Origin: a virus
DNA length: 42,189 bases
Virus record (IMG/VR): IMGVR_UViG_3300025674_000095
Coordinates: 1 to 42,189 of that record
Direction: 5' to 3' (one strand)
The notes below the pieces were generated by a model, which did not search any database, had not been told where the DNA came from, and saw only the letters and a list, made by a program, of their open reading frames with translations. Below, one piece after another: positions 1 to 42,189 of this stretch; within the stretch, counting starts at the first letter, position 1, and every line of letters begins with the position of its first letter. Both the position numbers and the translations under genes were made by a program.

Positions 1-1
1 T

Positions 2-1006
2 ATGGGTGGACAAATTCCTACAATTGTACCCACTATATTTCGTCTTGACTTTTCTAATGAAACTATAAGTAATCCTGGAAATGGTTTACCAATCGCAACT
101 AGCAGCGCCGCAGCAGTTTCCGGTGGAACATCAGTTGCTCGTGGAAAAGGATATAAGACTTATGGATATATTAGCACCATTACAGCATACATGAGACTTG
201 ATTTTACAACTGAAACTGCGGCAGATACTTCAGCATCTAGTCCTGGAAGTATTCAGTCTGGTGCAGGAGTAATTTCTAATAATAATTATGGTTACTTTGC
301 CGGTAAAATTCCGGTGAGCACAGATGCAGAAAAACTTGATTTCTCAAGTGAATCTCTTATTAGTATGGGAGAATTTCTACCAGTTGCAATGAACTATATC
401 TCATCAAATATTAAAAATAGTAATTATGGATACCAAGTTGGGGGGTTTTATCCGCCAAGTCTAGAATACAGTAGTGTACGTAGACTGGAATTTTCCTCAG
501 AAGTTTTTTCTGATATTCCGACTGTTATGCCAGAAAAAGGTAGATATCGTCAAAATTTTTCTACCCAATCATATGGTTATACTATGGGTGGATATTATTA
601 TGATGCTCCAGGAGATGATTGGTTTAGTACCATATCAAGACTTGATTTTATAAGTGAAACTGTTTCCATAATTGGTTCAATAGGTCCTGCAACATGTGAT
701 GGTCGTGCAGCAGTGCAAAATAATTTAAATGGATATGTATGTGGTGGTAGTTTTCCATATATTAACACAGTATATAAAATGGAATTTGCTACAGAAAATG
801 TTAGCACACCAGGAAATAATTTACCAATTACTGTTAGTGCTGCAAATGCATTACCGGATATGCACTATGGATATATTTGTGGTGGAAACACTCCAACTTC
901 AACTTCGAATATATTTAGATTAGATTTTTCTACTGAGTCTGTTAGTGATACAACTAACAACTTACCCGCAGCAACGAATTTCTCCAATATAGGTACTCCG
1001 AATTAA
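2..1006 (+). CDS. Kelch-like repeat tail fibre protein, C-terminal part (5' truncated)
   Basis: The frame is open from the left edge, so the true start lies outside the window. The visible 334 residues are about seven imperfect repeats of roughly 45-50 residues. Each has an aromatic-glycine core such as YGYICGG, then a RLDFS-ET-S segment and a proline-rich turn. This resembles Kelch/galactose-oxidase propeller blades, and similar repeat proteins in cyanophages are thought to be distal tail fibre or adhesin parts. The repeats are more diverged than in the related gene at 1837-3744. The gene ends four bases before the sulfotransferase start, so the two are probably co-translated. The fibre role is inferred from repeats and context. 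Confidence 0.7.
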   Translation: MGGQIPTIVPTIFRLDFSNETISNPGNGLPIATSSAAAVSGGTSVARGKGYKTYGYISTITAYMRLDFTTETAADTSASSPGSIQSGAGVISNNNYGYFAGKIPVSTDAEKLDFSSESLISMGEFLPVAMNYISSNIKNSNYGYQVGGFYPPSLEYSSVRRLEFSSEVFSDIPTVMPEKGRYRQNFSTQSYGYTMGGYYYDAPGDDWFSTISRLDFISETVSIIGSIGPATCDGRAAVQNNLNGYVCGGSFPYINTVYKMEFATENVSTPGNNLPITVSAANALPDMHYGYICGGNTPTSTSNIFRLDFSTESVSDTTNNLPAATNFSNIGTPN

Positions 1007-1009
1007 ATT

Positions 1010-1837
1010 ATGAAACAATTTTATTTTATGTCTGGTCTTCCAAGATCAGGTTCGACTTTATTAACGGCACTACTTAATCAGAATCCAGAGATACATGCAT
1101 CCACTAACTCACCGTTGTTGGATACAATACATTATACGGAAGAGTATCTACTAAAAGACTCAGAGCAATATAAGGCACACCCAAACCCAGAAGGAGCACA
1201 TAAAGTCCTATCGTCTATTCCAGAGAATTATTACTGTAACACCCCACAGAATATTATTGTAGATAAGTCAAGAGGGTGGGTAAATCAGATAGAACATATA
1301 CAAGATTATATCACAAAGGAACCAAAGATCATCTGCCCCGTCAGAGATATTCATGATATTATAACTTCATTTTTATATTTGATTCAAAAGTCAAGTACAA
1401 GATCTTTTGTTGATGAGCGTTTGATTGGGAACGGAATTACTGTATCAAATGATAATCGTGCTGACTATCTAATGTCATCCCGAGGTAGTATTGGATTATG
1501 TTATCATGCACTCTCAGAAGCATTTAGAAAAGGATATGATAAGTATCTTTTATTGGTTGACTATGATGATCTGGTAAGAGATCCTCAACAACAACTTAAC
1601 AGAATCTATGATTTTTTAGAACTACCAAGATTCATTCATAGTTTTGATAAAGTAAAACCAAAGCAAGAGGAGAATGATAATGTCTATGGTTTAGAGAATA
1701 TGCACACGGTTAGAAGTAGTGTTGAAAAGATACACCGAGACAATACAAAGTTCTTGAGTGAGTATGTTTTGAATAAATACAAACACATGGAGTTCTGGAA
1801 AAAGAGAACTCAGAGTTATTCTATTTTTGGTCTCTGA
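1010..1837 (+). CDS. Sulfotransferase family protein
   Basis: 275 residues. The N-terminus carries SGLPRSGSTLL (residues 8-18), the P-loop-like 5'-phosphosulfate-binding motif of PAPS-dependent sulfotransferases. ICPVRDIHDIITSF, near residue 105, fits the second PAPS (3'-phosphate) region. The protein has no signal peptide and should act in the host cytosol, moving sulfate from PAPS to a hydroxyl or amine; the acceptor is unknown. The gene lies between two Kelch-like fibre genes, and its stop shares one base with the start of the second (TGATG). The acceptor may therefore be a fibre protein or a surface glycan, which is inference. A related P-loop kinase-like enzyme is the main alternative. 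Confidence 0.75.
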   Translation: MKQFYFMSGLPRSGSTLLTALLNQNPEIHASTNSPLLDTIHYTEEYLLKDSEQYKAHPNPEGAHKVLSSIPENYYCNTPQNIIVDKSRGWVNQIEHIQDYITKEPKIICPVRDIHDIITSFLYLIQKSSTRSFVDERLIGNGITVSNDNRADYLMSSRGSIGLCYHALSEAFRKGYDKYLLLVDYDDLVRDPQQQLNRIYDFLELPRFIHSFDKVKPKQEENDNVYGLENMHTVRSSVEKIHRDNTKFLSEYVLNKYKHMEFWKKRTQSYSIFGL

Positions 1838-3744
1838 TGGCAGTATTTTCTCTTCAGGAAGTCAGGAAACTTCAGGTTCAGAATGTAAATGATGGGAATT
1901 TTGCCAGTTGGCCAGAAAGTGGGGCTTATGGTTACTTTGGTGGTGGATATAGTGCTTTTTCTCGTTCAACAATAGATCGTGTTGATTTCTCCAATGAAAC
2001 TATATCATTAACGGGAAATAATTTAATAACTGCATCATATCTTCTAGCAGGAACCTCAAATAATTCTTATGGTTACTTTGGTGGTGGATATAGTACTCCA
2101 CCAGCTACTCATTATTCAAAAGTAGAACGTATTGATTTCTCCAGTGAAACTATATCATTACCAGGTAATAATCTACCTGCAGTAAGGCATAGTTTAGCAG
2201 CAGTATCATCCACTTCTTATGGGTACTTTGGTGGTGGTATATCGAATCCAGTCACTCCAACTACTGTAGCAACAGTAGACCGCATTGATTTCTCCAATGA
2301 AACTATATCAGCACCAGGTAATAACTTACCTGAAGCAAGATCTCGTTTATCAGCAGTATCATCCACTTCTTATGGATACTTTGGTGGTGGTTATACACCA
2401 CCTTATGTTGCAACAATAGACCGTATTGATTTTACTACTGAAACTACATCAGCACCAGGTAATAACTTACCTGCAGCAAGAGATATGATGGGGGCAACTT
2501 CAAGTAGTTCTTATGGTTATTTTACTGGTGGAGGTCCTGGACCTGAACCATACTCATCAACATTAAACCGTATTGATTTCTCTAATGAAAGCATAGATTC
2601 AGCAATACCAACATTCCCTCCCCAGGCAAGAGAACGTTTAGCAGCAACTTCAAGTAGTTCTTATGGTTACTTTGGTGGTGGATTTCAAGTGGGACCTCGT
2701 AGTAATATTACTTTTGCTACCATGAACCGTCTCGATTTCTCCACTGAAACATTTTCACCATTTCCAGCAGTATACTATAGTTTATCTGTAGCAAGACATA
2801 GTTTAGCAGCACTCTCCGGTGGAGCATCATCTACTCGTGCAAATTATAATTCTTATGGATATTATGCTGGCGGCGCAGGTCCAGCTGGACCACCTTATGT
2901 AATTGCAACAGTAGACCGTATTGATTTCTCCAATGATGCTACATCAACACCAGGTAATAACTTACCTGTAGTAAGAAGTGAATCAGCAGCAGTATCAACC
3001 ACTTCTTATGGTTACTTTTCTGGTGGAGATAGAGATTTATCAAATGTGACTTCAACAACAGTCCGTATTAATTTCAATAGTGAGACTTTTACAGCATTAC
3101 CAGGTAGTAGTCTATCTGCAGCAAGAAACGGATTGGCAGCAGTCTCAAATAGTTCTTATGGTTTCTTTGCTGGTGGCGGCAGTTGGAGTGGTGGTACTCG
3201 AACTAGAACGTCAATAGTAGAACGTATTGATTTCTCCAATGAAACCGTGTCAACACCAGATAATGTTATATCACAAGAAAGAGATTATTTATCAGCAGTA
3301 TCATCTACTTCTTATGGATATTTTGGTGGTGGTTATACACCACCACCATCGGCTGTCTCGTCGGTAGCAACAGTAGACCGCATTGATTTATCCAATGAAA
3401 CTATATCAGCACCAGGTAATAACTTACCTGAAGCAAAAGCATGGAGCAGTGGACTCTCAAATAATTCTTATGGTTACTTTGGTGGTGGTAGTATTCCTTT
3501 TACTTCAAGAGTATATCGCATAGAGTTCTCTAATGAAACCTGGTCATTACCGGGTAATAATCTATCTGGAACAAGAAGAGGAGCAGCAGCAACCGCATCT
3601 GATTATCATGGTTACTTTGGTGGCGGAGTAGAATCGGGTGATGTTAGTACCGTTGACCGTTTAGATTTCTCCAATGAAACTTTGTCAACACCAAGCAATA
3701 AATTATCTGAAGAAAGAGATGCTATAATAGCAGTCACCAACTAA
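1837..3744 (+). CDS. Kelch-like repeat tail fibre protein
   Basis: 635 residues, made almost entirely of twelve repeats of about 50 residues. Each repeat begins with YGYFGGG or a close variant, continues with a variable loop, then a DRIDFSNETIS-like segment, PGNNLP, and an AR..LAAVSS-like helix or turn. This suits a Kelch-type beta-propeller or a stack of such blades. Variation is concentrated in the loop after GGG, where an adhesin would contact its receptor. Many repeats are close to identical in DNA sequence, so slippage or recombination is likely. The start codon overlaps the sulfotransferase stop by one base. A late-type promoter follows at 3747. The tail-fibre role is inferred. Confidence 0.75.
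   Translation: MAVFSLQEVRKLQVQNVNDGNFASWPESGAYGYFGGGYSAFSRSTIDRVDFSNETISLTGNNLITASYLLAGTSNNSYGYFGGGYSTPPATHYSKVERIDFSSETISLPGNNLPAVRHSLAAVSSTSYGYFGGGISNPVTPTTVATVDRIDFSNETISAPGNNLPEARSRLSAVSSTSYGYFGGGYTPPYVATIDRIDFTTETTSAPGNNLPAARDMMGATSSSSYGYFTGGGPGPEPYSSTLNRIDFSNESIDSAIPTFPPQARERLAATSSSSYGYFGGGFQVGPRSNITFATMNRLDFSTETFSPFPAVYYSLSVARHSLAALSGGASSTRANYNSYGYYAGGAGPAGPPYVIATVDRIDFSNDATSTPGNNLPVVRSESAAVSTTSYGYFSGGDRDLSNVTSTTVRINFNSETFTALPGSSLSAARNGLAAVSNSSYGFFAGGGSWSGGTRTRTSIVERIDFSNETVSTPDNVISQERDYLSAVSSTSYGYFGGGYTPPPSAVSSVATVDRIDLSNETISAPGNNLPEAKAWSSGLSNNSYGYFGGGSIPFTSRVYRIEFSNETWSLPGNNLSGTRRGAAATASDYHGYFGGGVESGDVSTVDRLDFSNETLSTPSNKLSEERDAIIAVTN
1912..3740 (+). repeat. Twelve tandem Kelch-like coding repeats (about 150 bp each)
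   Basis: The blocks TATGGTTACTTTGGTGGTGG, GTATTGATTTCTCCAATGAA and CCAGGTAATAACTTACCTG recur with few changes through the gene, separated by variable 10-60 base segments that encode the loop after each GGG. Conserved blocks around variable loops suggest that units can be shuffled by homologous recombination. Confidence 0.75.
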
Positions 3745-3746
3745 CA

Positions 3747-3753
3747 CTAAATA
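3747..3753 (+). promoter_or_regulatory. T4-type late promoter motif CTAAATA
   Basis: CTAAATA followed by AATC, 21 bases before the ATG at 3775 and just after the stop of the upstream fibre gene. It matches the late-promoter core reported for T4-like cyanophages (T4 itself uses TATAAATA). The same motif at nearly the same spacing precedes the genes at 17075 and 25104. Confidence 0.6.
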
Positions 3754-3774
3754 AATCACATATAAAATTTCAGT

Positions 3775-4434
3775 ATGAATGATATTCTTGCTAATGTTTT
3801 GATTCAACCTAAAGTTGTAACTGGTGATGGATTGAAACTTTTAACTGACCATATGAGAACTGCCCATAAAGAACCAATGGGAGTTTTTGATGCAGAGAAA
3901 AGTGACGAAACCAGAGAAAGACATTCCAAAATTGATAAGAATGTAAGGAATGTTGAGTGTGCAGATTTTGGAAATATTCTTCCTCAGATTGAAGAATTGA
4001 TGAAAAATATTGTTGAACATGTCATCAATCCATTTTATGGATTTAAGATTAGGGATTGTGAACCACCACAACTTCTTTGTTATTCTCCTGGCGGTCACTA
4101 TAAACCTCATAATGATGGAGAAGGTCTGTGGACGAATCCAGACGGAACTAAGTTATGGAAGAAGACAATTGATAGAGATTTGTCAATGGTTCTTTTCTTG
4201 AATGATGATTTTGAAGGTGGATACTTTTCATTCCCAGATTTAAGAATCAAGATTAAACCAGAACCAGGTTTGCTTGTGTGCTTCCCATCGTCAAGATGGT
4301 ATACACATACCGTTGAACCAGTTATTTCTGGAAATCGTTATGCAATGGTGACTTGGATGAGAGTTCAAGGATTTAAGACAAAAGAAGAAGTTGATAAAGA
4401 AATTGCCGATAAATATGGTATAGAAGTTTATTAG
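3775..4434 (+). CDS. 2-oxoglutarate/Fe(II) oxygenase, prolyl 4-hydroxylase-like
   Basis: 219 residues. The metal-binding HxD is H112-N-D114 in YKPHND, the distal histidine is H178 in YTHTVEP, and R188 in GNRYAM fits the 2-oxoglutarate-binding basic residue. The segment from SMVLFLNDDFEGGYFSF to PGLLVCFPSS matches the core strands of the P4Hc domain. The reaction would be 2-oxoglutarate- and O2-dependent hydroxylation of an unknown substrate. Such genes are frequent in cyanomyoviruses. It sits behind a late-type motif and directly before a tail-fibre-assembly-like gene, so a structural protein is one possible substrate. Confidence 0.85.
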   Translation: MNDILANVLIQPKVVTGDGLKLLTDHMRTAHKEPMGVFDAEKSDETRERHSKIDKNVRNVECADFGNILPQIEELMKNIVEHVINPFYGFKIRDCEPPQLLCYSPGGHYKPHNDGEGLWTNPDGTKLWKKTIDRDLSMVLFLNDDFEGGYFSFPDLRIKIKPEPGLLVCFPSSRWYTHTVEPVISGNRYAMVTWMRVQGFKTKEEVDKEIADKYGIEVY

Positions 4435-4438
4435 GAAT

Positions 4439-5224
4439 ATGACTCAATTACTTAAGCATTATTATTTGAATCGTGATAATGGGAAGTGGGCAACTGATAC
4501 TCGATTTGGATTGATGATGCCTAAGATTGAGCATTTGGATGTTCAATATAGATTGGAAGATGAGAACAATATTCCCTTTATGCTGTCCCATGTTCCAGAG
4601 AATCTTGAAAAACAAATAAGAGTTACATATCTAGAATATGGTCAATATGCAACAGATGAAGAAGATAATGAGTTACCACTAGAAAATCAATTAGAACTCT
4701 GGTTAAATGCAAATAATATTGTAGGTATTGAAACTACTAGAATAGAATATGATGAAAATATACTGGAACCAACTGGTGTTCCTAGTGGAGAAACAAGGGA
4801 AAGAGTTGCATTTGATGTAAAATATAATGAACCTTATGTGGTTACAGAGTCTGTTGGATTAACAACACTCTCTCAGGCACAATGGGATTCAGAGATCTCT
4901 ACTTATGATACCAGACAACAGAATAGCAGATATGATATTCTCAGAGTCAATCGTGATAAGATGCTTGAGAGTACTGATTGGTTAGTGATCAAATCACAGG
5001 AAACTAATGTTGCTTTATCGACAGAATTTATAACTTGGAGACAAGAACTCAGAGAACTTCCAAACAATGTGGGATTTCCAACTTCTTATCCTAATCTTCC
5101 AAGTTCATTAGAAAGTGATTCTCAATTACAAGAACTTACAAGTAACTTTAATGAGGTAAGATCTTTTCAAATGATCAATGATCCTCTACCACCTCTTCCT
5201 GAACCAGAGTTACCTGGTGAGTAA
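4439..5224 (+). CDS. Tail fibre assembly-like protein
   Basis: 261 residues. The segment around residues 165-205 (R-R-D-LESTDWLV, then W-QELRELP) is the hallmark of phage tail fibre assembly/XkdW-type domains, which end in a TDW and a W-R-LR-LP helix pair. The N-terminal half is acidic beta-rich sequence, and the C-terminus is a proline-rich acidic tail (PLPPLPEPELPGE). It probably acts as a chaperone or adaptor for the fibres encoded upstream. It starts five bases after the P4H-like gene. Its 3' end overlaps the convergent minus-strand oxygenase by 15 bases, and no terminator is visible between them. Confidence 0.6.
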   Translation: MTQLLKHYYLNRDNGKWATDTRFGLMMPKIEHLDVQYRLEDENNIPFMLSHVPENLEKQIRVTYLEYGQYATDEEDNELPLENQLELWLNANNIVGIETTRIEYDENILEPTGVPSGETRERVAFDVKYNEPYVVTESVGLTTLSQAQWDSEISTYDTRQQNSRYDILRVNRDKMLESTDWLVIKSQETNVALSTEFITWRQELRELPNNVGFPTSYPNLPSSLESDSQLQELTSNFNEVRSFQMINDPLPPLPEPELPGE

Positions 5225-5788
5225 ATCAAAGCACTTTTGATTACGGTCGTATGCATAATCAGCATACTGACCGTTTTTTCTTACAAAGTGAAGAAACAAT
5301 TGCATAAACCTATCGTTCTCATGAGTTCTCAATGGTGATCTCCAATGAGGCACAATAGTTCCAAGATATGCAAGACCATCACCAGCAGGAGTTACAACCT
5401 CTCTACGCTTCCCTGTAAGGTCTTTGAGTTTAATTGGCCATTGTGCATCACCAGAGATATTCATCGTCACTGAGACCTCACAGGAGGGTCTATCCGTGTG
5501 ACAATTCATCCATCCTTTATTGTGATACGTTGTTGTAAACCAATAAGTTGGAATGAGTTCTTCTTCAAGTGCTTCTTCTAAGATTGGTTTAATTCTTTTC
5601 ATCACAAAAGTAGAAGAAGGTGGAGCATAACAAGTCAAAACATTTCCTCTCTCAGGATCGTAATGAGTTTTAAGACTACCAAGATCTCTTACGGCACCTA
5701 TTAGATTTTGATACTTGATTTGTATTGCTTCTTCTTTAGTAATAATGTTGGGAATATAATGCCAACCTTTTTTAACAAATGAACTCAT
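5210..5788 (-). CDS. 2OG-Fe(II) oxygenase-like protein
   Basis: 192 residues, read from the ATG at 5788 (MSSFVKKGW). The open frame extends further upstream, but only this start agrees with the related protein at 6540. The metal motif is H97-T-D99 in NCHTDRPS, with a distal H148 in PHWRSP. Both motifs and the PAGDG turn between them are shared with the 6540 protein, so the two are paralogues. The substrate is unknown. It is the only minus-strand gene in the left half of the window and is transcribed divergently from the oxygenase at 5906. A minus-strand early-type promoter can be read at 5863-5835. Confidence 0.75.
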   Translation of the reverse strand: MSSFVKKGWHYIPNIITKEEAIQIKYQNLIGAVRDLGSLKTHYDPERGNVLTCYAPPSSTFVMKRIKPILEEALEEELIPTYWFTTTYHNKGWMNCHTDRPSCEVSVTMNISGDAQWPIKLKDLTGKRREVVTPAGDGLAYLGTIVPHWRSPLRTHENDRFMQLFLHFVRKNGQYADYAYDRNQKCFDLLTR

Positions 5789-5834
5789 AGTATTCTTTAT
5801 ATAATTACTATGTATCTTTAACCGGGACAAACCT

Positions 5835-5895
5835 AGTCTACTGACATTTTTGATTCGTGTCAAGTCTTGACAAAATGAAAAGTTTGCATTAAACT
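5835..5895. promoter_or_regulatory. Divergent early-type promoter pair sharing a palindromic -35 region
   Basis: The perfect inverted repeat TGTCAAG-T-CTTGACA (5858-5872) holds a TTGACA on each strand. Plus strand: TTGACA 5867-5872, 17 bases, TAAACT 5890-5895, leading to the gene at 5906. Minus strand: TTGACA 5863-5858, 17 bases, TAGACT 5840-5835, leading to the gene starting at 5788. Both -35 boxes are perfect and both -10 boxes match 4 of 6. The plus start site would be within a few bases of the start codon, giving a very short leader. Confidence 0.55.
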
Positions 5896-5905
5896 CGAAA
5901 AAGAA

Positions 5906-6538
5906 TTGGTGTGGTTTTTGGCATTTCAAAGTATTTGGTATCATACTGATCTTCCAGAAAGTGTAGTAGATATACTTGAAAAAGATCTTGTACAAAACTA
6001 TGGGGAACGGATGGGAGACTCTAGGTTGCATGGAGATGCTCTTAATAAAGACAAACGAAATTCTAAAAATGCTTGGATTCCAACAACTCATTGGAGTGCG
6101 GGATTTGTTTGGCACTATGTCGAAAGAGCAAATCGTGAAAATTTTCTGTATGACATCCGTAATGTTGATGGAGAAAATATGCAATTCACAAAGTATGGCG
6201 TTGGTGAATTTTATGGATGGCATAATGATGCTGGAATTTCATGTCACTATAAACCAGTAAGTGTTGGTAATCATCATGAAGGAAGAGCACAAGATTTTGT
6301 TAATGAAAATTTAGAATTAGTAAGAAAACTTTCTTTTGTTCTTCAACTGTCTAATCCAGAAGACTATGAGGGTGGAAATCTTCAACTTCTTGCTGAAGAT
6401 GGAAAGTCATATTTTGCACCAAGAAAACGGGGCACCATAATTGTTTTTGATTCTCGTACACAACACCGTGTACTTAAAGTTACAAAAGGAATTCGTAAGT
6501 CTCTTGTTGGATGGGTAGTTGGACCAAGGTGGAAATAA
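5906..6538 (+). CDS. 2OG-Fe(II) oxygenase (conserved cyanophage type)
   Basis: About 209 residues. The metal ligands are H106-N-D108 in GWHNDAG and H187 in TQHRVLK, with GIRKSLVGW downstream for 2-oxoglutarate binding. The order YEGGNLQLL, then RGTIIVFDSRTQHRV, is typical of PKHD-type hydroxylases. Highly similar proteins are common in marine T4-like phages. The start is uncertain: TTG at 5906 or GTG at 5909. No ATG lies in frame near the conserved N-terminus and no clear ribosome site is visible, so residue numbers count from 5906. Expression probably comes from the promoter at 5867. The stop is one base before the next start. Confidence 0.8.
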   Translation: MVWFLAFQSIWYHTDLPESVVDILEKDLVQNYGERMGDSRLHGDALNKDKRNSKNAWIPTTHWSAGFVWHYVERANRENFLYDIRNVDGENMQFTKYGVGEFYGWHNDAGISCHYKPVSVGNHHEGRAQDFVNENLELVRKLSFVLQLSNPEDYEGGNLQLLAEDGKSYFAPRKRGTIIVFDSRTQHRVLKVTKGIRKSLVGWVVGPRWK

Positions 6539-6539
6539 T

Positions 6540-7220
6540 ATGGCAGAACGTATGACTTTACAAGATGTAAATCTGGCAGAAAAAAATAATAGTGGTACTT
6601 CAAAAACAAAAAATAAAAAATTTGATAAAAATGGATATCTTATAGTTAGAAATTTATGGGATCCTAAAGAACTTTTTAGACCAGTGCCATCGGAAAGGGG
6701 ACAGATTAACTATTGGGGAAGAGGTAAAGATCAGTTCAATCACATTCCATTAGAATCTCAAGTCGAAGGATCTCTTGCAGTTTATTCACATCCTCAATAT
6801 AGATCTATTCATTCCAGAATTCGTTTAAAACTTGAAGAAATTATTGGTGATAAGTTGTATAATACTTATTATTATGATCGTTATTATTTTCCAGGACAAG
6901 AATTGAAAATACATTGTGACAGAGATGCTTGTGAAATATCCGTCACAGTTCATGTCAGTACAAATCTTAAAAAACCATGGCCTATATGGATTAAGACTCC
7001 AGACTATGATGGTATAACTGGAAAAAATTATTCTGCCATTTTATCACCTGGGGATGGTATGATATATAAGGGGTGTGAAAGACCACATTGGAGAGATCCA
7101 ATGCCAGGTAAAAAAAAGTTCTGGAATATATTTAAAAAAGAAGAACTTTATTATCATCAAATCTTTTTTCATTATGTTCTTGCTAATGGAGTAAGATCAC
7201 ATTATGCAAATGATCGTTGA
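6540..7220 (+). CDS. 2OG-Fe(II) oxygenase-like protein, paralogue of the 5210 gene
   Basis: 226 residues from ATG 6540, which has AAGGTGG ten bases upstream; a further in-frame TTG at 6519 is less likely. H125-C-D127 (KIHCDRDACEISV) and H183 in RPHWRDP match the minus-strand paralogue motif by motif. An insert here (KTPDYDGITGKNYS) lengthens the loop between them. The N-terminal 40 residues are lysine- and asparagine-rich and look disordered. Function beyond the oxygenase fold is unknown. It is the middle gene of a co-directional run from 5906 to 8228, so it may act with the glycan genes that follow. Confidence 0.7.
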   Translation: MAERMTLQDVNLAEKNNSGTSKTKNKKFDKNGYLIVRNLWDPKELFRPVPSERGQINYWGRGKDQFNHIPLESQVEGSLAVYSHPQYRSIHSRIRLKLEEIIGDKLYNTYYYDRYYFPGQELKIHCDRDACEISVTVHVSTNLKKPWPIWIKTPDYDGITGKNYSAILSPGDGMIYKGCERPHWRDPMPGKKKFWNIFKKEELYYHQIFFHYVLANGVRSHYANDR

Positions 7221-7244
7221 AAATTTATTATCTGAGAGTATTAA

Positions 7245-8228
7245 ATGTCTGAAAATTTTGTAAAACTTGCTTTAGAAAATGGAGGATCAATTCATCCTTT
7301 GATCATTCCATCATCAGATTTGAAAGGACCTGCAATTACTAATCCTTCCATTTACAATGATAATGGTAGGATTCTTGTTAACCTCAGAAACATTAATTAC
7401 ACTTTATATCATTCTGAAAAAAATATTTTTGAACACCACTGGGGACCACTTGTTTATATTCATCCCGAAGATGACCTTCGTCTTCGTACCTGGAATGTGA
7501 TTGGAGAACTTGATAGGGATATGAGACTTAAGTGGCACACTCACATTGATACATCAAAACATCCTGACAAAGAACTTTGGGAGTTTGTTGGTCTTGAAGA
7601 TGCTCGTATTTTTAGGTGGGAAGGAAAACTCTATACCTGTGGTGTTCGACGCGACTTAGACACTATCGGTACTGGTCGCATGGAACTATGTGAGATTGAA
7701 ATTAATGATGGTAAGGTAAAGGAACTTAGTCAACATCGTATTCCCACACCAGGAGACAATGGTTCTTATTGCGAAAAGAATTGGATGCCAATTCTTGATA
7801 TGCCATACCACTTTGTGAAGTGGACAAACGGAACTGAAGTTGTAAAGTATGATATTAATACTGGGAAAACAACTCAAGTAGTAGTAACTAATTTTAGAGA
7901 TCTTGGTTGTATTGATCTTCGTGGAGGATCGCAAGTAATTCCTTTTGGCGAATATCGACTAGCACTTAACCACGAGACATTTTTGTTCAAGAGTGTTGCT
8001 GGCAGAAAAGATGGAACATATCGCCACAGATTCATTGTTTGGGATAAAAACTGGAATATTGTAAAGGTATCAAGACGATTTTCTTTCTTAGAAGGTGAGA
8101 TTGAATTTGCCGTTGGTATGTGTGAGTATGGTGATGATTATCTAATTACTTTTGGATTCCAAGATAATGCCGCTTATCTTGTGAGAGTCAATCAGGAATT
8201 TGTTAAAAATTATATTTTCGAAGAATGA
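7245..8228 (+). CDS. GH130-like five-bladed beta-propeller protein
   Basis: 327 residues. Features in order: TNPSI near residue 32, GLEDARIF (116-123), EKNWMP (177-182), GGSQ near 228 and a late NHETF. In the GH130 mannoside phosphorylase and related five-blade propellers, the (G)EDxR and EKNW motifs line the sugar site, and here they are both present. It could be a glycoside phosphorylase or hydrolase, or a sugar-binding relative; the catalytic acid cannot be assigned by eye. There is no signal peptide. It ends in an ATGA overlap with the acetyltransferase, which ties it to the amino-sugar gene set. Confidence 0.6.
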
Positions 8229-8629
8229 ATGATCCTATAGTTCCACATCCAAATTTAGTAAACATCTATGGATGTACGTTTGGTAAAGATGTTTTTGTTG
8301 GACCTTTTGTAGAAATACAAAAGAATACAAAGATTGGAGATTTGACAAGAATCCAGAGTCATAGTTTTATTTGTGAGGGAGTTGTAATTGGTGAAGATTG
8401 TTTTATTGGTCATGGTGTAATGTTTATTAATGATCTTTTTGATGGAAAGACTCATCATGAAGGTGATTGGATAATGAGAACTACAACAATAGGAAATAGG
8501 GTTCGTATTGGATCAAATGCAACAATACTCCCTGTCAATATTGGAGATGATGTTATAATTGGTGCTGGATCAGTTGTAACTAAAGATGTACCATCTGGAT
8601 CTATAGTAAAAGGAAATCCTGCAAGATGA
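8225..8629 (+). CDS. Left-handed beta-helix (hexapeptide) N-acetyltransferase
   Basis: 134 residues. Repeating hexapeptides starting with I, L or V ([43 protein letters not shown]) mark the beta-helix acyltransferase fold. The layout, with [11 protein letters not shown] followed by a loop and a terminal [16 protein letters not shown], is that of the WlbB/WbpD/FdtC group, which acetylates a 3-amino sugar nucleotide with acetyl-CoA. The neighbours are exactly the dehydrogenase and aminotransferase expected to make that substrate. It overlaps both neighbours by ATGA, indicating translational coupling. Confidence 0.8.
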
Positions 8630-9507
8630 AAGTAGCATTGATTGGTTTTGGATATTGGGGAAAAATAATTTATAAAAATTTAAAACAAGTTTCGGAAATT
8701 ACTCAAATAAAAATATGTGATCCATTACTTGCTGGACAGAATATTGATGGTGTAGATGAGGTTATTGACAGTAAGTATTATGATTATGATGTCGATTGTG
8801 CCTTTGTAGTTGTCCCTGCAAAATATCATAGAAAAGTTGTAGAATTCTTTCTAAAGAAACAAGTTCATGTATTTTGTGAAAAACCACTTTGCTTAAACAA
8901 TCAAGATGTAAAATACCTCTACAATTTGTCAGAACAAAATAATGCTAGATTGTTTGTTGATTGGATTTTTACATTCAATGAGGATGTAAAATTAATTAAA
9001 GAGTTGTATTTGAAAGATTATTTTGGTGAGATTAAATCCATTGAAATGAATCGTCTCAATTTTGGTCCAGTTAGGAATGATGTAGATGCACGATGGGATT
9101 TATCTTCTCACGACGTAAGTATTATTCAATATATTTTTGATAATGTTTCTCCAGAAAATATAACTTGGGTGAATTACAGGAGAGACAAGAGTGGACTTCA
9201 AGATGATACATCTGTAGGTATCTTGAATTATGATACATTTGATTGTATAATTAACTCTAGTTGGCAATATGGAAAGAAGTTTAGGAAGTGTTTATTTGAA
9301 TTTGAAAAAGGATTTTTGTTCTGGGATGATTCAGAACAATTACTAAAATTTGATGGAGAAATTATAAGTAAACAAGATAAAAATTCTCCTCTAAAAAATT
9401 CAATTTATGAATTTCTAAACTATTGCAAAACTTCTGAGATGTCATATGATCAGAAGAAACTAACCGAAATCGTTACTAAAATTTGTTCTCATGGAAGTAA
9501 AATTTAA
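8626..9507 (+). CDS. Gfo/Idh/MocA-family sugar dehydrogenase
   Basis: 293 residues. The N-terminal Rossmann fold starts with [12 protein letters not shown] (glycines at 7, 9 and 12), and the family signature EKPL follows at 85-88 (HVFCEKPL). The C-terminal half is the alpha/beta dimerisation and substrate domain. Members next to a DegT aminotransferase and a hexapeptide acetyltransferase (WlbA/WbpB type) oxidise a UDP-sugar at C3 with NAD. That role is inferred here from gene order. The start overlaps the acetyltransferase stop by four bases, and the 3' end overlaps the aminotransferase by 17 bases. Confidence 0.8.
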
Positions 9508-10627
9508 TGATCTTGTAAAACAATGGGATCAAATTAAAGATAGTGTAAATCCAAGTATTCAAGAATTTTTTAATTCTTCTGCATATATTTGTGGACCATA
9601 TCTTAAAAACTTTGAAGAAGCATTTTCAGTGTGGACTGGAAGAAAGTATTCTATTGGGGTATCCAATGGTACTGATGGTTTAAAAATGGCAATACAAGCA
9701 TTGAATTTGTATGAAGGAACAACTGATGTTGTAATGCCAGCAAACACGTTCATTGCAGATCCTCTTGCAGTTTACTATCAAGTCAAAGGGGAATTTAATA
9801 TTTCACTGATTGATCATGATAATTATTTTCAAATGGATCTCGATCTACTCATAGAACATTTGGATAATAATCGTGATAAGTATGATCATTGTATTATACT
9901 ACCAGTTCATTTGTATGGACATCCTACAGATATGCTAAAAGTATCTGAGATTGCAAAGAAATATAATTGTAAGATCATTGAAGATGCATCTCAAGCACAC
10001 GGTGCAATAACAAACGGTCAAATGATTGGTATGTATGCTGATATGACAGTATACTCATTGTATCCTGGAAAAAACTTAGGTGCTATTGGTGATGCGGGTG
10101 TTATTACAACCGATAGTGATGATTATAAAGACAGATTATGTTCCCTGAGAAATTATGGATCATCTAAAAAGTATTATTATGATGACATTGGATGGAACCA
10201 TAGAATGGATCCACTTCAGGCAATTATTTTAGGCAAAAAATTGGTACATCTGGATTTATGGAATCAATCTAAACAAGAGATTGTAAAAAAATATAATGAA
10301 CTTTTGTGTGATGATTTTATTGCAAACTTTGTTCAGACACCAGAAGAAGATGATCATGTAGGTTTGCATGTTTATCATATCTACTGCTTACTAGTTGATC
10401 GTAGAGAAGAACTTCAACAATTCCTAGATGAAAAAGGTATTCAGACTGGAATACATTATCCAGTTCCTATTCAGAAAACTAAACCATTTGAATACTTAAA
10501 TATATACAATAATCCAAAAACAATCGAGAATTCAGATAAAATTTTTAGTTTACCAATGCATCCTTGGTTAACTGATAATGAAATTGAATATACTTGTGAT
10601 TGTATCAAACAATTTTATACTATATGA
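9491..10627 (+). CDS. DegT/DnrJ/EryC1/StrS-family PLP-dependent sugar aminotransferase
   Basis: 378 residues, full length for the family. SNGTDGLKMAIQAL is the phosphate-binding region, D165 in IIEDASQAHGA pairs with the pyridine nitrogen, and K194 in YPGKNLGAIGD is the Schiff-base lysine. The C-terminal QTGIHYPVPI is also standard. It would transfer an amino group from glutamate to a keto sugar nucleotide, probably the 3-keto product of the upstream dehydrogenase, giving the substrate of the acetyltransferase. It is coupled to both neighbours, overlapping by 17 bases upstream and by ATGA downstream. Confidence 0.88.
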   Translation: MEVKFNDLVKQWDQIKDSVNPSIQEFFNSSAYICGPYLKNFEEAFSVWTGRKYSIGVSNGTDGLKMAIQALNLYEGTTDVVMPANTFIADPLAVYYQVKGEFNISLIDHDNYFQMDLDLLIEHLDNNRDKYDHCIILPVHLYGHPTDMLKVSEIAKKYNCKIIEDASQAHGAITNGQMIGMYADMTVYSLYPGKNLGAIGDAGVITTDSDDYKDRLCSLRNYGSSKKYYYDDIGWNHRMDPLQAIILGKKLVHLDLWNQSKQEIVKKYNELLCDDFIANFVQTPEEDDHVGLHVYHIYCLLVDRREELQQFLDEKGIQTGIHYPVPIQKTKPFEYLNIYNNPKTIENSDKIFSLPMHPWLTDNEIEYTCDCIKQFYTI

Positions 10628-11433
10628 AAGTTTCAATAATTTGTGCATGTAAAAATAGAGTTGAACCATTATATGCATCTATACAATCATGGTTACTCAA
10701 AAAAGAAGTACATGAAGTTATAGTTGTAGATTGGTCGTCAGATCAATCTATTCATGATATAATTAAATTTGATTCCAGAGTCAAAGTAATCAGAGTTGAT
10801 GATGAGGCATACTTTAATATGCCCCAACCACTGAATCTGGCGGCAAGTATTGCTACTGGAGATGCCATCATGACAATGGCAACAGATTATTTTTTCAACC
10901 CATATTCAGAATATAATTTTTTTGATATTTTTACAATTGATGATAAGTCATTTGTCTGTGGTATGGCAGATTATAACTCTGATCCTAGAACTAAAGAACC
11001 AATTTTTTATTATTTGAGAGGAATTCTTTATGTAACTAGAGAAAATTTTCTAAAGGTTGGTGGTTATCGTGGAGGAGAATCTAAGTATTATGGCAATGAA
11101 GATGATGAACTGATTGATAGATTGGAATCTTTAGGTCTTCAAAAGAAGTTATTAACTCAAGCATACACAGTTTTTCATATTCCACATACAGACAAAAAAA
11201 GGATTGAAAATTTTGAAGCTTATCATACCGATAAAGATATGAATGATCAAGTATATAATGAGTTATCAAAAAGTTATAGTGGAGAACAACTTCAATGGCA
11301 ATCTGAGTATGTAATAGCACAAAGACACATACAAAGAAGTCTTGAAGATTATAAAAAAAATACAGATTGTAAAGAAATCAAATGGGAAATAGATCAGTAT
11401 ACTGACCAACTATATAAAGCAAAAAAAATTTGA
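10624..11433 (+). CDS. Family 2 glycosyltransferase
   Basis: 269 residues from ATG 10624, which overlaps the aminotransferase stop (ATGA). VSIICACKNRVEPLYASIQSWL opens a GT-A fold, VIVVDWSSDQ is the nucleotide-binding strand, and ATDYFFNP stands where the DxD-like motif is expected. GGYRGGESKYYGNEDDELIDRL resembles the C-terminal galactosyltransferase (GT7-like) acceptor loop. It is probably a cytosolic enzyme moving one sugar, perhaps the amino sugar made by the upstream genes, to an unknown acceptor. The C-terminal 60 residues are charged and helical. Confidence 0.8.
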   Translation: MKVSIICACKNRVEPLYASIQSWLLKKEVHEVIVVDWSSDQSIHDIIKFDSRVKVIRVDDEAYFNMPQPLNLAASIATGDAIMTMATDYFFNPYSEYNFFDIFTIDDKSFVCGMADYNSDPRTKEPIFYYLRGILYVTRENFLKVGGYRGGESKYYGNEDDELIDRLESLGLQKKLLTQAYTVFHIPHTDKKRIENFEAYHTDKDMNDQVYNELSKSYSGEQLQWQSEYVIAQRHIQRSLEDYKKNTDCKEIKWEIDQYTDQLYKAKKI

Positions 11434-11441
11434 GGTGAATT

Positions 11442-13547
11442 ATGAAATCTTCAGTTATTGATAAAATGGAACTTGCAACACTATTAGAAAAAGATCCTGT
11501 ATTCAAGGAAAAATTATCATCTTGGATTATGGATTATATTTCTAATACTAAGGAAGTTGAAAATAGATTGAAATTACCTTTTATTAGATATTGTTCTCTA
11601 GAAGAAAGTTCTGATAGGAGAACCAAACTTGAAAATTCTTTTAAGCAATATGGAATTAAATTTAAATCATATATCTCAAAAAGATTCCATGAGTGTAACG
11701 ATATTGTAATTGGTGAATATGTTCATACTTTAAATGATGGTACAAAAGGATGTGCTGTTTCTCATTTGCAGATGATTAAAGATTGGTATGAAAGTACCGA
11801 TGAAGACTATGGATTTTTTGCTGAAGATGATTTAAGTTTAGAGACACTTCAATATTGGGATTTTGATTGGGAACAGTTTATTGAAAAAACACCATCAGAT
11901 GCTGATTGTATTCAATTGCTTACTATCAGAGATGAGTTTTCAACTTTTGATATTCGTAAAAGGGAATGGAATGATTGGGGAATAACCGCATATATTATTA
12001 CAAGAGAATATGCTAAAAGAATTATTGATACTTATATCAGTGGTGATGAATATCGTTTAGAAATTCCCAATTCCAATGTTCAACCATTAGTAGAAAATTT
12101 AATTTTCTGTCTTGGTGATACTTATACTATTCCACTATTTGTTGAAGATACTAGTTTTATTTCCACCTTTGAAAATCGTGATGATGATGTAAATGATGGT
12201 GGTAAAAATAATCATAAACTTGCATCAGAATTAGTTCTGAAGTGGTGGAAAAATAAAGAAAAAGAAAAAAGGAATATAGAAAAAACAGAACTTGAAAAAT
12301 TAATTACAGATTATTCTCTCGATACAGAAAATCCAGAACACAACTTTAATCTTGGTGTATATTATTTTGATAAAGGGCATACTGCACCAGCACTATCATA
12401 CTTTTTAAGATGTGCCGAAAGAGCAAATAAATCAAATCCAGATTTAGCATATGAAGCACTAATTAAAGGATCTTACTGTTACTTTAAACAAGGAACAAGA
12501 GATGGTAGTGGTCGTGGAATGTTGTGGCAAGCACAAATGTTCTTACCACATCGCCCAGAAGCTTATTTTCTTCTTGCAAGATATGCGGAAAAAATGCAGT
12601 GGTGGCAAGATTGTTATTCCACATGTCATCTAGCACTAATGGTTTGCAATTTTGATTTAGAACCACTTAGAACTGATGTAGAATATCCTGGAAAATGGGG
12701 AATACTTTATGAAAAATCTTTAGCTGCATGGTGGTGGGGAAAGGAATCTGAGACTAGATCACTAGTAAGAGACATTAAAGAAAACCATTATCAAGATATT
12801 AAATCGAAAGAACACTTTAAAGTAATACAAGATACTTTAATCAAGTTAGCTACTGGTTATATTTCTGAGGAAGAACTTAAATATGACAAGAATAGAAATC
12901 AAAAGTTAAAATTTGAATTTGATGGATGGGAAAGAGTAGATAAAAATTATTCTCAAGCATTCCAAGATTTATTTGTTCTTTCTGCTTTAGATGGAAAAAG
13001 AAATGGATTGTATTTAGAAATCGGAGCACAAGATCCATTCTATCAAAATAATACGGCATTATTGGAAACTAAGTTTGGGTGGGATGGAATCTCTATAGAA
13101 ATTAACAAAGATTTGTGTAGAAAATTTTCCGAAGAACGGAACAATAAAATTTTGTGCAAAGATGCATTAAAGATTGATTATAAAGAACTTCTTTATAATT
13201 TTAATAAAGGTACTGTGTTTGATTATCTTCAACTAGACTGTGAACCATCTGAGACCACATATAAAATTTTACTAGAAATTCCTTTTGATGAATATAAGTT
13301 TGCTTTAATTACATACGAACATGATCATTATGTAGACCTAACAAACACATATAAAATTAAATCTAGGGAATATCTTCAAAGCAAAGGGTATAAATTAATG
13401 GTTCCAGATTTATCCTTGAATGAGAATAGTTCTTTCGAAGACTGGTGGTATCATCCAGATTTAATTGATCCTTCTATAGTTGAAAAGATGCAAAGAGATG
13501 ATACAATAACAGATGTTCGTTCATATATGATTGAGGTTAACCAATGA
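11442..13547 (+). CDS. Three-part fusion: GT25-like glycosyltransferase, TPR-like region, FkbM-like methyltransferase
   Basis: 701 residues. Residues about 45-200 look like a GT25 domain: IRYCSLEESSDRR-KLE, GCAVSHLQMIKDW and FFAEDD (E128-D130), as in LPS galactosyltransferases and collagen GT25 enzymes. Residues about 290-470 are helical repeats of TPR type (HNFNLGVYYFDKGHTAPALSYF). Residues about 500-695 fit an FkbM-type SAM methyltransferase: YSQAFQDLFVL, then GLYLEIGAQDP (about 522-532) and YLQLDCEPSE. A single chain could therefore add and methylate a sugar. There is a good GAGG ribosome site, and the stop overlaps the glutaredoxin start. Confidence 0.75.
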   Translation: MKSSVIDKMELATLLEKDPVFKEKLSSWIMDYISNTKEVENRLKLPFIRYCSLEESSDRRTKLENSFKQYGIKFKSYISKRFHECNDIVIGEYVHTLNDGTKGCAVSHLQMIKDWYESTDEDYGFFAEDDLSLETLQYWDFDWEQFIEKTPSDADCIQLLTIRDEFSTFDIRKREWNDWGITAYIITREYAKRIIDTYISGDEYRLEIPNSNVQPLVENLIFCLGDTYTIPLFVEDTSFISTFENRDDDVNDGGKNNHKLASELVLKWWKNKEKEKRNIEKTELEKLITDYSLDTENPEHNFNLGVYYFDKGHTAPALSYFLRCAERANKSNPDLAYEALIKGSYCYFKQGTRDGSGRGMLWQAQMFLPHRPEAYFLLARYAEKMQWWQDCYSTCHLALMVCNFDLEPLRTDVEYPGKWGILYEKSLAAWWWGKESETRSLVRDIKENHYQDIKSKEHFKVIQDTLIKLATGYISEEELKYDKNRNQKLKFEFDGWERVDKNYSQAFQDLFVLSALDGKRNGLYLEIGAQDPFYQNNTALLETKFGWDGISIEINKDLCRKFSEERNNKILCKDALKIDYKELLYNFNKGTVFDYLQLDCEPSETTYKILLEIPFDEYKFALITYEHDHYVDLTNTYKIKSREYLQSKGYKLMVPDLSLNENSSFEDWWYHPDLIDPSIVEKMQRDDTITDVRSYMIEVNQ

Positions 13548-13780
13548 TTTATACAGTCTATTCAAAAAATGGATGTCCATTTTGCACAAAAGTAAAAAAT
13601 GTGCTAGAATTATCAGATCAAAAACATGTGGTGTATATGCTCGATAGAGACTTCACCAAACAAGAATTTTACGAAAAGTTTGGTGAAGGATCTACATTCC
13701 CACAGGTTATTTGTGATGATAGTATTATAGGAGGATCAGTTGACACAATCAAATTCCTCAGGGAACGAAAAATCATCTAA
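13544..13780 (+). CDS. grx: Glutaredoxin
   Basis: 78 residues, a normal glutaredoxin length. The redox motif is C11-P-F-C14 in SKNGCPFCTKV, the cis-proline loop is STFPQV, and GGSVDTIKFL is the glutathione-binding end. It would reduce disulfides with glutathione, probably supporting ribonucleotide reductase during phage DNA synthesis. It overlaps the fusion gene by ATGA and ends the accessory run that began near 5.9 kb. A late-type promoter motif follows eight bases after the stop. Confidence 0.9.
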   Translation: MIYTVYSKNGCPFCTKVKNVLELSDQKHVVYMLDRDFTKQEFYEKFGEGSTFPQVICDDSIIGGSVDTIKFLRERKII

Positions 13781-13787
13781 TAACCCC

Positions 13788-13794
13788 CTAAATA
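13788..13794 (+). promoter_or_regulatory. T4-type late promoter motif CTAAATA
   Basis: CTAAATA followed by AACATAAGG, directly after the glutaredoxin stop and before the run of small genes from 13833 to 15141. The next plausible ATG is 38 bases away, longer than the 21-22 bases seen at other copies. Confidence 0.5.
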
Positions 13795-13832
13795 AACATA
13801 AGGATCACGGTGTTAATCGTGGCATTGAACTT

Positions 13833-13994
13833 ATGCTTAATGGAGGTAAAAGAAAGCAACTTCATCCATTCCACGTCATCTTTGAGAAGATGGTTTGCTT
13901 TCTGAATCGGGAAGTTACCATCTATTTTGAGTTTTCCTTTAAGTCAAGGAAGAGAAAAGTAGTTTCCCGAGGCAAAAGAAATGTTAGCAGTTAG
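13833..13994 (+). CDS. Small basic hypothetical protein
   Basis: 53 residues, read from the only in-frame ATG, which has no good ribosome site. Coding potential continues upstream in the same frame (KHKDHGVNRGIE), so a non-standard start nearer the CTAAATA motif is possible. The protein is rich in lysine, arginine and aromatic residues (HPFHVIFEKMVCFLNREV). I do not recognise a domain. An overlapping 31-codon frame from GTG 13810 has a better ribosome site (AAGG) but a less protein-like sequence. The gene overlaps the next one by 14 bases. Confidence 0.4.
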   Translation: MLNGGKRKQLHPFHVIFEKMVCFLNREVTIYFEFSFKSRKRKVVSRGKRNVSS

Positions 13995-14208
13995 TTTAGT
14001 ATTCGGTTCCTTTCTAACCGTATTGTTTCTTGTAGTGGGACTAATTGGAGGTTGGGTTGCAAGAGAGTATATGATGAACTATCGGGAAATTCCAAGACCT
14101 CACCCCGAAATGTTTGATAATCAGGGTAACCTGATACCAGATGAGGTTATTGCATTTAATTTTGAAAACTATCATGACTACGAAATCGACGACGAAGACG
14201 ACGAATAA
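13981..14208 (+). CDS. Small membrane protein, single N-terminal helix
   Basis: 75 residues. Residues 3-26 form one hydrophobic membrane helix (VSLVFGSFLTVLFLVVGLIGG), followed by a soluble acidic tail with HPEMFDNQGNLIPDE and a run of Asp/Glu at the end. Proteins of this shape are frequent in cyanomyoviruses, and I know of no function. The topology is probably N-out with the tail in the cytosol, or the reverse; the sequence does not decide this. It overlaps the next gene by 35 bases. Confidence 0.7.
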   Translation: MLAVSLVFGSFLTVLFLVVGLIGGWVAREYMMNYREIPRPHPEMFDNQGNLIPDEVIAFNFENYHDYEIDDEDDE

Positions 14209-14776
14209 GACATCAGCAACAAGAACTGAAAAAAGTTCTAAGAATATTGAACTTCCATCAAATCCATTTGTATTTGAGATTTTAGAATTAACTTCTAAGC
14301 AGAGAAGTAATGCTAAAAAGGTGGAGGTACTTCAAAAGTATCGCCATCCTTGTCTTGTTGCAATTTTCCTATGGAACTATGATGAAGCATTAATTTCTGC
14401 ACTTCCTGCAGGTGATGTTCCATATGCAAGTAATGGTGAGCAAAATTCTTTTAGTGGAACGCTAAGTGAAAAAATTGGTGATGCTGTAACCAAAATGGAA
14501 GAACTTAATAGTAAATCATTAGGTTCTCAGGACCAAGGCAGATCTTCTATCCGCAAAGAATATAATAAATTTTATAATTTTGTTAAAGGTGGAAATGATG
14601 GATTAAGTTCTCTTCGCAGGGAAACAATGTTTATTAATCTTTTACAGGGTTTGCACCCGTTGGAAGCTGAAATTGTGTGCTTAGTTAAGGATAAAAAATT
14701 GGAAGAGAAATATAAAATTTCAAGAAAAAATATTTCTGACGCATATCCGGATCTTGTATGGCGAGATGGTAAGTAA
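14174..14776 (+). CDS. Conserved T4-like phage protein of unknown function
   Basis: About 200 residues from ATG 14174; the longer frame from 14141 has no ribosome site. A threonine/lysine-rich tail of some 25 residues precedes a compact helical domain. That domain holds LTSKQRSNAKKVEVLQKY, then SLGSQDQGRSSIRKEY, LRRETMFINLLQGLHPLEAEIVCLVKDKKL and a YPDLVW end. Similar helical proteins occur in many T4-like phages, possibly under the label DUF6433, but I am not certain of that name. Function is unknown. Confidence 0.65.
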   Translation: MTTKSTTKTTNKTSATRTEKSSKNIELPSNPFVFEILELTSKQRSNAKKVEVLQKYRHPCLVAIFLWNYDEALISALPAGDVPYASNGEQNSFSGTLSEKIGDAVTKMEELNSKSLGSQDQGRSSIRKEYNKFYNFVKGGNDGLSSLRRETMFINLLQGLHPLEAEIVCLVKDKKLEEKYKISRKNISDAYPDLVWRDGK

Positions 14777-14778
14777 AC

Positions 14779-15141
14779 ATGAAAAATTATGTTGAAACTA
14801 TTGAGGAAAAAAAAGATGTTGAAGAGGTTGTGTACATGGATTCATGGACATCAATAGAAAAGGAAACTTCAAAATCCAAATATGGGTGTGAAATACTCAT
14901 AGAAAATGGATCTTGGAACCAGGTGTGTACTAAAGATGCTCCAAATGATGCAAGAATAGTTACCTATGAAGTTGACGGAGAGATTAGATATGATCTAACA
15001 CGATCTTCTAAGCAGGTAAATATTTTTGATATGTATTGGGATAAGTTTCGTGAAGGTTTAAAAAAAATTGAGTATGGATATGGTAGAATCAGTCCTAAAC
15101 TCTGGGGATACAAAGCACCAGATTCCAAAAAGAGAAAGTGA
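14779..15141 (+). CDS. Hypothetical protein
   Basis: 120 residues, starting two bases after the previous stop. It contains VVYMDSWTSIEKE, then a beta-rich middle (NGSWNQVCTKD, VTYEVDGEIRYDLTRSS) and a basic end (WGYKAPDSKKRK). I see no membrane helix and do not recognise a family. It is the last gene of the run behind the late motif at 13788 and is followed directly by a rho-independent terminator, so the run probably ends here. Confidence 0.6.
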   Translation: MKNYVETIEEKKDVEEVVYMDSWTSIEKETSKSKYGCEILIENGSWNQVCTKDAPNDARIVTYEVDGEIRYDLTRSSKQVNIFDMYWDKFREGLKKIEYGYGRISPKLWGYKAPDSKKRK

Positions 15142-15154
15142 TTTCCCATATCGT

Positions 15155-15195
15155 CGGGAAAAAACCCGGCAAATTTTTTGCTCTGTGGGGTTTTT
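15155..15195 (+). terminator. Rho-independent terminator with alternative hairpins
   Basis: AAAAACCC (15160-15167) pairs with GGGTTTTT (15188-15195) around an inner GCAAA-TTT-TTTGC hairpin (15169-15181). The stem ends in a run of five T. A competing small hairpin, CGGG (15155-15158) with CCCG (15165-15168), shares the same CCC. It lies 17 bases after the stop of the 14779 gene and separates that run from the early promoter at 15218. Confidence 0.6.
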
Positions 15196-15213
15196 GTAAC
15201 ATAAGTTACAAAA
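15192..15213. promoter_or_regulatory. Perfect palindrome with an NtcA-type GTA-N8-TAC core
   Basis: TTTTGTAAC, ATAA, GTTACAAAA: a perfect 9-bp inverted repeat around four bases. Within it, GTA (15196-15198), eight bases and TAC (15207-15209) fit the consensus of the cyanobacterial nitrogen regulator NtcA. The centre lies about 38 bases before the -10 box and about 15 before the -35 box, which is not the classical activator spacing. It may be an activator site, a repressor operator or an RNA hairpin. Confidence 0.4.
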
Positions 15214-15217
15214 CTAC

Positions 15218-15246
15218 TTGACTATATACTTTATCGGGGGTATACT
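15218..15246 (+). promoter_or_regulatory. Sigma-70-type early promoter
   Basis: TTGACT (15218-15223), exactly 17 bases, TATACT (15241-15246): five of six matches in each box. Transcription would start near 15253, ten or so bases before the ATG at 15264. It should read through the chain of tiny genes to the terminator at 16025. Confidence 0.7.
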
Positions 15247-15263
15247 ACCCTTACGTTCATCCT

Positions 15264-15443
15264 ATGTTATCACTTGCTTTAATCTTCTTTAGTCATGTCC
15301 CTCCTGAGATGCATCTTAGGTGTGAAGACTATGAATGGTTGAAGGAAGGATTGGAAGAGACAACTCTTTTCACTCCCTTTGAAAAATCTGATCTTCTCAT
15401 CCACTGGATGGAACATACAGACCCTCAATGCTTTGATAACTAG
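15264..15443 (+). CDS. Small hypothetical protein behind an early promoter
   Basis: 59 residues. It starts MLSLALIFFSHVPPEMHLRCEDYEW, continues LKEGLEETTLFTPFEKSDLL and ends HWMEHTDPQCFDN. The first ten residues are hydrophobic but too short for a clear membrane helix or signal peptide. The rest is acidic and helical. I do not recognise a family. The position right after a strong host-type promoter makes an early takeover role plausible, which is inference. A GC-rich structured stretch follows the stop. Confidence 0.6.
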   Translation: MLSLALIFFSHVPPEMHLRCEDYEWLKEGLEETTLFTPFEKSDLLIHWMEHTDPQCFDN

Positions 15444-15535
15444 GACGCAAGTAGGACGACGCGGAACGGATCGTTCATTCGCTATTCGCAAATAGCGAAC
15501 GCAAACGCCGCCCGAAGGAACGGGATTTAACCATC
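15444..15535 (+). ncRNA. GC-rich structured RNA or structured leader
   Basis: Three hairpins in a row: GAACG-GAT-CGTTC (15464-15476); TTCGCTATT-CGCA-AATAGCGAA (15478-15499), a perfect 9-bp stem; and CCCG-AAGGAA-CGGG (15511-15524). The stretch is clearly richer in G+C than its surroundings and holds no convincing gene. It ends about 30 bases before the start of the 15557 gene. It could be a leader control element, an RNase processing site or a small RNA. No T-run follows, so it is not a terminator. Confidence 0.45.
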
Positions 15536-15556
15536 TCATTTCTTTGGAGTAAAACC

Positions 15557-15688
15557 ATGTCTAAAGTCGTTTATCGTGGTCAATCTTACGACACTGTAGA
15601 GCGTCGTGAGCAAAGACAAGCACAACAGCAACCTCAACAGCACAACGAAGCCTATCGTGGCATTAAGTTTGTCAAGGAGGACAAGTGA
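15557..15688 (+). CDS. DUF4278-like small protein
   Basis: 43 residues. KVVYRGQSYD at the start and EAYRGIKFVKE near the end are the paired Y-R-G motifs of DUF4278, a short family known mainly from cyanobacteria and cyanophages. A glutamine-rich linker joins them. The ribosome site TTTGGAGT is well placed. Function is unknown. The stop overlaps the next start (TGATG), beginning a chain of four tiny coupled genes. Confidence 0.7.
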   Translation: MSKVVYRGQSYDTVERREQRQAQQQPQQHNEAYRGIKFVKEDK

Positions 15689-15798
15689 TGCAGAAACTCA
15701 ATTTCCTTCAACTCATTAAAGAGCAGAAGCAAAAAGAAGAGAAGCGTCATAAAGCAGTTCTCTGCATGGCGGGTCACTGCCAGGTAGGTAAAAAGTGA
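15688..15798 (+). CDS. Tiny basic protein (36 residues)
   Basis: Starts MQKLNFLQLIKEQKQKEEKR as a charged helix and ends AVLCMAGHCQVGKK with two cysteines and a histidine. The ribosome site AAGGAGGACAAG lies inside the previous gene, at strong consensus. I do not recognise a family. Translational coupling on both sides (one shared base upstream, GTGA downstream) argues that it is a real gene. Confidence 0.55.
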   Translation: MQKLNFLQLIKEQKQKEEKRHKAVLCMAGHCQVGKK

Positions 15799-15881
15799 TT
15801 AGTTTAATCAGTGGAATCGTTTTAGGTTCGACTGCATTTATGCTTCTGATTTATGCCGAAGTTCTATTGCTGAGCAAGTAA
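15795..15881 (+). CDS. Tiny membrane peptide (28 residues)
   Basis: Read from GTG 15795, which overlaps the previous stop (GTGA). The product is almost entirely one hydrophobic helix, ISLIGG-like at the start and FMLLIYAEVLLLSK at the end, so it should sit in the membrane. The stop overlaps the next ATG (TAATG). Its size is at the limit of recognition; coupling to both neighbours is the main support. Confidence 0.5.
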   Translation: MISLISGIVLGSTAFMLLIYAEVLLLSK

Positions 15882-16036
15882 TGCAAAATTACACATATCA
15901 TCATGATGATATGGATAAAGATAACAGACCACCTGCCTGTTATCAGTTAAAGTACAGAGGTTGCAACTATTGGTCATGCTACCTTGTTCATTTGGACGAG
16001 TGGTTTGATAAACTACTAAAGTTTGAGGGAGATTGA
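15881..16036 (+). CDS. Small hypothetical protein (51 residues)
   Basis: Starts MQNYTYHHDDMDKDNRPPAC and contains YQLKYRGCNYWSCYLV and DEWFDKLLKFEGD. It is rich in aromatic residues, with three cysteines. The function is unknown. The last codons lie inside a terminator stem, and the TGA stop is part of the -35 box of the next promoter, so coding, termination and initiation signals are superimposed. Confidence 0.55.
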   Translation: MQNYTYHHDDMDKDNRPPACYQLKYRGCNYWSCYLVHLDEWFDKLLKFEGD

Positions 16037-16052
16037 CTCTCCCTCTTTTTTT
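16025..16052 (+). terminator. Strong rho-independent terminator
   Basis: GAGGGAGA (16025-16032), loop TTGAC, TCTCCCTC (16038-16045), then seven T (16046-16052). The 8-bp stem is perfect. It overlaps the end of the 15881 gene and ends the early run that starts at 15218. Confidence 0.85.
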
Positions 16053-16061
16053 GTGTATAAT
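16033..16061 (+). promoter_or_regulatory. Sigma-70-type early promoter nested in the terminator
   Basis: TTGACT (16033-16038), exactly 17 bases, TATAAT (16056-16061), a perfect -10 box. The -35 box occupies the loop and first stem base of the preceding terminator. Transcription should start near 16068 and drive the 16084 gene, the 16254 gene and thyX. Confidence 0.8.
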
Positions 16062-16083
16062 GGTTAGAGTGGATACTACCCAA

Positions 16084-16254
16084 ATGGACAGAGAAAAACT
16101 CAAACTTCTTGTTCGTAACCTTGAACTTCTAGTAGACTCACTTAAAGCAGAAGTGTATTCTGATACTCAAAGTTACCTGAACTATGAAGAAGTAAAAACA
16201 GGTCTTCACGACTATGACGAAATTTTTGACGATGATGATGGATACCCCGACTAA
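16084..16254 (+). CDS. Small acidic hypothetical protein
   Basis: 56 residues from ATG 16084. The ATG at 16060 overlaps the -10 box and would lie outside the transcript. An N-terminal helix (REKLKLLVRNLELLVDSLKAEV) is followed by SYLNYEEVK and a tail of Asp residues. It may form a coiled coil. Function is unknown. The stop overlaps the next start (TAATG). Confidence 0.6.
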   Translation: MDREKLKLLVRNLELLVDSLKAEVYSDTQSYLNYEEVKTGLHDYDEIFDDDDGYPD

Positions 16255-16418
16255 TGACTAGTAGATCTAAAAAACTTGTAAAGTTGCTTGAGCGTTTAAT
16301 CAAGCAAGACCATCTATACGACGATGAAAAGATTCGTGAGATGAAGGTCCAACTTCGTGAGTTGAAAGAGCAACTCGCAGATATCGAAAAGAAAACATCG
16401 AAAGGATTTGGTAAATGA
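16254..16418 (+). CDS. Small coiled-coil hypothetical protein
   Basis: 54 residues, nearly all one charged helix: RSKKLVKLLERLIKQD, then EKIREMKVQLRELKEQLADIEKK with heptad-like leucines. It is too small to assign. It overlaps both neighbours, by one base upstream and ATGA with thyX downstream, so it should be made together with thymidylate synthase. Confidence 0.6.
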   Translation: MTSRSKKLVKLLERLIKQDHLYDDEKIREMKVQLRELKEQLADIEKKTSKGFGK

Positions 16419-17050
16419 GCGTAAAACTGGTCAGTGTAACTCCTGATGCGGAAAAGAACATGGCATATGTTGCCCGTGTTTCTAACCCCAACAATCAGGA
16501 AAACCCCAACTATGCTAAGTTGTTGGGTTATTGTATCAAGCACAACCACTGGTCTGTGTTTGAGCAGAGTTTCATGACTCTGGAGATTGAGACTACTCGT
16601 GGTCTGGCAGCTCAGATTTTGCGTCACCGTAGTTTCACCTATCAAGAGTTTTCCCAACGCTATGCTGATTCTTCCTTACTCGCAGAGACGATTCCAGTCC
16701 CCGAACTTCGCCGTCAAGACACCAAGAATCGTCAGAATTCTATTGACGACCTGGATCCTGAGTTTGTAGAACTTACCAACAAGCAGATTCAGACTTACTT
16801 TGCACAAGGTATGAGTCTGTATCAGCACCTGCTTGACAATGGTGTAGCAAAAGAGTGTGCTCGTTTTGTGCTTCCTCTGGCAACTCCTACTCGCTTGTAT
16901 ATGAGTGGTTCCTGCCGTTCTTGGATTCACTACATCCAACTGCGTTCTGCTAATGGCACCCAAAAGGAGCACATGGAGATCGCAGAGGCATGTAAGAAGA
17001 TTTTTGCCGAACAGTTCCCTACAGTTGCGGAAGCACTGGAGTGGGTCTAA
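16415..17050 (+). CDS. thyX: FAD-dependent thymidylate synthase ThyX
   Basis: 211 residues, the usual ThyX length. The signature RHR-x7-S-x-R is present from residue 70 (RHRSFTYQEFSQRY), and the C-terminal RSWIHYIQLR segment fits the dUMP/FAD site. It methylates dUMP to dTMP using methylene-tetrahydrofolate and NADPH through FAD, and supplies dTTP for phage DNA. It is common in marine T4-like phages in place of T4 Td. Transcription probably comes from the promoter at 16033. The stop TAA lies inside a CTAAATA late motif. Confidence 0.95.
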   Translation: MSVKLVSVTPDAEKNMAYVARVSNPNNQENPNYAKLLGYCIKHNHWSVFEQSFMTLEIETTRGLAAQILRHRSFTYQEFSQRYADSSLLAETIPVPELRRQDTKNRQNSIDDLDPEFVELTNKQIQTYFAQGMSLYQHLLDNGVAKECARFVLPLATPTRLYMSGSCRSWIHYIQLRSANGTQKEHMEIAEACKKIFAEQFPTVAEALEWV

Positions 17051-17053
17051 ATA
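17047..17053 (+). promoter_or_regulatory. T4-type late promoter motif CTAAATA
   Basis: CTAAATA followed by AATTAT, exactly 21 bases before the ATG at 17075. The thyX stop codon (17048-17050) is inside the motif. Confidence 0.6.
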
Positions 17054-17074
17054 AATTATCTTGATTTTATAACA

Positions 17075-17323
17075 ATGGCAACATATCCCGTAGTGAATAC
17101 ATCAACTGGTGAACAGAAAGAAGTGACCATGAGTGTCAACGACTGGGACCAGTGGAAAGCGGAAAACCCAGAATGGATTCGAGACTGGTCTGATCCTTCT
17201 ACCTGCCCACAACCTGGTGAAGTGGGTGAGTGGAAGGACAAACTCAGGAAGAAGAATCCTGGATGGAATGATGTGCTACATCGTGCCCAAAAAATGCCTG
17301 GTTCAAAAGTAAACAAACTCTAG
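17075..17323 (+). CDS. Small conserved phage protein
   Basis: 82 residues. The start, MATYPVVNTSTGEQKEVTMSVNDWDQW, resembles small phage FmdB-like proteins (PTY-V-N--TGE), but the zinc-ribbon cysteines of that family are absent; only one Cys is present. The end, PGWNDVLHRAQKMPGSKVNKL, is a conserved-looking basic tail. It may be a structural or regulatory protein; the late-type motif 21 bases upstream favours late expression. The gap to phoH is one base. Confidence 0.6.
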   Translation: MATYPVVNTSTGEQKEVTMSVNDWDQWKAENPEWIRDWSDPSTCPQPGEVGEWKDKLRKKNPGWNDVLHRAQKMPGSKVNKL

Positions 17324-17324
17324 T

Positions 17325-18083
17325 ATGGCAAGAAGAAAAAGAGCATCTGCAGAGCAACCTATCGGGGTTGGTCTCACGACAAAGCAGATGAAGCGGAAGA
17401 AACCGCTGAGTTCAGAGTATCTGGTAGACATTGATCCACTCACAGAAAACCAGACACGTCTATTTGACTCCTACAAAGAAGGTAAGCACATCGTTGCTTA
17501 TGGGTGTGCTGGTACAGGTAAGACCTTTATTACCCTCTACAATGCCCTTCAGGATGTATTGGATGAGAGAACACCTTATGAGCGTATCTATCTTGTACGT
17601 TCTCTTGTAGCAACCAGAGAGATCGGTTTCCTTCCTGGTTCTCATGAAGACAAGGCAGACATTTACCAGATTCCATATAAGAATATGGTGAAGTATATGT
17701 TCCAAATGCCTTCTGATGCTGACTTTGAGATGCTGTATGGTAACCTCAAGTCTCAGGAAACTATTAAGTTCTGGTCTACCTCATTCCTTCGTGGAACTAC
17801 ACTTGATAACTCTATTATCATTGTGGATGAATATCAGAACCTCAACTTCCACGAACTAGACTCTATTATCACCCGTGTTGGTGAGAACACTAGAATTTGT
17901 TTCTGTGGTGATGCTGTTCAGTCTGACTTGCAGAAGTCAAATGAGCGTAATGGTATTCATGACTTTATGTCAGTATTGCGTAAAATGCCATCGTTTGATA
18001 TAATTGAGTTTGGAGTAAATGACATCGTTCGTTCTGGACTTGTCAAAGAATACATTCTGGCAAAAATGGAAGCAGGTTTTTAA
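17325..18083 (+). CDS. phoH: PhoH-like ATPase
   Basis: 252 residues. Walker A is GCAGTGKT (about 61-68), Walker B is IIIVDEYQN (about 165-173), and ICFCGDAVQSDL follows as the third PhoH motif. PhoH proteins are RNA/DNA-associated P-loop ATPases related to the helicase superfamily. They belong to the phosphate regulon in some bacteria and are very common in marine phages, though their role there is unsettled. The stop shares its last A with the start of the next gene (TAATG). Confidence 0.92.
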   Translation: MARRKRASAEQPIGVGLTTKQMKRKKPLSSEYLVDIDPLTENQTRLFDSYKEGKHIVAYGCAGTGKTFITLYNALQDVLDERTPYERIYLVRSLVATREIGFLPGSHEDKADIYQIPYKNMVKYMFQMPSDADFEMLYGNLKSQETIKFWSTSFLRGTTLDNSIIIVDEYQNLNFHELDSIITRVGENTRICFCGDAVQSDLQKSNERNGIHDFMSVLRKMPSFDIIEFGVNDIVRSGLVKEYILAKMEAGF

Positions 18084-18763
18084 TGTTTGATCATGTTGAT
18101 GTTAGTCTCCCTACTCTTGAGCGGGAGACTATTGATGGTGTAAGGTATTACAAAGTACCTGATGATGAAGAACTCCTTCGACTGGTCTCCATCACTTCGG
18201 TGACCAGTCATTTTAATAAGGAGATCTTTATCAACTGGCGCAAGAAAGTTGGTGATGAAGAAGCAGACCGTATCACCAGAGCGGCAACAAGTCGTGGTAC
18301 GGATATGCATACTCTGGTAGAGCATCATCTAAAGAATGAAGACCTACCAAAAGTACAACCTATTTCAGATTTCCTTTTTAAGATTGCTAAAGAGAACCTG
18401 AATCGTATAAATAATATTTACGCTTTGGAAGGTTCCCTATATAGTAAGGAACTTGGCATTGCTGGGACAGTTGACTGCATCGCTGAATATGACGGCGAAT
18501 TGGCAATAATCGACTTTAAGACTTCTAAGAAACCAAAACCACGCGAGTGGATCGAACACTACTTTGTACAGTGCATGGCATATGGTTGTATGCTGTACGA
18601 ACTGACTGGTATTTCAGTCAAAAAACTTGTAATCATCATGGCTTGTGAAAATGGAGAATGCGTCGTCTATGAAGAACGAGACAAATCAAAGTACATCAAA
18701 CTTCTCACCCAATACATTAGAAAGTTTGTTAGAGATAAACTGGAACTCTATGGAACAGAATAA
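18083..18763 (+). CDS. PD-(D/E)XK (RecB/Cas4-like) exonuclease
   Basis: 226 residues. The nuclease core is D131 in AGTVDCI, then D144-F-K146 in AIIDFKTSKK, with an upstream RGTDMHTLVEHHL helix and a downstream Q-YFVQCMAYGCML helix (the QxxxY-type motif of RecB nucleases). It probably degrades or processes DNA ends during phage recombination or host DNA breakdown. The gene sits between phoH and gp33 in the DNA-metabolism cluster and overlaps gp33 by 14 bases. Confidence 0.85.
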   Translation: MFDHVDVSLPTLERETIDGVRYYKVPDDEELLRLVSITSVTSHFNKEIFINWRKKVGDEEADRITRAATSRGTDMHTLVEHHLKNEDLPKVQPISDFLFKIAKENLNRINNIYALEGSLYSKELGIAGTVDCIAEYDGELAIIDFKTSKKPKPREWIEHYFVQCMAYGCMLYELTGISVKKLVIIMACENGECVVYEERDKSKYIKLLTQYIRKFVRDKLELYGTE

Positions 18764-19010
18764 AGAACTAGAACAGGCAATAGAAAACAAATTTTTGACA
18801 CCTTCTAGGTTTGCCCTAGAGATTGAGAAAATTGTTGCGGAAGAAAACATCAATTATATCGATGCCATCTGTCACTATTGCGAAATCAATAGTCTTGAGG
18901 TAGAATCAGTAGTGAAACTGATTTCTAAACCCCTGAAGGAACGACTAAAGTGGGATGCAACTCGTCTCAACTTTATGAAGCGTACTTCTAGGGCAAAACT
19001 ACCACTATGA
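18750..19010 (+). CDS. 33: Late promoter transcription accessory protein gp33
   Basis: 86 residues from ATG 18750; an earlier in-frame ATG at 18645 lies deep inside the nuclease gene. The helix pair FALEIEKIVAEENINYIDAI, HYCEINSLEVESV and LISKPLKERLK aligns well with the T4 gp33 core (FIIEKMVEE-GMSYLEA, FLEENSI, FIPSGIIEKI). Gp33 bridges RNA polymerase and the sliding clamp to activate late transcription, in partnership with the sigma factor gp55, which is not seen in this window. It is the likely activator for the CTAAATA promoters. Confidence 0.8.
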   Translation: MEQNKELEQAIENKFLTPSRFALEIEKIVAEENINYIDAICHYCEINSLEVESVVKLISKPLKERLKWDATRLNFMKRTSRAKLPL

Positions 19011-19207
19011 TTTCCCGTGATGAATTAATGCACCATCGCCTACAAGCATGGTTGCGTGAGAATAAATGCGATGATATTGAGTATCTTGGTGAATATGAAG
19101 ATACTCTAGGAATTATGAAACATTGGTATCGTATTGCCGAGCACGAAGTTTCTGTTGATTGTATTGAAGATCTTGAGTTAGTCGATGCTGAAAGTGACCC
19201 CGTTTGA
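19007..19207 (+). CDS. Small acidic hypothetical protein
   Basis: 66 residues, with an ATGA overlap with gp33. Contains MISRDELMHHRLQAWLRENK, YLGEYEDTLGIMKHWYRI and CIEDLELVDAES. It is acidic, without a membrane segment, and belongs to no family I recognise. It overlaps gp59 by about 20 bases, so it is coupled to replication genes on both sides. Confidence 0.6.
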   Translation: MISRDELMHHRLQAWLRENKCDDIEYLGEYEDTLGIMKHWYRIAEHEVSVDCIEDLELVDAESDPV

Positions 19208-19784
19208 GACCTATCAACATTATTTGTCGTTAAAGAACCATTTTACAAACCCAAAATACGATTTCTTTAAGTATGGTGCGAAGACCCGTGCCAGTGTAAC
19301 TTCTTTCAATAAGAGAAAGGATAAGTATTGGTTTGAAAAAACTTCGCGTAAATATAATGATAAGGAAGTCGTAGATTTTCTTGTATCTAATTTCACTGCC
19401 ACCGACAACCCGCAAAACCTATGGATTGGCGAAATTATCAATTCTGGCGAAAGAAACTACGCCGAATGGACGAAACGACAACAGAGTTTGACCTACTTGT
19501 TCAAAGAACAAAGCAGCGAATTGTTCTCGGAGAACGAATTAGAGAGTGTTTTCGACTGTTCGAAAGGTCATCCACCCGTTCTAAAAATGTTCCTGGGCGG
19601 GAAAATTTCCCTAGAAACCCTGGTGATATATGATAAAATATTCCTGTTCGGGAATACGTTTGATAAGAAACTTTTGGACCCAGTGTGGGAATCCGTAAGT
19701 TTAAAATTAAAAAAGTATTCCCCGTTCATAAATATTGATGTGTTCAATTATCGTAAGATTTTGCGGTCTATAATCAATGAGTGA
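19185..19784 (+). CDS. 59: Helicase loader gp59
   Basis: 199 residues. YDFFKYGAKTRASVTSFNKRKDKYWFEK aligns with the N-terminal HMG-like part of T4 gp59 (KYDVIKYN..R.SDAAYQKRRDKYFFQK). WIGEIINSGE, HPPVLKMFLGGKISLETLVIYDKI and PVWESVSLKLKKY continue the match through the C-terminal half. It loads the gp41 helicase on gp32-covered forks. A start at GTG 19194 (VTPFE) is possible. The end overlaps the next gene by eight bases. Confidence 0.88.
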   Translation: MLKVTPFETYQHYLSLKNHFTNPKYDFFKYGAKTRASVTSFNKRKDKYWFEKTSRKYNDKEVVDFLVSNFTATDNPQNLWIGEIINSGERNYAEWTKRQQSLTYLFKEQSSELFSENELESVFDCSKGHPPVLKMFLGGKISLETLVIYDKIFLFGNTFDKKLLDPVWESVSLKLKKYSPFINIDVFNYRKILRSIINE

Positions 19785-20109
19785 CTTTTTCAAATCTGAT
19801 ATTATCCAAGACGAACTGACTGAAATCAATAATCTTCAGGAAGAAATCTATGGCAGTATCCTGACCTTTGGTGGAATGGATGCTGAGACCAAAAGAGAAC
19901 ACGTCGAAAAGTTGCAGACCTTGCTAGAAAAGCAAATGATCATGTATACTAGATTGTCTCTTTCAGATGACCCACAAGCGGTTGAGATGAAAGAGAACCT
20001 ACGCAAATCAGTGGTACTGATGGGTTTCCCACCAGACACTGATATGTCAATTTTATTCGACAGTATGAGAGAAACAATCGAATCCCTCAAGCAATATCTT
20101 GACGATTGA
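19777..20109 (+). CDS. DUF1825-like protein
   Basis: 110 residues, all helical: FFKSDIIQDELTEINNLQEEIYG, then MDAETKREHVEKLQTLLEKQ-IMYTRLSLSDDP and MGFPPDTDMSILFDSMRETIESL. The order (start with FF-S-I-Q-E, a middle R-x3-E-x2-E helix, a phenylalanine-glycine turn, a final helix) fits DUF1825, a family known mainly from cyanobacteria and their phages. The function is unknown. It sits between gp59 and gp32. The -35 box of the gp32 promoter overlaps its last codons. Confidence 0.65.
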   Translation: MSDFFKSDIIQDELTEINNLQEEIYGSILTFGGMDAETKREHVEKLQTLLEKQMIMYTRLSLSDDPQAVEMKENLRKSVVLMGFPPDTDMSILFDSMRETIESLKQYLDD

Positions 20110-20127
20110 GGGCATCTTTGCTATACT
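20099..20127 (+). promoter_or_regulatory. Sigma-70-type early promoter for gp32
   Basis: TTGACG (20099-20104), exactly 17 bases, TATACT (20122-20127). Transcription should start near 20134, giving a leader of about 40 bases before the ATG at 20173. The -35 box lies inside the end of the upstream gene. Confidence 0.7.
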
Positions 20128-20172
20128 ATCCGAGTAAATCCCCCGAATCCAAATTAATCCGAGGTAATCCAA

Positions 20173-21099
20173 ATGTCTTTCGCAGACCTTAAAAAGCAAT
20201 CCAAACTAGGTTCTCTCACCGAAAAACTGGTGAAAGAAGTTGAAAAAATGAATAATTCTAGTGGTTCTGTTGATGAACGTCAATGGAAACTAGAGTGTGA
20301 CAAAGGTGGAAACGGTTATGCCGTAATTCGCTTTCTTCCTGCACCAGAAGGAGAAGACCTTCCTTTTGCTAAGATCTATTCCCATGCGTTCCAAGGCCCA
20401 GGTGGTTGGTTGATTGACAACTGCCTCACTAGTCTTAATCAGAAGTGCCCAATTTGCGAGCACAATTCCAGTCTATGGAACAACGGCACCGATGCTGGTA
20501 AAGAGCAAGCACGTAAGCAGAAGCGTAAACTGACTTATGTTGCTAACATCTATGTGGTCAAGGATCCTGCAAATCCTGCCAATGAAGGTAAAGTCTTCCT
20601 GTATAAGTTTGGCAAGAAGATCTTCGACAAACTCACTGCTGCCATGCAACCCGAGTTTGAAGATGAGGAAGCAATCGATCCCTTTGACTTCTGGGGTGGT
20701 GCTAACTTCAAACTGAAAGCAAAGAACGTCGCTGGTTATCGTAACTACGACTCTTCTGAGTTCGCACGTCCTTCTGCTCTTTTGGATGACGATGATGCCA
20801 TGGAAGCAATCTGGAAGAAGCAGTATTCTCTAGAAGAGTTTCTTTCTCCTTCAGAGTTTAAGGGTTATGATGAACTGAAGAAGCGTCTTGATTACACCCT
20901 GGGTCTCAAAGGCACTCCTCGTCTCCAAGATCCAGATGAAGGAGAAGAGGAAGAGCACACCCGTGGTTCTACCCGTGAACTCACCGAAGATCTCCGTGAT
21001 GAACTGTCTTCTCTGAAACCCACTCGCACCGTTGCCTCCTCTAATGAAGATGAGGATGATGATGCAATGTCATATTTCGCCCGCCTTGCCGAAGAGTGA
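20173..21099 (+). CDS. 32: Single-stranded DNA-binding protein gp32
   Basis: 308 residues, close to T4 gp32 (301). A basic N-terminal arm (FADLKKQSKLGSLTEKLVKE) gives cooperative binding. The zinc site is H71, C84, C92 and C95, keeping the T4 13-residue gap between H and the first C. The acidic C-terminus (GEEEEH and DEDDDAM) is the protein-interaction tail. It coats single-stranded DNA in replication and recombination and works with gp59. The ribosome site is GAGGTAA. The leader repeats AATCC three times. The stop overlaps the next gene (GTGA). Confidence 0.93.
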   Translation: MSFADLKKQSKLGSLTEKLVKEVEKMNNSSGSVDERQWKLECDKGGNGYAVIRFLPAPEGEDLPFAKIYSHAFQGPGGWLIDNCLTSLNQKCPICEHNSSLWNNGTDAGKEQARKQKRKLTYVANIYVVKDPANPANEGKVFLYKFGKKIFDKLTAAMQPEFEDEEAIDPFDFWGGANFKLKAKNVAGYRNYDSSEFARPSALLDDDDAMEAIWKKQYSLEEFLSPSEFKGYDELKKRLDYTLGLKGTPRLQDPDEGEEEEHTRGSTRELTEDLRDELSSLKPTRTVASSNEDEDDDAMSYFARLAEE

Positions 21100-21683
21100 A
21101 GTCTGATTACACAATAGACCGTGTAAGCAAATCTGAAGCCGCAGAGTTACTTCTGCGGTTTCATTATCTTAAGGATATTTCAAAAGGTTTCAAATCTGGT
21201 TATAATTACGGTTTATACAAGAAAAATGATTTTTCACCTCTAAATATTGGAGGCATTCAGGGAGTCTGTATCTTTACTGGACTCCCTGTTCCAGAAATTG
21301 CTAAAGGTGCGTTTGGGTTAGAACGTCATGAACAACAAGGACTCTTCGAACTCTCAAGGCTCTGTATCCACCCCGATACTCAGCAAAGAGAGTATAATAT
21401 CACTTCTTGGTTCGTTTCAAAGGCGATTAAGAAACTTAGAAGCGAAACAGAAGTCAAAGCAATTATCTCATACGCTGATAGCGACTATCATAGTGGCACA
21501 ATCTATCGGGCTTGCAACTTTAGGTATTGTGGTCTATCAGAACCAAAGAAAGATTTCTACTTTTCAGATGGCACCAAGCATTCCCGAGGTTCTGTTAAAG
21601 GGTGCGATGGAGAATGGAAAGATCGTTCCCGTAAACATAGGTATGTGATGGTGTTTGATAAATCTCTAAATCTCTTATGGTGA
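21096..21683 (+). CDS. Mom-like DNA modification protein
   Basis: 195 residues from GTG 21096, overlapping the gp32 stop. SKSEAAELLLRFHYLKDIS, then IGGIQGVCIFTGLP, ELSRLCIHPD, SWFVSKAIKKL and ISYADSDYHSGTIYRACNFRY give the strand order of the GNAT-like Mom family. In phage Mu, Mom modifies adenine so that DNA resists restriction. The close neighbours gp32 and gp59 suit a DNA-directed enzyme. The exact base and chemical group here are unknown. The gene converges on gp53 with a nine-base overlap. Confidence 0.75.
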   Translation: MKSDYTIDRVSKSEAAELLLRFHYLKDISKGFKSGYNYGLYKKNDFSPLNIGGIQGVCIFTGLPVPEIAKGAFGLERHEQQGLFELSRLCIHPDTQQREYNITSWFVSKAIKKLRSETEVKAIISYADSDYHSGTIYRACNFRYCGLSEPKKDFYFSDGTKHSRGSVKGCDGEWKDRSRKHRYVMVFDKSLNLLW

Positions 21684-22322
21684 TGTGTTGTAAGTATTTT
21701 CAGTTCTAATTGTTTTTTGATCGATGTATTGAGAAGATTCACTATAAAATAACTCTTTTCTCATATCTTTTAGTATCTGTTGTAAGTATGCTGGTTTTAG
21801 AATATAAATTAAAGACTTATTGTTATTTCTAATTGTTTCATACTCATAGTTACTAATTCCAATTACTGGATTTATAGTTTGGTCTCTTTTATCTGGATTT
21901 GGAATTGTAAAATTTGAGTTTACTTCTAAACCAGAATTAAGAATTAACCTTCCATTAGTATCTTTTACTTCAGTAGTTTCATAATGATGAATTGCATTTA
22001 AATTATTTCCATAAAGATTTTCGCAGTACTCATACAATTCTCTATTTGATAATGGCCATTGATCTCTTATATTTGTTATTCCTGAGGTTATGATAACAAC
22101 CCAATCATAGTTAACACTTCCATATACTTCTTCTGCTATTGTTTCTGGTCTTGCACCGTCAACAATTTCATACTTATCAAATAATGTAAACACATTTTGA
22201 AGATCATCTCTAATTTTAGCTCTTCTAAAAAAGTTTTTTACAAGAATATAATCTTGAGATGATTGCTTATCTGCTAAAAATGATTGATATTCTAAATTTG
22301 GAAGTTCTCTAAAATAAGACAT
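21675..22322 (-). CDS. 53: Baseplate wedge protein gp53
   Basis: 215 residues (T4 gp53 has 196). MSYFRELPNLEYQSF, then KNFFRRAKIRDD, FDKYEIVDGARPETIAEEVYG and YDWVVIITSGITNIRDQWPLS is the LysM-like fold and wedge core of gp53. It joins baseplate wedges into the ring around the hub. It is the last gene of the minus-strand run (gp4, unknown, gp48, gp53), overlapping gp48 by one base and the convergent Mom-like gene by nine. No terminator hairpin is visible between them. Confidence 0.88.
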   Translation of the reverse strand: MSYFRELPNLEYQSFLADKQSSQDYILVKNFFRRAKIRDDLQNVFTLFDKYEIVDGARPETIAEEVYGSVNYDWVVIITSGITNIRDQWPLSNRELYEYCENLYGNNLNAIHHYETTEVKDTNGRLILNSGLEVNSNFTIPNPDKRDQTINPVIGISNYEYETIRNNNKSLIYILKPAYLQQILKDMRKELFYSESSQYIDQKTIRTENTYNTSP

Positions 22323-23206
22323 TAGTATCCAACTCCTCCTGTTACTTCTGGACTATCATAATCAGTGGAATATATTGGAGACAGTTCTTGGAACTGCAAG
22401 TTCATAGTCATATGTATTGGTGTACCGTCATGATATGATGAATATTGACCAGAACCAGTATAGTCAACACTCATATTTGTCAGAGCACATAATTTAAATT
22501 TGTTTAGGAATGGATGATCTTTACTTCCACGCATATATCTTAATTTAAATACTTTTGGTGCAGTAACAAAAAATTCTGATACAGATTTACCTGGAAGCAT
22601 ACTTTTCTTCAAGGTTCTTATGATGTTTTTTATACTTGTACTTTCAGTAGCATTTCTGGGCATAAGATCAAATGTGAAGTTGAATCCAGATCTTAATAAA
22701 ACACCATTGAACAGTAACTCAACGTTTGGATTTACAACTTGTCCTGTTGCTCTTGATACTAAATCGTTTATATTTCCCTCTTTTCCTGCAAGAGCATTTA
22801 CTGCTAATCCTGAAGCTGCTGCAGATGCTGTTTGTTGTCCAGATCCATCCGTTATTTCGCCTGTTAATGAGTTAAAAACATTTTTTGCATTTTCAAATGC
22901 TGCACCCATACCACCACTAATAAGTTCATTTGCAGTATTATATCCAGCTGCCATAAGAGAATTTACACTATTATCCCCCCAACTAGCACCATGACCATCA
23001 CTAATTGCTTTGGGTAGAGGTAAAATTATAGCACTTTGAGATAACAATAGTCCTCCAGCAGATGAGTCATCTCCAGATGTAAGAGATAGAATATTTTCTC
23101 CAGCAAATTTTAGACCAGGAGCTTTATACTCCTGAATGTTTATCATAAGATAGTCATCAAGTCTACTTATAGGTTTTTCTGGATACCTGTATAACTCTAA
23201 TGCCAT
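22322..23206 (-). CDS. 48: Baseplate tail-tube cap protein gp48-like
   Basis: 294 residues. The C-terminal half carries NPNVELLFNGVLLRSGFNFTFDLMPRNATES and SIKNIIRTLKKSMLP, matching the gp19/gp48/gp54 tube-like fold, with FVTAPKVFKLRYMRGSKDHPFL and LCALTNMSVDYTGSGQYSSY. The middle is alanine- and glycine-rich. Gp48 and gp54 form the platform on which the tail tube grows; this one fits gp48 best by order next to gp53, though gp54 is possible. Confidence 0.75.
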   Translation of the reverse strand: MALELYRYPEKPISRLDDYLMINIQEYKAPGLKFAGENILSLTSGDDSSAGGLLLSQSAIILPLPKAISDGHGASWGDNSVNSLMAAGYNTANELISGGMGAAFENAKNVFNSLTGEITDGSGQQTASAAASGLAVNALAGKEGNINDLVSRATGQVVNPNVELLFNGVLLRSGFNFTFDLMPRNATESTSIKNIIRTLKKSMLPGKSVSEFFVTAPKVFKLRYMRGSKDHPFLNKFKLCALTNMSVDYTGSGQYSSYHDGTPIHMTMNLQFQELSPIYSTDYDSPEVTGGVGY

Positions 23207-23222
23207 TTATTTTTTTAATTAT

Positions 23223-23819
23223 TTATGGACTATTTTGAACAAATAGAGCATAATTTACACCTCGCAATGTGTTAAATTCTGATACTGTCATTTCAAAATA
23301 TCCACTTCTAACTTCTGGTGTGGTATATTGCCTAAATGGACTTTGACCACCCCTAAGTTGCCAATGATAATTAAATCCCATAAATCCATTTCCAACTGGT
23401 TCAGATGCCATTATCAATGGGTGGCGATCATATATTAAACCAGGAGTCTTTGCGCTGTATATGTATGTATAATAATTTCCAACACTGGGGAAATCAACTT
23501 CAGTATCGCTAAGAGACTTCATAATTGCTCTCATCAATTCAGATGGATTTTCAATACCAATTAAATCTCTTCTTATTGATAAAATTCTATTTTCATCCTT
23601 AAATATTGCATCATCAAATCTTCTATCAGGATTTGATTTCTGATAATCGGCATCATATTTAATTTCATGAATAAGTTGTGCCTTATTTAATCTGCTGTAG
23701 TTTGTACTTGTATTTCCAGATTCAGTTTCAAATGTAATATAATATGATCTAGCAATGTCCTGTAGTTCTGCTACAGTATATTCTTCTAAACTACCTCTCT
23801 CATATCCTGTGAGTGCCAT
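23223..23819 (-). CDS. Conserved structural protein of unknown function
   Basis: 198 residues. The first 70 residues (LEEYTVAELQDIARSYY and NKAQLIHEI) look like a SAP/Rho-N-type helical domain that binds nucleic acid. The second half contains TPGLIYDRHPLIMASEPVGNGFMGFNYHW, a pattern (YD--PL, then GF-G-N-HW) that I associate with several T4-like phage proteins but cannot name with certainty. It lies between gp48 and the head-completion protein gp4, so a head or baseplate completion role, possibly at the DNA end, is plausible. It overlaps gp4 by one base. Confidence 0.5.
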   Translation of the reverse strand: MALTGYERGSLEEYTVAELQDIARSYYITFETESGNTSTNYSRLNKAQLIHEIKYDADYQKSNPDRRFDDAIFKDENRILSIRRDLIGIENPSELMRAIMKSLSDTEVDFPSVGNYYTYIYSAKTPGLIYDRHPLIMASEPVGNGFMGFNYHWQLRGGQSPFRQYTTPEVRSGYFEMTVSEFNTLRGVNYALFVQNSP

Positions 23820-24256
23820 TACTTAATACCCAGTTCGTCTTCGGTGATGATTTTAAATTTCCATTGACGATCTTCACAGAATTCTTGAGCAACTTTCCAT
23901 TTTGCTTGATTTCTCACCCATTCAGTCACTTCATAGATGTAACCTTTAGTTTTTTTCTTTTGGACCTTTGGTTCAATCGTTTGTTTTTTTGGTTTAACTT
24001 CAATAATATACTTTTGTATTCTTCCATCATTCTCGCGGACTTTGATATAAAAATCTGGAAAATATCTATGGATTTTATTATCTAGTGGTGAACGATATGG
24101 GAGAGCAATTTCTTCACTTCCCCACTCAAGAATGTTTTCGTTTGTATCACAATATTTCATAAAACGGCGCTCCCACAAAGATCTATAAACAATATTTGTG
24201 GGATCGCCTTTATACTTTTGGGGATACGATGGTTGATATTTTCCTCTATATGCCAT
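23819..24256 (-). CDS. 4: Head completion protein gp4
   Basis: 145 residues (T4 gp4 has 150). NIVYRSLWERRFMKYCDTNENIL, EIALPYRSPLDNKIHRYFPDFYI and YIIEVKPKKQT form the nuclease-like core: E in WERRF, D in FPDF and E-x-K in IEVKP. Gp4 acts after DNA packaging to finish the head for tail joining. A minus-strand CTAAATA motif lies 34 bases upstream of its start. It is the first gene of the four-gene minus-strand run. Confidence 0.88.
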   Translation of the reverse strand: MAYRGKYQPSYPQKYKGDPTNIVYRSLWERRFMKYCDTNENILEWGSEEIALPYRSPLDNKIHRYFPDFYIKVRENDGRIQKYIIEVKPKKQTIEPKVQKKKTKGYIYEVTEWVRNQAKWKVAQEFCEDRQWKFKIITEDELGIK

Positions 24257-24297
24257 CTAAATAATTATAATAAAAAAGAGTAGTCATAGGTATTTAG
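24257..24297. promoter_or_regulatory. Interlocked divergent late promoter pair (two CTAAATA motifs)
   Basis: Plus strand: CTAAATA at 24257-24263, 35 bases before GTG 24299. Minus strand: CTAAATA at 24297-24291, 34 bases before ATG 24256. Each motif lies next to the start codon of the other gene, so the two transcripts would overlap in antisense for about 15 bases at their 5' ends. Confidence 0.55.
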
Positions 24298-24298
24298 A

Positions 24299-25078
24299 GT
24301 GCCATTCCCAATACAACCAAGCACAGCGAAAAGATTATTTGGAAATTTAGCACAATCTTCTCACTATGAAGTTAGATTTCAAATACCAAGTAGAGTAGTT
24401 TCATACTTGGCACGCCGTGGAGTGTCTCCATTTTACTGCATTAGTGATTTTGGTTTATTGTGCACATCTACAACACTACCAACGTCTGCATTTGCAACTT
24501 CTGAAGTAACTCCATATGTTGGCATTCGCGAAAAAATTGCCCACACTAGAATGTATAATAATATTGTAATGGAGTTTTATGTTGATAGTAGATATGATAC
24601 AATTAAAGTTTTAGAACACTGGATGGATTTTATTTCTAGTGGATCTGATAATGAGACTAATAAAATTAGAAGTGATTATTACATACGGATGCAATATCCA
24701 GATGATTATAAATCCACTGAAACTAAAATTATAAAATTTGATAGAGATTATAGACGTGAAATTGAATATACATTTAAAGGTATGTTCCCACAATCTCTCA
24801 CATCTATACCAGTTTCTTATGCTGGATCTGATGTTTTAAAAGTATCTGCTACATTTGAATATGATAGGTACATTGCTGGCAAAACAACTAGTCTGTCTCT
24901 TTTTAGAATGGAGAATGAAAATAAAGATCCTACAAATAGACCATCAAGAATACCAATGAATGCTGGACAATCCGGATTAACTGGAGTTGTTTATAGACCT
25001 GCTGATTTATCTCCAGCGGAAGCAATAGTTCAAGGTGAATTATACACCTCTTTAACTGGATCTCAAAAAGCAATCTAA
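24299..25078 (+). CDS. Tail tube/baseplate initiator-like protein (gp54-like)
   Basis: 259 residues from GTG 24299. STAKRLFGNLAQSSHYEVRFQIPSRVV, TTLPTSAFATSEVTPYVGIREKIAHTRMYNNIVMEFYVD and EHWMDFISSG show the gp19-like tail-tube fold shared by gp19, gp48 and gp54. The pattern of a P-S-F/A loop followed by YVG is typical. As gp48 is already present, the best call is a gp54-like tube initiator. Transcription probably starts at the late motif at 24257. Confidence 0.65.
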   Translation: MPFPIQPSTAKRLFGNLAQSSHYEVRFQIPSRVVSYLARRGVSPFYCISDFGLLCTSTTLPTSAFATSEVTPYVGIREKIAHTRMYNNIVMEFYVDSRYDTIKVLEHWMDFISSGSDNETNKIRSDYYIRMQYPDDYKSTETKIIKFDRDYRREIEYTFKGMFPQSLTSIPVSYAGSDVLKVSATFEYDRYIAGKTTSLSLFRMENENKDPTNRPSRIPMNAGQSGLTGVVYRPADLSPAEAIVQGELYTSLTGSQKAI

Positions 25079-25081
25079 ATA
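25075..25081 (+). promoter_or_regulatory. T4-type late promoter motif CTAAATA
   Basis: CTAAATA followed by TTTTTACAT, 22 bases before the gp26 ATG at 25104. The stop codon of the preceding gene (25076-25078) is inside the motif. Confidence 0.6.
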
Positions 25082-25103
25082 TTTTTACATATTATAAAAT
25101 ATT

Positions 25104-25823
25104 ATGCCTTTACCAAAAGTATCTACGCCAACATATGAGTTGGAAATTCCTTCATTAAAAAAGAAAATTAAGTACAGACCATTTCTTGTCAAGGAAGAAA
25201 AAATACTAATCATTGCTATGGAAAGTGATGATCCTAAGCAAATTGCATCTGCTGTAAAGGATGTTATTGGAAATTGTATTCTGACAAGAGGAATTAAAGT
25301 TGATTCTCTTGCAACTTTTGATATTGAGTATCTGTTTTTAAATATTAGAGGTAAGTCTGTTGGTGAAACCGCAGATGTTTTAATTACATGTCCAGATGAT
25401 GGAAAAACACAAGTTCCCATGAGTATTGATCTGGATGATATTAAAGTTGAAGTTAGTGATGATCACACTAGAGATATTAAGTTGGATGATGACTTAAGTG
25501 TGCGAATGAGGTATCCATCCATGAATGAATTTATTAAAAATAATTTTACCAATAAATCTGATATTACCGTAGATGATACATTCTCTGTAATTTCTTCATG
25601 TATTGAACAAATTTACAATGAAGAGGAATCTTGGTCTGCAAAAGATTGCACTAAAAAAGAACTTGTTGAGTTTATTGAATCCTTGAGTTCAAAGCAGTTT
25701 AAACAGATTGAAAAGTTTTTTGATACCATGCCAAAGTTGAGGCATGTAATTAAAGTATTAAATCCAAATACTGGTGTTGAAAATGAAATAGTAATGGAGG
25801 GTTTAACGTCTTTTTTCGCCTAG
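25104..25823 (+). CDS. 26: Baseplate hub protein gp26 / tail assembly chaperone (frameshifted form likely)
   Basis: 239 residues. MPLPKVSTPTYELEIPS, FLVKEEKILIIAMESDD, CILTRGIKVDSLATFDIEYLFLNIRGKSVGE and LITCPDDG match the T4 gp26 family (about 207-241 residues), which also covers related tail chaperones. The last codons read TCT TTT TTC GCC TAG. T TTT TTC (25811-25817) is a -1 slippery heptamer, followed eight bases later by an 8-bp hairpin. A -1 shift adds 60 residues, giving about 298. This matches the lambda G/GT plan, with a probable tape measure gene next. Confidence 0.85.
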   Translation: MPLPKVSTPTYELEIPSLKKKIKYRPFLVKEEKILIIAMESDDPKQIASAVKDVIGNCILTRGIKVDSLATFDIEYLFLNIRGKSVGETADVLITCPDDGKTQVPMSIDLDDIKVEVSDDHTRDIKLDDDLSVRMRYPSMNEFIKNNFTNKSDITVDDTFSVISSCIEQIYNEEESWSAKDCTKKELVEFIESLSSKQFKQIEKFFDTMPKLRHVIKVLNPNTGVENEIVMEGLTSFFA

Positions 25824-25850
25824 CGATGACACATGAAAATCTTGTGTCAT
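25811..25850 (+). promoter_or_regulatory. Programmed -1 ribosomal frameshift signal
   Basis: Slippery T TTT TTC at 25811-25817, in phase with the gp26 frame. The spacer 25818-25825 holds the gp26 stop TAG. The hairpin is ATGACACA (25826-25833), a nine-base loop, TGTGTCAT (25843-25850), a perfect 8-bp stem. After a -1 shift, reading continues open from 25817 to the stop at 25997. The stem also covers the only ATG of the second frame. Confidence 0.7.
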
Positions 25851-25999
25851 ATTATAAAATAAATTTTTCCTTGATTCAGCACCATAAATATTCATTGACG
25901 GATTTAGAAAATATGATTCCTTGGGAAAGGGAAATATATGTTTCTCTACTTCAACAATATATTGAAGAAGAAAATCTAAAGAACGGTAATGGCACCTAA
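25826..25999 (+). CDS. Small second-frame chaperone extension (frameshift product domain)
   Basis: 57 residues if started at ATG 25826; 60 added residues if read by -1 frameshift from gp26. It reads MTHENLVSYYKINF, then HHKYSLTDLENMIPWEREIYVSLL and QQYIEEENLK: a helical unit with an L-x2-M-x-PWE core, like the T part of tail chaperones that follow the first gene in many phages. The hairpin hides its ATG, so shifted translation is the likelier route. It overlaps the next gene by 11 bases. A link to T4 gp51 is possible only by position. Confidence 0.65.
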   Translation: MTHENLVSYYKINFSLIQHHKYSLTDLENMIPWEREIYVSLLQQYIEEENLKNGNGT

Positions 26000-27791
26000 T
26001 AACCCTCTACTTTCAAGTTCACCACTAAATCAACAATCCAGACAAGGTATTGTTGGATCTGGTGGTGCAGGATTTCAGGGAGTAGGTGCATCGGCAGCAG
26101 GATTTGTAACTCCTCAATCAACTGTAAGTGCTGAAGATATCAAAACTCTGCAAGTAACTGAGCAGAATCAAGAAATTTTAAATGGAATTAATTTTGGTTT
26201 AAATGGAGTTAGGCAAGATATTAATTCTTTAAATAATGGTTTAGTTGAAATATCGACATTAATACAAAACGATGCCGCTAGTGAACAAAGATTCTTACTA
26301 AATGAACAGGAAAGAGAAAGAATATTATCTGAACAAGAAGTAAGAACTGGAAAAGAAAGTGTAATTGAGAAAAAGATTGATTCTGCATTTAGTTCAGCAG
26401 CTTCTAGGGTATCTACTAAAGTTAGAAGTTTATTTGATAGAGTCGGTCAGGCTATTCTTTATCTTTTTGGTGGTTGGATAGCAACTAAGTATGCCGAATT
26501 ACTAGAAGCAGAAGGTAAAGATAATGTAGATTTAGTCCAACAAATAAAATCGCAAATTGCTGAGGGATCTAAAAGTTTCCTTAATTCATTTATATTACTT
26601 GGTGGTGGATTTTCAAAAGTAATTAGTAAAATTCTTAGTCTTGGTAAAAATATAGGGTCGTTTTTACTTAAAAAACCTTTTGAAGCTTTGTGGAACTTAG
26701 GATCATCAATTACTAGTAGATTTACTGGAAATAGGAGTTCTAATACTCCACCACCTTCTACACCAGGAGGACCAAAACCACAAGGTCCTAAATCTGGGGG
26801 ACCTAAGATTTCAGGTGGATTTGGAACTGCTCTTTCTGCAGGTGCGGAGGCTTTAACTGGTAATTATGTAGAGGCAGGTCTTGGTGCAGCAGCATTTATT
26901 CCTGGTTGGCCAGGAAAAATTGCTAAGGTTGCTTTTTGGGGTGAACAAGTACTTGATATGTTTGGGAAGGGATTTTTAGGAAATGAATCTGAAAACCCCA
27001 AAAAAGAATCAGAAGAACCTGCCATGATGGTTAAACCTGATACTGCAGGTGGTGAAGTTAAAGTGGAAGCAAATCCCACTAAACCTGATACTGCAGGTGG
27101 TGAAGTTAAAGTGGAAGCAAATCCCACTAAACCTGATACTGCAGGTGGTGAAGTTAAAGTGGAAGCAAATCCTGCTAAAGCAGATTTTAAAGAATTAAAG
27201 GAGGATGATAAAGAAGAACGTTCTAGTAGTACTCCCTCCACAATTAATACTAGTGCTTTATTTAATAAAGACGATTCTGAAAAAGGAACTATATTTGGAT
27301 TTGATACAAAATCACTATTTTCTTCATCGTCAAGTGATTCTTCACAATCGTCCACAGAAAAAGCATCAGTAGAACCTCAAGAAAAAGCATCAGTAGAACC
27401 TCAAGAAAAAGCATCAGTAGAACCTCAAGAAAAAGCACTTCCAAATGTAGGTGCATCTGAACAAAGTTCTCCAGAAATGAATACACAGGAAGATCCTGAT
27501 TCATCTGATGCTGCACGATATATTGAGGCGGAAAAAAATATAAATGCTCCTCCAGTTGTTGCAAGTTCCGAAAATGTGCAAGCACCACCAAAAGAAGTAA
27601 ATCCTTTACCTGAATTAAAAGAACCACCAGTTCAGGTAGTAAGTATGAATTCTGGTGGATCACAAAGTCCAATGCCAGTTAGTATTCCTGGATCTAATGA
27701 GTCAATAACAGATATTCCTTTGATTTCATCTTCAAATCCAGAAAACTTCTATACATTATATTCATTGCATTCTTATAATGTGGTAGTATAA
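25989..27791 (+). CDS. Probable tail tape measure protein (gp29-like position)
   Basis: 600 residues, close to T4 gp29 (590). Residues about 45-135 are a coiled-coil-like helical region (EDIKTLQVTEQNQEIL, NEQERERILSEQE). A hydrophobic stretch follows at about 150-240 (AILYLFGGWIATKY, SFILLGGGFSKVISKILSL). The second half is low complexity, with three 16-residue repeats (KPDTAGGEVKVEANPT) and three 8-residue repeats (EKASVEPQ). Its place after the frameshift chaperone is where tape measure genes sit. There is weak similarity to the hub protein at 27793 in the GW-x3-KY segment. A hub protein is the alternative. Confidence 0.5.
   Translation: MAPNNPLLSSSPLNQQSRQGIVGSGGAGFQGVGASAAGFVTPQSTVSAEDIKTLQVTEQNQEILNGINFGLNGVRQDINSLNNGLVEISTLIQNDAASEQRFLLNEQERERILSEQEVRTGKESVIEKKIDSAFSSAASRVSTKVRSLFDRVGQAILYLFGGWIATKYAELLEAEGKDNVDLVQQIKSQIAEGSKSFLNSFILLGGGFSKVISKILSLGKNIGSFLLKKPFEALWNLGSSITSRFTGNRSSNTPPPSTPGGPKPQGPKSGGPKISGGFGTALSAGAEALTGNYVEAGLGAAAFIPGWPGKIAKVAFWGEQVLDMFGKGFLGNESENPKKESEEPAMMVKPDTAGGEVKVEANPTKPDTAGGEVKVEANPTKPDTAGGEVKVEANPAKADFKELKEDDKEERSSSTPSTINTSALFNKDDSEKGTIFGFDTKSLFSSSSSDSSQSSTEKASVEPQEKASVEPQEKASVEPQEKALPNVGASEQSSPEMNTQEDPDSSDAARYIEAEKNINAPPVVASSENVQAPPKEVNPLPELKEPPVQVVSMNSGGSQSPMPVSIPGSNESITDIPLISSSNPENFYTLYSLHSYNVVV
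27033..27176 (+). repeat. Three 48-bp tandem coding repeats
   Basis: Units at 27033-27080, 27081-27128 and 27129-27176, nearly identical in DNA; only the last few bases of the third differ. Each encodes KPDTAGGEVKVEANPT or, at the end of the third, NPA. Whole-codon units can expand or contract without breaking the frame. Confidence 0.85.
27357..27428 (+). repeat. Three 24-bp tandem coding repeats
   Basis: Units at 27357-27380, 27381-27404 and 27405-27428 encode EKASVEPQ each; a partial fourth (EKA) follows. They are identical at DNA level, which points to recent slippage. Confidence 0.85.
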
Positions 27792-27792
27792 T

Positions 27793-29700
27793 ATGGCAGA
27801 ATCTTCAACAGTATCGGCAACAATTAGACAACAATCCAGTATTGGTAATATAAGATCTTCTATTGGGGGGATCGGTTCTTCTACATCTCAGGTAGAAACT
27901 ACGATTGGATCAATTAAATCATCATTGCAAAATAAAACCAAAACTAGAGATGCAATTATAAAAAGAACTCAGTTTTTGAAATTTAGAAGAGATGAGCAAA
28001 AAATAAGGGGAGAAAAAGAAGCACAAATTGAAGCATCTGGGGTTAAATCTGGAGTACCAATTCCTGGTGCAAAAACAATCCAAAGTGTTGGAGGTAGTTT
28101 TTTAGACAGAATATTAAAATTTATAGGTTGGACTGCACTAGGATGGTTAGTTGAAAACTATCCTACTTGGGAAGCAATGGGTAGAGATTTTATAATTAGA
28201 GTAGATAAATTGAGAGATGCTTTACAAAGAATTCCTGGACAAATATTATCAATTTATAGAAGTTTTGGAAAAGTATTGACTGCATATAAAGATAATCTTT
28301 TTTCACTTGATTTATTTGATTCATCAAAAAGAGTTTATGAAGCAACTGAGGAATTGGGAGCGAATTGGGATGCACTGACACAATCGTTCCAAGATGCTAC
28401 AGGAGCATTTACAGAACCGACAGGTGTTGATATTCCCTCAACTGATGAAACAGTAGAAGAAACTGAACAACGGATAAGTGAAGGTGGAACTCCTCAGTAT
28501 ACATCTGAGGGTGGAGAAAAAATAATTGATCCTGGTGGTGCAGATTATGGAGAATATATACCAGGTGCTGAGGGATCAAGAGGTAAGGCTCGTGTTCATG
28601 GTGCTGATGGAAGAACAAGAGGTCATACTGGTGAAGATTATGCAATGCCTATTGGAACACCATTAACACTATTAATGGGTGGTAAAGTGGTTGATGTTGA
28701 AACAAATGTCTCTAAAGGTGGTGGATATGGTAAATTTGTTGTAGTTCAATTAGAGAATGGTAATTATATAAAATTAGCACACTTAAATTCCGTAAATGTT
28801 AGAGTTGGAGAAGAGGTTGGTGCTGGAACTGGTCCAAATGGAACTGCAAAAGTTCTTGGATTTAGTGGAGATACTGGATTGTCAAGTGGTCCTCACTTAC
28901 ACTTAGATTACTCTACTGGTTATGATCCATCCACTGCCGCTGTATCTGGAACTATGAATCCAGCATCACTAATTAATAGTGGAGCTCTTGTAAAAGGAAA
29001 AGACGTAAAGAAAGTAAAGACTAGTCAACCTGCACCCCCACCACCACCAACATCACAACCACAACAAACAATGATGGGTCAACCAACACCAAAAGGTGGA
29101 AAATTATCGATGAAACAATTGGTTAATGTGGCAAGACAAGCTGGTTTTACTGAAGAAAATGCGATTATTGCTGCTGCAATTGCAATGGGAGAATCTGGAG
29201 GTAAGAGTGACTCACACAATACAAAATATCCAGATAATTCATATGGTCTTTGGCAAATTAATATGTTGGATGAACCTGGATATATGCTTGGTGAAGAGAG
29301 GAGGAAAAAATTTGGATTAAAATCAAACAAAGATTTGTTTGATCCACTAACTAATGCCAAAGCAGCATTTGCAATTTCTGGTGGATCTAAATTTGGAGCC
29401 TGGTCGGTTTTTTCGCAAGGAATATATAAAGATTATCTACCTGAAGCAAGAAAAGCAGCATCTTCTCCACAGATGACTTCAGCAAAAGCATCTTCCCAAT
29501 CTTCAATGGATAGAAGTATTACTCCAGATAGAAGAGGTAAGACAGTCGTTGTTGATAGTGGGGGTGGTGGTGGAGCACCACAAATGCCCCAATCATCTGC
29601 AGGTAAATCCAAAGACAGTGGTGGAAGAGAACAAAACTTCCTATCTATGTTAAATAACTTTATGAAACAAAAACTAATGCTCGACCTAAGTTACCTATAA
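27793..29700 (+). CDS. Baseplate hub protein with M23 peptidase and lysozyme-like domains
   Basis: 635 residues. N-terminal part: a helical region with an amphipathic segment (FLDRILKFIGWTALGWLVENYPTW). Middle: an M23 metallopeptidase domain with H277 in GHTGEDYAM (H-x3-D) and H368-L-H370 in GPHLHLDY, expected to bind zinc and cut peptide cross-links of peptidoglycan. C-terminal: a lysozyme/transglycosylase-like domain with E467 in MGESGG and YGLWQINM. It likely opens the cell wall during infection. This arrangement replaces the lysozyme that T4 keeps in gp5. The proline-rich stretch at about 415-430 is a linker. Confidence 0.75.
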   Translation: MAESSTVSATIRQQSSIGNIRSSIGGIGSSTSQVETTIGSIKSSLQNKTKTRDAIIKRTQFLKFRRDEQKIRGEKEAQIEASGVKSGVPIPGAKTIQSVGGSFLDRILKFIGWTALGWLVENYPTWEAMGRDFIIRVDKLRDALQRIPGQILSIYRSFGKVLTAYKDNLFSLDLFDSSKRVYEATEELGANWDALTQSFQDATGAFTEPTGVDIPSTDETVEETEQRISEGGTPQYTSEGGEKIIDPGGADYGEYIPGAEGSRGKARVHGADGRTRGHTGEDYAMPIGTPLTLLMGGKVVDVETNVSKGGGYGKFVVVQLENGNYIKLAHLNSVNVRVGEEVGAGTGPNGTAKVLGFSGDTGLSSGPHLHLDYSTGYDPSTAAVSGTMNPASLINSGALVKGKDVKKVKTSQPAPPPPPTSQPQQTMMGQPTPKGGKLSMKQLVNVARQAGFTEENAIIAAAIAMGESGGKSDSHNTKYPDNSYGLWQINMLDEPGYMLGEERRKKFGLKSNKDLFDPLTNAKAAFAISGGSKFGAWSVFSQGIYKDYLPEARKAASSPQMTSAKASSQSSMDRSITPDRRGKTVVVDSGGGGGAPQMPQSSAGKSKDSGGREQNFLSMLNNFMKQKLMLDLSYL

Positions 29701-31019
29701 TGGATGCAACTAAAAAATCGGAATATGATGAAATTATTTTAGAATCAAATGATCAAAGTCAATCTGTTGATATAAGTAAAGGGACCATTGCCTTTGAATA
29801 CTTTGAAGATATTTTTTCTCCAGTAATTACTGCGAGAATTAAAGTTGTGAATACTGGAGATAGCATAGAAAAGGATGGTGTAAAACAATCAATTTACAAT
29901 GGACTTCCATTAAGAGGTGGTGAAAGAGTTTCGATAAAGGTAAGAGCAAATACGACATCAAATATTGATTTAGATTTTTCCTCAAAGGTTGAAGATTACT
30001 TTTATGTTTCTTCTGTAAGTGATGTCATTTCTGAGCAGGACAAAGAATCTTTTACACTACAATTGGTATCAAGAGAAGCAATTACAAATGAAACTTCTAG
30101 AGTAGTAAAAAAATATCCAACTTCATTGAGTATAGATGGTTCTGTGGAAAAGATATTAAAGGAGGTTTTACAGACTAAAAAAATAGGGACTATTGATAAA
30201 ACATCTAATAAGTATGGTTTTATTGGAAACATGAGAAAACCATTCACAGTTTTGACTTGGTTAGCATCAAAAGGTGTTCCATTAACATCTGGAGATGGAA
30301 CTGCTGGATTTTTATTTTATCAAACAAAATCTGGATTTCAATTTAGATCCATTGATGAATTGAATAAGCAGAAAGCAAAGGCCGTTTATACATATACAGA
30401 AAAAAATGAAACTTTTAGTCCTGATGGTAAAAAAGTGGATAATGATTTTAAGATTTTAAATTACTTCGTCGATAGAAATTCAGATCTGTTAGAAAAATTA
30501 AGACTTGGAACATATGCAACACAAAGAATGTATTTTAATCCATTAGATTTTTCTTTCACATCTCCGGAAAAAGGGTTATTTAAACACGGAGACTATGATA
30601 AAAAGACTGAAAATCTTGGAGACAGATTAAAATTGCCAAAAATTGGAGATGGATCTGATAAAACTTTAGGTGACATACCATCAAGAATGATCACTCAAGT
30701 TTTGGATATTGGGACTATGGACAAAGATGTATCCGTTGACGAGAATTCAGATCCTAAAAAATATCAATCTCAAGCATTAATGAGATATAACACATTAATG
30801 ACACAAAGAATTAATATGATGATTCCACTAAACACTAATTTAAGTGCTGGTGATTTAGTAGAATGTAATTTTCCAAGAGCAAGTTCCTCAGACGAGCAAG
30901 AATTTGATAGGGAAACAAGTGGTCTATATATGATAAAAGAATTATGTCACCATTTTGATGTAAAAAATTCTTATACATCTTTAAAATTGGTAAGAGATAG
31001 TTACGGACAGAAAAAATGA
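29700..31019 (+). CDS. 27: Baseplate hub protein gp27-like
   Basis: 439 residues (T4 gp27 has 391). SVDISKGTIAFEYFEDIFSPVITARIKVVNTGD, GGERVSIKVRAN, DKESFTLQLVSREAI and a late YMIKELCHHFD give the order of strands in the hub tube-like domains of the gp27/VgrG-gpD family. It would form the trimeric hub that holds the gp5 spike. The start overlaps the previous stop (TAATG), and the end overlaps gp5 by four bases (ATGA). Confidence 0.7.
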   Translation: MDATKKSEYDEIILESNDQSQSVDISKGTIAFEYFEDIFSPVITARIKVVNTGDSIEKDGVKQSIYNGLPLRGGERVSIKVRANTTSNIDLDFSSKVEDYFYVSSVSDVISEQDKESFTLQLVSREAITNETSRVVKKYPTSLSIDGSVEKILKEVLQTKKIGTIDKTSNKYGFIGNMRKPFTVLTWLASKGVPLTSGDGTAGFLFYQTKSGFQFRSIDELNKQKAKAVYTYTEKNETFSPDGKKVDNDFKILNYFVDRNSDLLEKLRLGTYATQRMYFNPLDFSFTSPEKGLFKHGDYDKKTENLGDRLKLPKIGDGSDKTLGDIPSRMITQVLDIGTMDKDVSVDENSDPKKYQSQALMRYNTLMTQRINMMIPLNTNLSAGDLVECNFPRASSSDEQEFDRETSGLYMIKELCHHFDVKNSYTSLKLVRDSYGQKK

Positions 31020-33130
31020 TAGACGACTCAATACTTAAAAGTAATTTTATTGGGAGAGATGGATTTAGATGGTGGATAGGTCAAATTCCTCCAGTAGAAT
31101 CTGAGAAAGGTCAGGCAAATGGAAAGGGTTGGGGGAATAGAAAAAAAGTAAGAATATTGGGATATCATCCATATAGTACAGTAGAACTTCCCGATGAGGA
31201 TCTTCCCTGGGCTCAGGTAATGATGCCAACAACCAGTGGAAGTGGTGCTGCAAATTATGCAGTTAATCCAAAACTTAGACAAGGTGATATTGTAGTAGGA
31301 TTCTTTTTAGATGGGGATAGTGCTCAAGTTCCTGTTATTATGGGATGTTTTGGTAGAACTGATCAAGTTCCTAGTAAAGAATTTAAAGGTGCTTTTATAC
31401 CATTTACTGGATATACTAATAGAGTTAAAAAACCGAATGGAACTTTATATGAATCTCAGTCAAGTGAAGGAAATTCTAAGGCACAAAAGTCTCCAAGAGC
31501 ACTACCACCAGACACTGTTGATAAATTAAATTCTAAGAGTGAAAATAAAGATGAGAGGTATTTCTTTTCGGGAGTCGGGAAGCAAATATCTTTAGCAGAC
31601 TCTGGAAATGATAATACCGCAAAAAATATTGGTGTAGAAGTTCATAATCTCATACAGAAAGTTAATGATCCAACCAATAAACTATTAAAAAAAGCTTCTG
31701 AAATCAGCAGATCCGTTGAAAAAATAATGGGAATTGCTGAAGGAATAGTTGGACAGTGTACTGATGTATTATATACTGGTCTAATAAAAATTCTTCAAGC
31801 TGGACTAAAAGCATTATATAAAGCAGTTTATGCTGCTGTTTTTGCGGCAACTGCAAATCCTGTTGCTGCACATCTTGCAGGCGTTGCCGCACAAAAAGCC
31901 ATGGCAATTCCAGTATCCTTATTGCAAGGTTTTATTGCAAAAATACCAGGAATTGTTATCAATAATTTATTTGGAATTGTCAGGGGGATGTTGACTGATG
32001 TGGTTAATAATGTAACAAGACCATCTCCTTGTGTATCAACTCAATTTGCTGCTTCAGTCATAAAAGAAATTATTAATAAAATACAAAGTGGTCTTTCTGG
32101 TGTACTTGGTGGTGTTAGTAAGATATTGAGTGCAGGTTTTAGTGTGGTCAATTTCTTAACCAGTGGTGTTGCAGCATTACGTGGAATAAGTGGTTTATTT
32201 GACAAAAATCAGAATAAAAATAAGAGTGCGAATAATACAGATCTATGGGTTATTGGCGTTGGTGCTAAAAATACTGCAGATAAAGTTTTACAATTTAAGA
32301 ATATATTGGACAGTATGAATAATGCATCTGCTTCTGCAAAAAATGCAAAAGATGCAGTCAAGGCGGGATATGATATTTTTACCTCCGCAACTAGTGATTT
32401 AAGAATTAGAAATCAACCTGGACGTTGTTATAGTGGACCCATTGTAGGATGCACTAGTCCACCAAAAATTAAATTATTTGGTGGATCTGGAAAAAATGGA
32501 GATGGTGAAGTTATATTAGGAAACTTTGTCACCGCAAATGGAGAAACTACTGCGGGAATTATAGGTGTAAAAGTTAAGAATAATGGTAAAAATTACAAAT
32601 ATCCCCCATTTGTTCAAATTGAAGATGAATGTGAACAGGGATATGGTGCTGTAATAGGATGCAACATTGATGACAATGGAAGCATTGAAAATTTTTACAT
32701 AATTTCACCTGGAGAAAATTATCCGATTGGAAATCCAAATATTAACACAGGGGAACAAGTATCAGAATCTAACCCATCAAATATTCCAAATTATGTTAGT
32801 GGCGTCGCAGTTCTAAAACCTGGATATGGATATGAACAAGGTGATACTGCATCTGATGATGTTGGTAATACCTATAGTTTAATTATTGAAGATGGGTCTA
32901 TAATTGGAGCATCTGTTAATTCTACAACTCCAGAAAATGTCATATCCACTCCTGAAAGAATAATAAATAATTATATTCCAGTTCAAGACCTTCTTGAAAT
33001 CACAATACAATCAGACACTGGAGTTGGTGCAATTTTACAACCAATTTTAGACAAGTTGCCAAATGAAATTATAACTGGTAGGGAACAGACATTAAGAAGT
33101 ACAAGTTTCGTAAAAGATTGTATAGAATAA
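31016..33130 (+). CDS. 5: gp5-like spike base with OB-fold, lacking the T4 lysozyme
   Basis: 704 residues. Residues about 10-120 look like the gp5 OB-fold (FRWWIGQIPP, GWGNRKKVRILGYH, PWAQVMMPTTSGSG, GDIVVGFFLDGDSAQVPVIMGCFG). Residues about 200-420 are helical and alanine-rich (KAVYAAVFAATANPVAAHLAG). The end is beta-rich with the GCxxGYGA-type motif (YPPFVQIEDECEQGYGA). No lysozyme motif is visible; that function is in the 27793 protein. The needle-like part is the next gene, so T4 gp5 is split here. Confidence 0.7.
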   Translation: MIDDSILKSNFIGRDGFRWWIGQIPPVESEKGQANGKGWGNRKKVRILGYHPYSTVELPDEDLPWAQVMMPTTSGSGAANYAVNPKLRQGDIVVGFFLDGDSAQVPVIMGCFGRTDQVPSKEFKGAFIPFTGYTNRVKKPNGTLYESQSSEGNSKAQKSPRALPPDTVDKLNSKSENKDERYFFSGVGKQISLADSGNDNTAKNIGVEVHNLIQKVNDPTNKLLKKASEISRSVEKIMGIAEGIVGQCTDVLYTGLIKILQAGLKALYKAVYAAVFAATANPVAAHLAGVAAQKAMAIPVSLLQGFIAKIPGIVINNLFGIVRGMLTDVVNNVTRPSPCVSTQFAASVIKEIINKIQSGLSGVLGGVSKILSAGFSVVNFLTSGVAALRGISGLFDKNQNKNKSANNTDLWVIGVGAKNTADKVLQFKNILDSMNNASASAKNAKDAVKAGYDIFTSATSDLRIRNQPGRCYSGPIVGCTSPPKIKLFGGSGKNGDGEVILGNFVTANGETTAGIIGVKVKNNGKNYKYPPFVQIEDECEQGYGAVIGCNIDDNGSIENFYIISPGENYPIGNPNINTGEQVSESNPSNIPNYVSGVAVLKPGYGYEQGDTASDDVGNTYSLIIEDGSIIGASVNSTTPENVISTPERIINNYIPVQDLLEITIQSDTGVGAILQPILDKLPNEIITGREQTLRSTSFVKDCIE

Positions 33131-33131
33131 T

Positions 33132-33875
33132 ATGGCAAAAGAAAAAAATTGGGAACGAAGGGATATCCTTAGTATAGGACCAAAAGTTAGAGTAGATACA
33201 AATAATCCACAAATTGGTGGTAATGGAAGTAATGTTTATGATTTTTATGCAGTAACTGATAATAATGATATTTGTTTAACTGGATTGACTGAAGGTGGAA
33301 CTTACAGAGTTTGGTGCGATAAGACTATTGAATTTATTGGTGGAAATAAAGATGCTTCTGATGGGGTTGATATAGTTATTGCGGGTATGAGTGGAGATAT
33401 TACCATTACAGCAATGAGAAATGGTGCGGTTAAAATTAAAGGTAAAAATATAGTCATAGAAGCTGATGAAGATGTAGATATAAAGGCGGGAAGAAATATA
33501 AATCTCGATTCTAAACAAAGGGTATTATTAAAATCTAGTAGATGTGAAGTAAAAGGATTGCTGGGAAATTTAATTCCAGATCCACAACAATTTGGTATGA
33601 GAGTTTTCGAAGGAAGTTTTGTTGGACCAGATTTTCTGTCTGGAATAAGTGGTCTAATACCAGGTGTTCCAAATGTTTTAGGAACAGCAGCGGATATTGC
33701 TATGGGTGCTGCAAGTGGAGCCTTATCTGGTGGTGTTGGAAGTCTGATTGCAGGTGCTGCAGATGTTGCTTTAGATGCAGCAGGTATTCCAATTGATGTT
33801 GATGATGCGATACATGTAATGAAAAGTGCTTCAGACCTTAAAGAGTCTATTTCCAGTATTGTGACGGATAAGTAA
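33132..33875 (+). CDS. gp5 C-terminal beta-helix spike protein
   Basis: 247 residues. IVIAGMSGDITITAMRNGAVKIKGKNIVIEADEDVDIKAGRNINLDSKQRVLLKSSR is the alternating short-repeat pattern of the gp5C triple-stranded beta-helix needle. The first 80 residues hold GLTEGGTYRVWCDKTI, a small beta domain, and the C-terminus is glycine/alanine-rich with a few helices. It would form the membrane-piercing tip attached to the OB-fold gene, which stops one base earlier. Confidence 0.75.
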   Translation: MAKEKNWERRDILSIGPKVRVDTNNPQIGGNGSNVYDFYAVTDNNDICLTGLTEGGTYRVWCDKTIEFIGGNKDASDGVDIVIAGMSGDITITAMRNGAVKIKGKNIVIEADEDVDIKAGRNINLDSKQRVLLKSSRCEVKGLLGNLIPDPQQFGMRVFEGSFVGPDFLSGISGLIPGVPNVLGTAADIAMGAASGALSGGVGSLIAGAADVALDAAGIPIDVDDAIHVMKSASDLKESISSIVTDK

Positions 33876-33876
33876 T

Positions 33877-36800
33877 ATGACAGAAACACCTCAGATACCA
33901 GATCCTGATAAATCAACAGTATTTGGAAAAGAAGCACATTTTAATGAAAAGGCAACTTTTTGGCAAGGAATTGTTGTATACGGTGATGCTATAGTAGGCG
34001 AAACTGGTGACAAACTTGGCACTGGAAGCGGTGGTGGTGGTCTTCAAGGTGCTGTAGGACCTTTAAGTAACTTCCAAGGAACTCAAGGTAGACAGGGATT
34101 ACAAGGTCGTCAGGGAATGCAGGGTGTTGGATCCCAGGGTGTTCAGGGTGTTATTGGACCATTAAGTAACTTTCAAGGTACGCAGGCTACACAAGGATTA
34201 CAAGGACTCCAAGGATTAAGTCACCAGGGTTCTCAAGGTAACCAAGGACTCCAAGGTAACCAAGGACTCCAAGGTAACCAAGGTAATCAAGGTACGCAAA
34301 GTTTCCAAGGTAATCAAGGTCTTCAAGGTAATCAAGGTCTTCAAGGTAATCAAGGTAATCAAGGTACGCAAAGTTTCCAAGGCACTCAAGGTCTTCAGGG
34401 GCCAGTCAATGATTTCCAAGGAACCCAAGGACTCCAAGGTCTGCAAGGTAATCAGGGTAACCAAGGACTCCAAGGTCTGCAAAGTAATCAGGGTAACCAA
34501 GGACTCCAAGGACTCCAAGGTAACCAAGGACTCCAAGGTAACCAAGGTAATCAAGGTACTCAAAGTTTTCAGGGTACACAAGGACTCCAAGGATTACAAG
34601 GTTTAAGTAACCAAGGTTCTCAAGGTACTCAAAGTTTTCAAGGACTTCAAGGACTACAGGGAGTAGGTTCACAAGGTGGTCAAGGTCTTCAAGGTAATCA
34701 AGGTCTGCAAGGTTTATCTGTTCAAGGTCTTCAAGGTAACCAAGGTCTGCAAGGTTTATCTGTTCAAGGTCTTCAAGGTAATCAAGGTACGCAAAGTTTC
34801 CAAGGTGTCCAAGGTAATCAAGGACTTCAAGGATTACAAGGTTTAAGTCACCAGGGTGTACAGGGTAATCAAGGACTACAAGGAAACCAAGGTCTTCAAG
34901 GTCTTCAAGGTCTTCAAGGTCTTCAAGGTGTAAAAGGCGCTGGAGCAGATCTACTAGTTGATGATAATAATGAATTAGGAACAAAGTTATTTGTTGGATT
35001 GTCAACAGTCACTGAAACTGTTAGTGGCATAGCATCAATAGCAATTGCTTCTGAGAAATTAGTATTTTTACCCGCCACTGGAAGTCTTGGTGTTGGAACT
35101 GCAGATCTTGCTAAAGTGGGACTTAATACAGTTACACTAACAGTAAGTGGAATTGCAACTGCAGATTCTTATTATGGTGATGGTGTAAATCTTGTTGGTA
35201 TTGTTACTCAATTAGTCTCTGGAATTGGTATTGATCTAGATCCCACAAATGGTAAGGGTAGAGTAACAGTAACTTCTTATAGACCAGTTGGAAAGACTAT
35301 CTATGTTTCTCAAAATGGAGATGATTCAAACACTGGATTAGCAGAAAATCATCCAAAGAAAACAATTAAAAATGCTGCAGGAATTGCAAGCACTGGTGAT
35401 ACAATCAAAGTGTTTCCTGGAGTATATGTTGAGAATAATCCTGTAGTATTAAATAAAACTGTATCTGTTGAGGGAACAGAACTTAGAAACTGTATTGTAA
35501 CACCACAAAATTCTGGATCCGATTTATTCCATGTAAATAATGGTTGTCATATTACAGATTTAAGTTTTATTGGCCCAGAATCTACTAATGGTGCATCTGT
35601 GATTGCATTCCAACCTCTTGCAGGCGTCTCATCAGATAGATTCTTTGATGGTGCAAGAATGATTCGAATGAATCTTGAGTTTATTTCCAATGAAACAGTA
35701 TCATATTTAAACAGTAGTGACTACCCAGGATTTTCAATGAATTCTGCAACAACTAAAAATTGTGCAGAAGATATTAGATCTGTTTTTAGTGCAGTTTGTC
35801 ACGACATAACTAGGGGTGGAAATTCAAAGTGTGTTGGTGCAGGAAAATCTTATTATACTGAAGCAGGAGCTTTACAGCATATTGTTGGTGTTAAAACTGA
35901 GACTATTGATGCTATGCGATATGCTGCTGACATTGCAAGATCTGTAATAAACAATGCTATTTGGGCAGGTAAACTATCTGGTAGTCCAGTTGCTATTACT
36001 ACCGCATCTTATGATAACAGTACTGGAATAGTAAGAATTGAAGCAACAAGTCACGATTTATCAAAAGATGATCCAGTTAAAATAACTGGTCTTGGATTTA
36101 CTTGTCCATCTGGTCCAGGAACAGTAATATATCCATCTGGAGCATATGGTTATAATTTCCCAGTTCATAATATCGTTGACAATAATACTTTTGATGTAAT
36201 TGTTGGTCAATCAACTTTACCACATACTTATGTTTCTGGTGGACAAATACAAAAATTAGAAAATTATCAACAAGAACATACTCAAGTAAGAGATATGTCA
36301 ATGCAACCAGATCCAATTACTGGTTATAATAATGGTCTTAATGGTTGTGTAAATGTAGTTTCTGCAATTTACTCATGTGTTGGTGTTGTTACAACCATTA
36401 TTAGAGATGGAATAAATGGATCTGGAATTAATACAACATATCCTGCAGACTATGATGGGCAATCTAACAATAATTTTTCAAGCAGTAAAATTGGTGGAAG
36501 CACATATTCTCCAGGAGTCGGACCAATTACACAAGGGCCATACATAAGAAACTGCACCAACTTTATTGGTAACAGTATTGGTATGAAAGTTGATGGTTTT
36601 CATGCAGAACCCGGTGATAAACGCGACATTGGCGTTACTGGTACTATGTCAGTAGACTCTTATACACAATATAATCAAAATGGAATTGGCGTTTCAATTT
36701 CAAATGGTGCATATGCTCAATTAGTTTCTTTATTTACTATTTGTAATGATATTGGGCATTGGGCAACTGGGGGTGGACAGTGTGATATTACAAACTCCAA

Positions 36801-37638
36801 CAGTTCTTTTGGCAATAAGGGACTTGTTTCTGATGGTGTAGGTGATGAATATTCGAGATCAATTTATAGATATACTGGAAAAGTTGTATCTGAAGTTGAT
36901 ACCGATGGAGATACTCCAGATACTGTAACAATCTCTGGAATTGGTACCAATAGACCTTATGATGGACAAGCAATTTATTTTGATACATTATATTATGAAA
37001 TACAGTCTGTAGAAATTCTGGATGGTGGTTCTGGATATTCTCAAGAAAATCCACCAACAATTTTAGTTGCTGATCCAACAGGACCTAATGGAATTACTGC
37101 AGAATTATCTGCAAATGTGGATTCTTTTGGAAAAGTAACTTCTATAGATGTAATTAATGGAGGATCTCAATATCTTTCAACGCCATCCACGGTAGTTACA
37201 CAAAATGGTGGAAGTGGACTTTCATTTGCGATTAAAAGATATCCTCTTTATTATGGAATAGAAAGTGCAACATTACCATCAGTTGGGATTAGCACTGTTA
37301 TTCTACAACAGAATCTAAATAATACAGTAGGTGCTGGTTCTACAGTTTACTTCACAAGAGTAAGTTTACAACTTGCAACTACGATATCTTTAGAATGGGT
37401 TGGAAGTGGTACAAATATTAATACTGCCAAACCTGCTTTAGGTGGTGTTACTATTCCAGATAATGAATTTGTAATGCAAAATGGAGGAAAAATTATATTT
37501 ACTGGAACAAATCAATCTGGCAATTTTAGAATTGGACCAGACCTCACAGTAAATCAACTTACAGGAACTATCTCCGGAAGAGCATTCAATCAAAGTCTAT
37601 TAAATACAGTAACTCCACTTATTATAGCATTAGGATAA
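33877..37638 (+). CDS. Collagen-like tail fibre with beta-helix domain
   Basis: 1,253 residues. Residues about 53-350 are Gly-X-Gln repeats (GLQGNQGLQG and variants, with SFQ, LSHQ, LSNQ or LSVQ breaks), likely a trimeric collagen-like stalk. Residues about 470-600 (GKTIYVSQNGDDSNTGL, KTIKNAAGIASTGDTIKVFPGVY) are a parallel beta-helix of pectate-lyase/DUF1565 type; the catalytic residues of a lyase cannot be seen. The C-terminal part has the GGSGYSQENPP module, and ends GNFRIGPDLTVNQLTGTISGRAFNQ, which is typical of cyanophage structural proteins. It is probably a fibre or a whisker protein. Confidence 0.75.
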   Translation: MTETPQIPDPDKSTVFGKEAHFNEKATFWQGIVVYGDAIVGETGDKLGTGSGGGGLQGAVGPLSNFQGTQGRQGLQGRQGMQGVGSQGVQGVIGPLSNFQGTQATQGLQGLQGLSHQGSQGNQGLQGNQGLQGNQGNQGTQSFQGNQGLQGNQGLQGNQGNQGTQSFQGTQGLQGPVNDFQGTQGLQGLQGNQGNQGLQGLQSNQGNQGLQGLQGNQGLQGNQGNQGTQSFQGTQGLQGLQGLSNQGSQGTQSFQGLQGLQGVGSQGGQGLQGNQGLQGLSVQGLQGNQGLQGLSVQGLQGNQGTQSFQGVQGNQGLQGLQGLSHQGVQGNQGLQGNQGLQGLQGLQGLQGVKGAGADLLVDDNNELGTKLFVGLSTVTETVSGIASIAIASEKLVFLPATGSLGVGTADLAKVGLNTVTLTVSGIATADSYYGDGVNLVGIVTQLVSGIGIDLDPTNGKGRVTVTSYRPVGKTIYVSQNGDDSNTGLAENHPKKTIKNAAGIASTGDTIKVFPGVYVENNPVVLNKTVSVEGTELRNCIVTPQNSGSDLFHVNNGCHITDLSFIGPESTNGASVIAFQPLAGVSSDRFFDGARMIRMNLEFISNETVSYLNSSDYPGFSMNSATTKNCAEDIRSVFSAVCHDITRGGNSKCVGAGKSYYTEAGALQHIVGVKTETIDAMRYAADIARSVINNAIWAGKLSGSPVAITTASYDNSTGIVRIEATSHDLSKDDPVKITGLGFTCPSGPGTVIYPSGAYGYNFPVHNIVDNNTFDVIVGQSTLPHTYVSGGQIQKLENYQQEHTQVRDMSMQPDPITGYNNGLNGCVNVVSAIYSCVGVVTTIIRDGINGSGINTTYPADYDGQSNNNFSSSKIGGSTYSPGVGPITQGPYIRNCTNFIGNSIGMKVDGFHAEPGDKRDIGVTGTMSVDSYTQYNQNGIGVSISNGAYAQLVSLFTICNDIGHWATGGGQCDITNSNSSFGNKGLVSDGVGDEYSRSIYRYTGKVVSEVDTDGDTPDTVTISGIGTNRPYDGQAIYFDTLYYEIQSVEILDGGSGYSQENPPTILVADPTGPNGITAELSANVDSFGKVTSIDVINGGSQYLSTPSTVVTQNGGSGLSFAIKRYPLYYGIESATLPSVGISTVILQQNLNNTVGAGSTVYFTRVSLQLATTISLEWVGSGTNINTAKPALGGVTIPDNEFVMQNGGKIIFTGTNQSGNFRIGPDLTVNQLTGTISGRAFNQSLLNTVTPLIIALG
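34033..34938 (+). repeat. Collagen-like Gly-X-Gln coding repeats
   Basis: About 900 bases of nine-base units such as CAAGGTCTT and CAAGGTAAC, encoding Gly-X-Gln triplets with regular LS-Q and SFQ interruptions. Very similar DNA is found in the gene at 37991, so intergenic recombination is possible. Confidence 0.9.
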
Positions 37639-37639
37639 T

Positions 37640-37981
37640 ATGGCACAGATACCTCTTAATAGGTTTAAAACAATAAGACATAACCTAACAACAACAAATT
37701 CGGGTATCTATACTTGTCCAACTGGTGTTGCAACAATTGTAGTGTTAAGTCAAGTAACAAATACTTCCACGGGTGTAGCATCAGTAACTGCATATCATTC
37801 TAGAATTTCTGGTGGAGATTTTAAATTAGCTAACGATGTTCCTATTCCTGCAAATGATTCATATTATGTTGTTAGTGATGGGAGATTAGTTTTAGAGAGT
37901 AATGATATTTTTAAAATAGAAGCGAGTGAAGATAATAAATTGAATATTGTATTAAGTGTACTTGAAACTGCTAAACAGTGA
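37640..37981 (+). CDS. Small beta-sandwich structural protein
   Basis: 113 residues, starting one base after the collagen-like gene. PLNRFKTIRHNLTTTNSGIYTCPTGVATIVVLSQVTNTSTGVASVTAYHSR and NDSYYVVSDGRLVLESNDIFKIEASEDNKLNIVLSVLET describe a compact beta-rich domain. It resembles the 40580 protein in pattern (ATIVVLSQVTNT..., then a late LES-D-F--EAS), so these are probably paralogues. Such small proteins between collagen-like fibre genes may be fibre caps or connectors, which is inference. Confidence 0.6.
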   Translation: MAQIPLNRFKTIRHNLTTTNSGIYTCPTGVATIVVLSQVTNTSTGVASVTAYHSRISGGDFKLANDVPIPANDSYYVVSDGRLVLESNDIFKIEASEDNKLNIVLSVLETAKQ

Positions 37982-37990
37982 TAAAGATAA

Positions 37991-40552
37991 ATGGCAAAAT
38001 ATAGTTCTGGAAGAGTAAGAAAATTTGGTCCGACAGGAATAACATCTGACAGATATGATTTTCTTGGTTTAGAGCAAGCAGAACCAGATTTAGGTGATCC
38101 TAAGATTGGTGTTGGTTCTACCATCAACAATCCATATCCAAGTAGTCCATTACCAGCAGAAACTTATGTTCTAGTAAGTGTACCAGAAGATTCTGGTGGT
38201 AAGACTGGAAGTAGATATTGGGTAGAATTAAATGATATTAAAGGATTTCAAGGTACACAAGGACTACAAGGAATAAAGGGGCAAGATGGTATTGCCATTG
38301 ATGGTCAAGATGGATTGCAGGGTAGACAAGGAACACAAGGTTTAAGTAATCAAGGTGTTCAAGGACTTCAAGGTCTAAGTGTTCAGGGCACTCAAGGTCT
38401 GAGTGTTCAGGGTAGTCAAGGACTCAGTGGAAGTGCTGCTGCATGGACAAGAAAAACATCAAATTATACAATGTCTGATGGTGATCAGATAATAGCAGAC
38501 ACTACTGGAGGATCATTTACACTAACATTACCATCTTCACCTTCTGGCGGAGAAGTTGTCAGAATTGCTGATGGAGGCGATTGGAAAACGACAAATTTAA
38601 TAATTGGTAGAAATGGATCTAAACTTGAGGGATATTCTGAAAATCTAACTGTAGATATTGGTAATACAATTTTAGATATTATTTACGAATATGATAGTTC
38701 AACACCAGCAAATTCAACTTGGCAAGTTTATTCTTCTCTTGGTGCTCAGGGAATTAGAGGTAGTCAAGGTGTTCAAGGACCTAGAGGAAGTCAAGGGTTT
38801 CAAGGTCTGCAGGGCGTTGGTGATCAAGGTGTCCAGGGTCTGCAGGGTAATCAAGGTCTAAGTCACCAGGGAACTAGAGGAAGTCAAGGATTCCAAGGAG
38901 TTCAAGGTCTTCAAGGTTTATCTGTTCAAGGTCTTCAAGGATTGCAAGGTTTAAGTCACCAGGGTTCTCAAGGTACTCAAAGTTTTCAAGGACTACAGGG
39001 AGTACAAGGTAAAGGTTGGCAAGGATCGCAAGGACTCCAAGGATTACAAGGACTCCAAGGATTGCAAAGCAATCAAGGATTGCAAGGTAATCAAGGATTG
39101 CAAGGTGGAAAAAATGCAATCAATTATGCAATTATAGATGCAGATGAATCAGACTCATTATTAACAAGTGGTATCAGTTTAACTACACCATCTGCAGTTA
39201 CTGGTATGCCATCCAGTTCTGAAGTTCCGTCAAACACTCCAATATTTGTATTTACTGGAAATGCTGCAAATGTCGATAGATATGTGCAATCCGATTCTAG
39301 GATATATCTTACTAAAGTTCAAGACTTAATTTTTTACATATCTAAAGCAGATAACACCAATTGGGGAGACATACCAGAATCTTCAGATTTTCTAGAATTA
39401 GAATATTCTGTTGATGGTTCTACATGGACACAAATTGGATCTGATATAATCACGGCCGCATCTGCTGCACAATGGACATTATTTGAATTTGAGGTTCCAT
39501 TGGGAGCAAAAGTTTACAGTGGCGTATATTTAAGACTAATACAAAAAACCCATACTGGAGGTATCTATGATAACTGGGCTTGTACATCTATTCTTGCCCA
39601 GTTTACTGGATCTCAAGGTTCCCAAGGATTAAGTAATCAGGGTGCTCAAGGTAACCAAGGTCTTCAAGGTCTTCAAGGTCTTCAAGGTCTTCAAGGTCTT
39701 AGCAATCAAGGCGCACAAGGATTGCAAGGATTGCAAGGATTGGTAGGAAATTCCAATGCTATTACGTATGCCATAATTGATCCTTTTGACAATAGTTTAG
39801 AATTGGAAGGTGTTAATATCACTACAGTTTCATCGATCAGTGGACTGCCAACAATAACCAATGTCATCAGATCAGCTACTACTATATTTGCATTTAATGG
39901 ATCTACTACTAGTGGTTATAGATATGTGGAACTAGAGGGAAACGTATTTTTGAGATATGTCACCACATTGTATTTCTACTTGAGTAAAGGTACTGCAAGT
40001 GGTTGGGGCGAGGAGCCCGATTTTAATGAAGATTTTTATCTAGAATATGTGCCTCCGGGCGGTACATTTTGGGTACCAATGCAACAAGTTGATCGCACCG
40101 ATCATTCAGATGGTAACTGGGTACTTTATTCTATAACTGTTCCTACTGCGGCAAAAGATTTTGGTGGAGTACGTCTAAGATATAGTCAATCTAGTATCAT
40201 AGGAAATGATGGTACCGGCGATAACTGGGCGGTTACAGCACTACTTGCAGACATTAGTGGCATACAGGGTAATCAAGGTACTCAAGGTGTTCAAGGTCTT
40301 CAAGGATTGGATGGGGCATATGCTGGTAAAGGTGATCAGGGTGGTCAAGGACTTCAGGGAAAAATTGGACAAGGAATTCAAGGTACTCAAGGTTTACAGG
40401 GTTTACAGGGTTTACAAGGACTACAAGGCGTACAAGGACTGGACGGTAAGTTTGCAGGACAAGGACTCCAAGGACTTCAAGGAATCCAATCAGCACAAGG
40501 ATTGGCAGGATCTGATGATGTAAGTCTTATTATATTATCAATGCTCTTTTAA
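37991..40552 (+). CDS. Collagen-like tail fibre with duplicated beta-sandwich domains
   Basis: 853 residues. Four collagen-like Gly-X-Gln blocks (38245-38427, 38749-39110, 39611-39745, 40258-40510) alternate with globular parts. The first globular part (AAWTRKTSNYTMSDGDQIIADTTGG) is a common fibre knob. The next two (from residue about 375 and 585, NAINYAIIDADESDS and NAITYAIIDPFDNS) are related to each other. Each ends like a reelin-type sub-repeat (LEYSVDGSTWTQIG, then a WTLFEFEVP and DNWACTSI). It is probably a long flexible adhesin fibre. Confidence 0.72.
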   Translation: MAKYSSGRVRKFGPTGITSDRYDFLGLEQAEPDLGDPKIGVGSTINNPYPSSPLPAETYVLVSVPEDSGGKTGSRYWVELNDIKGFQGTQGLQGIKGQDGIAIDGQDGLQGRQGTQGLSNQGVQGLQGLSVQGTQGLSVQGSQGLSGSAAAWTRKTSNYTMSDGDQIIADTTGGSFTLTLPSSPSGGEVVRIADGGDWKTTNLIIGRNGSKLEGYSENLTVDIGNTILDIIYEYDSSTPANSTWQVYSSLGAQGIRGSQGVQGPRGSQGFQGLQGVGDQGVQGLQGNQGLSHQGTRGSQGFQGVQGLQGLSVQGLQGLQGLSHQGSQGTQSFQGLQGVQGKGWQGSQGLQGLQGLQGLQSNQGLQGNQGLQGGKNAINYAIIDADESDSLLTSGISLTTPSAVTGMPSSSEVPSNTPIFVFTGNAANVDRYVQSDSRIYLTKVQDLIFYISKADNTNWGDIPESSDFLELEYSVDGSTWTQIGSDIITAASAAQWTLFEFEVPLGAKVYSGVYLRLIQKTHTGGIYDNWACTSILAQFTGSQGSQGLSNQGAQGNQGLQGLQGLQGLQGLSNQGAQGLQGLQGLVGNSNAITYAIIDPFDNSLELEGVNITTVSSISGLPTITNVIRSATTIFAFNGSTTSGYRYVELEGNVFLRYVTTLYFYLSKGTASGWGEEPDFNEDFYLEYVPPGGTFWVPMQQVDRTDHSDGNWVLYSITVPTAAKDFGGVRLRYSQSSIIGNDGTGDNWAVTALLADISGIQGNQGTQGVQGLQGLDGAYAGKGDQGGQGLQGKIGQGIQGTQGLQGLQGLQGLQGVQGLDGKFAGQGLQGLQGIQSAQGLAGSDDVSLIILSMLF
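38245..40510 (+). repeat. Four dispersed collagen-like repeat blocks
   Basis: Blocks at 38245-38427, 38749-39110, 39611-39745 and 40258-40510. Units such as CAAGGTCTT, CAAGGATTG and CAAGGACTC encode Gly-X-Gln. They are interrupted by unique domain sequence, so the entry spans non-repeat DNA between blocks. Confidence 0.85.
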
Positions 40553-40558
40553 TAAATA
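40551..40558 (+). promoter_or_regulatory. Late promoter-like motif AATAAATA
   Basis: The motif ends 21 bases before the ATG at 40580, the same spacing as the CTAAATA copies at 3747 and 17047. It differs from CTAAATA only at the 5' bases and is nearer to the T4 TATAAATA form. Confidence 0.4.
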
Positions 40559-40579
40559 CAATATAATAGGATTTACTGT

Positions 40580-40945
40580 ATGACAGCACCAAATATTAGA
40601 AATCCATCTTCAATAATAGGAAAAACAAATATAACATCCAATCTTACAACATCGCTTGCAAGTGTATTAACAAATGCCAGTGCAAGTGGAAAAGTATTTA
40701 AGATTAATAGTATTTTTGCAGCTAATATAAGTGGAACTACTGATGGTAGTGTAAGTGTAGCAATATATGATGCTGATACTGCTACGACATGTTACTTGGC
40801 ATATACTATTGATGTACCAGCAGATTCTACCCAGGTTATTTCTACAAAAGAAACATATTTTTATGTTCAAGAAAATGTATCAATACAAGCATCCAGAGCT
40901 ACTGCTAATATTTCATTAACTATTGGATATGAAGAAATATCTTAA
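40580..40945 (+). CDS. Small beta-sandwich structural protein (paralogue type of 37640)
   Basis: 121 residues. IGKTNITSNLTTSLASVLTNASASGKVFKINSIFAANISGTTDGSVSVAIYD and STQVISTKETYFYVQENVSIQASRATANISLTIGYEEIS give the same pattern of strands as the 37640 protein: an N-terminal T-rich strand, a V-V-Y core, and a late V-IQAS strand. Its role at fibre or head surface is unknown. It starts 27 bases after the collagen-like gene and ends just before the propeller gene. Confidence 0.6.
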   Translation: MTAPNIRNPSSIIGKTNITSNLTTSLASVLTNASASGKVFKINSIFAANISGTTDGSVSVAIYDADTATTCYLAYTIDVPADSTQVISTKETYFYVQENVSIQASRATANISLTIGYEEIS

Positions 40946-40950
40946 CTAAA

Positions 40951-42123
40951 ATGAGATTAGGTCTTTTAGGAACTCCATCAGGAACGCTTGCACAAAGGAC
41001 TGCTAGAATAGGAGTTCAAAAATTAGAAAAAACTCCATCTGGAATTCTGGGAAAAATTTCTGATAGATCAAAAGATAAGTTTAGAGGATCTATATCTGGA
41101 ATGTATCGACCAGAAGATAATGTAACTAGAAAAAAATATGGCAAAGACTATCGAAATTTTATTTGGTCGGTAGCGTTCAGTAGTATTCAATCTTCTTTAT
41201 CCAATTACCCACTATGTGCAGACCTTGGATATAATGGAAAAACCATAATTAATGGTGTGGGTATATTGAGTGGACCATTTTATAATTCATATAGTTCATT
41301 TAAAATAAAACAACTTTATCAAAATGGATCTATGTCCGGTGGAAGCGACTACTCTGATAGAAATATTTTATGGAGAGTTTGGTATACTATCTTTGATTAC
41401 ATTTTATTTTATCCTCAAGTCTCTAGTGTTGCTTGGTCCAGAGATGGTAGGCATCTATTAGTGCTCGGTGAACTCGTGAGGTATCAATTTTCCAACGCGT
41501 CGACATATATAACCCGAGGTGGATCAATAATGATGGTATGGGACACAAGTTCAGCTTGGTCTTATACCACTTTAACTGGACACCCTAATCAAAGTCCTTA
41601 TATTGACGCTGTTGGTGTAGAACCATGGTACCATTTTTGTAATACATGGAGTGAAGGATCGTTACCACTTTATGGTGAAGATTGTTGCTGGAATGATGAT
41701 GGAACTAAAATATATCGGTATAATCGTACAACTTCAAGTACTCCAGGAACATATGAAAATGTAATAATTCAAAGTAATTTAAATACTGCATATAATATTG
41801 GTTACAGTAATAGTTTTCCCGGAACTTTAAATGCCGCTACGTTGAGTGTGGGTCAAATATATTCATTTTGGTTTAGTGATGATGGATATTATGTTTATAC
41901 TTATGCGAGAGATGGTTACATTTATCAATATAAACTTTCCACTGCTTGGTCAATATCAACTGTTTCTACCATTACTAGTGTTGATATATCTGGTCTTTCA
42001 ATACCAAATACATCGAAGAGATATGCAAGAAATTTTAAGGATCACATACTCGCGTTAGCATTTATAGCATCTCCATCGACATATAAAACGACTTTTTATG
42101 AGACGAGGCAATCTTGGTATTGA
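40951..42123 (+). CDS. Beta-propeller (WD40/YncE-like) structural protein
   Basis: 390 residues. After a basic start of about 60 residues (RLGLLGTPSGTLAQR, KLEKTPSGILGK), blades can be read: SVAWSRDGRHLLVLGELVRYQF, MMVWDTSSAW, CCWNDDGTKIYRYNR, FWFSDDGYYVYTYARDGYIYQYKLSTAWSISTVS. The SDDG-YVY and YQ-LSTAW-IST pattern is typical of phage tail propellers. It is probably a receptor-contacting tail protein. The stop lies in the -35 box of the promoter at 42120. Confidence 0.65.
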   Translation: MRLGLLGTPSGTLAQRTARIGVQKLEKTPSGILGKISDRSKDKFRGSISGMYRPEDNVTRKKYGKDYRNFIWSVAFSSIQSSLSNYPLCADLGYNGKTIINGVGILSGPFYNSYSSFKIKQLYQNGSMSGGSDYSDRNILWRVWYTIFDYILFYPQVSSVAWSRDGRHLLVLGELVRYQFSNASTYITRGGSIMMVWDTSSAWSYTTLTGHPNQSPYIDAVGVEPWYHFCNTWSEGSLPLYGEDCCWNDDGTKIYRYNRTTSSTPGTYENVIIQSNLNTAYNIGYSNSFPGTLNAATLSVGQIYSFWFSDDGYYVYTYARDGYIYQYKLSTAWSISTVSTITSVDISGLSIPNTSKRYARNFKDHILALAFIASPSTYKTTFYETRQSWY

Positions 42124-42148
42124 CACCCAATCAGATGTGTGCTATCAT
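42120..42148 (+). promoter_or_regulatory. Sigma-70-type early promoter
   Basis: TTGACA (42120-42125), exactly 17 bases, TATCAT (42143-42148): a perfect -35 box and five of six at -10. Transcription would start near 42155 and read the gene starting at 42172. Confidence 0.65.
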
Positions 42149-42171
42149 AGACAGGTATTCATAGAATTCAA

Positions 42172-42189
42172 ATGATTGAACAGGATTAT
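42172..42189 (+). CDS. Start of a gene cut by the right edge
   Basis: Only six codons, MIEQDY, are visible after an ATG placed 23 bases beyond a consensus early promoter. There is no strong ribosome site. Too little is seen to name it, and the reading is supported mainly by the promoter. Confidence 0.3.

Follow-up and report, generated by a model that had tools for sequence, protein, structure and literature searches.

A conserved slippery heptamer at the end of gp26 in a T4-related cyanobacterial virus points to a tail assembly chaperone pair made by -1 frameshifting

The gp26 junction and its neighbouring genes

The stretch of DNA analyzed here (the window) comprises 42,189 nucleotides, positions 1 to 42,189 of the IMG/VR virus record IMGVR_UViG_3300025674_000095. 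On its plus strand, gp26 is followed by a short open frame in the -1 phase, and the two lie between a tail tube-type gene and a long open reading frame. The features of this region are as follows:

24299-25078, plus strand: upstream neighbour, tail tube-type protein (PF23849 Phage_TTP_2, E 2.1e-15; phrog_45 tail tube, E 1.9e-39)
25104-25823, plus strand: gp26, putative short tail assembly chaperone (TAC-N), 239 aa, T4_baseplate family PF12322 (E 3.7e-74; phrog_150, E 1e-79)
25796-25801, plus strand: Shine-Dalgarno-like GGAGGG, 9 nt 5' of the heptamer, possible 5' stimulator (SD match in homologous junctions)
25811-25817, plus strand: slippery heptamer T TTT TTC, in X XXY YYZ phase with gp26 (direct sequence read)
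25818-25825, plus strand: spacer of 8 nt from heptamer to stem, containing the gp26 stop (direct sequence read)
25821-25823, plus strand: gp26 zero-frame stop TAG, inside the spacer (direct sequence read)
25826-25850, plus strand: putative stimulatory hairpin with a perfect 8-bp stem and a 9-nt loop (fold z -3.2; compensatory changes)
25817-25999, plus strand: -1 frame extension (gp51 in the annotation of relatives), putative TAC-C domain, 60 aa after the slip (phrog_634, C-terminal part of phrog_150, conserved FF-R-[ILV]-x-[ML])
25989-27791, plus strand: downstream neighbour, ORF of 600 aa, of which 11 nt overlap the extension; its position makes it a candidate for the tape measure protein

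The final codons of gp26 read TCT TTT TTC GCC TAG, and the hairpin arms lie at 25826-25833 (ATGACACA) and 25843-25850 (TGTGTCAT). After a slip of one base the first codon would be CGC (25817-25819), and no stop interrupts the -1 frame before 25997-25999, giving a predicted fusion of 238 aa plus 60 aa, or 298 aa. A sequence-only reading had described the in-phase heptamer, an 8-base spacer holding the gp26 stop, a perfect 8-bp hairpin and an open -1 frame yielding a fusion of about 298 residues, and direct inspection confirmed this anatomy almost to the base. It had also placed the hairpin over the only ATG of that frame; the stem does contain ATG 25826, but a second ATG lies at 25913, inside the conserved domain.

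The 600-aa ORF is related to P-SSM2 PSSM2_016, gave no informative family match in profile searches and did not match T4 gp29 in sequence comparison; it is a tape measure candidate solely by its position. This ORF carries two near-perfect tandem repeats, one at 27032-27179 (a 48-nt unit in 3.1 copies, KPDTAGGEVKVEANPT) and one at 27356-27437 (a 24-nt unit in 3.4 copies). Directly after it, positions 27793-29700 hold a 635-aa ORF with Peptidase_M23 and SLT lysozyme-like domains. In cyanophage S-CREM2, a relative of the window's phage, two ORFs occupy the same position (gp208 and gp209, annotated as endolysins), and their products are abundant in virions.

Conservation of the heptamer and of the -1 frame

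The heptamer alone proves nothing, because TTTTTTC is common in the AT-rich window, where 38 copies were observed against 24 expected, and its count was rejected as evidence. Conservation was assessed among 265 readable relatives (viral contigs and named phages), which gave 172 distinct junctions; as these sequences are related by descent, the counts are not numbers of independent events. The in-phase T TTT TT[C/A] is kept in 166 of the 172 junctions, as TTTTTTC in 159 and in 7 as TTTTTTA, which puts Leu in place of the second Phe and is still slippery. The distance from heptamer to stop is 10 nt in 157 of these junctions and 7 nt in the other 9. An in-phase heptamer was also found in Vibrio KVP40, Stenotrophomonas YB07, Aeromonas 65, PX29 and phiAS5. 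The sequence-only reading had held heptamer-less homologues to speak against frameshifting; such homologues do exist (Vibrio D509 and K452, Pseudomonas Cygsa01), yet the heptamer is the rule among the junctions counted above.

Codon usage separates the site from the rest of the gene, with Phe-Phe written TTT-TTC in 159 of 166 cases at the junction versus 18 of 171 elsewhere in gp26. The homologue alignment that the sequence-only reading had proposed as a check came out in its favour: Phe237 is TTT and Phe238 is TTC in 49 of 49 same-length homologues while ten other conserved Phe codons all vary, and the stem is either kept by compensation or replaced.

In the -1 frame, the residues FF-R-[ILV]-x-[ML] are conserved from the heptamer to the position of the ATG. 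A -1-frame stop lies immediately 5' of the heptamer, touching it, in 40 of the 166 heptamer junctions, and therefore the shift must occur at the heptamer. Moreover, in 41 of the 166 the -1 frame offers no ATG, GTG or TTG over a distance of 12 codons, which means that an intact extension cannot be made there by separate initiation. These junctions speak against the view that the extension is a small gene of its own (gp51), started at ATG 25826 by termination-reinitiation after the gp26 stop. That view matches the annotation of P-SSM2, S-PM2 and most relatives; the ATG stands 2 nt past the gp26 stop, and the three heptamer-less phages named above show TAATG overlaps. Against it, ATG 25826 is buried in the stem with no ribosome site preceding it, the heptamer codons are invariant, and T4 gp51 has the extension fused to a gp26-like domain, and we regard a separate gene as most unlikely. 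Some independent initiation of the extension at ATG 25826 could still occur.

The same -1 frame would result without any ribosomal slippage if RNA polymerase slipped at the T run and added one T to the mRNA, and six consecutive T are present in nearly all members. However, the run keeps to exactly six T with C or A after it and does not grow longer, and the compensated stem downstream fits ribosomal frameshifting, so that the polymerase explanation appears extremely improbable. As far as sequence comparison can speak, the frameshift signal stands far beyond chance, and its conservation settles the question. The earlier proposal that a -1 frameshift joins gp26 to the extension is upheld in this sense by the heptamer, the stem, the abutting -1 stops, the start-less extensions and the conserved -1-frame residues.

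Candidate stimulators and a proposed mechanism

Folding of the 53-nt segment 25818-25870 gives -10.5 kcal/mol (z = -3.2), a value that 0 of 200 shuffles matched, and the 8-nt spacer puts the 8-bp stem within the distance of about 5-9 nt expected for the downstream structure of programmed -1 sites. Covariation was analyzed in the clade sharing the window's junction geometry (54 sequences); a combined MAFFT alignment of gp26 and extension pieces misplaced the extensions and was left out of the structure analysis. In this clade 88% of the stem cells are paired, and the stem covariation score is 0.159 versus 0.092 in shuffles (0 of 500 as high) and 0.018-0.061 for slid versions of the stem. One stem pair is G-C in 26 sequences and U-A in 24, and sequences of the window's type have A-U. 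In this pair the 5' base falls on a third codon position, and changes of the 3' base alter the residue (Ala, Glu or Val). On the best tree, built from upstream coding sequence, the two sides of this pair change at least 12 and 10 times, and three pair switches on strongly supported branches are concordant on both sides, a number too small for significance when taken alone. The S-PM2, P-HM1 and S-H34 clades carry a stem of unrelated sequence at similar spacing.

Upstream of the heptamer, an SD-like match of at least 4 nt occurs at the site of GGAGGG in 154 of the 166 homologous junctions, versus a background of about 16%, and the Glu codon at this site favours GAG over GAA (odds ratio 3.8). The signal is suggestive rather than firm because the peptide LEGL, conserved at the same place, partly explains it.

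Based on these comparisons, the locus very probably encodes, by way of -1 frameshifting, a pair of tail assembly chaperones of the kind known from lambda G/GT. Slippage, and its rate as a minority event, are what we infer from the conserved signal: most ribosomes would stop at the gp26 stop and release TAC-N of 239 aa, and a minority would shift back by one base on T TTT TTC to make the 298-aa fusion, TAC-NC, which would carry the 60-aa helical domain. The hairpin 8 nt downstream would aid the slip, as possibly would the SD-like GGAGGG 9 nt upstream. If the pair works as in lambda, TAC-N would coat the tape measure protein and TAC-NC would recruit tail tube subunits, and both would leave before the tail is completed. 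The stop-abutting and start-less junctions offer clean reporter targets.

The slippery heptamer of lambda G/GT is GGGAAAG. The window's heptamer differs from it, and in the window's pair the N domain is longer (239 aa) and the C domain short (60 aa); the two systems are likened here by analogy. Lambda gpG/gpGT is the prototype of tail chaperone pairs made by frameshift (Levin 1993; Xu 2004, 2013, 2014; reviewed in PMC5009743).

Relation to T4 gp26 and gp51 and to other arrangements

The window's gp26 scores 249.5 bits against the PF12322 profile, whose curated cut-off is 24.5, and the extension matches phrog_634 (E 7.8e-27) and the C-terminal part of phrog_150 (E 2.8e-7). Both T4 gp26 (208 aa) and T4 gp51 (249 aa) match PF12322 over its full length and match each other (hhalign 98.9%), and only gp51 runs on into the extension domain. 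By these profile comparisons, T4 gp26 and gp51 are paralogues, gp26 being the counterpart of the short chaperone form and gp51 of the long one, so that T4 has the two forms as two divergent genes.

According to a 2016 review, the tail chaperone frameshift is conserved in long-tailed phages, with T4 as the exception (PMC5009743), and in a 2010 comparison, cyanophage and vibriophage gp51 lacked the first ~200 residues, for which no explanation was offered (PMC3037559). Frameshifting would account for both. In three Aeromonas phages (65, PX29 and phiAS5), T TTT TTC leads into the extension with no close in-frame ATG, GTG or TTG; the extension is left unannotated in phage 65 and annotated in truncated form in phiAS5. 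Aeh1 was reported in 2010 without gp51, and with its Aeromonas relatives PX29 and phiAS5 standing in for it, this absence is probably explained by the frameshift as well. In many public cyanophage records the pair is annotated as two baseplate genes, or the extension is missed, and re-annotation is possible.

On a rival view, gp26 would be a structural subunit of the baseplate hub, as in the long-standing T4 annotation, and the extension would be unrelated to tail length control. A T4 review refers to an older genetic study that assigned gp26 to the hub, and itself counts both gp26 and gp51 among the hub assembly chaperones; it describes gp51 as an essential protein that is missing from the particle and whose function is unknown (PMC3004832). 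Neither T4 gp26 nor T4 gp51 has a counterpart among the PDB chains, although gp27 occurs in seven entries, T4 baseplate structures included. A PDB sequence search with the gp26 and extension profiles returned only chance matches to helical or zinc-finger proteins. S-CREM2 carries the same heptamer, and its gp206 (gp26) and gp207 (extension) were undetected in the published virion proteome, in which gp203, gp204, gp208 and gp209 were detected, the missing peptides of such small proteins being weak evidence. Together with the chaperone identification by Vladimirov et al. 2022, these observations render the hub-subunit view very unlikely. The tail-chaperone reading of gp26 and its extension, as the sequence-only reading had proposed it, is by comparison well supported, through the T4 paralogy, the PDB result and the S-CREM2 proteome.

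The AlphaFold model of gp26 is confident (pLDDT 88) and has no significant fold match in the PDB. Among its PDB matches, the HK97 tail assembly chaperone 2ob9 has the highest probability (0.60; 62 columns aligned at an rmsd of 2.7 A), but with E 1.7 it is not significant, and the modelled likeness is only suggestive. The extension is predicted to be helical with moderate confidence (pLDDT 76).

A frameshifted chaperone pair is not a new principle, because the lambda G/GT prototype and the work of Vladimirov, Gautam and Davidson (Virology 2022, 566:9-15) precede it. As far as the papers citing that work report it, tail chaperone genes of T4-like phages were identified there (PMC10885494, PMC12846349), these phages carry one short and one fused long gene (PMC10885494), and TAC-N genes of T4-like phages are credited with poly-T slippery sites (PMC12846349). 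As cited in this way, the proteins of T4 genes 26 and 51, homologous to the window's pair, receive the same short and long interpretation. T4 differs from the window in keeping the two forms as separate divergent genes, where the window has one gene and a frameshift. Frameshifting is reportedly described as conserved in several T4-like groups in the abstract of Vladimirov et al. 2022. The passages of PMC12846349 dealing with Pseudomonas phage Adele and the Andersonviridae describe a GTTTTT motif, like the window's site a conserved poly-T -1 site ending TAC-N, with an extension mis-annotated as a separate gene, as in the window's relatives; that is a different phage family, and a conserved downstream stem is not mentioned in those passages. 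New here are the scale of the conservation, the compensation and replacement of the stem, the abutting -1 stops, the start-less extensions, the TTTTTTA variants, and the lineages in which a TAATG overlap or an in-frame fusion occurs.

Frameshifting is not universal, because Vibrio D509 and K452 and Pseudomonas Cygsa01 have lost the heptamer. Their extension begins where stop and start codon overlap (TAATG), which suggests that reinitiation replaces frameshifting in these three phages. In the record IMGVR_UViG_3300049043_000112 (L027), gp26 and the extension form an in-frame fusion of 297 aa (2501-3391) with a loss of 2 nt across the heptamer. No second copy was found in this 236-kb record; the fusion is seen in a single contig and may be an assembly error. 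Another contig (L272) was considered as a second carrier of the fusion motif and rejected as a chance match in an unrelated frame.

We put forward tentatively, as a possibility that we do not favour, that frameshifting is ancestral in the T4 superfamily and was replaced several times, by a two-gene duplication in T4, by the stop-start overlap in D509, K452 and Cygsa01, and by the in-frame fusion in L027. If true, the family would show, as a natural experiment, how strictly the short:long ratio has to be kept. The T4 branch of this scenario is published, and the other branches are not known to us to have been described. Sinorhizobium phiN3 has a variant run, T TTT TTT, beginning 13 nt before the stop, in place of T TTT TTC.
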